Source: a virus. Taken from it: 28,842 nucleotides of DNA. The position numbers were made by a program, and so were the translations under genes. This document shows, one piece after another, positions 1 to 28,842 of this stretch; the first letter of the stretch is position 1, and each line of letters opens with the position of its first letter. The stretch is from the IMG/VR virus record IMGVR_UViG_3300046000_005823, positions 1 to 28,842 of that record. One strand, 5' to 3'. Under the pieces are notes generated by a model. The model did not search any database. It saw only the letters and a program-made list of their open reading frames with translations, and was not told the origin of the DNA.

Positions 1-10
1 GGAACAATTT

Positions 11-1000
11 ATGATAGCATACAATAATACTTGTGAAGTAGAGTTTAAAGGTAAAAAGCCTAAAGACTCTTGGATGAAAGAATGGACATTAGACCAAAGA
101 ATCGATAAGTTCTTTGAGTTCTGTAGAGTCTTTGATGATCGACAGGATCCTCTATTAAAAGAAGAGTATCAGATCTTTTCTCATAGACTTCATTGGCACG
201 AACATCCTTTCTGTGACTTTATGAAGAATGTTACGGACAATCATGAACGTATGTTTCTTACTTTAGTCTTTAGTTTTACTAATGAACATTGGGGAACATT
301 TACTAAACTTTTAAACCAGGGCATCGATGCAACAAGAGAACACTTTATTGAAAACAGACACGCTAGAAACGATCTTTTTCAGATCTACTATCCTAAGGGA
401 ACTAACGTTAAACAGTGGATTTTGGATGGTCCTCTTCGAGCAGCTTCTGATCTGCGCGCTTTACTTGATGACGTAGAAGTTAGAGGTCGTAGAAGATATA
501 CAATGATGGAGTTCGCTAAACTGTTAGAAGCTTACTTTAAACAGAATCAAAACTTTAGAAGTCCTTTGTATCCTTGTAAGAACACAGCTCGTTACATTGC
601 TATGGCCTATCCTCACTTAGTAGATCCCGAATCTATCTTATTTGGTGGAACTGGTCATTTCGATGGACTTCATCAAGTATTCGGTGGACAGAATCTAAAT
701 GGTAAAGTCAAATACAAGATCGATGAGAACGGACAGTTTTTAGCAGAGAACAAACAAGCAGAAGCGTGGTTATATCAGATGGATCTTTTAGTCAATCATC
801 CTTCTAACCCAATGACTAGTCAAAAGTACTTAAACGTAGAAGACAAAACATGTTTCTTTTGGAAACACATAGCTATATCACATGGAGAAAAAAGACCTAC
901 CAAAAACATCCCTTATACTTGGATATTTGATTCTAAATTTAATCTTAGTAATCATCCTGACTTCATGGACAGGATTGTGGAAAGGGAATTGATGTATTAG
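11..1000 (+). CDS. Putative amino acid:DNA transferase-like phage protein (hypermodification family, tentative)
   Basis: A 329-aa soluble protein without a signal peptide or membrane segment. I see none of the classical nucleotide-binding loops. Distinctive parts are an N-terminal acidic/aromatic section with a RLHWHEHPFCDF stretch near residue 60, a central YPCKN..RY element near residue 190, a FGGTGHFDGLHQ element near residue 215, and a C-terminal NVEDKTCFFWKHIAISHG stretch near residues 275-293. From memory this looks like the phage family called amino acid:DNA transferase (ADDT), proposed from comparative genomics to act in thymine hypermodification. I could not check this, and no hydroxymethylase or base-kinase partner is in the window. 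The ATG at 11 follows an A/T-rich leader; the frame is open to the window edge, so an upstream start cannot be excluded. It converges with the GIY-YIG gene and ends 18 bases before it. Confidence 0.4.
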   Translation: MIAYNNTCEVEFKGKKPKDSWMKEWTLDQRIDKFFEFCRVFDDRQDPLLKEEYQIFSHRLHWHEHPFCDFMKNVTDNHERMFLTLVFSFTNEHWGTFTKLLNQGIDATREHFIENRHARNDLFQIYYPKGTNVKQWILDGPLRAASDLRALLDDVEVRGRRRYTMMEFAKLLEAYFKQNQNFRSPLYPCKNTARYIAMAYPHLVDPESILFGGTGHFDGLHQVFGGQNLNGKVKYKIDENGQFLAENKQAEAWLYQMDLLVNHPSNPMTSQKYLNVEDKTCFFWKHIAISHGEKRPTKNIPYTWIFDSKFNLSNHPDFMDRIVERELMY

Positions 1001-1006
1001 TAACTT

Positions 1007-1022
1007 ATAGATTTCGATCTAT
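1007..1022. terminator. UUCG-capped hairpin between convergent genes (candidate bidirectional terminator)
   Basis: A perfect 6-bp inverted repeat, ATAGAT / ATCTAT, flanks a TTCG loop in the short gap between two convergent genes and overlaps the stop codon of the minus-strand gene. UUCG is an unusually stable RNA tetraloop. No clear U-run follows on either strand, so it may stall polymerase or protect 3' ends rather than act as a classical intrinsic terminator. Confidence 0.4.
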
Positions 1023-1498
1023 CCAGCAGTCTCAGGAATATCTTGGGACTGTTCTGGTATCTGGCCAGTATCCTTGCGAAACCACTTACCGCTAATATTC
1101 TCATTATATGAATCCACATGTAACACTTCGTACTTCATTTGATAATAAACTTCGTAGTAGCTCATCTCTTTCTTGGTGAAACACGGTCTTAAGATCTTTC
1201 TTTCAAATCCTTCTTTACCAAGATTTGTGATGTCTTCTAGCAAAGTCTTTGAGCTTCCGTAATAAGATTGCCAATTGCTTTCTTTTACTTCTTTCTTTTT
1301 CTTTGGAACTCTTCCTGGTTTAATCCAAGCTTCGATTTCTTTCTTTGTAAGCTTTTTAGTAAGGTTGTTGTGAAGTATTTTTTTACCTACGTAGATCCTT
1401 CCGTTGTCTTTGTTCTGTATAAGATAGACAAAACCTACGCAGCTTTCTGGAAAATCAGATAACTGTTGCATTTCTTTGTTTTCGTATAACCAATTCAT
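1019..1498 (-). CDS. GIY-YIG domain protein (SegE-like putative endonuclease)
   Basis: A 159-aa protein with a GIY-YIG-like nuclease core. A GFVYLIQN strand (residues 22-29) and a GRIYVGKK strand (33-40) form the two halves of the motif. NWQSYYGSS follows at 75-83, then a candidate catalytic Glu in SYYEVYYQ (about 116) and a conserved-looking NENISGKW stretch (132-139). Between the two parts lies a very basic segment (about 47-72, KKKK-rich) that could contact DNA. The length fits free-standing T4 Seg-type enzymes, which cut DNA and promote their own spread; a role in recombination or DNA processing is equally possible. A C-terminal tail of about 20 residues is acidic and polar. The start lies 13 bases after an ATATTTATA leader motif. 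Family placement is fairly secure, activity is inferred. Confidence 0.7.
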   Translation of the reverse strand: MNWLYENKEMQQLSDFPESCVGFVYLIQNKDNGRIYVGKKILHNNLTKKLTKKEIEAWIKPGRVPKKKKEVKESNWQSYYGSSKTLLEDITNLGKEGFERKILRPCFTKKEMSYYEVYYQMKYEVLHVDSYNENISGKWFRKDTGQIPEQSQDIPETAG

Positions 1499-1511
1499 TA
1501 AAACTATTTAG

Positions 1512-1520
1512 TATAAATAT
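1512..1520 (-). promoter_or_regulatory. ATATTTATA leader motif upstream of the GIY-YIG gene
   Basis: Read on the minus strand this is ATATTTATA, 13 bases before the start codon at 1498. The same string recurs just upstream of several minus-strand gene starts in this window (see findings). It is a candidate phage late promoter or leader element; no experimental support is visible. Confidence 0.35.
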
Positions 1521-1526
1521 GTAGAG

Positions 1527-1829
1527 TTAGCTGTCCCACTTAATTACAAAAGTAATGTCTGTGTTAGAAGGTATTGGATAAGGAGTAGATAATTTACCAA
1601 CTACTAGAAGTTCGTTCTGATCATTATATATTCCAACTGTAGTAGCGTAAGGTCTAAAGTCTGATCCTGTAATTACGTCTTCGTAAGCTCCATAAGATCC
1701 TGATACTGTAGCACTTGGGTTTTGTGTGTAGTTAAAGTCATTCTCATTTACATGACACCTAACTTCGTTTTGGTATATCGTAGTTTGGGACTGAAAAGAC
1801 ATTGTGTATGGAGAGTAGGCTATAGGCAT
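1527..1829 (-). CDS. Small tail-associated protein, paralogue of the C-terminus of the 343-aa structural protein
   Basis: A 100-aa protein of unknown function. From about residue 33 it resembles the last ~80 residues of the structural protein at 5845-6876. Both have an F/YNYTxNPS segment, a serine/glycine-rich stretch, then TTVGxYNxxNELLxVxKLSxP and a closing hydrophobic strand ending in K-W-D or K-L-D-W. It is probably a stand-alone copy of that C-terminal beta domain. An internal Met at residue 10 (ATG at 1800-1802) begins MSFQ, like the paralogue's MSFT, and may be the true start, because an AT-rich motif sits only 3 bases before the longer start. It lies after the glycosylation genes, apart from the main baseplate cluster. 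The role is inferred from similarity only. Confidence 0.6.
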   Translation of the reverse strand: MPIAYSPYTMSFQSQTTIYQNEVRCHVNENDFNYTQNPSATVSGSYGAYEDVITGSDFRPYATTVGIYNDQNELLVVGKLSTPYPIPSNTDITFVIKWDS

Positions 1830-1832
1830 ACT

Positions 1833-1841
1833 TATAAATAT
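1833..1841 (-). promoter_or_regulatory. ATATTTATA leader motif upstream of the 100-aa tail protein
   Basis: The minus strand reads GATATTTATA here, 3 bases before the ATG at 1829 and about 30 before the internal ATG at 1802. It is the same element as at 1512, 15984 and 19639. Confidence 0.35.
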
Positions 1842-1850
1842 CGGTAGGAT

Positions 1851-2447
1851 TTATTTGATGTGTACAATTAACGCAGACTCTATATTTTCTATATTAATCC
1901 ACTCATAGCTTTTTACTTTAGGATTAGAAGTAACGTATTCTTCTATGTCTTTTTTGCTGTATCTATTATGATATAAATTTTGAGAACTATCATATCCTAT
2001 ATGCTCACTATTATCACTAGGAGGTATAAAAAATATATGAATTGCAATATTAGATGCTATTCTAATAATTTCAGTTAAAACAGGTTGAAATTTAGGCTGA
2101 TGTTCTAATACATGTCTAGAAAAAGCAACCTCTGCAAAATCTGAGGCTAGTCTTGTATTTTCAGCCGACGCTAATACCATTGGTACTCCTAATTTAGAAT
2201 TTCTTTCATTAAGTATTATACTGCTATCTACTCCCGTATATTTAAGTTCTGGGTATTCTTTTTGATAAGCAAAAAATTCAGTAGCATTACCGCATCCTAT
2301 ATCTACTAAGCTAGTATATTTTTTTTCTTTAATATAGTTTCTAAAAAATACTTTAGAACGACTATTACTATCCCCAACCCAACTAGCGAATTCATCATAT
2401 CTATCAGTTAGATTATCATCCCACCACGTTTGTTTAAATTCAAACAT
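1851..2447 (-). CDS. Class I SAM-dependent methyltransferase
   Basis: A 198-aa protein with the Rossmann methyltransferase core. Motif I is VDIGCGNATE (residues 48-57), the acidic residue that holds the SAM ribose is in TGVDSS (D74), an ASAEN segment (93-97) matches the adenine-contact region, and SRHVLEHQ (110-117) matches motif IV. No target-recognition domain is present, so it looks like a small-molecule, sugar or protein methylase rather than a DNA methylase. Its start overlaps the end of the GT6 gene by 8 bases, which suggests translational coupling and shared work. The likely job is methylating a sugar or residue in the structure made by the two upstream glycosyltransferases. The coding sequence looks even more AT-rich than its neighbours, compatible with recent acquisition. 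Confidence 0.75.
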   Translation of the reverse strand: MFEFKQTWWDDNLTDRYDEFASWVGDSNSRSKVFFRNYIKEKKYTSLVDIGCGNATEFFAYQKEYPELKYTGVDSSIILNERNSKLGVPMVLASAENTRLASDFAEVAFSRHVLEHQPKFQPVLTEIIRIASNIAIHIFFIPPSDNSEHIGYDSSQNLYHNRYSKKDIEEYVTSNPKVKSYEWINIENIESALIVHIK

Positions 2448-3207
2448 AAATTATTATATTATTGATTATATCAAATATTTTATTTTTGTTATTATGTATA
2501 TCTTTTTTATGTTGTTCGATATCTAAAGTTGGATATCTAGTTTCTCCTATTCCTCCTTTATCGCTTATCGCAAAAGCAAACTTATCGCAAGGAACGGTGT
2601 ATGTTGGAGGATTAAAGTGAAAGTATTTGTTTATATAACTTTCATCATTCACTCCAGGTTCGTATCCTATCTTTTTATCTTCTATCTGATAGTGTATGAG
2701 TGTGCTACAGAATTCCATTAGTAGATTAGTCTTTCCACCAAAAAAAGCTCCATAGTGATATGTATATGGTAGTTCACTATCTAATGGGACATAAGCTTTA
2801 GATTGAGGATTTCTATCGAATCCCGCTCCGTCTTTTAACCAGTCACGATTTCCGTAGTGTTCTCCTCCTACCAAATCTCCTAAAAACCAGTCTTCTACAA
2901 AATCTCTGTGTACATTAGTATCCGCATCAAAGTAGTAAACGTAATCACAATCTTTTTCAATAACTTCTTTTATTGATACTATATTTTTGAATTTTGAATT
3001 AGTTCCTTCTTGCCAGTTATCGTGCTTATCGTAATGATAACTTACGTCTATATCGTCTGATATATAATCTTTTGGGTCTTGATCTGAGAAAAGGTAGAAT
3101 TTTACTTTTCTTTCTCCCTTGTAATAGTGATTAAACCTTTTTATGAATCTAACTCCTAAAACAAAATATGCATTGGTAGCTAAAATAACTATTCCTATTT
3201 TTTTCAT
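2440..3207 (-). CDS. GT6-family (ABO-like) glycosyltransferase
   Basis: Very likely a GT-A fold retaining alpha-glycosyltransferase of family GT6, the family of vertebrate blood-group A/B and alpha-1,3-galactosyltransferases. Counting from the longest possible start at 3216, visible landmarks are KVKFYLFSDQ (38-46), YYFDADTNV with a DXD motif (D97, D99), FLGDLVGGEHYG (111-122), YHYGAFFGG (153-161) and NDESYINKYF (190-199). All follow GT6 order. Known bacterial members mostly have NXN in place of DXD; this one keeps DXD, implying metal-dependent catalysis. I prefer the ATG at 3205-3207, because it forms an ATGA overlap with the stop of the upstream glycosyltransferase and gives 255 aa; the longer start at 3216 adds three residues. 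No membrane anchor, so a cytoplasmic enzyme. Donor and acceptor are unknown. Confidence 0.75.
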   Translation of the reverse strand: MKKIGIVILATNAYFVLGVRFIKRFNHYYKGERKVKFYLFSDQDPKDYISDDIDVSYHYDKHDNWQEGTNSKFKNIVSIKEVIEKDCDYVYYFDADTNVHRDFVEDWFLGDLVGGEHYGNRDWLKDGAGFDRNPQSKAYVPLDSELPYTYHYGAFFGGKTNLLMEFCSTLIHYQIEDKKIGYEPGVNDESYINKYFHFNPPTYTVPCDKFAFAISDKGGIGETRYPTLDIEQHKKDIHNNKNKIFDIINNIIIYV

Positions 3208-4160
3208 AACAAACAAGTTTTTGTTTCTACTTCTTTTATTTCTTGGTAGTATAGGTGACTACAGTTATCGTCTTTTGTTCTTAAGCTTAAATTATAAGGA
3301 AGAGATTCTCTATAATTAGCTTTATAAAACTTTCCACCACATGCACAAGTTACTCCTGCATTATGATAGATAGTGGTCTCTTCCCATCTATTGATGGTAT
3401 CAGTTCCCCAACAAAAGTCCATTTCTTTTACTACTTCAGTCTCGTTTCCTTTTGTCCATCCATTCCAAAGCACTGCCCACATATCAGCACACCATATTTG
3501 TAGTTCATGGTATGAAGGATCCTCTATTTTCTTTTGTACATTTAGTTGTGTGATCTCATAATAGAGCTTCTCACAGTCTGATTCTACCTTATCCCAGAAC
3601 ATCCAATCTACATTCTTAAGTATGTATTGAGCTCCTCCTGAATTGTCATTCATGAGCTTAGGGATCATCTTGGGCATCTTTACTATTTCACACATTTTAT
3701 CATATACGTCTTGACCCTTAGAGATAATATAATCGTAGTTGATGTAACTGTTAGTATCGCTTAAATACCATATATCATCGTCTAAAAACTTAGAGAAGTC
3801 AGGATTCTTAGTAAAAGCTATATCACAATCGTGGTAGAATATAGCCTCATACTGAAGTTCTGGATGCTTCTTAAAATGTTGCTTAAGTACATTAGGTCTT
3901 ATAGAAGATATATAGCGAATAGGTTGTTCTCTTGTGTCTTGGTAAAAAAAGAACCTTACAGTATTGTAGTGAGAAGACAGCTTGTTCCACATCTCTACAG
4001 TCTCTGGTTTGCTTGTGTCATCATTAGGATTCCAAGCGACTACGATGTCTATATTATTAGGATTAATACCTCTTTTGATGAAGTTATTTATCATAACCTC
4101 AACTTGCCAAGCATAGTATACTAGTCTTGGCTGAGCGCAAATGTAACGTAAATTTTTCAT
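3204..4160 (-). CDS. Putative GT-A type glycosyltransferase
   Basis: A 318-aa protein with glycosyltransferase features. The N-terminal part (1-115) looks like a nucleotide-sugar Rossmann region and ends in IFYHDCDIAF with a DXD-type motif (D111, D113). A GGAQYI element (175-180) and ADMWAVLWNGW (225-235) follow. Near 274-279 there is a cysteine-bearing CACGG segment. The arrangement recalls large GT-A families such as plant hydroxyproline arabinosyltransferase or serine galactosyltransferase-like proteins, but I cannot assign a CAZy family. No signal peptide or membrane helix. It starts 22 bases after the Thr-rich adhesin and couples by ATGA to the GT6 gene. A role in O-glycosylating that adhesin is an attractive inference; modification of a host glycan or of phage DNA are alternatives. 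Confidence 0.6.
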   Translation of the reverse strand: MKNLRYICAQPRLVYYAWQVEVMINNFIKRGINPNNIDIVVAWNPNDDTSKPETVEMWNKLSSHYNTVRFFFYQDTREQPIRYISSIRPNVLKQHFKKHPELQYEAIFYHDCDIAFTKNPDFSKFLDDDIWYLSDTNSYINYDYIISKGQDVYDKMCEIVKMPKMIPKLMNDNSGGAQYILKNVDWMFWDKVESDCEKLYYEITQLNVQKKIEDPSYHELQIWCADMWAVLWNGWTKGNETEVVKEMDFCWGTDTINRWEETTIYHNAGVTCACGGKFYKANYRESLPYNLSLRTKDDNCSHLYYQEIKEVETKTCLL

Positions 4161-4182
4161 AACATTTTTTTATTTAGCGTAA

Positions 4183-5838
4183 TTATAGAGAACAAGCTCC
4201 ACCACAAGTCGTAAATTCTCCAACTGAGGTATCTAATACATATCCAGGTCCTGAACCAGTTGTTCCTACAATTAAATATACATGATTAATATCCGAAGCA
4301 TCTGGGTAGAACTTACCTGTATTTACTGTTTGACTACTAGGGAATGATACTGTTATTCCACTAACTACTACAGTACATGTAGAGCACTGGTACTTATCGG
4401 CTATATAATGACTATATATTACTTCTGTTGTAGTCGTACTAGTTGTAGAAGTGGTAGTAGTTGGAGCCAATGTAGTGGTAGTTGTCGTACTAGTCGTAGT
4501 GGTTGGAGCTATAGTCGTTGTAGTTGTCGTACTAGTCGTAGTAGTCGTAGGCGCTACGGTTGTTGTAGTACTAGTTGTTGATGTAGTACTTGTAGTAGGC
4601 GCCGCGGTAGTGGTAGTACTTGTTGTGCTTGTAGTTGTTGTTGGAGTCGTAGTAGTAGTCGTGCTAGTAGTACTTGTAGTCGTAGTAGTTGGAGGTCCCG
4701 AATATGGAATCATCGCGTCTTGATACTCCTCATCTGTAATAATGATTACTCCTTGAGAATATAATACATTTCCTACGTGATTATTTTGAGTATATATAGT
4801 ATTTGATAGATAATCTTTCGATGAATATATTACACTAAGTCCTCCTGGAATAGAAGATCCCATGGGTTCTGCTGCTATGCTAGCAGATATTTGTGATTGA
4901 GTATTATTATAGACCTCGATTCCCATGGAGCCAGGATTACTTGGATCTGGGATACCTGCGTTAGTTACCACGTATTTTATATTATGAGTACCCGCGGTTA
5001 GACTAATTGGATATATATGCCAATATCTAAAATTAGTTCCATTACCATCTGGAATTCCTAAACTAACTGTTAAATTATCGTCTATATAAACAGATCCATA
5101 ATTATCGCAACCAATTCCAAAATAATATGTACCAGCAGTTACAGTGATATTAAACTGTATAGCGAAGTCTCCAAAATAAGTTAACGATTTTGCTGACCAA
5201 AGACCAGAGTAGTTTAATCTTCCCGTTTGATTTGCGGTAACTGGATTAGTCCAAAAAGTACCAGCATATGATCCTCCTGTATAAGATGTGTTCCATTCTA
5301 ATGATGTACCAGTTCCATTTATAGAATATCCTGGAGAATATAATCTTACTCCAGATGATGCGTATGCCACGTTAGTTGATGGTTGTGATCCTGTAGTATA
5401 GGTATCTATAACATTTCCATTTCCATCATCAATTAGTCTATATGTACTACCAGAAATAAGCAAACTTTTTCTAGCAATTTGTTCTCCAAAAGCAGTTCTA
5501 GGAATTCCTATGACAGTAATTTCTGCACTAGAGCTAGTTGGAAAATATCGATAATCATTATCAAAAGTTCCTTCTGCTGCTGTAGATTGAATTGAAGGAT
5601 TCCAAAAGCTTGAACTACTTAATAAAGATCCTGTAAGATACTCTTGATAGTAAAGCTGTTTTACTAAAGCATAGTTTAAGTAAGTTACTCCGTCAGTATT
5701 AAACGAAGTATTTATCCCACGATTAACTGTAATACCGTTTGCAGTAAACGATGAGCTATCGTAACTGGCTGAGTATTTAAGTAGAATCGGAGTAGTGGAA
5801 ACTTCTGAACGTTTTATTGTGTTCTGTCCGCGACTCAT
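4183..5838 (-). CDS. Tail adhesin with PA14-like domain and mucin-like Thr/Ser linker
   Basis: A 551-aa structural protein, probably a tail-fibre or receptor-binding adhesin. Residues 1-150 are a polar beta-rich region that may attach it to the tail. About 165-330 resemble a PA14/GLEYA-type sugar-binding beta sandwich: FAIQFNITVTAGTYYFGIG, an acidic GSVYIDD element, and LTAGTHNIKYV are typical of that fold. Residues 384-471 are almost pure Thr/Ser, built of six proline-started units of about 14-16 residues. The C-terminal ~80 residues form a cysteine-containing domain (CSTC, CGGAC) that could be the binding tip. Thr is encoded by mixed ACN codons, so the tract is kept at protein level rather than by triplet slippage. 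Two glycosyltransferases follow directly. PA14 assignment is moderate, adhesin role inferred. Confidence 0.65.
   Translation of the reverse strand: MSRGQNTIKRSEVSTTPILLKYSASYDSSSFTANGITVNRGINTSFNTDGVTYLNYALVKQLYYQEYLTGSLLSSSSFWNPSIQSTAAEGTFDNDYRYFPTSSSAEITVIGIPRTAFGEQIARKSLLISGSTYRLIDDGNGNVIDTYTTGSQPSTNVAYASSGVRLYSPGYSINGTGTSLEWNTSYTGGSYAGTFWTNPVTANQTGRLNYSGLWSAKSLTYFGDFAIQFNITVTAGTYYFGIGCDNYGSVYIDDNLTVSLGIPDGNGTNFRYWHIYPISLTAGTHNIKYVVTNAGIPDPSNPGSMGIEVYNNTQSQISASIAAEPMGSSIPGGLSVIYSSKDYLSNTIYTQNNHVGNVLYSQGVIIITDEEYQDAMIPYSGPPTTTTTSTTSTTTTTTPTTTTSTTSTTTTAAPTTSTTSTTSTTTTVAPTTTTTSTTTTTTIAPTTTTSTTTTTTLAPTTTTSTTSTTTTEVIYSHYIADKYQCSTCTVVVSGITVSFPSSQTVNTGKFYPDASDINHVYLIVGTTGSGPGYVLDTSVGEFTTCGGACSL
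4423..4692 (-). repeat. Six-unit degenerate tandem repeat encoding Pro-(Thr/Ser) units
   Basis: Inside the adhesin gene, about 270 bases encode six tandem units of the form P-T4-6-S-T-T-(S)-T4-6 with one or two hydrophobic or Ala residues before the next Pro. Units are 42-48 bases and diverged at third codon positions. Such arrays expand and contract by recombination, so length may differ between related phages. Confidence 0.8.
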
Positions 5839-5844
5839 TTGTTT

Positions 5845-6876
5845 TTACCAATCTAGTTTTACTCTTACTAAGGCTTCTTTAGTGAAGTCTTTTACCAAAG
5901 GCTTAGAAAGTTTAGCTACTGCTAAAAGTTCATTGTTATTATTGTACATTCCTACAGTTGTGATATAGGTCTGAGGACTGTTTATAAAGTTAGAGTAGAT
6001 CATTTCTCCAGAAGATCCTGAGATAAATGAAGGATTGGTTGTGTAGTTATATCCAGCATTAGGTATCCTTGCAAATATATAATCAGAAGATATAGTCTCT
6101 TGAGAGTTCAACTGAAAGTTTGCACTTGCAGAGATTGCTTGATACACTGTTTGTAGGTTAGCGATATTGGCTGCGGCATTTGTGGTAGCTGAAAGAGTTA
6201 TTGCTAATCCACCTTGACCAACTGGACAACCCAACGCTTTAGGATTCAATACGATTAGTCCGATATCTGGAAGAAATAGACCATAACTTCCTGAAGCAGT
6301 ATACCCTTTAGCAAAAGATCCTGAAACTAGTGGAGTACTTTGAGCACTTCCATTAGATCCTGATACAATATTGTAAACTCTTCCTCCATCTACAAAAGTT
6401 ACAATGCTAACGTCTTTAGAATTATCTGTAAGATTAAGAGAGTCTGATCCTACTTTTAATCCAAGATTGAATGTTCCTGGAAAAAGACTTTCTTTATATC
6501 TATTTCTATCTATTTGAACTGCGATAAGATCTAAAGAAGCAGTATTTCCTGTTCCAAAATTAAAGTTAGTTTCGGCATCGCCAAATATAATATTCCTATA
6601 TTGACCAAAGTTAATCCTTGTTGGACTTACTCCTGGAACTAGAGAATTTATCGGCGCTGATCCTGATCCGTAAATTTGACCGTAAGCTATTGAAAATTGA
6701 ATAGCTGAATTGCTTAGGTTCGAACCAGTATTATATACGTCTAGATAGTATGTCTTATCAGCAGAAGAAGCAGTAAAAAATGTAGCTAAAGTTGGAATGT
6801 TTGTACTCCAAGCTGGTGCTGTTACTGAATCTGATGATACTACAAAGTCTGATGGGGCTAGTGCTGTAAATGACAT
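5845..6876 (-). CDS. Tail/baseplate structural protein with duplicated C-terminal domain
   Basis: A 343-aa protein rich in Ser, Thr, Asn and Gly with predicted beta structure, typical of phage tail proteins. I see no enzymatic motif. It starts MSFTALAPSDF, and the last ~80 residues (NPSFISGSSG..., TTVGMYNNNNELLAVAKLS) are shared with the 100-aa protein at 1527-1829. The gene sits between the 219-aa structural protein and the adhesin, separated by 12 and 6 bases, and so belongs to the same tail-tip set. The A-rich leader (AATAACAAACG) before the ATG has no Shine-Dalgarno sequence. A role as a baseplate or fibre-connecting protein is inferred from context and composition. Confidence 0.6.
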   Translation of the reverse strand: MSFTALAPSDFVVSSDSVTAPAWSTNIPTLATFFTASSADKTYYLDVYNTGSNLSNSAIQFSIAYGQIYGSGSAPINSLVPGVSPTRINFGQYRNIIFGDAETNFNFGTGNTASLDLIAVQIDRNRYKESLFPGTFNLGLKVGSDSLNLTDNSKDVSIVTFVDGGRVYNIVSGSNGSAQSTPLVSGSFAKGYTASGSYGLFLPDIGLIVLNPKALGCPVGQGGLAITLSATTNAAANIANLQTVYQAISASANFQLNSQETISSDYIFARIPNAGYNYTTNPSFISGSSGEMIYSNFINSPQTYITTVGMYNNNNELLAVAKLSKPLVKDFTKEALVRVKLDW

Positions 6877-6888
6877 CGTTTGTTATTG

Positions 6889-7548
6889 TTATTGATTAAC
6901 TTTTGTGATTTGAACAGGTACGCTAATTCTAGCTCCAGAATCACGACCAACAATTACTAAAGTGGTATAAAGTGTACTGTTAGTTCCAAATAATGTATTA
7001 ACAGTTGTAGCTGTGATATTGATAGTCGTTCCTATTACTGTCTTACTTACGTTAGTTCCTATAGTAGTAGTTGTATTTAGAGCAGTGGCTTCTGCAGTAT
7101 TTATTCCAACTCCGTTAAATGCAGCCATAGTTCTTACGTCTCCTATAGTTGCAACGTATCCTGATGCTTCAAATGTTGAAGTTGCTCCAAGATAGTTCAA
7201 AGTTTGAGGAGTTATTGAAAGAGAAGATCCTTGCTTTAATACTACATTAGAAGTTCCTACACTAATGACAGGAATCTTAGCAGTTCCACGAGGAAGAGTA
7301 ATAAGTTTGTATTTCATTATCTCCTGATCATTTGGATAAGCTTGCAGTATTGGCATAGCTTCGATAGCTTCACCATAAAATGCTGATCCAGAAGGATGAT
7401 TAGGATTATATAACGTGTAATCTATTTCATCATCTGAAAGAGAGAACTGCGTGATTTGAAAAGATCCATCGTTTCTAGAGAGAAGTTCTCTACCTTTTTT
7501 TGTTAGGATGGCATCTACCACCACTGATGTACTACTTAAGTATGACAT
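6889..7548 (-). CDS. Conserved-type tail/baseplate structural protein
   Basis: A 219-aa protein. The N-terminal ~90 residues (starting MSYLSSTSVVVDAILTKKGR, then ITQFSLSDDEIDYTLYN) are a compact segment I associate with structural proteins next to gpI/gp7-like wedge genes in large Bacteroidetes and T4-like phages; I cannot give a family name. The C-terminal half is Thr/Val-rich, beta-prone and repetitive (TNTT, TTINITATT), like fibre shafts or Ig-like modules, and ends RISVPVQITKVNQ. No catalytic motif. The gene starts a small cluster after a 65-base gap holding an ATATTTAT motif, and is followed 12 bases later by the 343-aa protein. Probably a baseplate periphery or fibre-anchor protein. Confidence 0.55.
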   Translation of the reverse strand: MSYLSSTSVVVDAILTKKGRELLSRNDGSFQITQFSLSDDEIDYTLYNPNHPSGSAFYGEAIEAMPILQAYPNDQEIMKYKLITLPRGTAKIPVISVGTSNVVLKQGSSLSITPQTLNYLGATSTFEASGYVATIGDVRTMAAFNGVGINTAEATALNTTTTIGTNVSKTVIGTTINITATTVNTLFGTNSTLYTTLVIVGRDSGARISVPVQITKVNQ

Positions 7549-7573
7549 GCTTTAAAAATTGCTTTGTTTAGAA

Positions 7574-7582
7574 ATAAATATC
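7574..7582 (-). promoter_or_regulatory. GATATTTAT leader motif in the gap before the 219-aa structural gene
   Basis: On the minus strand this reads GATATTTAT followed by TT, about 25 bases before the ATG at 7548, in one of the few real gaps (7549-7613) of the tail cluster. Its position fits a promoter that starts a new transcription unit for the distal tail genes. Confidence 0.35.
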
Positions 7583-7613
7583 TTCGTTTTTACTTTTTAA
7601 TCTTTATAGTTCA

Positions 7614-10600
7614 TTATGGACTTGGAGGCAATAAATTTTGTGATCTTAATGATTTAACAGTATTACCTGAATTTAATTTATCTTGTTCAGAAATGTATTG
7701 AGGGAAAAGCAATCCTTCTTCAACTATTGTAGAATCTTTTGGATTATATCTTAGCATAACATTAGTTTCATCAGGTACGTGTTTCCATACAATATATCTA
7801 CAAGCTCTCCAACGAGCTCCAGAAAAACTTTCTGTTGGAACAGTTGATCCAGAACTAAATAGAGCTAAGTTTACCGGACGATCTAACTCTGAATATATTC
7901 TCGATCCTGTCACTCCAGAGCCTGTAAAAATTACGTTTTTAATTGTGTATTCAAAGTTTTCATTCCATCCAAGTCGTGAAGCTGAATCATAAAAAGATAT
8001 TCTATCGCCCGTATTTAAAGTAAATGGAAGTAATACATTGTCTAAAAGAGAGGCTGTAAAGGCTGGATCAGAAAGTGAATCAAATGTTATTCCATTTGAG
8101 TAATAATACGCCAATTCTGAATTAAAAACCACTTGATTTGATTCGCTTATATAATATAGACAGGGTTGTGAACTAGTTACAAAAGGCGTATAATAAGTTA
8201 GCGTACTTGATCCACCACCAGTTCCTCCGCCGCCGCCACGAGATATAATGCCTTGAATATATACATATCCCTCATCTATAGCAGTAGGCCAATATGTAGA
8301 AGATGCTGCGCTTCCTATTGCAGCAGTGCTAGTTCCACCACCACAAGATCTTGCAGTATAAGCGCTAATATAAGCTACTTGAATATTATTATTAGAAGTT
8401 CCGTTAAGTACACTTATATATACCACTCTAGCAGTATATGTGCTAGTAAGAGGATCTTCTGGTAAAGTTATAGAAGCCTCTACATTTACATTATATGGGA
8501 CATTTCCATTATTGTAAGTAGCTTTTAGATATATATCGTATTGACTAGTATCGCATGCTTCTATAGGAGTTTCAGTTACAATCCAACTCATAGTCCAGTT
8601 AGCCGGTAATAATACAGCATCTGATGGGGTAGCCCCTCCACCAGCAGTTATAGTAATTTCAATAGGACTAGTTAGATTGTATGTTTGAGTTACCGCAGAT
8701 CCACTAATGTTATGTAATATGGGAAGGTATCTAAATCCTCCTTCGAATATTTGAAGTGTTGGATTATTAGCTAATTGTTGAGAATATGGATTCTTTTCAT
8801 CATACTTAAATAAAGAAACGTCTACATTTTCTCCTGACTTATATACGTTTTGAACATCAAATATATTGGTATTGACTTTAGTTAGATCTAAAATATTTTG
8901 ATTATTATCTATTAGATATTTTATTTGCGCATTAGATCTATTTGGAAAAAATAAAGACGCACTATATATGTCTATTAGATAAGCATATTGATATTTTATC
9001 TTATCAATTGCCGCAGTTTTACCATATGAAGTATCACCAGCTGTGTAGGTATTATATGTATGACTTTTAGTATTAGACCCATAATACCTAGGATCGGTAA
9101 AGTGTCTAGTAGCGTAGTTATAATCTTGTAGTTGCGCGTAAGGATTATTTGGATTAGTATATGTGTTATAGTTATCGTTTACAGAATTGTCTATAGACTG
9201 CGTGATTAGTCCTAAGTTTATTGGAGTCAATTGATTGCTAGTGTAATCTAGATCAAAGTATTTTAGAGATCTTACTGATCCTGTTACATTTTGATACAAA
9301 GCTCCTAAGTTTACTGAGATTGGACCAATAGATCCAAGAGTTCCATTAGAGTTTTCTGATTGACTTAAAGCATCTCCATTAGTAACGGTTACTTCTGTTC
9401 CTCCAAATTCTCCAGTTAATTTTTCTACTCCTTGAGAACTTGTAAAAGGTACAAATCCAAGAGGAGTAATTCTATCTAAGCTCCATTCAGTAGATCCGCT
9501 TATTATGTTTCCAGGTTCTGCTGAAAGCGTAAGCATATCTATCGATTGAGATATAATGTCTACGCTTGCACTAGGTTCATGCCTAGCGTATTTGTTTCTT
9601 TCTAGTATATGACTCTTAACTATGATACCTGTAGAAAGATTTGTTCTAGCAGGAACAAAGTCCTTGATAGTTTTAAACAGAGAGTTATTAAAATACTTTA
9701 TTAGTCTTATGTATTCCCAAACGCTATGAGGTTGAGTATACGAAGAGAAGTAAGCATTACTTGCACTTACTAATGGAGCATAAGATGAAGAGTATTGATC
9801 ATTAGGATTTCCTATAAGATTATCTATATTGAAATATCCAAGAGATGAAGTAATATTATCGTTAAGAATATCTGCTATAGAAAAACCAACTTCTATGTTT
9901 GTAGAGTTTAGTCGATTATCATTTTGATAATACTGTAAAGTTGTATAAGGAGATAATAAACTAGAAGAGAGATAAAGACTCGAAGTAACTCCAGTTATTT
10001 TGCTATTGTTTATTTCATTAACTCCATCTACATTATACCTGTTATATCCACCAAATTCATTAACTGTAAGAATATTGCTAGGAATTCCATAAATAGAAAT
10101 CAATGCTTTTACTGCTCTTTGAGTACCTCTAGACTTTAAAAGATATGGAAGATTATGATAGATTCTTTTATAGATCTCCTGTTGAATCTGTTTAGATCCC
10201 ATAGATCCAGTTGGTAAACTAGAAGTTACGTATGTTGATATCTTTTCAGATCCTGTTGGGGGTAGTAATGTACCATCTTCATTATAACCAAATAGATCAT
10301 AATATACATTGTCTGATATACTTGTGTTAGTATATAGTTCCATTCCTAGGCTCTTTAAAGCATCGGAAACCATATCTAGAGATATGCCAGTAAAAGGATC
10401 ATTTGTAGCATTAAACCTATTAGTTACGTCTTTATAATAAATCCATATGTTATCAAAGTGTTGTGCAATCATGTCAACAAAAGTAACATATGGCGCATTG
10501 TTTGAATCGTCTAATAGATATTGAGGAATTGATCCTCTTAAAAGATCTTTATTTGTATCATCATAAAGAGATGACGAGTATAAAAGAGATGAAGTATATT

Positions 10601-11795
10601 GACTAGGAACTGCTGTTTCACTTCCTAACCAATTACTAGCTTGAGAAGAAGTAACAGAGTATAGTCGATAAGGTTTTGTGCTATTCGACTTTGGCCAAGC
10701 AAAAGACTCAGAAGCATAGTACAAATAGTACTCGTAAGTATCAAAGTTTTCTACAATATTGCTTATTGAATCTTGTAAAGTAGTAATTGAAGCAGATATA
10801 GTAGTCTGATTTCCTGATCCACTAATTGTAGATTGCGCAACTATTTGAGAGTTATAATTTTCGACTAAGTTTAATTTATATACAAAGTTATTAAGTCTTT
10901 CTGTTGCAGAAGAAAAATGTACAAAGTTTTCAAAATTAGTGTAGTCTACATTTATGCTTATAGCTTTATCTTGATAATAACTAGCTAATTGCCTATATGA
11001 AGAAGTTATTGGACTAGAAAGTAATGAAGCATAACTATAATAAGGAGTAGTCTGAGTGTTCTTTTCGTTTATTCTTATATTAAAATTTGGTCCGCGTAAA
11101 GAGTTTATATTTTCAGTCTCAGAAGCTTCTATCTCTATCTCAACATCATAGCTAACGGATTCAGCTATTTTATCAATGATCCAGAGCTGAGATTTCACAT
11201 CATAATCGAAAGGCAATGGTTCATACAACTTAATAAGCAAGTAAGTGCCAGAGTCATCGGATGTGATTGCCGAATTAATTGCAATGATCTGTTCATTATT
11301 GCCAAAGTTCAGATAAAAGTCTGAATAATAATTTTTTAGGGATATATAAGCTTGGTACTGATTAAATCCTTCTTGTATAGCTTGATCAATAATTATTTGT
11401 GAACTTAGCTTGATCTCTGTTCTAGAAGGCGAAATTTCTTTTATCCAATATCTTCTTTGGTCATTTGAGTTAAATAGGTTTTTAAAGAAGTTATATTGAA
11501 TATTAAAAGAACCTCTATCAAAACCTCTAGATTTAGCATCTGCTGCTGGATCTATTAATAATCTATCAAATTTACCCGTTTCTGGGTTTATTACTTGATA
11601 AGGAGTATATCCATTAAAATCATAAACAGCATCTATTAAGTTATCATTAAGATCATATAAAAACAATTCTACTCTATCGTTATCATCTCCAAAAGTAGAG
11701 TTTATATAGTTTGATGGTATTAAACTTTTATCTTTAAGCGAATAGTCTTGCTCAATCTTTCCTTGTCCCGCGTAAATAATATTAACTAATTCCAT
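7614..11795 (-). CDS. Large baseplate wedge protein with P2 gpI-like region and inserted Ig-like domain
   Basis: A 1393-aa structural protein, the largest in the window. The region around residues 430-575 (MIAQHFDNIWIYYKDVTNRF, then YHNLPYLLKSRGTQRAVKAL, ISIYGIP, EFGGYNRY) matches the pattern of phage tail protein I / wedge proteins next to gp6 in contractile tails. By position it would take the place of T4 gp7. Flanking parts are Ser/Tyr/Asn-rich and beta-prone. Near residues 1030-1190 lies what looks like an inserted Ig-like beta domain, with two cysteines (ACDTS, SCGGG) and a glycine-rich RGGGGGTGGGSS linker at its end. The sequence then returns to a wedge-like tail (TFNTGDRISFYDS, WRACRYIVWKHVPDE). 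The gene begins 1 base after the 113-aa gene. Structural role likely; exact T4 equivalence inferred. Confidence 0.7.
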   Translation of the reverse strand: MELVNIIYAGQGKIEQDYSLKDKSLIPSNYINSTFGDDNDRVELFLYDLNDNLIDAVYDFNGYTPYQVINPETGKFDRLLIDPAADAKSRGFDRGSFNIQYNFFKNLFNSNDQRRYWIKEISPSRTEIKLSSQIIIDQAIQEGFNQYQAYISLKNYYSDFYLNFGNNEQIIAINSAITSDDSGTYLLIKLYEPLPFDYDVKSQLWIIDKIAESVSYDVEIEIEASETENINSLRGPNFNIRINEKNTQTTPYYSYASLLSSPITSSYRQLASYYQDKAISINVDYTNFENFVHFSSATERLNNFVYKLNLVENYNSQIVAQSTISGSGNQTTISASITTLQDSISNIVENFDTYEYYLYYASESFAWPKSNSTKPYRLYSVTSSQASNWLGSETAVPSQYTSSLLYSSSLYDDTNKDLLRGSIPQYLLDDSNNAPYVTFVDMIAQHFDNIWIYYKDVTNRFNATNDPFTGISLDMVSDALKSLGMELYTNTSISDNVYYDLFGYNEDGTLLPPTGSEKISTYVTSSLPTGSMGSKQIQQEIYKRIYHNLPYLLKSRGTQRAVKALISIYGIPSNILTVNEFGGYNRYNVDGVNEINNSKITGVTSSLYLSSSLLSPYTTLQYYQNDNRLNSTNIEVGFSIADILNDNITSSLGYFNIDNLIGNPNDQYSSSYAPLVSASNAYFSSYTQPHSVWEYIRLIKYFNNSLFKTIKDFVPARTNLSTGIIVKSHILERNKYARHEPSASVDIISQSIDMLTLSAEPGNIISGSTEWSLDRITPLGFVPFTSSQGVEKLTGEFGGTEVTVTNGDALSQSENSNGTLGSIGPISVNLGALYQNVTGSVRSLKYFDLDYTSNQLTPINLGLITQSIDNSVNDNYNTYTNPNNPYAQLQDYNYATRHFTDPRYYGSNTKSHTYNTYTAGDTSYGKTAAIDKIKYQYAYLIDIYSASLFFPNRSNAQIKYLIDNNQNILDLTKVNTNIFDVQNVYKSGENVDVSLFKYDEKNPYSQQLANNPTLQIFEGGFRYLPILHNISGSAVTQTYNLTSPIEITITAGGGATPSDAVLLPANWTMSWIVTETPIEACDTSQYDIYLKATYNNGNVPYNVNVEASITLPEDPLTSTYTARVVYISVLNGTSNNNIQVAYISAYTARSCGGGTSTAAIGSAASSTYWPTAIDEGYVYIQGIISRGGGGGTGGGSSTLTYYTPFVTSSQPCLYYISESNQVVFNSELAYYYSNGITFDSLSDPAFTASLLDNVLLPFTLNTGDRISFYDSASRLGWNENFEYTIKNVIFTGSGVTGSRIYSELDRPVNLALFSSGSTVPTESFSGARWRACRYIVWKHVPDETNVMLRYNPKDSTIVEEGLLFPQYISEQDKLNSGNTVKSLRSQNLLPPSP

Positions 11796-11796
11796 C

Positions 11797-12138
11797 TTAT
11801 AGTATGTTATTTATTGTAGTAAAACTTTGATTCATTTCTAGTAATTGTTGCCTTAATGAGTTAATCTCTTCTATTAAGGCTTGTTTTTCTAAGTCTATTA
11901 CGGATCCTCCGATATACTGTTGACTTTGTTGAACAAGATAAGTATGAGAGTTTACTACACCATCTACAGGAATATCGAAAAATATCTGCTGATAATAGTC
12001 AAAAAATTGAGACACTGATATTGTGGCTTCCTCTATAATTGGAGTTACGGTAACAAATTCAGTAAATGCTGGGTCTATCGCGTTTTCGTAAGCGCTTGTA
12101 TTATAAGTCTTTCTGACTAGTGTTATCTCATTCGACAT
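11797..12138 (-). CDS. Small baseplate-cluster protein with C-terminal coiled coil
   Basis: A 113-aa protein of unknown function. The first ~70 residues are mixed beta (ITLVRKTYNTSAYENAIDPAF, then SVSQFFDYYQQIFFDIPVDG). Residues 80-112 form a likely coiled coil (LEKQALIEEINSLRQQLLEM) that could trimerise it or bind the large wedge protein. Its ATG overlaps the stop of the DNRLRE-like gene by one base, and it ends one base before the 1393-aa gene, so the three are probably translated together. I suggest a baseplate connector or assembly protein; position and the coiled coil are the only evidence. Confidence 0.5.
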   Translation of the reverse strand: MSNEITLVRKTYNTSAYENAIDPAFTEFVTVTPIIEEATISVSQFFDYYQQIFFDIPVDGVVNSHTYLVQQSQQYIGGSVIDLEKQALIEEINSLRQQLLEMNQSFTTINNIL

Positions 12139-13244
12139 TATCTTGTTATTTTAAATATACAATCATTGTCTATCTCTAAAGATTCTCCTGTAGGAAGATC
12201 AGTTTTTATTAGCACTTTGTAATATCTTTCTGGCTCTAATCCATTTATGTATATTCCAAAATAGCTTCCATTAGAATCGCTACTTATTTTTGTAAAGCTA
12301 GAATCAAAATCTATTACCATATCGGTAGTCTTCATGTCTTGTAAAGCCCAATAACTAGTTTGCGGAAGTCTTTTGTTGGTAGTATAAAAAGAAGAAGTCG
12401 TGAAAACTCTAGCTGGATACTTATCTCTTGCGTTGATTCTAAATTTAACTAATTCTGTTTTATCTAGATAAATTCCAAGATTATTTGCTATAGATACTAC
12501 AAAGTCAGAATTATTAATAGTCGATAAACTTCCTGTGTATACGCTATCATCCCATTTCATTTCTAAAGTAGGAGGATATATAGTATGAGTATCTACACTA
12601 AAAAAGCTAAGTCCTATATAGCTAGCGCTGCTACTTTCTATATTTGTAGGTAGCTTAACTACGAATCCATTATTATTTGATCCGCTAAACCAAGAATCTA
12701 CTATTCTTGTAACATCAACATTTGGATCTTTATTAGCTTTATAATCGAAAGACTGTGAACCAAAATATGATCCAGTCCAAGATCCACCACCAGGAGTCAT
12801 AAAATATTGGCTAGCGTTTGTTGCCCAAGAAGACGCTGCTGTGTAATAAGATGAAGTACTGTACCAACAAGTACCATTTCTAGTTTCAGGACTGTCAGCA
12901 AATTTTCCTGTTCCCATATCCCAAGACTGAGAAACTTGCCTAACTTCTAAACTGTAAGTAGTACTTAGATTGTCAGCATCAGCTAGATACAGTTTAAGTC
13001 CAGCTTTCCAAGATCCAGTCCTAAATGATTTTATTTTATTTAAGTCATCATCACTAAACCTTATTAGACTTCTTCTTATATCATCGTATAATATAACAGT
13101 ATCTACGCCTGTTATTAGTGAATTTTGTGGATCATCACTGTTTTTTGCCGCAACTTCAAGTATTTCATCTAATCCAGTATTTTGTGCTGGAAATTTAGAA
13201 TATAGTGTTGCGTCTGCTGAAGGAAATATTTTATATACTGCCAT
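12138..13244 (-). CDS. DNRLRE-like beta-sandwich tail protein
   Basis: A 368-aa structural protein. The start MAVYKIFPSADATLYSKFP, then TGLDEILEV, RRSLIRFSDDDL, a LKLYLADA segment and VRQVSQSWDMGTG (about 105-117), resemble the DNRLRE-type beta sandwich found in secreted and phage surface proteins. In that fold an ADATL strand opens the domain and a SLIRFD-like strand follows. The rest (PNVDVTRIVDSWFSG, NGFVVKLPTNIES, PPTLEMKWDDS) continues the same pattern, and the C-terminal third is a further beta domain. No enzyme motif. It lies directly after gp6, where distant T4-like phages carry wedge-associated structural genes. The A-rich leader AATAAAACAAAAA precedes the ATG. Probably peripheral baseplate. 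Confidence 0.6.
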   Translation of the reverse strand: MAVYKIFPSADATLYSKFPAQNTGLDEILEVAAKNSDDPQNSLITGVDTVILYDDIRRSLIRFSDDDLNKIKSFRTGSWKAGLKLYLADADNLSTTYSLEVRQVSQSWDMGTGKFADSPETRNGTCWYSTSSYYTAASSWATNASQYFMTPGGGSWTGSYFGSQSFDYKANKDPNVDVTRIVDSWFSGSNNNGFVVKLPTNIESSSASYIGLSFFSVDTHTIYPPTLEMKWDDSVYTGSLSTINNSDFVVSIANNLGIYLDKTELVKFRINARDKYPARVFTTSSFYTTNKRLPQTSYWALQDMKTTDMVIDFDSSFTKISSDSNGSYFGIYINGLEPERYYKVLIKTDLPTGESLEIDNDCIFKITR

Positions 13245-13255
13245 TTTTTGTTTTA

Positions 13256-15103
13256 TTACATTGTTACTACACGACCTTGAATATCTGATTGCGGATATTT
13301 TACTTCAAATATAGATGGATCTAAACTAGGATAAACTACTCCATTTAGTATTGCTCCAGGTACATCATAACTAAATTCAGAATATCCATTTGTAGATCCA
13401 AACTTATTTACTATTTGTACGCTTTTAACTGTTTGAACTCCATTAACTTGATCGAGTAGAGTATATATGTCTGAAAGTATTATAGGTTCGTTTATCTGCC
13501 AATTATCTACGTTAAAGAAGTCTTGTAATTGAATTAAACATCTAGCTACTACGTCTTGTCCTGTAAAGTTAGGTCTTACAGTTATATCGAAATTACATCC
13601 AATGTTTATAACATAAGCAGGTTTGATATTAATAGCATCCGTCATCATCCTATATTCAGAAAGATAAGTCTGTAAATTCTGAACTAGCGCTGATGAAGGT
13701 TGAGCTAAGTTACCATTATTGTCTAATCCAAGAACGTACATGCTAACAAGTACTTGATCTCTTTCTGATGGATTGTCTTCTATGTAATTACTAAAAGTAG
13801 CATCGTCTTTTGTTACGTAAGCTTTAGCAACTTTACCAAATTTAGGACTCATACTTAAGGTTCTAGCTAGATAGTCTTCTTGAGTTACTGCTCTTAGTTG
13901 ACTTGAGAATTCTGCTTGAATATTTTGCCTTAACTCTTCTACAGTATCTCCATCTCCTCCACCTGATGCGGGATTCGGATTGTTACTCACTACTGTACTA
14001 GTATCTCCTGAACCAGCATTTATTGATATAGGAATAGTTAATTGATTAGATAACACATTATATTCTGCTCCTCCTCCCGCTAAATAAGAAATGGTTAGCG
14101 TTGTATTTTGAGGAGCTAATCCATAAGTTTGTGTAGTTACAAAGTTAGAAGGATCAAAAGCCGTTTCTAATAATGTTAATCCAGTAGTGATTCCAACTCC
14201 AACTGAATTAGGATTAGGTATTACTGCTGAATCAGCTACTGAATTAATTCCTGGACCAAATTCTAATACCAAACTATTATCTGTCTTGAATCTTGTAGTA
14301 AACCTTCTTGGAACGTACACTTTTTGAAGCATGTACGGAACCTGATTTGCTGATTGATATAGAGAAGGATAATTAAGAGCAGTATTTTCTACAGGATTAA
14401 GTATGTAGTCTTGAGCTAAGTAAGGCACTTCGTACCATGTATTACTATTAGAGTCTACTACTTTTAATACCGAAATAATATCTGAATCTTGTATGTTTAC
14501 AGTAGCGTATCTTTTAGCTGCTCCAAAAGTAGCTGTAGTAGTTTTGACTTGTCCAGATATCGCTTGAGTCTTCTTTTTAAGAAGGTATTTTGTTGGATTA
14601 CCAGAACCATCAGTTAGATAAACAGAAACATCAGTAGGATCCAAAGAAGAAGATATTGTAAAGTCTACTTTATTTGGCACATAAAAGCTTACATTATTGC
14701 TAACATTCGACTTTACTTGCATTCCAGGTTGGATAGTAATCGCGTTTGTCCAATCGGGAGTTTTGTTTCCAGAAGCACCAACTACACCTACTTGCATGTA
14801 TACATCTAGATCTGCTATGGCTGCAGAAGTCACTTTAGGTCTATATCCCAACATGTACGCCATAGTGTAAAGATTATTCTTTTGCTTGGCATATTGTAAG
14901 AAAGTTTCTTGTAGCTGATTATCAAGATAAAAAGAAAGAACGTCTCCTACATAAGAAGCCATTTCAATGAACATGCTTCCTGGTGAAGCTTGACTGAAAT
15001 CATTATAAACGGTTGGATAGTATGACTTAGCATACTCTATCAACTCATTTTTAAAGTTAGAAAAGTCTTTATTTAAGTACTTTATATCTGGACTATTTAG
15101 CAT
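13256..15103 (-). CDS. 6: Baseplate wedge protein gp6-like (baseplate J family)
   Basis: A 615-aa protein equivalent to T4 gp6, which forms the dimeric ring of the baseplate inner wedge that triggers sheath contraction. The N-terminus carries the hallmark of the baseplate J/gp6 family: SPGSMFIEMASYVGDVLSFY (about 40-59), then ETFLQYAKQKNNLYTMAYMLGYRP. The C-terminus has the typical trailing region (INIGCNFDITVRP, DVVARCLIQLQDFFNVDNWQINEPIILSDI) that ends many J-type proteins. T4 gp6 is 660 aa, so the length fits. It follows the gp25-like gene by 1 base, the order also seen in T4 and in most contractile-tail clusters. No sign of damage. Confidence 0.88.
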   Translation of the reverse strand: MLNSPDIKYLNKDFSNFKNELIEYAKSYYPTVYNDFSQASPGSMFIEMASYVGDVLSFYLDNQLQETFLQYAKQKNNLYTMAYMLGYRPKVTSAAIADLDVYMQVGVVGASGNKTPDWTNAITIQPGMQVKSNVSNNVSFYVPNKVDFTISSSLDPTDVSVYLTDGSGNPTKYLLKKKTQAISGQVKTTTATFGAAKRYATVNIQDSDIISVLKVVDSNSNTWYEVPYLAQDYILNPVENTALNYPSLYQSANQVPYMLQKVYVPRRFTTRFKTDNSLVLEFGPGINSVADSAVIPNPNSVGVGITTGLTLLETAFDPSNFVTTQTYGLAPQNTTLTISYLAGGGAEYNVLSNQLTIPISINAGSGDTSTVVSNNPNPASGGGDGDTVEELRQNIQAEFSSQLRAVTQEDYLARTLSMSPKFGKVAKAYVTKDDATFSNYIEDNPSERDQVLVSMYVLGLDNNGNLAQPSSALVQNLQTYLSEYRMMTDAINIKPAYVINIGCNFDITVRPNFTGQDVVARCLIQLQDFFNVDNWQINEPIILSDIYTLLDQVNGVQTVKSVQIVNKFGSTNGYSEFSYDVPGAILNGVVYPSLDPSIFEVKYPQSDIQGRVVTM

Positions 15104-15104
15104 C

Positions 15105-15518
15105 TTATATGTTTTGTATCTTTAGTAAAATTCCATCTGTCTCTTTAGAACTCTTTATTGTATAACTAAATTGTATGTTAATTGTACTTCTATCTGGTTG
15201 ACCTATGATATTCAATTGTGTTATTTGTACATTAGGAAACGCATTTTCTATTTGTGTTTGTATAGACTGCTTCATATCTTCTACTGTACTTTGCGTTATT
15301 GATTCAAAAAGTCTAGATCTTAAACCCATACCGAAATTAGGATTCATAGGTCTTTCTCCTAAATCAGTTAACATGTAGTTAAGTATGTTATATTTTAGTT
15401 GCTCTTTAGTTGTATATACAGTAGAGAATACATTTTCAGCAGCAAAAGGCAACTTAACTCCTACTCCTGTAGAAGGCTTAAAATCTATGGGCGATATTTT
15501 TCTAAGATTATATGCCAC
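15105..15518 (-). CDS. 25: Baseplate wedge protein gp25-like
   Basis: A 137-aa protein of the GPW/gp25 family, whose T4 member is 132 aa. The hallmark segment GERPMNPNFGMGLRSRLFES (residues 54-73) is intact, including the ERP and NPNFG core and the following R-x-LFE. A C-terminal beta region has the usual TINIQFSYTI strand. gp25 links the gp6-gp7 wedge core to the first sheath ring. It lies directly before the gp6-like gene and 2 bases after the 152-aa gene. The start MAYNLRKISPIDFKP matches family style, where a short positively charged lead precedes the core. Confidence 0.9.
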   Translation of the reverse strand: MAYNLRKISPIDFKPSTGVGVKLPFAAENVFSTVYTTKEQLKYNILNYMLTDLGERPMNPNFGMGLRSRLFESITQSTVEDMKQSIQTQIENAFPNVQITQLNIIGQPDRSTINIQFSYTIKSSKETDGILLKIQNI

Positions 15519-15520
15519 GA

Positions 15521-15979
15521 TTATAGTCCCATTTTATCCATCATTGCAGAAAAATCAGGCACAGCGTTTATCTGTACAGCATCAACGTTGCTACTTGGTT
15601 TTGCTGTAGCTAGCATATCGTTAACTGATCCTACTGATGCTTCTCTAGGTTGAAAAGCCATTGCAGGATGCATTCCTGGTCCAACATCATTTGTGCTAAA
15701 GTTTAATGTTATGTCTTCGTTTAGCATATCGATCGCAGTTTCATTTAAAAGATTTGTCAAAGGATTGTTTGACTTTTTAAACTTTATTTGCTCAGCGATT
15801 GGAGGTCTATTAGAATTTAAAGTCAAAGGAAATTGTCCTTTTTTATCTATCAATTTTGGAGTCTCTTCGCTTCTATAAGCTGACTCACTAAGGATCCTAG
15901 GAAGCTCCTGTCTTATTATTTTAGTGACTTCTTCCCTTATAATCTGTCTTAAAAGCTCATTTGCGCTCTTCTTTTCCAT
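15521..15979 (-). CDS. Uncharacterised baseplate-cluster protein with N-terminal amphipathic helix
   Basis: A 152-aa protein I do not recognise. Residues 3-33 form a charged amphipathic helix (ELLRQIIREEVTKIIRQELP), a pattern often found in small phage virion or chaperone-like proteins. A polar disordered middle contains KKGQFPLTLN. The C-terminal third has GPGMHPAMAFQ and ends DFSAMMDKMGL, again helical. No Cys, no enzymatic motif, no membrane segment. It lies between the 677-aa protein and gp25 in a tightly packed cluster; the leader motif ATATTTATA ends only 4 bases before its ATG. Probably a minor baseplate component or assembly factor; this is inference from location only. Confidence 0.45.
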   Translation of the reverse strand: MEKKSANELLRQIIREEVTKIIRQELPRILSESAYRSEETPKLIDKKGQFPLTLNSNRPPIAEQIKFKKSNNPLTNLLNETAIDMLNEDITLNFSTNDVGPGMHPAMAFQPREASVGSVNDMLATAKPSSNVDAVQINAVPDFSAMMDKMGL

Positions 15980-15983
15980 ATAG

Positions 15984-15992
15984 TATAAATAT
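15984..15992 (-). promoter_or_regulatory. ATATTTATA leader motif upstream of the 152-aa gene
   Basis: Minus strand ATATTTATA, 4 bases before the ATG at 15979 and touching the stop codon of the preceding gene. If it is a promoter, the transcript would be leaderless or start inside the gene; alternatively it is an AU-rich ribosome-access element. Confidence 0.3.
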
Positions 15993-18025
15993 TATTGGCC
16001 TTGTTTTTTTAACTTATCTAGTTCTTGTTGTTTTTCTTTTATCTTAATTATCGTAGTAGCTTTAAATATTGGACTAGGATTAGCGATCATTGCTGTAACT
16101 AAGTCTTTCTTTTCTGATTCTAGTTGATCAATCTTTAATTTATTATTTTCGTTTTCTTTTTGTTTTATGATCTTATCAGTAAATCTTCCATTAGAATCTT
16201 GAGCTTTAAGATCAGCTGCTAATTTTTGATTATTAGCGATCATTACTTTTCTCATTCTTTCTCTTAGTTTCTTTCCTCCTGGTAATTTATTCATGAAAGC
16301 ATTGAGTCCAAGTCCGTCATTTTCATTTTCATTATCTGGAGAATCTAATCCACTATTAAAGTTAATATTTTCTAGATCGTCTAGATCTATATCATCATCC
16401 ATTAAGAATCTAAGAGACTCAGATATAGTATTTAATTCTGAAGGAGTTAATCCTGCTACATAAGACTTTACAAATCCTTTAGATGCAAGTTGAATTTTAA
16501 CTTCATTAATTATTATTTGATTATCAGAAGCAAAAGTAGGAGTAGATTGAGCTACTAAAGTTCCATTTGCTGCTAATGCTACACCATAACGTCTTCTGAG
16601 ACTTATCGCGTCATCTACTACTTCTTCTGTTACTATTTGTATTGTGTAATCTCCAAAAGAAGCGCTGTCTGTATTCTTTTTTTCATTGTAATTAGTAACA
16701 AATTTTTCAAAATATTGAACTGTATTTACTAATCCGTCTCTAGAATCTTGAAGTTGCTTTATTATGTCAGGATCTACGTTATTGCATGATTCAAGTCCAA
16801 CTAGCATTCTGTCTATCTTTGCTATGATATCAGATAATATAAGCGATACTTCTGAAACAAGTCCAATACACAAAGAAAGAAGAACGTTAATTTGACCTAA
16901 TCTATCTAATAACTTTGATAGTGATCCTTTTATATTTTCATTGGTATCGGATAAGGTTATAGTAAGTCCTAGAATTGTAAATTGATTAGGTATTCCTAAG
17001 GCTTTTAAGAATTTACCAATTGTTTTAAAAACTTTTATTAATAGCGTAGCAATAGTTATTATGAATTGACCAAATGATATAAATGAAACGAATACATTAC
17101 AAACTGATTGAACTTTCTTTAGACTTTCTGCTATATTTTTCAATAATGGCATTAATCTAGCTGGATCAATTATTTTTTCTAGTTTATTTATTTGTTCCTG
17201 GATATTAGCATTTGGAAATACTGAATCTACAAATCCTATAGCATTAGCGGGAGTATTTAAACCTTGAATTAAGATAGAATATTCTCGTACCTTATCTACT
17301 AAATTAATTAGTTTTTGTATTTCTTCTAAAGGAATTTGCCTATAGTCAGTATATTTGTTAAAGTCTGCAAAAGCTTTTTCAAGAAAATTATTTACTGCTC
17401 CTATTTGAGGGAAAGTTTGTATAAGTCTAGGATCACGTAATGCGTTTTCATCTCCTGGAGTATTAATTTCAGCAAATGCATCTTTTATATCATTGATAAT
17501 TCCATATACTCCTTTGGCTTTAGTTTCTGTATTTGAAGTATCTATGTAACTAGAATTAAATCCGTCAATCTTTTTTTGTATAGTAAGAGCTGTATTTTGA
17601 AGATTCCATTTAGCTACTTCTAAAGGATTAGATGTGGGTTTATTTTCTGGATCGAATGGCTTAGATCCAGGAACTTTTTGATTTGCTAAATTAAGTATAT
17701 TACAAAGATCTATTTCAGATAGATCATTTAAAACTGATACTACTCCTCTATCTAAAGCTTTTTTTAGTTTATTGGTTCCATCATAAGAAAACTTACCATA
17801 AAATAATTTGTCTATAGCAAATTGTGCTTTTAATATTCCATCTCCTGCTATGAATATCGCTTTTTCTAATCCTGTAGCGGTAGTTTGACCTTCTGTTAAT
17901 CCAAAAGTTTCTCTAGTAGAAGTTTTAGTTTTATTTTTAATAGCATCTAAATTCTTTTTTCTAGTCGCTTCTACTTTAGCTTCGCGTTCTACTTTTTTTG
18001 CTTGTATTTCTTCTTTTGACGCCAT
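15992..18025 (-). CDS. Large virion protein with hydrophobic core (hub or tape-measure-like, uncertain)
   Basis: A 677-aa protein without a recognisable domain. The N-terminus (1-35) is a highly charged helix (KKVEREAKVEATRKK). Residues about 310-405 hold several hydrophobic stretches (VFVSFISFGQFIITIATLLIKVF; NVLLSLCIGLVSEVSLIL) separated by a polar loop, which could be buried helices or membrane-active segments. The C-terminal ~130 residues are again charged coiled coil (KLRERMRKVMIANNQKLAADL; EKKDLVTAMI; KIKEKQQELDKLKKQ). Coiled-coil ends plus hydrophobic middle are typical of tape-measure or hub proteins such as T4 gp29, but length and order do not prove it. It overlaps the gp5-like gene's stop by one base and so is likely co-translated with the spike. 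Other options: baseplate hub scaffold, or an ejected protein. Confidence 0.45.
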   Translation of the reverse strand: MASKEEIQAKKVEREAKVEATRKKNLDAIKNKTKTSTRETFGLTEGQTTATGLEKAIFIAGDGILKAQFAIDKLFYGKFSYDGTNKLKKALDRGVVSVLNDLSEIDLCNILNLANQKVPGSKPFDPENKPTSNPLEVAKWNLQNTALTIQKKIDGFNSSYIDTSNTETKAKGVYGIINDIKDAFAEINTPGDENALRDPRLIQTFPQIGAVNNFLEKAFADFNKYTDYRQIPLEEIQKLINLVDKVREYSILIQGLNTPANAIGFVDSVFPNANIQEQINKLEKIIDPARLMPLLKNIAESLKKVQSVCNVFVSFISFGQFIITIATLLIKVFKTIGKFLKALGIPNQFTILGLTITLSDTNENIKGSLSKLLDRLGQINVLLSLCIGLVSEVSLILSDIIAKIDRMLVGLESCNNVDPDIIKQLQDSRDGLVNTVQYFEKFVTNYNEKKNTDSASFGDYTIQIVTEEVVDDAISLRRRYGVALAANGTLVAQSTPTFASDNQIIINEVKIQLASKGFVKSYVAGLTPSELNTISESLRFLMDDDIDLDDLENINFNSGLDSPDNENENDGLGLNAFMNKLPGGKKLRERMRKVMIANNQKLAADLKAQDSNGRFTDKIIKQKENENNKLKIDQLESEKKDLVTAMIANPSPIFKATTIIKIKEKQQELDKLKKQGQ

Positions 18026-19251
18026 TACTTAAGATTAACTATTTTTGAAAGATGTAATCCACTGTCTAAGTAACTTATCATATTTCGAGTAGCCTCTGTT
18101 ATTTTATTTCCAGCTATTTTTACGTTTGCAGCAGTAGCTCCAGGATTACTCGTAGAAGCTCCTAAAAGACTATTTCCAGCAGACTCAATAAGTTGTAACA
18201 TTCTTATTAATTGATCTGTAAATGCATCTCCGAGCATAGCAGATTCAGTAACAAACTCATCTCCAAGAGAGATCTTAGGAGAATTGACTATTACATTTTC
18301 AGAAGAGTATATGTTAACTGGTTTTATAGCAGATATTCCTATTTCTTGTTTTGAGTAGAGTAGAACGTTTTCTTTTTTGGAATAAAGCATTACTCTATCA
18401 GAACATACTATAGCCTGATTTCCTTTGTATGGAAATTCGTATTTAGCCGATTTTATTTCAGATATAGAAAGAGTGTTTAAAACTTGACCAGACGTAAGAT
18501 ATATAGACGAATCGTCTCTACTTATATCTTCAACTGTAGTTACAAACTTATCTGCATTTTGTGCTGATGGTCTTCCTTGACCATTAATTATTATAGTTAT
18601 AGGTTTTCCATTAGAATCCCTATTTGTAGACCATGTATTTTTAGTTGATCTTATTATATTAGAACTACCAAATCTTATTGATTGTCCAAATCTACCTTCT
18701 ATTATCGTATCGCCTTCAAAAGGTGTGAGTGACCTGACTTTGTCATTCTCTTGAAAAGAAACACCTAATGGTAATTTAGTCTGAGAAATATCAGCTGATC
18801 CTTGATATCCTGGCTGCTGATATTGATACTTTAAGAACTCAGAATACTGATCCATATTAGGAAATGCATTGTGATTAACCGCATTCCATACACCAAAGGG
18901 AGGAAAGTAAAAAAGCTTTTGATTCTTATAGTTATCATTTAATCCATCAGAAGGACCAGATACAATATAGACTATCTCATTTATTAAAGGATACTGTCTA
19001 ATAAAAGAGAATATAGGCCAAGCGCTTTTAGAAACTTTATTAGCCTTAACCATATTAAGTCCTGTATAAAGTATCTCGAAATCTATTTTACCAAGATCTC
19101 CATCATTAGTCCAATCAGGATTTTTAGTCTTATTATCATCTAAGTATTCTCCAAGCACAACACTAGTAACACGACCAATAATAAAGTATTGACCTCCCGA
19201 TTTTCCCATTCCTCCTTCAGGAGAAGATCCAAATATAGAATTACTAGCCAT
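18025..19251 (-). CDS. Baseplate hub/spike protein gp5-like, no lysozyme domain
   Basis: A 408-aa protein equivalent to the central spike of a contractile tail. After a flexible Gly/Ser-rich start comes an OB-fold-like beta region (YFIIGRVTSVVLGEYLDD, then IDFEILYTGL and INEIVYIVSGP, to about 110). A segment RSLTPFEGDTIIEGRFGQSI (about 175-195) is one I know from spike proteins of distant T4-like phages. Near 285-330 alternating hydrophobic strands (VLLYSKQEIGISAIKPVNI, ENVIVNSPKISLGD) look like a beta-helical needle. The C-terminal 70 residues are helical. T4 gp5 carries a lysozyme domain; none is visible here, so cell-wall digestion must come from another protein, or the peptidoglycan is pierced mechanically. 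It abuts the 123-aa gene (shared base) upstream. Confidence 0.7.
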   Translation of the reverse strand: MASNSIFGSSPEGGMGKSGGQYFIIGRVTSVVLGEYLDDNKTKNPDWTNDGDLGKIDFEILYTGLNMVKANKVSKSAWPIFSFIRQYPLINEIVYIVSGPSDGLNDNYKNQKLFYFPPFGVWNAVNHNAFPNMDQYSEFLKYQYQQPGYQGSADISQTKLPLGVSFQENDKVRSLTPFEGDTIIEGRFGQSIRFGSSNIIRSTKNTWSTNRDSNGKPITIIINGQGRPSAQNADKFVTTVEDISRDDSSIYLTSGQVLNTLSISEIKSAKYEFPYKGNQAIVCSDRVMLYSKKENVLLYSKQEIGISAIKPVNIYSSENVIVNSPKISLGDEFVTESAMLGDAFTDQLIRMLQLIESAGNSLLGASTSNPGATAANVKIAGNKITEATRNMISYLDSGLHLSKIVNLK

Positions 19252-19622
19252 TATTTAGGTTCCTCTGTTATCTGTTTAGGTGGTTCAGCCACTACATAGT
19301 TAGAAACTTCACTAAACAGCTGTTCTATATCTTTATCGGTAAGTAATCCAGCGTCAGCTTCTCCAGCTGCTTTTCTCTCTTCTTGTTTTTGGAAGATCTG
19401 TAGCATCTTCATTAAGACTTCATCGTTCTTTAAGCTAGAATCAAAGTATCCTTTTAGCATAGGCACAATAACGATAGCGTCACCAGGACTTTCTACCATA
19501 TCTGCAAGCTGATTAATTCTTGTTTTTAGCGCGGAGTCTTGTTCTTTATGTTTTTCATAGATCTCTTTTGCGAGATCGGAAACAGTTTTACCGTCGAATA
19601 TTTCTTTATTTTGCTGTTCCAT
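19251..19622 (-). CDS. Uncharacterised small acidic protein in the baseplate cluster
   Basis: A 123-aa protein of predicted helical structure: FDGKTVSDLAKEIYEKHKEQ, then LKTRINQLADMVESPGDAIVIVPMLKGYF (about 34-62), a short helix (NDEVLMKMLQIFQKQEERKA), an acidic LLTDKDIEQLFSEV, and a Pro/Glu-rich tail. No enzymatic motif, no Cys, no membrane segment. It sits between the late sigma gene and the gp5-like spike. A small late-transcription co-activator (T4 gp33 is 112 aa) or a baseplate chaperone are possible; I see no specific gp33 signature. Its start follows an ATATTTATA motif by 16 bases, suggesting that a late transcript begins here and runs into the spike gene. Confidence 0.45.
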   Translation of the reverse strand: MEQQNKEIFDGKTVSDLAKEIYEKHKEQDSALKTRINQLADMVESPGDAIVIVPMLKGYFDSSLKNDEVLMKMLQIFQKQEERKAAGEADAGLLTDKDIEQLFSEVSNYVVAEPPKQITEEPK

Positions 19623-19638
19623 TTATATAGACTTTAAA

Positions 19639-19647
19639 TATAAATAT
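19639..19647 (-). promoter_or_regulatory. GATATTTATA leader motif at the head of the spike/baseplate genes
   Basis: Minus strand GATATTTATA, 16 bases before the ATG at 19622 and overlapping the stop codon of the late sigma gene. It is the upstream-most copy of this element in the leftward block and could start the baseplate transcript. Confidence 0.4.
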
Positions 19648-20396
19648 CAATAGTCTACATTCTCAATGTACTTATTAAGGATGTTGATGTATAATACTTT
19701 AATCTTCTTAATAACTTTTGTGATTGTATTAGATTGAGCGTCTGTCATCTCTTTTATATAGATAAACAATGCCTTTTTATTAAATATCTCTATGTTGTCT
19801 CTTTTTTTGAATATTTCAAGTATTGCGTAGGCTACTTTAATTTCTTCTGCCTTATCAAATATAGTAGTTAATTTTGAATCAAGTTCTTTAATAAGAATAT
19901 TTGTAATCTGAGAACGATCTGGTTCTTTCTCATCTTTTATAGTTACAGCTTCTCTATAGTTATCATCATCTTCTTCACTAGTAGGAATATCTACCTTATT
20001 AACTAGCTTTTTATAGTTCTTTTGGTTGTAGATAATAAGATATCTTTTAGCAATAGTGCCGAAATATGAATATGCTTTTCCTTTAGACTGATCATATAGA
20101 TCTAACTTTTGTAAAAGAAACGAAACTACTTCATACTTTAGGTCTTCAATCTTATCTACTTCTGTGTAATAAAACTTAAAAGTGTGAATGATATTTTCAG
20201 CAAGCTTATAAAAGCCAAAATGAATTCTTTGATTATATATTCTATTTCTTTCAGCTTGATCAGTACTTGCTCTATACTCTAGAATTGCCTCTTCAGTCTC
20301 TTCAGTAAAATAATTATTTTTTGTCTTAGGCTTTCTTTTTCTTGGTTTCCCTTTCTTAGTTAGCTCAACATCTACAATTTCTATTGTTTCTTCCAT
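19647..20396 (-). CDS. 55: Late-transcription sigma factor gp55-like
   Basis: A 249-aa protein, probably the phage sigma factor for late promoters. The N-terminal ~30 residues are strongly basic (KKGKPRKRKPKTK). Residues about 55-120 carry a sigma-70 region 2-like core: RIHFGFYKLAENIIHTFKF, then IEDLKYEVVSFLLQKLDLYD, an SKGKAYSYFGTIAKRYLI segment. This corresponds to the helix that binds the beta-prime clamp helices and the -10 element. A charged linker (TSEEDDDNYRE) leads into helical C-terminal parts. T4 gp55 is 185 aa; this one is longer at both ends. In T4, gp55 needs the sliding clamp and gp33; neither is in the window. The gene lies just ahead of the structural cluster it would serve. 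Confidence 0.75.
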   Translation of the reverse strand: MEETIEIVDVELTKKGKPRKRKPKTKNNYFTEETEEAILEYRASTDQAERNRIYNQRIHFGFYKLAENIIHTFKFYYTEVDKIEDLKYEVVSFLLQKLDLYDQSKGKAYSYFGTIAKRYLIIYNQKNYKKLVNKVDIPTSEEDDDNYREAVTIKDEKEPDRSQITNILIKELDSKLTTIFDKAEEIKVAYAILEIFKKRDNIEIFNKKALFIYIKEMTDAQSNTITKVIKKIKVLYINILNKYIENVDY

Positions 20397-20400
20397 GCTA

Positions 20401-20673
20401 TTATCGGTTATCAGTATATTGTTTCATTGTGGCTTGCAGTGATTTTATTTCTTCCATAAGTCCTAAAAACTCAGGATCAGATTGTACCCACATAGTTTTA
20501 TCTATCTTATCCGCTAATAGATCAATCTGTTTGTAGTTAGCCACACAGTCGTTTATAAACATCTGTTGATCTATTACGATTCTTTCTAGCTTTTTATTTT
20601 TTTGAAACAGATTGAATATTACATATCCAAGTACTGTTAATACCCACACGGATATTGCGATTGTTGTTACCAT
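20401..20673 (-). CDS. Small membrane protein with C-terminal coiled coil
   Basis: A 90-aa protein with a single clear membrane helix (TIAISVWVLTVLGYVIF, residues 4-20), then a basic NKKLER stretch that would stay in the cytoplasm, and an acidic helical rest (residues 30-85, with a likely coiled coil in GLMEEIKSLQATMKQYT). No lipobox or signal cleavage site. A single-pass N-anchor with a cytoplasmic coiled coil could be a holin accessory, a spanin-like protein or a superinfection factor, but nothing in the sequence decides. It lies 4-5 bases from the neighbouring sigma and HD-domain genes, so it belongs to the same transcript. Start follows an A-rich leader (AATAAACTAAAATA). Confidence 0.5.
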   Translation of the reverse strand: MVTTIAISVWVLTVLGYVIFNLFQKNKKLERIVIDQQMFINDCVANYKQIDLLADKIDKTMWVQSDPEFLGLMEEIKSLQATMKQYTDNR

Positions 20674-20677
20674 TATT

Positions 20678-21313
20678 TTAGTTTATTTGTGATTCTATAT
20701 TTGCTGCCATTAGATCAGCTTGATGAAGTACGTGAACTAGATTTGTTTTTATTGCAAACTCTTTTCCATACGACATGTAGTAGGCTTTGTTCGCCTCTTC
20801 ATAAAGACCATCATGAAGTTTTATCGCAAGAAATTCATTTTCATTAACTGAAATCCCAGCTTCTTGTAGATAGAATAGGCTACGATCAGCAATCCTCATA
20901 TGTGTCATATCAGCATTATACTTATAATAAGCTCCTTGCTTCTCTATGTGCCATTGGGAATCATTAGGAAGATAGAATGGTTGATCATTTGTTCCTAGCT
21001 TTCCTAGATCATGATTAATAGCTGAAAACACTAATTCTTCGATAGTGTAATTCTTAATCTGACCCATCTTATCCCAAACTCTATCTACGATTAAAGCTCC
21101 TTCAGTTACTCTAAGAACATGATCAATATATCCACCAGCAAAACAGTTATGATGAGCAACCTTAGAAGATGCGGGAGAAAGCGTTAATGTCTCTTCTCTA
21201 TCAGAATAAAATTGCTTTAGTTTACTTTTTCTTGGTTCAGAAATATACTGATCAATATAACCATAAAAAGTCTCGAGCTTCGATTGAAGTTCTTCAGCAG
21301 TTAATTTTTTCAT
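20678..21313 (-). CDS. HD-domain phosphohydrolase
   Basis: A 211-aa protein of the HD superfamily, metal-dependent phosphohydrolases acting on nucleotides or related phosphates. Residues expected to bind metal are visible: HH in KVAHHNCFAGGYIDHVLRV (H54/H55, H65), the HD pair in AINHDLGKLG (H101, D102), and the late HQAD (H197, D200). A further HDG at 167-169 may add to the site. The HHN-GGY-x-DH spacing is that of small oligonucleotide or nucleotide-acting HD enzymes rather than of (p)ppGpp or dGTP hydrolases. Likely role: turnover of host nucleotides or cyclic/oligonucleotide signals during infection, which could include anti-CBASS/Thoeris-type defence evasion; that is speculation. It ends 4 bases before the small membrane protein. 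Confidence 0.7.
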   Translation of the reverse strand: MKKLTAEELQSKLETFYGYIDQYISEPRKSKLKQFYSDREETLTLSPASSKVAHHNCFAGGYIDHVLRVTEGALIVDRVWDKMGQIKNYTIEELVFSAINHDLGKLGTNDQPFYLPNDSQWHIEKQGAYYKYNADMTHMRIADRSLFYLQEAGISVNENEFLAIKLHDGLYEEANKAYYMSYGKEFAIKTNLVHVLHQADLMAANIESQIN

Positions 21314-21325
21314 AAACTTATTTTG

Positions 21326-21646
21326 TTAAATGTACACCTTTTTTATTTCAGAGATGAATTTATCTTCAGAGTCCACGGGAATTCTTCTAGTTACAGTAGT
21401 CGTGCCTCCAGTAGATCTACCATCACAGAAATGAATCATAGTTGTTGATCCTTTCTTTTTTACTACAGCCATTGGATACTTACCGCAGTCTACTTTATCT
21501 TCCAACGTATCGCACTTCTTATTTTCAGAAGAAGAGCAATCAATTTCTTCATAAGCTATTTCATCAGCTTGTAGAATGTACTTAATTCTAGAACACTTAT
21601 CGCATCCCTTAAGAACGTAAAGTTCTACTTTAATCTTGTTTTCCAT
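21326..21646 (-). CDS. Glutaredoxin-like protein
   Basis: A 106-aa thioredoxin-fold protein. A beta strand VELYVLKGCDKCSRIKYIL carries the redox CXXC (C15, C18), followed by the helix and the IAYEEIDCS strand usual for glutaredoxins. A PMAVVKK segment around 59-65 gives the cis-Pro-like site, and a short GRSTGG loop follows. Two extra cysteines (C45 and C54, with C37 nearby) are unusual and may bind a metal or form a second disulfide. Phages commonly encode glutaredoxins to supply electrons to a ribonucleotide reductase; none is in this window. Its start overlaps the upstream 58-aa ORF by 17 bases, implying coupled translation. Confidence 0.65.
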   Translation of the reverse strand: MENKIKVELYVLKGCDKCSRIKYILQADEIAYEEIDCSSSENKKCDTLEDKVDCGKYPMAVVKKKGSTTMIHFCDGRSTGGTTTVTRRIPVDSEDKFISEIKKVYI

Positions 21647-21806
21647 ATTCTGGGTCTATTTTTTCCATAATGTAATTCCAATATAGTTTCTCGCTATCTT
21701 GCATTTCATCATAATGCATTGCTAGATAGATATATATTGCTTGTATTTGTTCTTCTGTAAGTTCTAATGATGCTGTTTCTAATTCTTCTTGTTGTTGATG
21801 TTGCAT
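21630..21806 (-). CDS. Small 58-aa protein overlapping the glutaredoxin gene
   Basis: An open frame starting MQHQQQEELE and ending PEYGKQD, with an acidic, helical middle (LTEEQIQAIYIYLAMHYDEM, then LYWNYIMEKI). Composition looks coding and the frame overlaps the next start by 17 bases in the usual phage manner. It is the first gene of the leftward block, preceded by the structured RNA. The fold could be a small helical adaptor; function unknown. The Gln-rich start may be a leader or a low-complexity tail. Confidence 0.5.
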   Translation of the reverse strand: MQHQQQEELETASLELTEEQIQAIYIYLAMHYDEMQDSEKLYWNYIMEKIDPEYGKQD

Positions 21807-21816
21807 AATGACTTTT

Positions 21817-21846
21817 TAGAGTGTTGCTCTATTTTTTGGTGACACT
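21817..21846. promoter_or_regulatory. Competing stems just before the first leftward start codon
   Basis: Two alternative 5-bp stems share bases: TAGAG (21817-21821) with CTCTA (21827-21831), and AGTGT (21820-21824) with ACACT (21842-21846). On the minus strand they lie about 10 bases before the ATG at 21806, where folding could gate ribosome access. Read on the plus strand, the first stem is followed by six T, so it also resembles a short intrinsic terminator for any rightward antisense transcript. Function is not established. Confidence 0.3.
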
Positions 21847-21866
21847 ACTTTCATTTCTTGTTTATG

Positions 21867-22052
21867 GTTAGAGAGCTCTAGCGGATTTACACCGTCGGAT
21901 TCTACCGATATTCTTCTCCAACTTTTATTAAGATCTTCTTTTTATATACCTGAGGAATATTCTGTCTCCCCTGGTAGTCGATTACACTCCCATCCGCTAT
22001 TTCACTCGTTTCTGGATTCACACCAGGCTACTGCGTAGCGGACAGGATCGAC
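21867..22052 (-). ncRNA. Structured RNA candidate (leader RNA or riboswitch-like), unknown class
   Basis: This 186-base stretch codes for nothing and folds densely on the minus strand. Helix A pairs 22047-22052 with 21977-21982 (6 bp) and encloses helix B, 22036-22042 with 21993-21999 (7 bp). Inside B are a GCTAC/GTAGC hairpin (22027-22039) that competes with one side of B, and a CTGG/CCAG hairpin with a 7-base TGTGAAT loop (22012-22026). Directly beside A is helix E (21947-21976; 4+5 bp around an A-A mismatch). Helix D (21915-21922 with 21867-21874, 8 bp) encloses two adjacent hairpins (21895-21908; 21882-21894), the second with a matching TGTAAAT loop. D and E each contain a pair that is G-U on the minus strand but A-C on the plus strand, which fixes the direction. 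I cannot match it to a known class. Confidence 0.6.
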
Positions 22053-22063
22053 GTTAATCTTTT

Positions 22064-22090
22064 GCAATATACTAATAATAAATGAAACAA
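22064..22090 (-). promoter_or_regulatory. Possible leftward promoter for the structured RNA
   Basis: On the minus strand, a TTG in a T-rich stretch is followed about 16 bases later by TATATTGC, a partial match to the Bacteroidetes TTG...TAnnTTTG promoter with short spacing. A start about 7 bases further on would fall at the 5' side of helix A of the candidate RNA. Weak on sequence alone, but the position is apt. Confidence 0.3.
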
Positions 22091-22135
22091 AAAAATATTT
22101 TTACACATTTATTTTATTTATTCATATTTTTTACG

Positions 22136-22143
22136 TATATTTG
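22136..22143 (+). promoter_or_regulatory. TATATTTG (-7-like) box before the primase gene
   Basis: TATATTTG matches the Bacteroidetes -7 consensus TAnnTTTG exactly and lies 5 bases before the primase ATG. No clear TTG is at the expected upstream spacing. If used, the mRNA would be nearly leaderless. It drives the rightward replication and recombination genes. Confidence 0.4.
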
Positions 22144-22148
22144 ATAAT

Positions 22149-23078
22149 ATGAACAATGAAAGTCTTATTATAGGAGTACTAGAATCTGTTCTCGGTAAGA
22201 GTAAGCCATTTCCCAAAACCAAAGATTTCGCATTTTATTGTCCTATTTGCAACCATAAGAATCCGAAGCTTATTGTTAACGCAAAGTCTGGTAAGTATAA
22301 CTGCTTCACTTGTCACCCAGCTACAAAAGGACAATCACCGATTACGCTATTAAAAAAGATCGGAGCTCCAAGCGAGACTATAGTAGAAATGAAGGGCTAC
22401 TTAGGCTATCTTACAAAAGCCGAAGATCATGTATCAACATCAGTAAACCTACCTAAAGAATTTATTAGTCTATTAGAGAAAGAAGAATCTTTAGAGAAAC
22501 GGCACGCAATAGCATATATAAAGTCTAGAGGCATTACTGAGAATGATATTATAAAGTACAATATTGGATATTGTAAGACTGGAAAGTATAGAAATAGAAT
22601 CATTCTTCCTTCATATAATAAGAAAGGCATGATCAACTATTTTCTAGCGAGATCTTTCGAAAAGAATCCAGTTAGAAAGTTCGATGCTCCAATCTGCAAT
22701 AAAACAGAGATTATCGGTCTTGAAAACACGATCAATTGGGCAGTACCAGTAATACTTTGCGAAGGTATATTTGATGCAATAGCAATAAAAAGAAACGCAA
22801 TACCATTATTCGGTAAAACAATACCAAAAGCTTTAATGCTTAAGCTTGTAGAGTCTCAAGTAAAGACTGTTTATTTAGCTTTAGATAAGGATGCACTAAG
22901 AGAAGCGATAGACTACGCTAAAAGACTTATCGATATAGGTAAAGAAGTCTATCTTATAGAATTAGAGGGTAAAGATCCTTCAGACCTAGGATTTGAAAAG
23001 GTTACAGAATTACTTCACGAAGCGAGGCCATTGACTTTCTCTGACCTGCTATTAAAAAAGATGCAATTAGTCGCATGA
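22149..23078 (+). CDS. DnaG-type DNA primase (zinc finger plus TOPRIM)
   Basis: A 309-aa primase, functional counterpart of T4 gp61. An N-terminal zinc finger has CPIC (C31, C34) and CFTC (C52, C55), the DnaG zinc-binding layout for recognising the template. After a linker comes the catalytic TOPRIM core: VILCEGIFDA with catalytic E205, then VYLALDKDA with D246 and D248, and an EGKDPSDLG segment (about 273-281) typical of phage primase/helicase TOPRIM domains. No helicase motifs follow, so unlike T7 gp4 this protein needs a separate helicase, which is not in the window. It is shorter than bacterial DnaG and lacks the C-terminal helicase-binding domain. The stop codon overlaps the next start (ATGA), coupling it to the SbcD-SbcC gene. 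It would make RNA primers for the lagging strand in the infected cell. Confidence 0.85.
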   Translation: MNNESLIIGVLESVLGKSKPFPKTKDFAFYCPICNHKNPKLIVNAKSGKYNCFTCHPATKGQSPITLLKKIGAPSETIVEMKGYLGYLTKAEDHVSTSVNLPKEFISLLEKEESLEKRHAIAYIKSRGITENDIIKYNIGYCKTGKYRNRIILPSYNKKGMINYFLARSFEKNPVRKFDAPICNKTEIIGLENTINWAVPVILCEGIFDAIAIKRNAIPLFGKTIPKALMLKLVESQVKTVYLALDKDALREAIDYAKRLIDIGKEVYLIELEGKDPSDLGFEKVTELLHEARPLTFSDLLLKKMQLVA

Positions 23079-26000
23079 TAAAAACGTACTTGAATTTAGA
23101 CACAGTAGAAAAGATATATCACGTTAGCGATATTCACATTAGAAACTTTAAACGACACGAAGAATACAGAAGAGTATTCGATACCTTAAAGAAAACGATA
23201 GTAGAGACTTCTGATGAAAAATCAATAATCTGTTTAACTGGAGATATTGTTCACTCAAAGACAGACGTAACTCCTGAATTAGTGTATCAAGTGCAAGATC
23301 TTCTAAAATCTTTGGCAGACATACGACCAGTATTACTTATTCCAGGTAACCATGATGCTAACTTAAATAATAATAGTAGAATGGATGCATTGACTCCTAT
23401 AGTCGATGCGATAAACCATCCTAATATTGCTTACATTAAAGACAGCGAAGTTTTTAAGATTGGAAACATTACTTTTTCTCATTGGTCTGTATTTGATGAA
23501 GATTATACTAAGGCAGAAGATATTCAAGGAGACTACAAGATCTGTCTGTATCACGGCTCTGTACAAAGCGCGGTAACTGAAATAGGTTTTAAACTTGAGG
23601 GTGGAAAGATAAAGACTAGTCACTTTGATGGATTCGATCTAACCTTATTGGGAGATATACATAAGCTTCAATATCTAAATGAAGAAAAGACTATTGCGTA
23701 TCCTGGATCTTTAATACAACAGAATCACGGAGAAAGCTTAGAGCATGGTATCTTAGTATGGAATGTAAAAGATAAGACCAGCGAATTTGTTGAGATTCCT
23801 AATGACACTGCTTTTTACACTATGTATGTAGACTCAGGAGTAGTTAATCCTCCACTTACAGATCTCGCTAAAAACATGTATTTAAGAGTAAGACATACTA
23901 ATACTGATCAGAATACCTTAAAACAACTAATATCAGAAGTAAAGAAGTCACATAATGTTATTGAGCAGTCTATTCAAAGGATACATAGCATTCAAGAACT
24001 ATCTAATTATAGCTCTAAAAATAGTAGACTAATTGACGTAAGAGACGAACAGCAACAGAACGATCTAATCCAGAAGTTTTTAAGCAAGAAGTATAAACTA
24101 ACAGAAGATCAAAAACAACACATCAAAGAGATTAACGCGTATATAAATCAGCAGTTACCTAAACTAGAGTCTTCTAGAAACGTTATATGGAATCCTAAGA
24201 CGTTTGTTTTTGAAAACATGTTTAGCTATGGTAAAGACAATTCCATAGACTTTACAAATATGAGAGGAACTTATGGCATATTTGCTGCTAACGCTTCAGG
24301 TAAGTCTACTTTATTAGACGCTTTAAGTTATTGTATATTCGATAAGTGCTCTAAAACTAATAGATCTTCTCAAGTCTTAAACAGTTCATCAAATACATTT
24401 TACTGTAAACTAGATTTTGAATTAAATGGAGTTAATTACGTCATAGAAAGGGATGGTCTTAGAGAAAAAAATGGTAATGTTAGAGTTAAAGTTAACTTTT
24501 ATTACACTGATGATTTAGGAAATAAGGTCTCCTTAAATGGTAAAGAAAGAAACGATACTAATGCAAGCATACGAGCTGTGCTTGGAAGCTACGAGGACTT
24601 CACTCTGACTGCACTTAGCACACAGGGAGCTAACTCTGGATTCATTGATATGAACCAAAAGGACAGAAAAGAGCTGCTCAGTCAGTTCCTAGACATCAAT
24701 ATATTCGAAACTATGTTTGACTTTACTAACAACGAGATAAAAGATATCTCCGCAGTAATGAAACAGTATCAAAAGATTGACCATAGCGTAGAAGTACAAA
24801 GAATAGACGAACAAAAGGTCACTATAAACAAAAAGATAGACGAATTAAAGCATCAAAAGCATGATCTTGAGTTAGATAGAGACAATTTAAACAAAAAGAT
24901 ACTCGAGGAGCACATTATGTTACAGACTGTTAGCTCTAAAACAGCTAATGAAGATCAGATAAAAGCTGAAATAGCTCAACTAAATCAGCAATTGGTCAAA
25001 TCTATATCAGATGAAGCTGTGTGTGTATTAGATTCTAAGTCTGCAAAAGATGAATTAGATGAATATGAGCAAAATTTATCGCAAATTAACATAGAAGATC
25101 TAGATAAACGCCTACAACAATATAAGGAGCTAACTAAAGATAAAAATGCTATAACTATTGAGATAAACAAACTTAATATTCATCTTTCCCATCAAAAAGA
25201 TAAGCTAAACAAGCTTCAAGAGTTAGAGTATGACGAGAACTGTACTTATTGCATGAACAACGTATTCGTTAAGGACGCTATTTCTACCAAACAGAGTCAC
25301 GAAGATCTAGTAAAGCAGAAAGAAGTACTTGAAATTGACTTAAGTATCGTAGAACAAAGCATAAAAAAGCTTGGTAATGTAGAAGAAGACAACAAACAGT
25401 ATGATACATTGCTACAGAAGATCAATGATACTGAAAAGAAGTCGTTAAAATTTGAATCAGACCTTCAAAAAGTTCAAATAGAACAAACAAAAGTCAAACA
25501 AAAGATAAAAGACAAAGAGACAGAGCTAGACACTTACAGAAAAGAAAAGAAAAAGATAGAACAAAACACTGAAGTACAAGCTAGGATAGATGCTTATGAA
25601 CTTGAACATAAGACGACTGAAAATAATCTTAAAAAGGTTAACGATGATCTAACTGAGAACTTACTAAATGTTAATTCGCTTAGCTCAAAAAGAGATAAGT
25701 ATACTAATGATCTTACTGAACTAGTCAAACTTCAATCAAAGTATGATCTTTATAAGATGTATAGCGAAGCAGTTCATAGAGATGGCGTACCTCATCAGCT
25801 AATATCAGATACTATACCTCAGATTCAAGAAGAGATCAATACAATACTTCAACAGCTAGTTGATTTCATGGTAGTTCTTCACCCAAATGATAAAAATATC
25901 AATGCATACATCGCTTATGACAATGATAGATATTGGCCTATAGAACTTACTTCAGGAATGGAGAAGTTTGTAGCCAGTCTAGCGATTAGATCTTCGCTAA

Positions 26001-26227
26001 TTAATGTTTCTTCTTTACCAAGACCTAATTTTATAGCGATAGATGAAGGCTTTGGAGCTCTAGATAGCAATAACTTAGGAAGTATAGTCTCTTATTTTGA
26101 TCATTTAAAAAATCAGTTTAAGTTTATCATGATTATATCACACATAGACTCAATGAGAGACGCTGTAGATCACCATATAGAAATAAATAAGATTGCAGGA
26201 AAATCTAACGTACAACACGGAAGTTAG
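23075..26227 (+). CDS. Fused Mre11-Rad50-like recombination nuclease (SbcD-SbcC, gp47-gp46 equivalent)
   Basis: A 1050-aa single chain holding both parts of a DNA-end-processing complex that is normally two proteins. Residues 1-230 are a calcineurin-type nuclease like Mre11/SbcD/T4 gp47, with metal ligands DIH (D19, H21), GDIVH (D57), GNHD (N92-D94), H160 and GDIH (D194, H196). Residues ~385-1040 are Rad50/SbcC/gp46-like: Walker A ANASGKST (about 404-412), a long coiled coil split by a CTYC zinc hook (C723, C726), signature LTSGMEKF near 957, and Walker B FIAIDEGFGALD near 987. The join lies in a helical linker (about 300-380). The complex would resect DNA ends for recombination-dependent replication. 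All key residues are present. ATGA overlap with the primase gene indicates shared translation. Confidence 0.88.
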   Translation: MIKTYLNLDTVEKIYHVSDIHIRNFKRHEEYRRVFDTLKKTIVETSDEKSIICLTGDIVHSKTDVTPELVYQVQDLLKSLADIRPVLLIPGNHDANLNNNSRMDALTPIVDAINHPNIAYIKDSEVFKIGNITFSHWSVFDEDYTKAEDIQGDYKICLYHGSVQSAVTEIGFKLEGGKIKTSHFDGFDLTLLGDIHKLQYLNEEKTIAYPGSLIQQNHGESLEHGILVWNVKDKTSEFVEIPNDTAFYTMYVDSGVVNPPLTDLAKNMYLRVRHTNTDQNTLKQLISEVKKSHNVIEQSIQRIHSIQELSNYSSKNSRLIDVRDEQQQNDLIQKFLSKKYKLTEDQKQHIKEINAYINQQLPKLESSRNVIWNPKTFVFENMFSYGKDNSIDFTNMRGTYGIFAANASGKSTLLDALSYCIFDKCSKTNRSSQVLNSSSNTFYCKLDFELNGVNYVIERDGLREKNGNVRVKVNFYYTDDLGNKVSLNGKERNDTNASIRAVLGSYEDFTLTALSTQGANSGFIDMNQKDRKELLSQFLDINIFETMFDFTNNEIKDISAVMKQYQKIDHSVEVQRIDEQKVTINKKIDELKHQKHDLELDRDNLNKKILEEHIMLQTVSSKTANEDQIKAEIAQLNQQLVKSISDEAVCVLDSKSAKDELDEYEQNLSQINIEDLDKRLQQYKELTKDKNAITIEINKLNIHLSHQKDKLNKLQELEYDENCTYCMNNVFVKDAISTKQSHEDLVKQKEVLEIDLSIVEQSIKKLGNVEEDNKQYDTLLQKINDTEKKSLKFESDLQKVQIEQTKVKQKIKDKETELDTYRKEKKKIEQNTEVQARIDAYELEHKTTENNLKKVNDDLTENLLNVNSLSSKRDKYTNDLTELVKLQSKYDLYKMYSEAVHRDGVPHQLISDTIPQIQEEINTILQQLVDFMVVLHPNDKNINAYIAYDNDRYWPIELTSGMEKFVASLAIRSSLINVSSLPRPNFIAIDEGFGALDSNNLGSIVSYFDHLKNQFKFIMIISHIDSMRDAVDHHIEINKIAGKSNVQHGS

Positions 26228-26236
26228 ATATTTATT
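26227..26236 (+). promoter_or_regulatory. GATATTTATT motif upstream of the 71-aa gene
   Basis: A plus-strand copy of the element found before several minus-strand genes, in the 73-base gap after the SbcD-SbcC stop codon. It is about 64 bases before the next ATG and may start a separate transcript for the last two genes. Confidence 0.3.
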
Positions 26237-26300
26237 TATAATTACTAGTGCGCTAAAAATGAAATATGCATTAGGATAACAATAAAAAATAATTATTATT

Positions 26301-26516
26301 ATGGCACTCAATTCAAAATCTTTAAAAAATTCTCCAAAGAGCGCATTCTCTGGTCAAACTATTCCTGATACTTATCAAAGTATAGAAGGACTAAGGAATT
26401 CAACTTCTTATGCATCAAATAACGATGGAGCGATATTAGCAGGATCAACGCTAGGTGTTATTCCAACTACTACAACCACTACCTCTACTACGACTACGAC
26501 TACCACCACTGCATAA
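26301..26516 (+). CDS. Small protein with C-terminal poly-Thr tail
   Basis: A 71-aa protein of unknown function. The first ~53 residues are polar (SPKSAFSGQTIPDTYQSIEG, then SYASNNDGAILAGSTLG) without a recognisable domain, signal peptide or membrane helix. The end is VIP followed by six Thr, one Ser and eight Thr, almost identical in form to one unit of the Thr/Ser repeat in the adhesin at 4183-5838, although this gene is on the other strand about 20 kb away. Thr codons are mixed, so it is not a simple triplet expansion. The upstream leader is A-rich (AATAAAAAATAATT). It may be a virion decoration or a substrate of the glycosyltransferases; alternatively it is the remnant of a longer fibre gene cut after one repeat. 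Confidence 0.5.
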   Translation: MALNSKSLKNSPKSAFSGQTIPDTYQSIEGLRNSTSYASNNDGAILAGSTLGVIPTTTTTTSTTTTTTTTA

Positions 26517-26537
26517 AAATAGAGGTAAAACTATAAA

Positions 26538-28842
26538 ATGAAAACAACTGTTCTACTTCCAGGAGGATTTAAACCTCCTCATGGCGGGCATCTACAACTA
26601 GCAAACGCCTACGCAAAAAACCCAGAAGTAGATAAGGTAATCGTGATGATTGGTCCAGCAGAAAGAGACGGAATAACTAGAGAGCAATCTATGGCAGTTT
26701 GGAAGATGCTACCAACAGATAAAAAAGTAGAAATACTTTCTGTATCTGCTGAAAATCCAATGGCTGCAGCTTTTGATTATGTTTTAAATATGAGTAAAGA
26801 TGCTAAAGGAAGGTTTGCGATGGCAGCTAGCTCTAAAGGAGATGATGCAAAGCGATCTGACTCATTTGTAAAATCAATAGAAGCTTACAAAACAAAACAA
26901 ACTAAAGACGGAAGAAACGCTCCAGAAGGAGTAACTCCAGTTAAACTTCCAATAGATGTCGCTCCATTAAATTATAAAGGCAGATCTGATGAATATGAAG
27001 GGAAAGGAGTAAGTGCATCAGTATTAAGAAAAGATTTAGCTAACTCAGATAAAGAGCAGTTCGCAACAAATTATCCAGGACTTGATAACAATACAGTTTC
27101 AAAGATATACGATGTGTTATCAAAAAAAAAGAAAGCCATATACGAGATTATAGAAGAGAGGGCGGTCCTTTCTACTCTGATTCGTACTTTATTGGTTGAA
27201 GGAGGAAATGTATTTCAAGGAACTCAAAGAATTAAACTAGCCGATATAGATCCTACAATTTCTTGGCTTGAAGACAAGTCAGGACTTTCTCTTAAGGATA
27301 ATATGCTAGGAACTACAGGTAAAAAAGCAGATAGCGGAGACTTAGATTTAGGAGTAGATAAAAACAAAGTAGATCAAAATGCGCTAATTAGCAAACTTAC
27401 TGCTAACGGAATAGATAAAGCAGACATCAAAAAGTCAGGAACAAACGTTCACGTAAAGACTCCTATAGCGGGAGATCCTGAAAATGGATTTGTACAATCA
27501 GACTTCATGTTTAACGATGATGTTGATTTCATGAAGTTCTCTATGCAAGGCGGAGCAAAAGATAGTCCTTACAAAGGCGTACATAAGCACTTAGTATTGT
27601 CTAGCATAGCGAAAGCTCAAGGAATGAAATGGTCATATCTTAACGGACTAGTAGATAGAGCAACTAACAAAGTAATAAGCAAGAATCCTAGCGAAATAGC
27701 GACTAAATTACTAGGACAAGGAGCGAAGCAAGAAGATCTAATCAGCGTAGAGGCTATAGTAAAAGCGATAAAAAACAAACCACAATACGAAGAGTGGATG
27801 ACACAAGCAAGACAGGATCTAGCAAAAGATGGTCTTGAGCTTCCTAAAAAAGAAGATCTTAAAGAATCGATAAAAAATATACAAAAGCTAATTAAACTTT
27901 TTGAAGCCGCATCAGCAAGAATTCAACATCCTGAAGACTTAATTTATTGGGATGGATCTAAAGGAGCTGAAAGAGCTTTACAAGTAATGGATAAAGCCGC
28001 AAAAGACCCATCAACTACATCAGTAAAATGGGATGGATCTCCAGCTGTAGTATTTGGAGTAGATGAAAATGGTAACTTCATATTAACAGATAAGAGTGGA
28101 TTCGCTGCAAAAGGATATGATGGCAAAGCTAAAAGCGCAAAAGAAATAGAGACAATGTTTAAAAATAGGGCAATAAAATCTGCTGAAAAGAGTGGAACTA
28201 AACCTAATTTTACTTTTGCAAAAAGCATGGCTAACGCTTACGAAGTATTTAAAAAGTCTTGGCCAAAAGGACTCACTGGATATTTCAAAGGAGATCTATT
28301 ATATCAAAGCAAGCCAGAAGTTATTGATGGAGAGTATGTATTTAAACCAAACATAACTACCTATAAGATCCCAGTTAATAGTGAACTAGGAAAGCAAATA
28401 ACAAAAAGCGAAGTAGGAGTTATACCACATGTTTACCAATCTTTAGACGGAAAAGAATCTGGAGTAAAAGACGCAAAGCAATACAAGTTTAATCCATCAG
28501 GAGGACTCATGGTATTCTCACCAGTGTTTTCAAAAAGCGGAGCAAAGATAGACAGTAAGCTAATGAGCGCAGCTAAATCAGCTGTCTCTAGCGCTAAATC
28601 TGCAGATAAATTACTAGATAAAAGCAAACTTAGTCAAGAAAAAATGACTGATTATGCTGATATGCTTTATAAGTTTACTAACTCTAAAGCAGCTAGTATG
28701 AATACATTAAGCTCAAAAGAGTTCATTAAGTTTTTAGAGAGTGAAAAGACTATTAGTGATGGCAAAAAAGCCAAAATGATAGAGTATTCTCAACAAAATC
28801 AATCAGATTTAGAGAAGATATTTAATGCTGTAAAAGCAATCC
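26538..28842 (+). CDS. Multidomain nucleotidyltransferase: HxGH NTase + Pol-beta-like NTase + KxDG ligase-like (partial, runs off the window)
   Basis: An open frame of 768 codons without a stop, cut by the window edge. Three modules can be read. (1) Residues 1-~185: cytidylyltransferase/NMNAT-type, with LLPGGFKPPHGGHL holding the HxGH motif (H15, H18) and the second motif VSASVLR (158-164). (2) About 235-430: Pol-beta-type nucleotidyltransferase, with a glycine before SGDLDLGVD (D268, D270) and a third carboxylate in VQSDFMF (D322). (3) About 470-650: covalent-nucleotidyltransferase-like, with SVKWDGSPAVVFG (K497, the nucleotide-binding lysine of the KxDG motif), FKGDLLY (585-589) and a KPNITTYKIP segment. 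The end is Lys/Ser-rich and helical. ATG at 26538 follows AGAGG weakly and starts exactly at the first strand. The combination suggests RNA or nucleotide repair; the substrate is unknown. Minus-strand frames inside it are shadows. Confidence 0.7.
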   Translation, partial: MKTTVLLPGGFKPPHGGHLQLANAYAKNPEVDKVIVMIGPAERDGITREQSMAVWKMLPTDKKVEILSVSAENPMAAAFDYVLNMSKDAKGRFAMAASSKGDDAKRSDSFVKSIEAYKTKQTKDGRNAPEGVTPVKLPIDVAPLNYKGRSDEYEGKGVSASVLRKDLANSDKEQFATNYPGLDNNTVSKIYDVLSKKKKAIYEIIEERAVLSTLIRTLLVEGGNVFQGTQRIKLADIDPTISWLEDKSGLSLKDNMLGTTGKKADSGDLDLGVDKNKVDQNALISKLTANGIDKADIKKSGTNVHVKTPIAGDPENGFVQSDFMFNDDVDFMKFSMQGGAKDSPYKGVHKHLVLSSIAKAQGMKWSYLNGLVDRATNKVISKNPSEIATKLLGQGAKQEDLISVEAIVKAIKNKPQYEEWMTQARQDLAKDGLELPKKEDLKESIKNIQKLIKLFEAASARIQHPEDLIYWDGSKGAERALQVMDKAAKDPSTTSVKWDGSPAVVFGVDENGNFILTDKSGFAAKGYDGKAKSAKEIETMFKNRAIKSAEKSGTKPNFTFAKSMANAYEVFKKSWPKGLTGYFKGDLLYQSKPEVIDGEYVFKPNITTYKIPVNSELGKQITKSEVGVIPHVYQSLDGKESGVKDAKQYKFNPSGGLMVFSPVFSKSGAKIDSKLMSAAKSAVSSAKSADKLLDKSKLSQEKMTDYADMLYKFTNSKAASMNTLSSKEFIKFLESEKTISDGKKAKMIEYSQQNQSDLEKIFNAVKAI

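Follow-up and report, generated by a model that had tools for sequence, protein, structure and literature searches.

Does a phage glycosylate part of its own virion with enzymes encoded beside the acceptor? The question is raised by a locus in a 28,842-nt stretch of viral DNA, IMG/VR record IMGVR_UViG_3300046000_005823 (the window). ADH (4183–5838), recognised as an ORF with relatives in other phages, encodes a 551-residue tail-module protein with a dense Thr/Ser tract and is the putative glycosylation substrate. Downstream of it lies GTA (3204–4160), followed by GT6 (2440–3207, ATG start at 3207), encoding a family 6 glycosyltransferase, and by MT (1851–2447), encoding a SAM-dependent methyltransferase in a variable slot. 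All four are on the minus strand. One ATGA, at 3204–3207, holds both the stop of GTA and the start of GT6, and the frames of GT6 and MT have 8 bases in common (2440–2447); a longer form of the GT6 ORF starts with TTG at 3216. The two glycosyltransferases and the methyltransferase with overlapping frames, which the preliminary description placed after the tract gene, are thus confirmed. The slot ends at a conserved right border, a minus-strand gene at 1527–1829 whose 100-residue product is a relative of the C-terminus of the protein encoded at 5845–6876; it is not thought to belong to the glycosylation system. The gene module of ADH also holds relatives of T4-like baseplate wedge proteins (13256–15103 and 15105–15518).

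The tract covers ADH residues 382–471 (nt 4426–4695, minus strand), begins with PPTTTTTSTT and consists of six Pro-started units, as was described earlier, with 90 residues counted in place of 88. Thr accounts for 64 of these residues, Ser for 11 and Pro for 7. Its Thr codons are mixed (ACT 30, ACA 18, ACG 10, ACC 6), so the tract is not a one-codon DNA repeat, and a microsatellite artefact was rejected as an explanation. The N-terminal region (residues 1–146, nt 5401–5838, minus strand) is conserved in the alignment of relatives, including those whose middle and C-terminal parts differ, and is probably the virion anchor, judging from this alignment. The middle region (residues about 150–345, nt 4804–5391, minus strand) is PA14/CBM-like in some relatives on weak evidence (E 5.6e-4 in L002, under the curated cut-off), and a Pfam search found no PA14 match in the window ADH itself. 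The 80 residues after the tract (nt 4183–4425, minus strand) correspond to unrelated ends in the relatives. The structure model of ADH (pLDDT 49.9) is too poor for use, its Foldseek matches being a hint at most, and the name adhesin is less certain. A cultured relative was also sought for a 677-residue protein, and none was found.

GTA matches the profile PHROG_4417, labelled 'unknown function', over its whole length (residues 5–312, E 1.6e-62). Genes of this family occur in many Gram-positive phages, where they are unannotated ('prophage pi2 protein 34'). A Pfam search of GTA to E 0.1 gave nothing significant and no GT8 match (DUF1689 at 0.022 was the only hit), and GTA is therefore not filed as GT8. 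A sequence search against solved structures returned a single match, at E 0.93. The model of GTA (pLDDT 97) has a GT-A fold, with glycogenin as the best structural match (Z 15.4, 221 residues, 3.3 Å), followed by LgtC (14.4) and GlyE (13.1). A DxD motif, D111 and D113 (nt 3822–3830, minus strand), is invariant in aligned sets of 51 and 21 members. H266, G269 and K280 are likewise invariant in both sets and may correspond to the C-terminal HxxG...K motif of GT8 enzymes. From the fold and the conserved motifs, GTA is predicted with high confidence to be a GT-A-fold glycosyltransferase nearest to glycogenin.

Whether the neighbourhood of tract and enzyme extends beyond this phage was examined in 125 non-redundant GTA loci, excluding the window itself and loci with too little upstream sequence. 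Within the 1 kb upstream of GTA, a run of Thr (T6+ or T3(S)T3, any frame) was found in 37 of the 51 loci from uncultured viruses, in 15 of the 16 from cultured phages and in 31 of the 35 phage-type loci on bacterial genomes. Other same-strand ORFs of the same loci served as controls and gave 12/371, 6/66 and 32/210, respectively. The GTA counts are far above these matched controls, with Fisher values that treat the loci as unrelated. The upstream profile, which like the control counts was taken after 90% redundancy removal, peaks in the kilobase before GTA and shows almost no Thr runs after it. All 36 prophage-type loci (L259–L294) have, in the 900 nt before GTA, a stretch rich in Thr (T15 of 7 or more), and T15 of 10 was reached within 600 nt in 15 of the 20 cultured phages sampled from 74 records. 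The remaining five comprise MA9V-3, with the tract further upstream; bIL285 and L233, with six Thr past the capsid stop; PT1-4, with an inserted gene between; and 521B, with weaker PTT repeats. The association has exceptions: 14 of the 51 viral loci have no such run in the 1 kb before GTA, and an 8-Thr stretch was absent from 6 of the 12 GTA records scanned whole, some of which may be fragments.

An in-frame tract-bearing ORF lies within 700 nt upstream of GTA in 121 of 184 loci. With the tract masked, the carriers fall into 31 similarity groups. They range over capsid, tail-tube, Ig-like and fibre proteins, and some are annotated as major capsid or major tail proteins. The earlier proposal that the target is specifically a fibre does not hold, as the proteins that bear the tract in cultured phages are major capsid, major tail and Ig-like ones. 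Laboratory phages with the pair include CHPC836 of Lactococcus lactis, whose capsid protein carries the tract, and Lactobacillus phage PLE3 (host L. casei BL23). The position of GTA relatives beside Thr tracts in so many unrelated phages suggests, at the sequence level, a widespread sugar coating of virions.

Among the relatives of this phage, tract and GTA were expected to be gained and lost together. Of 349 confirmed relatives in one search 80 were used, and of 588 in another likewise 80; of 80 loci of this phage's relatives, 43 are complete and 37 end before the right border. In the complete loci both are present in 10, neither in 30, GTA alone in 3 and the tract alone in none, mostly as predicted. 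The incomplete loci contain both in 1, a tract with no GTA in the sequenced part in 10 and neither in 26. Eight-Thr DNA was found in none of the 19 whole records of relatives lacking a slot GTA. The enzyme in the company of no Thr-rich protein, named beforehand as the refuting observation, is seen in a few loci (L042, L069, L074, L084, and L320, L321 and L324, where GTA adjoins a short, tractless ADH). A tree-corrected test (4 starred pairs, sign test) was not significant because this phage group offers too few independent changes, and joint transfer of adjacent genes could make the co-occurrence look stronger than it is.

GT6 and MT behave in a different way from GTA. GT6 matches Pfam Glyco_transf_6 (E 6.8e-17, 61.7 bits against a gathering cut-off of 25) and reads DAD where BoGT has NAN; family 6 glycosyltransferases transfer alpha-linked Gal or GalNAc. 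MT matches Methyltransf_11 (E 1.1e-7). In the relatives the same slot, hypervariable and flanked by conserved borders, holds GT6, GT2, GT61-like, Fringe-like and Gly_transf_sug enzymes, as well as methyltransferases of sugar type and one hexapeptide transferase. GT6 was rejected as a constant partner of the tract: L011 has GT6 and no GTA in the locus, its record of 118,848 bases is free of 8-Thr stretches, and at many tract loci the slot is filled by other genes. The view of substrate and enzymes side by side therefore stands for the pairing and has to be corrected for the enzymes; GTA is the key partner of the tract, while GT6 and the methyltransferase are two among many exchangeable extension genes. 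The suggested methyl cap gains support, since other methyltransferases, including the FkbM type, occupy the same slot in relatives.

We consider it likely that the locus is a phage-encoded virion O-glycosylation cassette, in which GTA primes the Thr tract and the enzymes encoded after it elongate and cap a glycan that varies. GTA, as a retaining-type GT-A enzyme, would set the first sugar on tract threonines of the neighbouring structural protein, GT6 would attach the second, and the methyltransferase would cap the glycan or modify it further. What the sequences show is the tract and the genes, their association, the predicted fold and the gene exchange; the tract as acceptor, this order of enzymes and their sugars are what we infer. 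The slot after GTA (after GT6 in this lineage) would serve as a cartridge of exchanged genes, so that near-identical phages would bear different glycans on tracts of one kind. The most likely benefit would be a shield or a variable surface coat of the virion; the preliminary description named adhesion, protection against proteases and the hiding of epitopes as putative uses.

The glycosyltransferases may instead target phage DNA, host LPS or capsule, the site by ADH being one where accessory genes tend to insert. The hypervariable slot between conserved borders and the GTA loci that lie away from structural genes agree with this, and glycosylation of phage DNA and of serotype structures is well known (cited in PMC12619734). 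Such targets are nevertheless unlikely. In Bacillota phages GTA stands alone in head-tail operons, directly after a tract-bearing capsid or tail gene, with many unrelated carriers, and the tract is on the upstream side, not generally around GTA. The cellular homologues also adjoin ribosomal peptides: GG-leader peptides are found in 10 of 23 cellular GTA homologue loci (L236–L258), two of them with TTTTTT just past the leader.

A poorer prospect is that the tract is a flexible, repeat-expanding linker for swapping C-terminal adhesin domains, with the enzymes as functionally unlinked neighbours. The parts flanking the tract are exchanged in this phage group, and Thr tracts elsewhere often stand without a glycosyltransferase beside them. 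Among tract loci gathered irrespective of GTA, only 14 of 120 have GTA; the next gene, checked in 36 of the 94 GTA-less loci (58 had no suitable one) and scanned in 35, is GT2-type in 4 of 35. The idea that every Thr tract needs an adjacent glycosyltransferase was rejected on these counts. Against a linker, the tract in Bacillota is mostly at the extreme C-terminus, with nothing left to link, the Thr codons are mixed, and the tract is strongly associated with one enzyme family, on one side only. That host enzymes glycosylate the tract, leaving the phage enzymes only to trim, extend or alter the glycans, is very improbable: Thr tracts lacking phage glycosyltransferases exist and the donor sugars are necessarily host-derived, but in hosts of three phyla the partner that stays constant is GTA and not an extension enzyme.

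The reading can be extended, and we lean slightly towards PHROG_4417 being a general family of Thr-tract-directed O-glycosyltransferases. With it, phages of Bacillota, Actinomycetota and Bacteroidota would put a sugar coat on their capsids, tail tubes and fibres, frameshifting in some of these phages adding the tract to a part of the subunits only, and swappable downstream enzymes would vary the glycan. A bacterial branch, represented in Sphingobacterium, would act on GG-leader secreted peptides, so that virion coats and peptide natural products would share one enzyme family. A PHROG_4417 gene with a Thr tract would then point to the phages that are glycosylated and to the sites involved, among cultured Lactococcus and Lactobacillus laboratory phages as well as uncultured ones. 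The unannotated 'prophage pi2 protein 34' gene would gain a function, the hypervariable slot would be explained as glycan variation, and there would be consequences for our view of how phages encounter antibodies, mucus and hosts. GTA-type enzymes are also small, genetically simple candidates for protein O-glycosylation.

To our knowledge, virion glycosylation of phages is known from few cases, and a search of the open-licence PMC literature found no paper linking Thr tracts, the PHROG_4417 family and phage glycosylation. Two reports attribute to the mycobacteriophages Che8 and Rita (Freeman et al. 2023) glycans at the C-termini of capsid and tail-tube subunits, with phage-encoded glycosyltransferases, as here (PMC12619734, PMC11256854). 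The Che8 system differs in its genes. The three annotated glycosyltransferases gp108–gp110 do not match the GTA profile at E 10 and are encoded at the far genome end, unlike GTA beside its tract; neither the capsid protein nor the major tail protein of Che8 carries a Thr tract, Thr making up no more than 4 of any 15 residues, and there is no Mycobacterium record among the 74 cultured GTA matches.

Glycogenin starts a glycan on a protein, and the adhesin served by GlyE is rich in Ser. GTA resembles these two and LgtC in structure, yet with 5–11% identity over aligned residues, and its acceptors would be Thr tracts, unlike those of glycogenin and other GT8-type enzymes. The window GT6 belongs to the same family as the enzymes of the cyanophages P-SSM2 and ACG-2014f and of Bacteroides (BoGT), but, unlike them, is tied to GTA and a Thr tract. 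Bacteria possess O-glycosylated Ser/Thr-rich linkers and serine-rich-repeat adhesins with enzymes encoded nearby. The present locus shares with them the dense Thr/Ser tract and the adjacent enzyme genes, and is set apart by its enzyme family and by its location on the virion.

On the minus strand of the window, a virus record of 28,842 bases, a tail module with relatives of T4-like baseplate wedge proteins (nt 13256–15103 and 15105–15518) lies upstream of ADH, a 551-residue protein (nt 4183–5838) that carries a Thr/Ser tract. The next genes are GTA, a proposed glycosyltransferase (nt 3204–4160), GT6, a family-6 glycosyltransferase (nt 2440–3207), the methyltransferase MT (nt 1851–2447), a 100-residue protein (nt 1527–1829) and, last of the series, a SegE-type GIY-YIG gene (nt 1019–1498). 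The frame overlaps among GTA, GT6 and MT given in the preliminary description are confirmed on the window sequence. The 100-residue protein is partly paralogous to the C-terminal end of the 343-residue protein encoded at nt 5845–6876 (43% over 74 residues), and its gene is the conserved right border of a variable slot that begins after GTA.

The tract, residues 382–471 of ADH, begins with PPTTTTTSTT and contains 64 Thr, 11 Ser and 7 Pro in 90 residues, arranged in six Pro-started units with mixed codons. Beyond the conserved N-terminus, the C-terminal domain behind the tract (nt 4183–4425 in the window) is swapped among relatives (L010, L013, L014 and others). Loci L003 and L043 have a similar 80-residue C-terminal end, and the middle part of L043 differs.

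GT6 and MT are both assigned clearly by Pfam. The closest solved structures to GT6 are Bacteroides BoGT and the ABO transferases; BoGT has the motif NAN where the window GT6 has DAD. Its relatives among cultured phages are mostly from cyanophages. GTA matches no significant Pfam family, and falls in PHROG_4417, of unknown function. An AlphaFold2 model built with 51 members (pLDDT 97, pTM 0.93) consistently matches GT-A enzymes: glycogenin (Z 15.4), LgtC (14.4), WbbM (14.0), UGGT (13.9), LARGE1 (13.1) and GlyE (13.1). Residues D111, D113, H266, G269 and K280 are invariant in alignments of 51 members and of 21 divergent members. By its predicted fold GTA would be a GT-A-type enzyme; the fold alone does not prove the function.

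GTA loci were collected from 80 viral contigs kept of 349, 15 loci found via GT6, 20 of 74 cultured phages and 61 bacterial-genome loci, leaving 125 after redundancy removal at 90%; counts were made where the upstream sequence sufficed. A Thr run (six or more Thr, or three on each side of a Ser, in any frame) lies within 1 kb upstream of GTA in 37/51 viral, 15/16 cultured and 31/35 phage-type genome loci, against 12/371, 6/66 and 32/210 for other same-strand ORFs of those loci, the last rate being raised because some prophages bear a second tract 2–2.5 kb upstream. Within 300 nt the counts are 8/51, 13/16 and 29/35; the viral count drops because the tract there is internal to the carrier, with a domain behind it. 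All 36 loci L259–L294, from Bacillota and two Propioniciclava, have at least seven Thr in 15 residues within 900 nt upstream.

The tract is on the major tail protein in phiFL1A, SA2 and TPWB06, on the capsid protein in 4995_1, CHPC836 and Planchet, and in Semele and PLE3 on small proteins that carry the annotation major tail protein. In 521B an Ig-like protein bears weaker PTT repeats, and in MA9V-3 the carrier is a 428-residue protein. With the tract masked, 121 carriers form 31 groups by similarity, an upper figure because a few carriers are short or fragmentary. The tract is what these differing carriers have in common. In Staphylococcus phage PT1-4 an additional gene (L224, nt 2317–2997), whose end resembles by eye a homing-endonuclease repeat, separates the tail region from GTA.

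In several phages the tract runs on out of frame beyond the stop codon of the gene for the capsid or major tail protein (L098 nt 4649–4927 and 4117–4713; L223 about nt 2742–2885; L227, L270, L099, L228 and L259). The continuation is +1 after CCC-TAA in SA2 and RQ1, −1 after CCCCAAAAGC in Planchet and L270, and −1 after AAAGTAA in the VPE25, nattely and Listeria loci. Programmed frameshifting may put the tract on just a fraction of the subunits. In bIL285 (L097, after nt 4946) and its near relative L233, an in-frame NDKTTTTTTRHD directly behind the capsid stop codon may reflect read-through or be the remnant of a tract.

The relation runs one way and has exceptions. The presence of the enzymes in related phages without any Thr-rich protein had been named as a finding that would count against fiber glycosylation, and in L320, L321 and L324 GTA does adjoin a 176-residue ADH lacking the tract. 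In some viral loci GTA is distant from structural genes. Scanning 12 whole GTA records, which may be fragments, located an eight-Thr stretch elsewhere in six and none in the other six. Of 120 loci from an unbiased scan for Thr-tract DNA, 14 contain GTA, which in 12 lies directly downstream of the tract; in loci without GTA, 4 of 35 next genes scanned are GT2-type. GTA therefore predicts the tract, and the tract does not predict GTA.

Longer GTA homologues of 384–711 residues occur in Bacteroidota genomes (L236, L240–L258), mainly Sphingobacterium, Pedobacter, Mucilaginibacter and Chitinophaga. Among 19 longer cellular homologues, only 1/19 loci has an upstream Thr run, so the tract accompanies the phage branch and not the fold. 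GG-leader peptides are encoded in 10/23 cellular loci L236–L258, a count with no matched control rate, and 3/4 of those peptides compared with NCBIfam match the RiPP leader TIGR04149. In L252 (nt 5630–5866) and L254 (nt 5609–5857) the core opens with six or seven Thr right behind the leader. Neighbors resemble thioredoxin-type proteins and, judged by eye, peptidase-domain exporters. These loci offer an independent lead, pointing to ribosomal Thr-containing peptides as candidate acceptors of the family.

Close relatives were anchored on the conserved neighbor at nt 6889–7548, and 43 of 80 extend without a gap as far as the right border. Of these, 10 have both GTA and tract, 3 GTA alone, none the tract alone and 30 neither (Fisher's test, 1.5e-7); the 26 loci non-redundant at 90% give 7, 3, 0 and 16 (1.8e-4), both tests ignoring relatedness. 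Eight consecutive Thr codons are found in none of 19 whole records of relatives lacking GTA at the locus. A tree of 44 rows needs nine changes for GTA and six for the tract, with at most four GTA/tract pairs on supported branches and none in the opposite direction. The joint gain and loss named as a check in the preliminary description is thus consistent in direction, but the sign test is not significant and the within-group test is weak. Recurrence on unrelated carriers is the stronger argument.

The slot holds glycosyltransferases of GT6, GT2, Gly_transf_sug, Fringe-like and GT61-like types, methyltransferases of types 11, 21 (FkbM), 24 and 25, a hexapeptide transferase and radical SAM/SPASM genes, several of these matches being below the Pfam cut-off. 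The near relatives of the window, with GTA 88–94% identical, have GT6 in common and completely different genes past it: a 436-residue protein and FkbM in L002, MT in the window, and, in L018 and L020, further genes that resemble glycosyltransferases and methyltransferases. As read from the genes, such exchange would be expected for glycan variation. In L040 (nt 8954–9985), L041 and L204 a radical SAM/SPASM protein fills the slot, which is unexpected for a glycan cassette.

Most likely, GTA would add the first sugar onto Thr of the tract in the cytoplasm during virion protein synthesis, GT6 and others would lengthen the chain, and methyltransferases would cap it. We prefer a shield or variable surface as the likely use of such a glycan coat, because the most abundant virion proteins of other phages bear the tract and the slot varies.

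Virion glycosylation is known in mycobacteriophages, as cited in PMC12619734 and PMC11256854. In mycobacteriophage Che8, none of gp108–gp110 matches GTA, and the capsid and major tail proteins lack a Thr tract. No description of the pair was found in the open-licence PMC literature. The GTA–tract pair therefore appears to be a new form of a known process, the glycosylation of phage virions.

Follow-up and report, generated by a model that had tools for sequence, protein, structure and literature searches.

What kind of element lies between a primase gene and the operon diverging from it in a 28.8-kb virus record (IMGVR_UViG_3300046000_005823; the window, below, is this whole stretch of 28,842 nucleotides)? 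A sequence-only reading had proposed a dense, strand-specific RNA fold on the minus strand at 21867–22052. The minus strand of this segment indeed folds with an MFE of −54.5 kcal/mol (z −3.74), a stability reached by none of 200 shuffled sequences, vs. a z of −1.86 for the plus strand, and the MFE helices agree with P1–P7 of our comparative model (Table 1). The extent first given held for the core but not at its 3′ limit, as the element runs on to about 21812. No ORF of at least 50 aa crosses the core, which is non-coding. The failure to place the RNA in a known family by inspection was borne out by a search with the Rfam 15 covariance models, which gave no match in the window either at the gathering cut-off or at E ≤ 10. 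In 12 diverse homologue loci the same models gave four weak, unrelated chance hits only, all outside the RNA; the cobalamin riboswitch (RF00174), GOLLD and ROOL were unmatched in the window and in these 12 loci. Among titles and abstracts in the literature, none was recognisable as describing this RNA.

Table 1. Coordinates in the window of the leader RNA, its pairing elements and the neighbouring features
Feature	Positions	Strand	Remark
Divergent DNA primase gene	22149..23078	+	phrog_47, E 3e-50
Putative Bacteroidota-type promoter	22064..22091	-	TTTG at 22091-22088, TATATTGC at 22071-22064
Leader RNA	22052 to ~21812	-	~240 bases, between primase gene and small ORF
P1 5′ strand (GUCGA)	22048..22052	-	pairs with 21977-21981
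P1 3′ strand (UCGAC)	21977..21981	-	partner of 22048-22052
P2 5′ strand (CCUGUCCGCUA)	22036..22046	-	covaries with 21989-21999
P2 3′ strand	21989..21999	-	includes TAGCGGAT (21992-21999) of the sequence-only reading; covariation
P3 hairpin	22003..22035	-	T-loop-like loop UGUGAAU; 97% of cells paired, 5/9 pairs change on both sides
P4 hairpin UACC-A-GG..CUC-A-GGUA	21947..21976	-	98% paired
P4 apical loop (GAGACAGAAU), PK2 strand 1	21959..21968	-	GACA pairs with UGUC
P8 5′ strand region	21922..21935	-	weak in window, strong in homologues
P8 3′ strand region	21852..21859	-	covariation
3′ domain, P5 (GUUGGAG/CUCUCUAAC) enclosing P6 and P7	21867..21922	-	covariation
P6 hairpin UCGG-6-CCGA	21895..21908	-	99.7% paired
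P7 hairpin CGG-7-CCG	21882..21894	-	nearly invariant
X (UAGAG), PK1 strand 1	21876..21880	-	in 3′ domain
PK2 strand 2 (UGUC within AGUGUCACC)	21838..21846	-	segment after P8
Y (UAGAG), local hairpin strand rivalling X for X′	21827..21831	-	hairpin UAGAG-CAACA-CUCUA
X′ (CUCUA), PK1 strand 2	21817..21821	-	ends 10 nt before ORF start
58-aa ORF, first gene of the operon	21630..21806	-	small ORF after RNA in every context examined
Glutaredoxin-like protein, second gene	21326..21646	-	PF00462, 24.8 bits, above its cut-off

Homologues were collected with the adjoining primase gene as a synteny anchor, which is independent of the RNA sequence, and a similar leader was present in 35 sequences (the window and primase relatives). 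The set was then enlarged with three short DNA patterns drawn from different parts of the RNA; since these patterns demanded certain bases, the constancy of those bases is owed in part to how the set was collected, a bias of which the primase-anchored loci are free. R1, a covariance model built on the 3′ domain, matched 82 environmental phage loci at E ≤ 5e-14, with 74 distinct sequences, and R2, built on the 5′ domain, matched 77 loci. No significant match was obtained with R1 in 52 RNA-less relative loci, with R2 in 48 RNA-less loci (largely the same ones), or with either model in 54 more distant primase relatives. The RNA is single-copy per record, even in records of 160–183 kb, additional hits in RNA-bearing records having E 0.28 or worse. 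A blastn search of sequenced phages returned no match. Three phages with a primase relative, namely Flavobacterium phage immuto, an uncultured 484-kb phage and Microcystis phage Mel-JY01, gave no significant RNA match. A pattern hit between two genes of a different phage (L136) was discarded as chance because of its R1 score (14.9 bits, E 0.48), and hits in bacterial genomes were rejected, these being apparent coding sequence with no resemblance to the rest of the RNA. A shortened leader (L008 / L102, IMGVR_UViG_3300008108_001994) lacks the promoter region and the entire 5′ domain, with P4 to X′ kept, by deletion or an assembly join.

Strong covariation, the check proposed for the fold by the sequence-only reading, was found in seven helices (P1–P5, P6 and P8). 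Of the cells in the alignment of the 3′ domain (A4, 74 distinct sequences), 91.6% are paired vs. 74.5% after shuffling. Two-sided changes are present in 21 of 32 pairs, and the alignment has a covariation score of 0.456 against 0.155 for shuffled and at most 0.127 for slid partners. The 5′ domain (A6, 66 distinct sequences) scored 0.416, against 0.148 shuffled and at most 0.092 slid. Both alignments were fitted to their models and so lean towards the proposed structure; the tests of P1 and PK1 lie outside both and give the same picture. For P1, an own 5-bp partner was present in 44 of 59 homologues vs. 8.9 ± 2.3 permuted (the permutation tests ignore relatedness, so that these numbers, here and below, are not probabilities), and two-sided changes occur in three of the four pairs counted, as they do in all eight pairs of P5 (94% of cells paired) and of P8 (77%). 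Recurrent two-sided changes across pair types make a stronger argument than permutation counts. A-U is exchanged for C-G, G-C and U-A at P4 columns 9/42, and P6 appears as UUGG/CCAA and UCAC/GUGA in homologues. The near invariance of P7 means that covariation neither confirms nor refutes its pairing. Invariant bases are also present outside the helices. At the level of sequence comparison, P1–P6 and P8 are shown to form.

Several finer proposals for the fold fared less well. The window allows the switch-like pairing of TAGCGGAT with ATCCGCTA, yet complementarity of at least 7 bases was found in just 7 of 59 homologues, six from the window's subclade and L117, and a G-to-T change already breaks it in a very close relative, L003, whose leader is 98% identical. 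The true helix of the TAGCGGAT segment is P2, which covaries; the alternative pairing could still matter inside the window's subclade. A local GCTAC/GTAGC hairpin was not upheld, its five pairs being reached in only 5 of 59 homologues. Of the two T-loop-like 7-base loops, that of P3 is conserved across the family (position 1 is U, position 4 a purine and position 5 A), but that of P7 varies in length and sequence. Nothing favours the suggested tRNA-like element: the T-loop is not duplicated, and ARAGORN detected neither a tRNA cloverleaf nor a tmRNA tag structure. The suggestion of a new minus-strand phage regulatory RNA agrees with the covariation, the lack of an Rfam family and the non-coding core, although the specific switch is not a family feature. 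As judged from sequence, the leader RNA is a new, previously uncatalogued family, intricately folded and evolutionarily kept in dozens of related phages.

Two long-range pseudoknots, PK1 and PK2, had been missed. For PK1, the X segment has its own exact complement downstream in 53 of 59 homologues, vs. 13.7 ± 3.0 after shuffling (maximum 24 in 2000). This test demanded exact Watson-Crick pairs, a version allowing G-U anywhere being too noisy (327 vs. 314 ± 7). The pair types were UAGAG/CUCUA, UAUAG/CUAUA, UAAAGG/CCUUUA, UAGGG/CCCUA, CAGGG/CCCUG and UAAGGG/CCCUUA, and the comparison shows the element near the start codon to be co-selected with the 3′ domain. The distance from X′ to the AUG has a median of 14 nt (middle half 11–17); it is usually 10–17 nt, and 20–70 nt in some members. 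PK2 is weaker, with 3–4 bp: an own 4-bp match was present in 34 of 59 homologues vs. 20.8 ± 3.0 permuted, with the variants GACU/AGUC, GAUU/AAUC and GGUU/AGCC, and it is absent from the L158 group and L167.

X′ has two mutually exclusive partners in many members, X in the 3′ domain or the nearby Y. The Y hairpin gave p 0.03 against shuffles in the window and p ≤ 0.05 in 27 of 59 homologues, and is absent in many others. PK1 near the AUG is family-wide, whereas the competing hairpin is significant in those 27 only, so that the X′/Y competition is common and a two-state switch is not universal. In a subclade (L158, L164, L194, L203 and L200), X′ runs on into GCGG, complementary to the CCGC that ends P7; PK1 could there extend and displace P7.

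The promoter-like box noted upstream of the fold and the small ORF noted downstream of it are both present. TAnnTT occurs 8–30 nt upstream of P1 in 55 of 58 homologues vs. 37 expected after shuffling, a weak signal in AT-rich DNA. The 58-aa ORF matched nothing in Pfam or PHROG; homologues of it are detectable in most contexts, and the most divergent ones were placed by position alone. The order primase / RNA / small ORF / glutaredoxin / HD-like / further genes including baseplate is constant where contigs show it (a few end early, and L192 has no detected glutaredoxin), and the RNA is always divergent from the primase. More than 20 kb of co-directional genes follow the RNA, in what would be a long structural operon, its lateness suggested by baseplate gene content only. 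No terminator-like hairpin was found on the minus strand between 21600 and 22200, hence no intrinsic terminator between leader and gene. The window genes mostly lack SD-like sequences. The host probably belongs to the Bacteroidota, given the promoter pattern, the genes without SD sequences and a Flavobacterium phage as the closest cultured primase relative (40% identity).

On the primase tree (a quick search with several forks weakly supported, from which a few truncated contigs first marked RNA-less were left out), the phages with the RNA belong to a single group of 48 rows (support 88), which takes in three lineages lacking it, and the outgroups are without the RNA. The simplest reading would be one gain and about three losses, and these natural losses provide matched comparisons. 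Within the 25 nt that precede the small ORF, a GGG run was found in 23 of 30 RNA-less relatives vs. 2 of 44 RNA-bearing ones, most of the 30 lying in one clade and thus not being 30 independent events. It is present in two of the three losses (the L016/L207 and L064/L067 lineages); the L228/L236/L240 lineage has none within this 25-nt stretch. L016, L063, L207, L064 and L067 carry in these 25 nt a conserved G-run leader (CAGGGGGAAAACAACAGCAGAC or AAAGGGGA...AAGGGGA).

What would such a leader do? Translation in Bacteroidota dispenses with Shine-Dalgarno pairing, their ribosomes relying instead on an open, A-rich stretch around −12 to −15; from this we infer that PK1 might control initiation of the first gene. 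X′ overlaps positions −12 to −15 in most members. Initiation in F. johnsoniae depends both on structure and on adenines at −12/−13, and positions −12 to −15, where bS1 could contact the mRNA, promote it (PMC6847099); structure near the AUG usually lowers initiation (PMC6847099). Because of the position of X′, the SD-poor genes and the G-run swap, we favour, with moderate confidence, a new family of cis-acting 5′ leaders in which PK1 would control translation of the first operon gene. The leader would start close behind the putative promoter and end just before the start codon of the first small gene. Once folded, it would hold the region before this codon, and the opening of PK1, or its yielding to the local Y hairpin, would change access to the initiation region; a metabolite, an ion, a protein or the timing of folding are candidate triggers. 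Direct occlusion would be harder in members whose X′ lies 20–70 nt from the AUG, and the conserved core offers no testable ligand signature. As in riboswitches, a conserved 5′ leader structure precedes a gene, its regulation of that gene being putative. In a widespread group of environmental phages, the RNA heads the structural operon, with PK1 placed where host initiation is tuned. Translation control, if true, would offer a convenient way into phage gene timing where the host initiates without Shine-Dalgarno pairing; ligand sensing would make it a new riboswitch class.

The RNA would also be transcribed first from the putative promoter, ahead of more than 20 kb of co-directional genes, as suits a nascent-RNA antiterminator that binds RNA polymerase for read-through of the structural operon; HK022 putRNA is a phage RNA able to do so alone (PMC9378689). 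We consider this rather unlikely, as there is one RNA copy per record, an antiterminator has no need for a PK1 reaching almost to the AUG, and most RNA-less relatives have their G-run near the start codon, as would suit a role in translation. The same swap, with RNA and G-run leader as near-exclusive alternatives at one gene, would fit a fold that binds or positions the 30S subunit in an IRES-like manner and raises initiation in place of Shine-Dalgarno pairing, PK1 occupying the site of the SD duplex. The PK1 spacing and the window genes largely without SD-like sequences agree with such recruitment, but the lowering effect of structure near the AUG (PMC6847099) does not, nor do ten related records in which no bS21 gene was found, a result that also led us to reject phage bS21 as a link to the G-run leaders; we regard recruitment as unlikely. 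If true, a bacterial-virus RNA would replace SD pairing in a lineage that ignores it, with the G-run swap as a clue.

The compact multi-pseudoknot fold would also suit a stable ncRNA that is released from the 5′ end of the operon transcript by processing and acts in trans, and phages do have large ncRNAs whose role is not known, GOLLD and ROOL (PMC12286853). Such an RNA is improbable here, and less likely than a leader, because PK1 finds its partner in the mRNA almost at the start codon and the gene order never changes, the RNA never being found apart from the structural operon. Nested pseudoknots and invariant bases outside the helices would also fit a self-cleaving or otherwise catalytic RNA, which we judge very improbable given the unmatched Rfam ribozymes and the lack of a conserved cleavage-site candidate. 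Local hairpins are frequent in AT-rich intergenic DNA, yet two-sided compensatory changes far above the shuffled and slid controls, in a core without ORF, make a chance fold, a DNA-level element or a coding sequence scarcely credible.

Compared with known systems, the proposed translational leader resembles riboswitches and attenuators in its structured operon 5′ end, the conservation of its core and the rival pairings that many members can form by the start codon; it differs in having no Rfam match, known ligand or terminator platform, and in preceding a phage structural operon, not a metabolic gene. The cobalamin riboswitch (RF00174) carries a T-loop-like hairpin, GGUGnnAAUCC, that resembles P3, but no hit was obtained even at E 10, and helix order and second half do not correspond. 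Like the proposed leader, HK022 putRNA is encoded by a phage, opens an operon transcript and acts in cis; put serves early genes in E. coli, however, size and architecture differ, and no similarity was detected. GOLLD and ROOL are also large pseudoknotted phage RNAs with function not known, but exceed 650 nt vs. ~240 nt, and the leader RNA is a fixed operon leader, not near tRNA islands. The dicistrovirus IGR IRES, an analogy only, also combines several pseudoknots in a compact RNA and places a helix near the start codon; its host differs, there is no homology, and ribosome contact of the leader RNA is putative. Well supported multi-pseudoknot RNA families without an Rfam relative are uncommon, with few known from Bacteroidota phages.

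Elsewhere in the window, the minus strand at 1019–1498 encodes a SegE-like GIY-YIG homing endonuclease (PF19835); in Flavobacterium phage immuto a relative, labelled NAD synthetase in the annotation, is found close to the primase. A long open ORF on the plus strand (26538–28841) runs off the record end, its N-terminus resembling a putative nucleotidyltransferase (FKPPHGGHLQLA). Short tandem repeats with periods of 9–48 at 4429–4689 form an array inside a 551-aa ORF.

What the first reader, a model, noticed from the sequence alone, without database searches (positions are those of the whole stretch)
26538..28842. Three different nucleotidyl-transfer active sites in one phage polypeptide
Seen in the sequence: an HxGH/VSASVLR cytidylyltransferase-type site, a Pol-beta-type SGDLDLGVD...SDF triad, and a ligase/capping-type KWDG lysine with a following GDLLY. 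Each belongs to a distinct nucleotidyltransferase superfamily. Together they could activate a small molecule, transfer it to a nucleic acid or protein and seal a strand, for example repairing host-cleaved tRNA, adding a 5' or 3' cap, or adding a hypermodified group. I recall proteins of this general make-up in marine T4-like phages annotated only as hypothetical or cytidylyltransferase; no function is known to me.
Basis: partly seen in the sequence, partly recalled or inferred. Interest (0 to 1): 0.75.

Follow-up and report, generated by a model that had tools for sequence, protein, structure and literature searches.

The report
Phage triple nucleotidyltransferase, possible packaged repair kit
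A T4-like phage gene fuses three enzyme modules, one resembling NAD/CoA-making enzymes, one resembling gap-filling DNA polymerases and one an unrecognised nick-sealing ligase, and relatives carry signals suggesting that such enzymes are packed into the virus head and may be cut apart there before entering the host.

Summary
One ORF (window 26538-28841, cut by the window end; about 825 aa in relatives) carries three nucleotidyl-transfer sites. AlphaFold models support three folds: 1-198 a PPAT/NMNAT-type HxGH domain; 213-440 a DNA polymerase X-like palm and thumb; 458-825 Pfam DUF6267, a divergent ligase-superfamily domain whose motifs IV and V lie beyond the window edge. Catalytic residues are invariant or nearly so in dozens of relatives, except H15. 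The modules are interchangeable: elsewhere polymerase-like and ligase genes are separate neighbours, or ligase and HxGH protein are, beside primase, helicase or SbcCD genes. Published mass spectrometry finds the HxGH homologue in cyanophage virions. Best model: a nucleic-acid end-repair set (fill, then seal), derived from or acting as head-packaged proteins and possibly matured by the prohead protease. Activity, substrate (DNA or RNA) and packaging of this particular fusion are inferred. New variant of a known kind; closest experimental parallel: the PolX-ligase fusion of Phaeocystis globosa virus.

The parts
26538..28841 (+). Three-module ORF, 3' end missing (768 of about 825 codons)
   Evidence: full length in L007
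26538..27131 (+). HxGH nucleotidyltransferase module (PPAT/NMNAT fold), residues 1-198
   Evidence: profile match to PPAT/NMNAT structures, best E 9e-7; model matches PPAT Z 11.5
26580..26591 (+). HGGH motif (H15, H18)
   Evidence: H18 12/12, H15 3/12
27012..27029 (+). SASVLR motif (S159 to R164), the ISxTxxR-type site
   Evidence: S159 and R164 12/12
27192..27200 (+). Putative prohead-protease site LVE|G (E221) between HxGH and PolX-like modules
   Evidence: 12/12 fusions; 79/93 standalone PolX-like proteins have M..[LIVM]xE|GG near the N-terminus
27174..27857 (+). PolX-like module, residues 213-440
   Evidence: Foldseek top matches Pol lambda/mu/beta; VIA Z about 10 over 224-405
27333..27350 (+). 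SGDLDL (D268, D270)
   Evidence: 61/61
27495..27512 (+). QSDFMF (D322)
   Evidence: 61/61
27897..27905 (+). Putative prohead-protease site LFE|A (E456) between PolX-like and ligase modules
   Evidence: 12/12 fusions have a site in this linker
27909..28841 (+). DUF6267 ligase-superfamily module, residues 458-768; C-terminus outside the window
   Evidence: Pfam PF19782; model pLDDT 95.8; all listed VIA matches are ligases
28026..28037 (+). KWDG, motif I, predicted adenylated lysine K497
   Evidence: 77/77
28290..28304 (+). GDLLY, motif III-like (D586)
   Evidence: D in 76/77
23075..26227 (+). Upstream neighbour: SbcD-SbcC (gp47/gp46-like) fusion
   Evidence: Pfam Metallophos, AAA_23, SbcC_Walker_B
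22149..23078 (+). Upstream neighbour: DnaG-type primase
   Evidence: Pfam Zn_ribbon_DnaG, DNAG_N, Toprim, just below cut-offs

Best explanation
The gene encodes a nucleic-acid end-repair set made of three nucleotidyltransferases. The PolX-like module adds nucleotides to a 3'-OH by the two-metal mechanism (D268, D270, D322). The DUF6267 module adenylates itself on K497, passes AMP to a 5'-phosphate and seals the nick. The HxGH module is an adenylyltransferase-type domain (NMNAT/PPAT-like) whose substrate is unknown. The set belongs to, or derives from, the internal head proteins of T4-like phages: relatives of the ligase and HxGH protein carry capsid-targeting leaders, and the fusion keeps an [LI]xE|G/A/S site at each module boundary where a gp21-type prohead protease could cut it into three enzymes delivered with the genome. 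Most likely use: filling and sealing nicks or gaps in incoming or replicating phage DNA. SHOWN (sequence or prediction): three folds, conserved active sites, gene pairing, linker sites, leaders. SHOWN by others: HxGH homologues in cyanophage virions. INFERRED: all activities, cleavage, packaging of this fusion, DNA as substrate.
For: Folds and motifs. PolX-like gene and DUF6267 are adjacent and co-directional in 99 loci, gaps mostly -93 to +4, or fused. In Agrobacterium phage Atu_ph07 and Sinorhizobium phage Phosso, which lack DUF6267, the gene abutting PolX-like is another ligase-superfamily protein with KLDG and EGVV. One search lists as 'RNA ligase [Agrobacterium phage Atu_ph07]' a 324-aa protein matched by the DUF6267 model, the same length as that gene. 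Context: primase, DnaB/gp41 helicase, SbcCD, UvsX, gp43. Leaders: 65/79 standalone ligases versus about 1% in shuffles and 69/1055 other ORFs; stricter T4-like pattern 25/79 versus 0.5%. Linker sites: 12/12 and 12/12, conserved nowhere else. T4 gp21 cuts after L/I-X-E (PMC9026906). gp21-type protease PF03420 in all ten isolate records searched. S-SCSM1 NMNAT-like protein found in virions by MS (PMC9602691; annotated so) starts MKSFLQFLKE|A. T4-GC190 cytidylyltransferase found in S-SM1 virions (PMC3037559); T4-GC190 lies next to DUF6267 in P-HM2 and S-PM2.
Against: The fusion itself has no N-terminal leader: 0 of 16 HxGH-bearing fusions, so its packaging rests on relatives; the linker sites could be relics of fused genes. 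The broad leader pattern was written after seeing the ligase N-termini, so its rate is partly circular. DUF6267 has no OB fold after motif V, and its best structural match is an RNA ligase. A separate ATP DNA ligase (PF01068) coexists with DUF6267 in seven records, so it is not simply the phage DNA ligase. The PolX-like module lacks room for the 8-kDa and HhH parts. Profile-profile support for PolX is weak: score 24.4 against 21.6 for the best of 60 decoys, probability 5.6%. Cyanophages have ligase and HxGH but no PolX-like gene.
Confidence: 0.36

Rival explanations
1. RNA repair. DUF6267 is an RNA ligase and the PolX-like domain a 3' nucleotidyltransferase; together they rebuild and reseal host RNAs (for example tRNAs cut by defence nucleases).
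For: Best structural matches of DUF6267 are Naegleria RNA ligase (Z 7.7) and RNA-editing ligase REL1 (7.0), before DNA ligase I (6.5). No C-terminal OB fold. Named RNA ligases outnumber DNA ligases in the viral structure library. The partner gene in Atu_ph07 has a weak RNA_ligase match (E 0.002).
Against: The nearest relatives of the PolX-like fold are DNA polymerases. Clusters lie in the DNA replication region. No end-healing kinase or tRNA gene was found in the window. Z values of RNA and DNA ligases differ by little more than 1.
Confidence: 0.27
2. Intracellular DNA repair or Okazaki-type processing, never packaged. The linker sites are chance or relics and the fusion works as one polypeptide in the infected cell.
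For: No leader on the fusion; replication-module context; cyanophages and pelagiphages lack a detected gp30-type ligase (PMC2984593), so DUF6267 could fill that role there.
Against: Leaders on most standalone ligases; both linker sites conserved in all 12 fusions and nowhere else; HxGH homologues found in virions (PMC3037559, PMC9602691).
Confidence: 0.22
3. NAD-centred function: the HxGH module makes NAD (NMNAT) to alter host metabolism or feed the ligase; the other modules are secondary.
For: NMNAT/PPAT fold; NMNAT-like proteins repeatedly seen in cyanophage virions, and an NAD role was proposed by others (PMC9602691).
Against: The first catalytic His is lost in most fusions and in the S-SCSM1 virion protein, GRFNPPTVGH. 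Two unalike HxGH domains sit on near-identical bodies, and most PolX-ligase loci show no HxGH protein nearby.
Confidence: 0.08
4. Scaffolding or head-core proteins whose enzyme folds are no longer catalytic.
For: Virion association of homologues; loss of H15; leaders.
Against: PolX-like and ligase catalytic residues invariant or nearly so in 61 and 77 diverse relatives.
Confidence: 0.04

Closest known systems
PgVPolX of Phaeocystis globosa virus, PolX fused to an NAD+-dependent DNA ligase (PMC5537341)
   Same: Polymerase-X-like module followed by a ligase-superfamily module in one viral protein; fill-and-seal logic
   Different: PgVPolX has the 8-kDa lyase domain and a full LigA-type ligase, and its activities were demonstrated. 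Here there is no 8-kDa domain, the ligase is DUF6267 without OB fold, and an HxGH domain is added.
DUF6267 (PF19782) with the adjacent cytidyltransferase (T4-GC190) of T4-like cyanophages
   Same: Homologous ligase module; neighbouring HxGH protein; one HxGH homologue is a known virion protein
   Different: No PolX-like module there; separate genes, or a ligase-HxGH fusion as in S-PM2 (591-aa entry)
T4 internal head proteins Alt and IPI-III with prohead protease gp21 (PMC9026906)
   Same: [LI]xE|A/G sites; leaders of the type MKTYQEFIAE|A in relatives
   Different: The fusion itself lacks the leader; T4 internal proteins do not include polymerase or ligase modules
Naegleria RNA ligase, trypanosome REL1, T4 Rnl2
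   Same: Predicted ligase fold and motifs I, III, IV, V
   Different: About 7-13% identity in structural alignments; long helical insertion before motif IV in DUF6267

Membership tests
DNA polymerase X family | Catalytic carboxylate triad DxD plus D in a GS...SGD[LM]D context | tested here: met
   SGDLDL and D322 invariant 61/61
DNA polymerase X family | Palm and thumb fold | tested here: met
   Foldseek top matches Pol lambda/mu/beta; VIA Z about 10, 163 residues, 3 A; predicted model only
DNA polymerase X family | N-terminal 8-kDa and helix-hairpin-helix parts | tested here: not met
   Most standalone proteins start within about 15 residues of EGGNVF; linker only in the fusion. Called PolX-like, not a canonical PolX.
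DNA polymerase X family | Sequence-profile similarity | tested here: inconclusive
   hhalign score 24.4 versus 21.6 for the best of 60 column-shuffled decoys, probability 5.6%; no Pfam match
Covalent nucleotidyltransferase (ligase/capping) superfamily | Motifs I (KxDG), III, IV (EGxV), V | tested here: met
   KWDG 77/77, D of GDLLY 76/77, EG 76/77, K of motif V 74/77
Covalent nucleotidyltransferase (ligase/capping) superfamily | Adenylyltransferase fold | tested here: inconclusive
   All 50 listed VIA rows are nucleic-acid ligases, but best Z is 7.7 and Foldseek E is 0.3
ATP-dependent DNA ligase | C-terminal OB fold with motif VI | tested here: not met
   The protein ends about 12 residues after motif V
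Covalent nucleotidyltransferase (ligase/capping) superfamily | Lysyl-AMP formation and strand sealing | not testable with these tools
   needs protein
HxGH nucleotidyltransferase superfamily | HxGH and ISxTxxR motifs | tested here: met
   HGGH and SASVLR in the window; first His not conserved in relatives
HxGH nucleotidyltransferase superfamily | Rossmann-like PPAT/NMNAT fold | tested here: met
   Z 11.5 to PPAT; PDB profile hits E 9e-7
T4-type internal head proteins | N-terminal capsid-targeting leader | tested here: not met
   0/16 HxGH-bearing fusions; met in 65/79 standalone ligase relatives
T4-type internal head proteins | [LI]xE cleavage sites at domain borders | tested here: met
   12/12 at both borders
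T4-type internal head proteins | gp21-type protease in the same phage | tested here: inconclusive
   Present in all ten isolate records and in the 158-kb fusion-bearing contig G007; the window record is too short to tell
T4-type internal head proteins | Presence in the virion | not testable with these tools
   Only homologues of the HxGH module were reported in virions (PMC3037559, PMC9602691)

The most novel reading that the evidence does not exclude
A T4-type phage packs a polyprotein of three nucleotidyltransferases into its head; the prohead protease cuts it into an NMNAT-like enzyme, a minimal PolX-like polymerase and a new ligase family (DUF6267), which enter the host with the genome and repair nucleic acid ends at the start of infection.
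Probability: 0.25. Interest if true: 0.85.

Novelty: new variant of a known kind. Interest (0 to 1): 0.6.

Why it matters
DUF6267 is found in 468 phage records, mostly cyanomyoviruses, and has no assigned function. Reading it as a ligase offers an answer to the published puzzle that cyanomyoviruses lack a recognised DNA ligase (PMC2984593), or else reveals a widespread RNA ligase. The link to capsid-targeting leaders would explain why NMNAT-like proteins keep turning up in cyanophage virions, and suggests that marine T4-like phages carry repair enzymes into the cell.

Tried and rejected
DUF6267 as a plain replacement of gp30 DNA ligase: rejected as a general rule, since PF01068 ligases coexist with it in seven records. 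Sequence-profile links to solved ligases or PolX: none for DUF6267, none for the PolX-like module; the paired ligase-like proteins of two giant phages gave none. hhalign with PolX gave only weak support. Search for PolX-like relatives outside phages: a single distant hit in one MAG contig. Downstream genes of PolX-like loci without DUF6267 were scanned for KxDG/EGxV motifs: no convincing ligase found in most. The 508-aa gene before DUF6267 in cyanophage ACG-2014j is not PolX-like. No paper in the library mentions DUF6267. Capping enzymes did not appear among the listed structural matches, which does not exclude them.

Full report
What is there. The ORF at 26538-28841 (+) is open to the window edge with 768 codons. 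Close relatives in viral contigs show that the full protein has about 825 residues; L007 is 89% identical and complete. The missing 57 residues hold GGEGYV and IKLVNR, which fit ligase motifs IV and V.

Three modules. AlphaFold on a 109-row alignment gave a confident model (mean pLDDT 87). The low pTM (0.51) and weak linkers mean that domain placement is not predicted. Residues 1-198 match PPAT and NMNAT enzymes (Z 11.5; profile hits). Residues 224-405 match the palm and thumb of DNA polymerases lambda, mu and beta. DUF6267, modelled alone from 77 sequences (pLDDT 95.8), aligns only with nucleic-acid ligases in the 50 rows listed: Naegleria RNA ligase Z 7.7, REL1 7.0, DNA ligase I 6.5. These Z values are modest, and Foldseek alone was not significant. 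The ligase reading therefore rests on the combination of fold ranking and conserved motifs I, III, IV and V. A helical insertion separates motif IV from the earlier motifs, and there is no OB fold behind motif V.

Conservation. D268, D270 and D322 are invariant in 61 PolX-like sequences, KWDG in 77 ligase sequences, D586 and the EG of motif IV in 76 of 77. H18, S159 and R164 are invariant in 12 HxGH modules, but H15 is His in only three.

Modularity. Across the loci the commonest arrangement is two adjacent genes, PolX-like then DUF6267, usually overlapping by a few bases. Others are fused, in either order, or carry an HxGH domain at the N-terminus, at the C-terminus or as a separate gene. Cyanophages and Methylophilales phages have DUF6267 followed by an HxGH protein and no PolX-like gene. 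Two giant phages have the PolX-like gene next to a different ligase-superfamily protein. A structural search with the DUF6267 model independently lists an Atu_ph07 'RNA ligase' of 324 residues, the length of that neighbour. So the partner of the PolX-like module is usually a ligase, which is the best argument that they work together; some PolX-like loci have no recognised ligase nearby.

Context. In the window, the gene follows a DnaG-type primase and an SbcD-SbcC fusion. Elsewhere the genes follow primase and DnaB-type helicase, or UvsX, gp41 and MazG.

Head-protein signals. Standalone DUF6267 proteins begin with sequences such as MRAFEFLTEA, MRFNEIINEA and MKRFVEYLAEA, close to T4 IPII and IPIII (MKTYQEFIAEA). 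A strict pattern fits 25 of 79 against 0.5% in shuffles; a broader one, written after inspection, fits 65 of 79 against about 1% in shuffles and 69 of 1055 other ORFs in the same loci. Standalone PolX-like proteins have [LIVM]xE|GG near the start in 79 of 93. In the fusions, [LIVMF]xE|[AGS] occurs in all 12 rows at both module borders and in no other place in more than two rows outside the linker regions. T4 gp21 cuts after L/I-X-E (PMC9026906), and gp21-type proteases are present in all isolate records searched. The fusion itself has no N-terminal leader, so packaging of this protein is inferred only.

Virion data from the literature. A cytidylyltransferase of cluster T4-GC190 was found in virions of S-SM1 (PMC3037559). 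In P-HM2 and S-PM2 the T4-GC190 gene lies directly behind DUF6267; in the AJ630128 S-PM2 record its ORF includes the C-terminal half of DUF6267, and a 591-residue S-PM2 entry matches the whole DUF6267 model. An NMNAT-like protein was found in virions of S-SCSM1 and similar reports are cited there (PMC9602691); it starts MKSFLQFLKEA and lies in a block of virion proteins between helicase/MazG and primase/NrdA genes. In that phage DUF6267 lies elsewhere and is not marked as a virion protein.

Mechanism. The most economical reading is fill-and-seal: the PolX-like module extends a 3' end, DUF6267 seals. PgVPolX proves that a viral PolX-ligase fusion can do this in repair (PMC5537341). DNA is favoured by the polymerase fold and gene context; RNA is favoured by the ligase fold and the missing OB domain. 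A separate DNA ligase in seven of the records argues against a simple gp30 replacement, while in cyanophages and pelagiphages without gp30 (PMC2984593) DUF6267 could serve. I put DNA ahead only slightly.

Novelty. Each fold is known, HxGH proteins in virions are known and a PolX-ligase fusion is known. New here are the ligase reading of DUF6267, the triple fusion, and the conserved protease-like sites at its borders. Hence a new variant of a known kind.

Noticed in passing
L002, L004, L006 versus window and L007, residues 1-150: Two unalike HxGH domains (15-18% identity) sit on PolX-ligase bodies up to 88% identical: an N-terminal domain swap.
   Followed up: partly
L007:10463-11377, L004:10003-10536, L006:9970-10908: A gene overlapping or abutting the 3' end of the fusion encodes a HExxH metallopeptidase-like domain, in L006 and L007 fused to a NT5C/HAD phosphatase-like domain. 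In L031, L034, L036 and L042 the HAD gene lies directly before the PolX-like gene.
   Followed up: partly
L007:13196-16400 and equivalent parts of L006, L008, L015: A run of small proteins starting MIKLTDLIKE, MKLKDLLKEA, MIKLKDILKE and similar, with leaders resembling capsid-targeting sequences.
   Followed up: no
L083 and L085, 3718-6854: Two diverged DUF6267 genes flank one PolX-like gene.
   Followed up: no
L029:5711-6667 (c52), L036:7002-8417 (c24): Further Pol-beta-type nucleotidyltransferase motifs (VGST..YGDIDV; RGSL..SDFDLH) next to PolX-like genes, so these islands hold several such enzymes.
   Followed up: no
L010:2835-5323: The fusion is split into two overlapping frames near residue 525; a frameshift or sequencing error.
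   Followed up: no
window 4183-5838 and 26301-26516: Two ORFs with long runs of Thr/Ser (TTTTSTTSTTTT), one in a block of probable tail genes, one directly before the fusion.
   Followed up: no
L182 (Stenotrophomonas phage DLP_6): DUF6267 and a cytitidyltransferase outside the marine phages, in a phage that also has a PF01068 DNA ligase.
   Followed up: no
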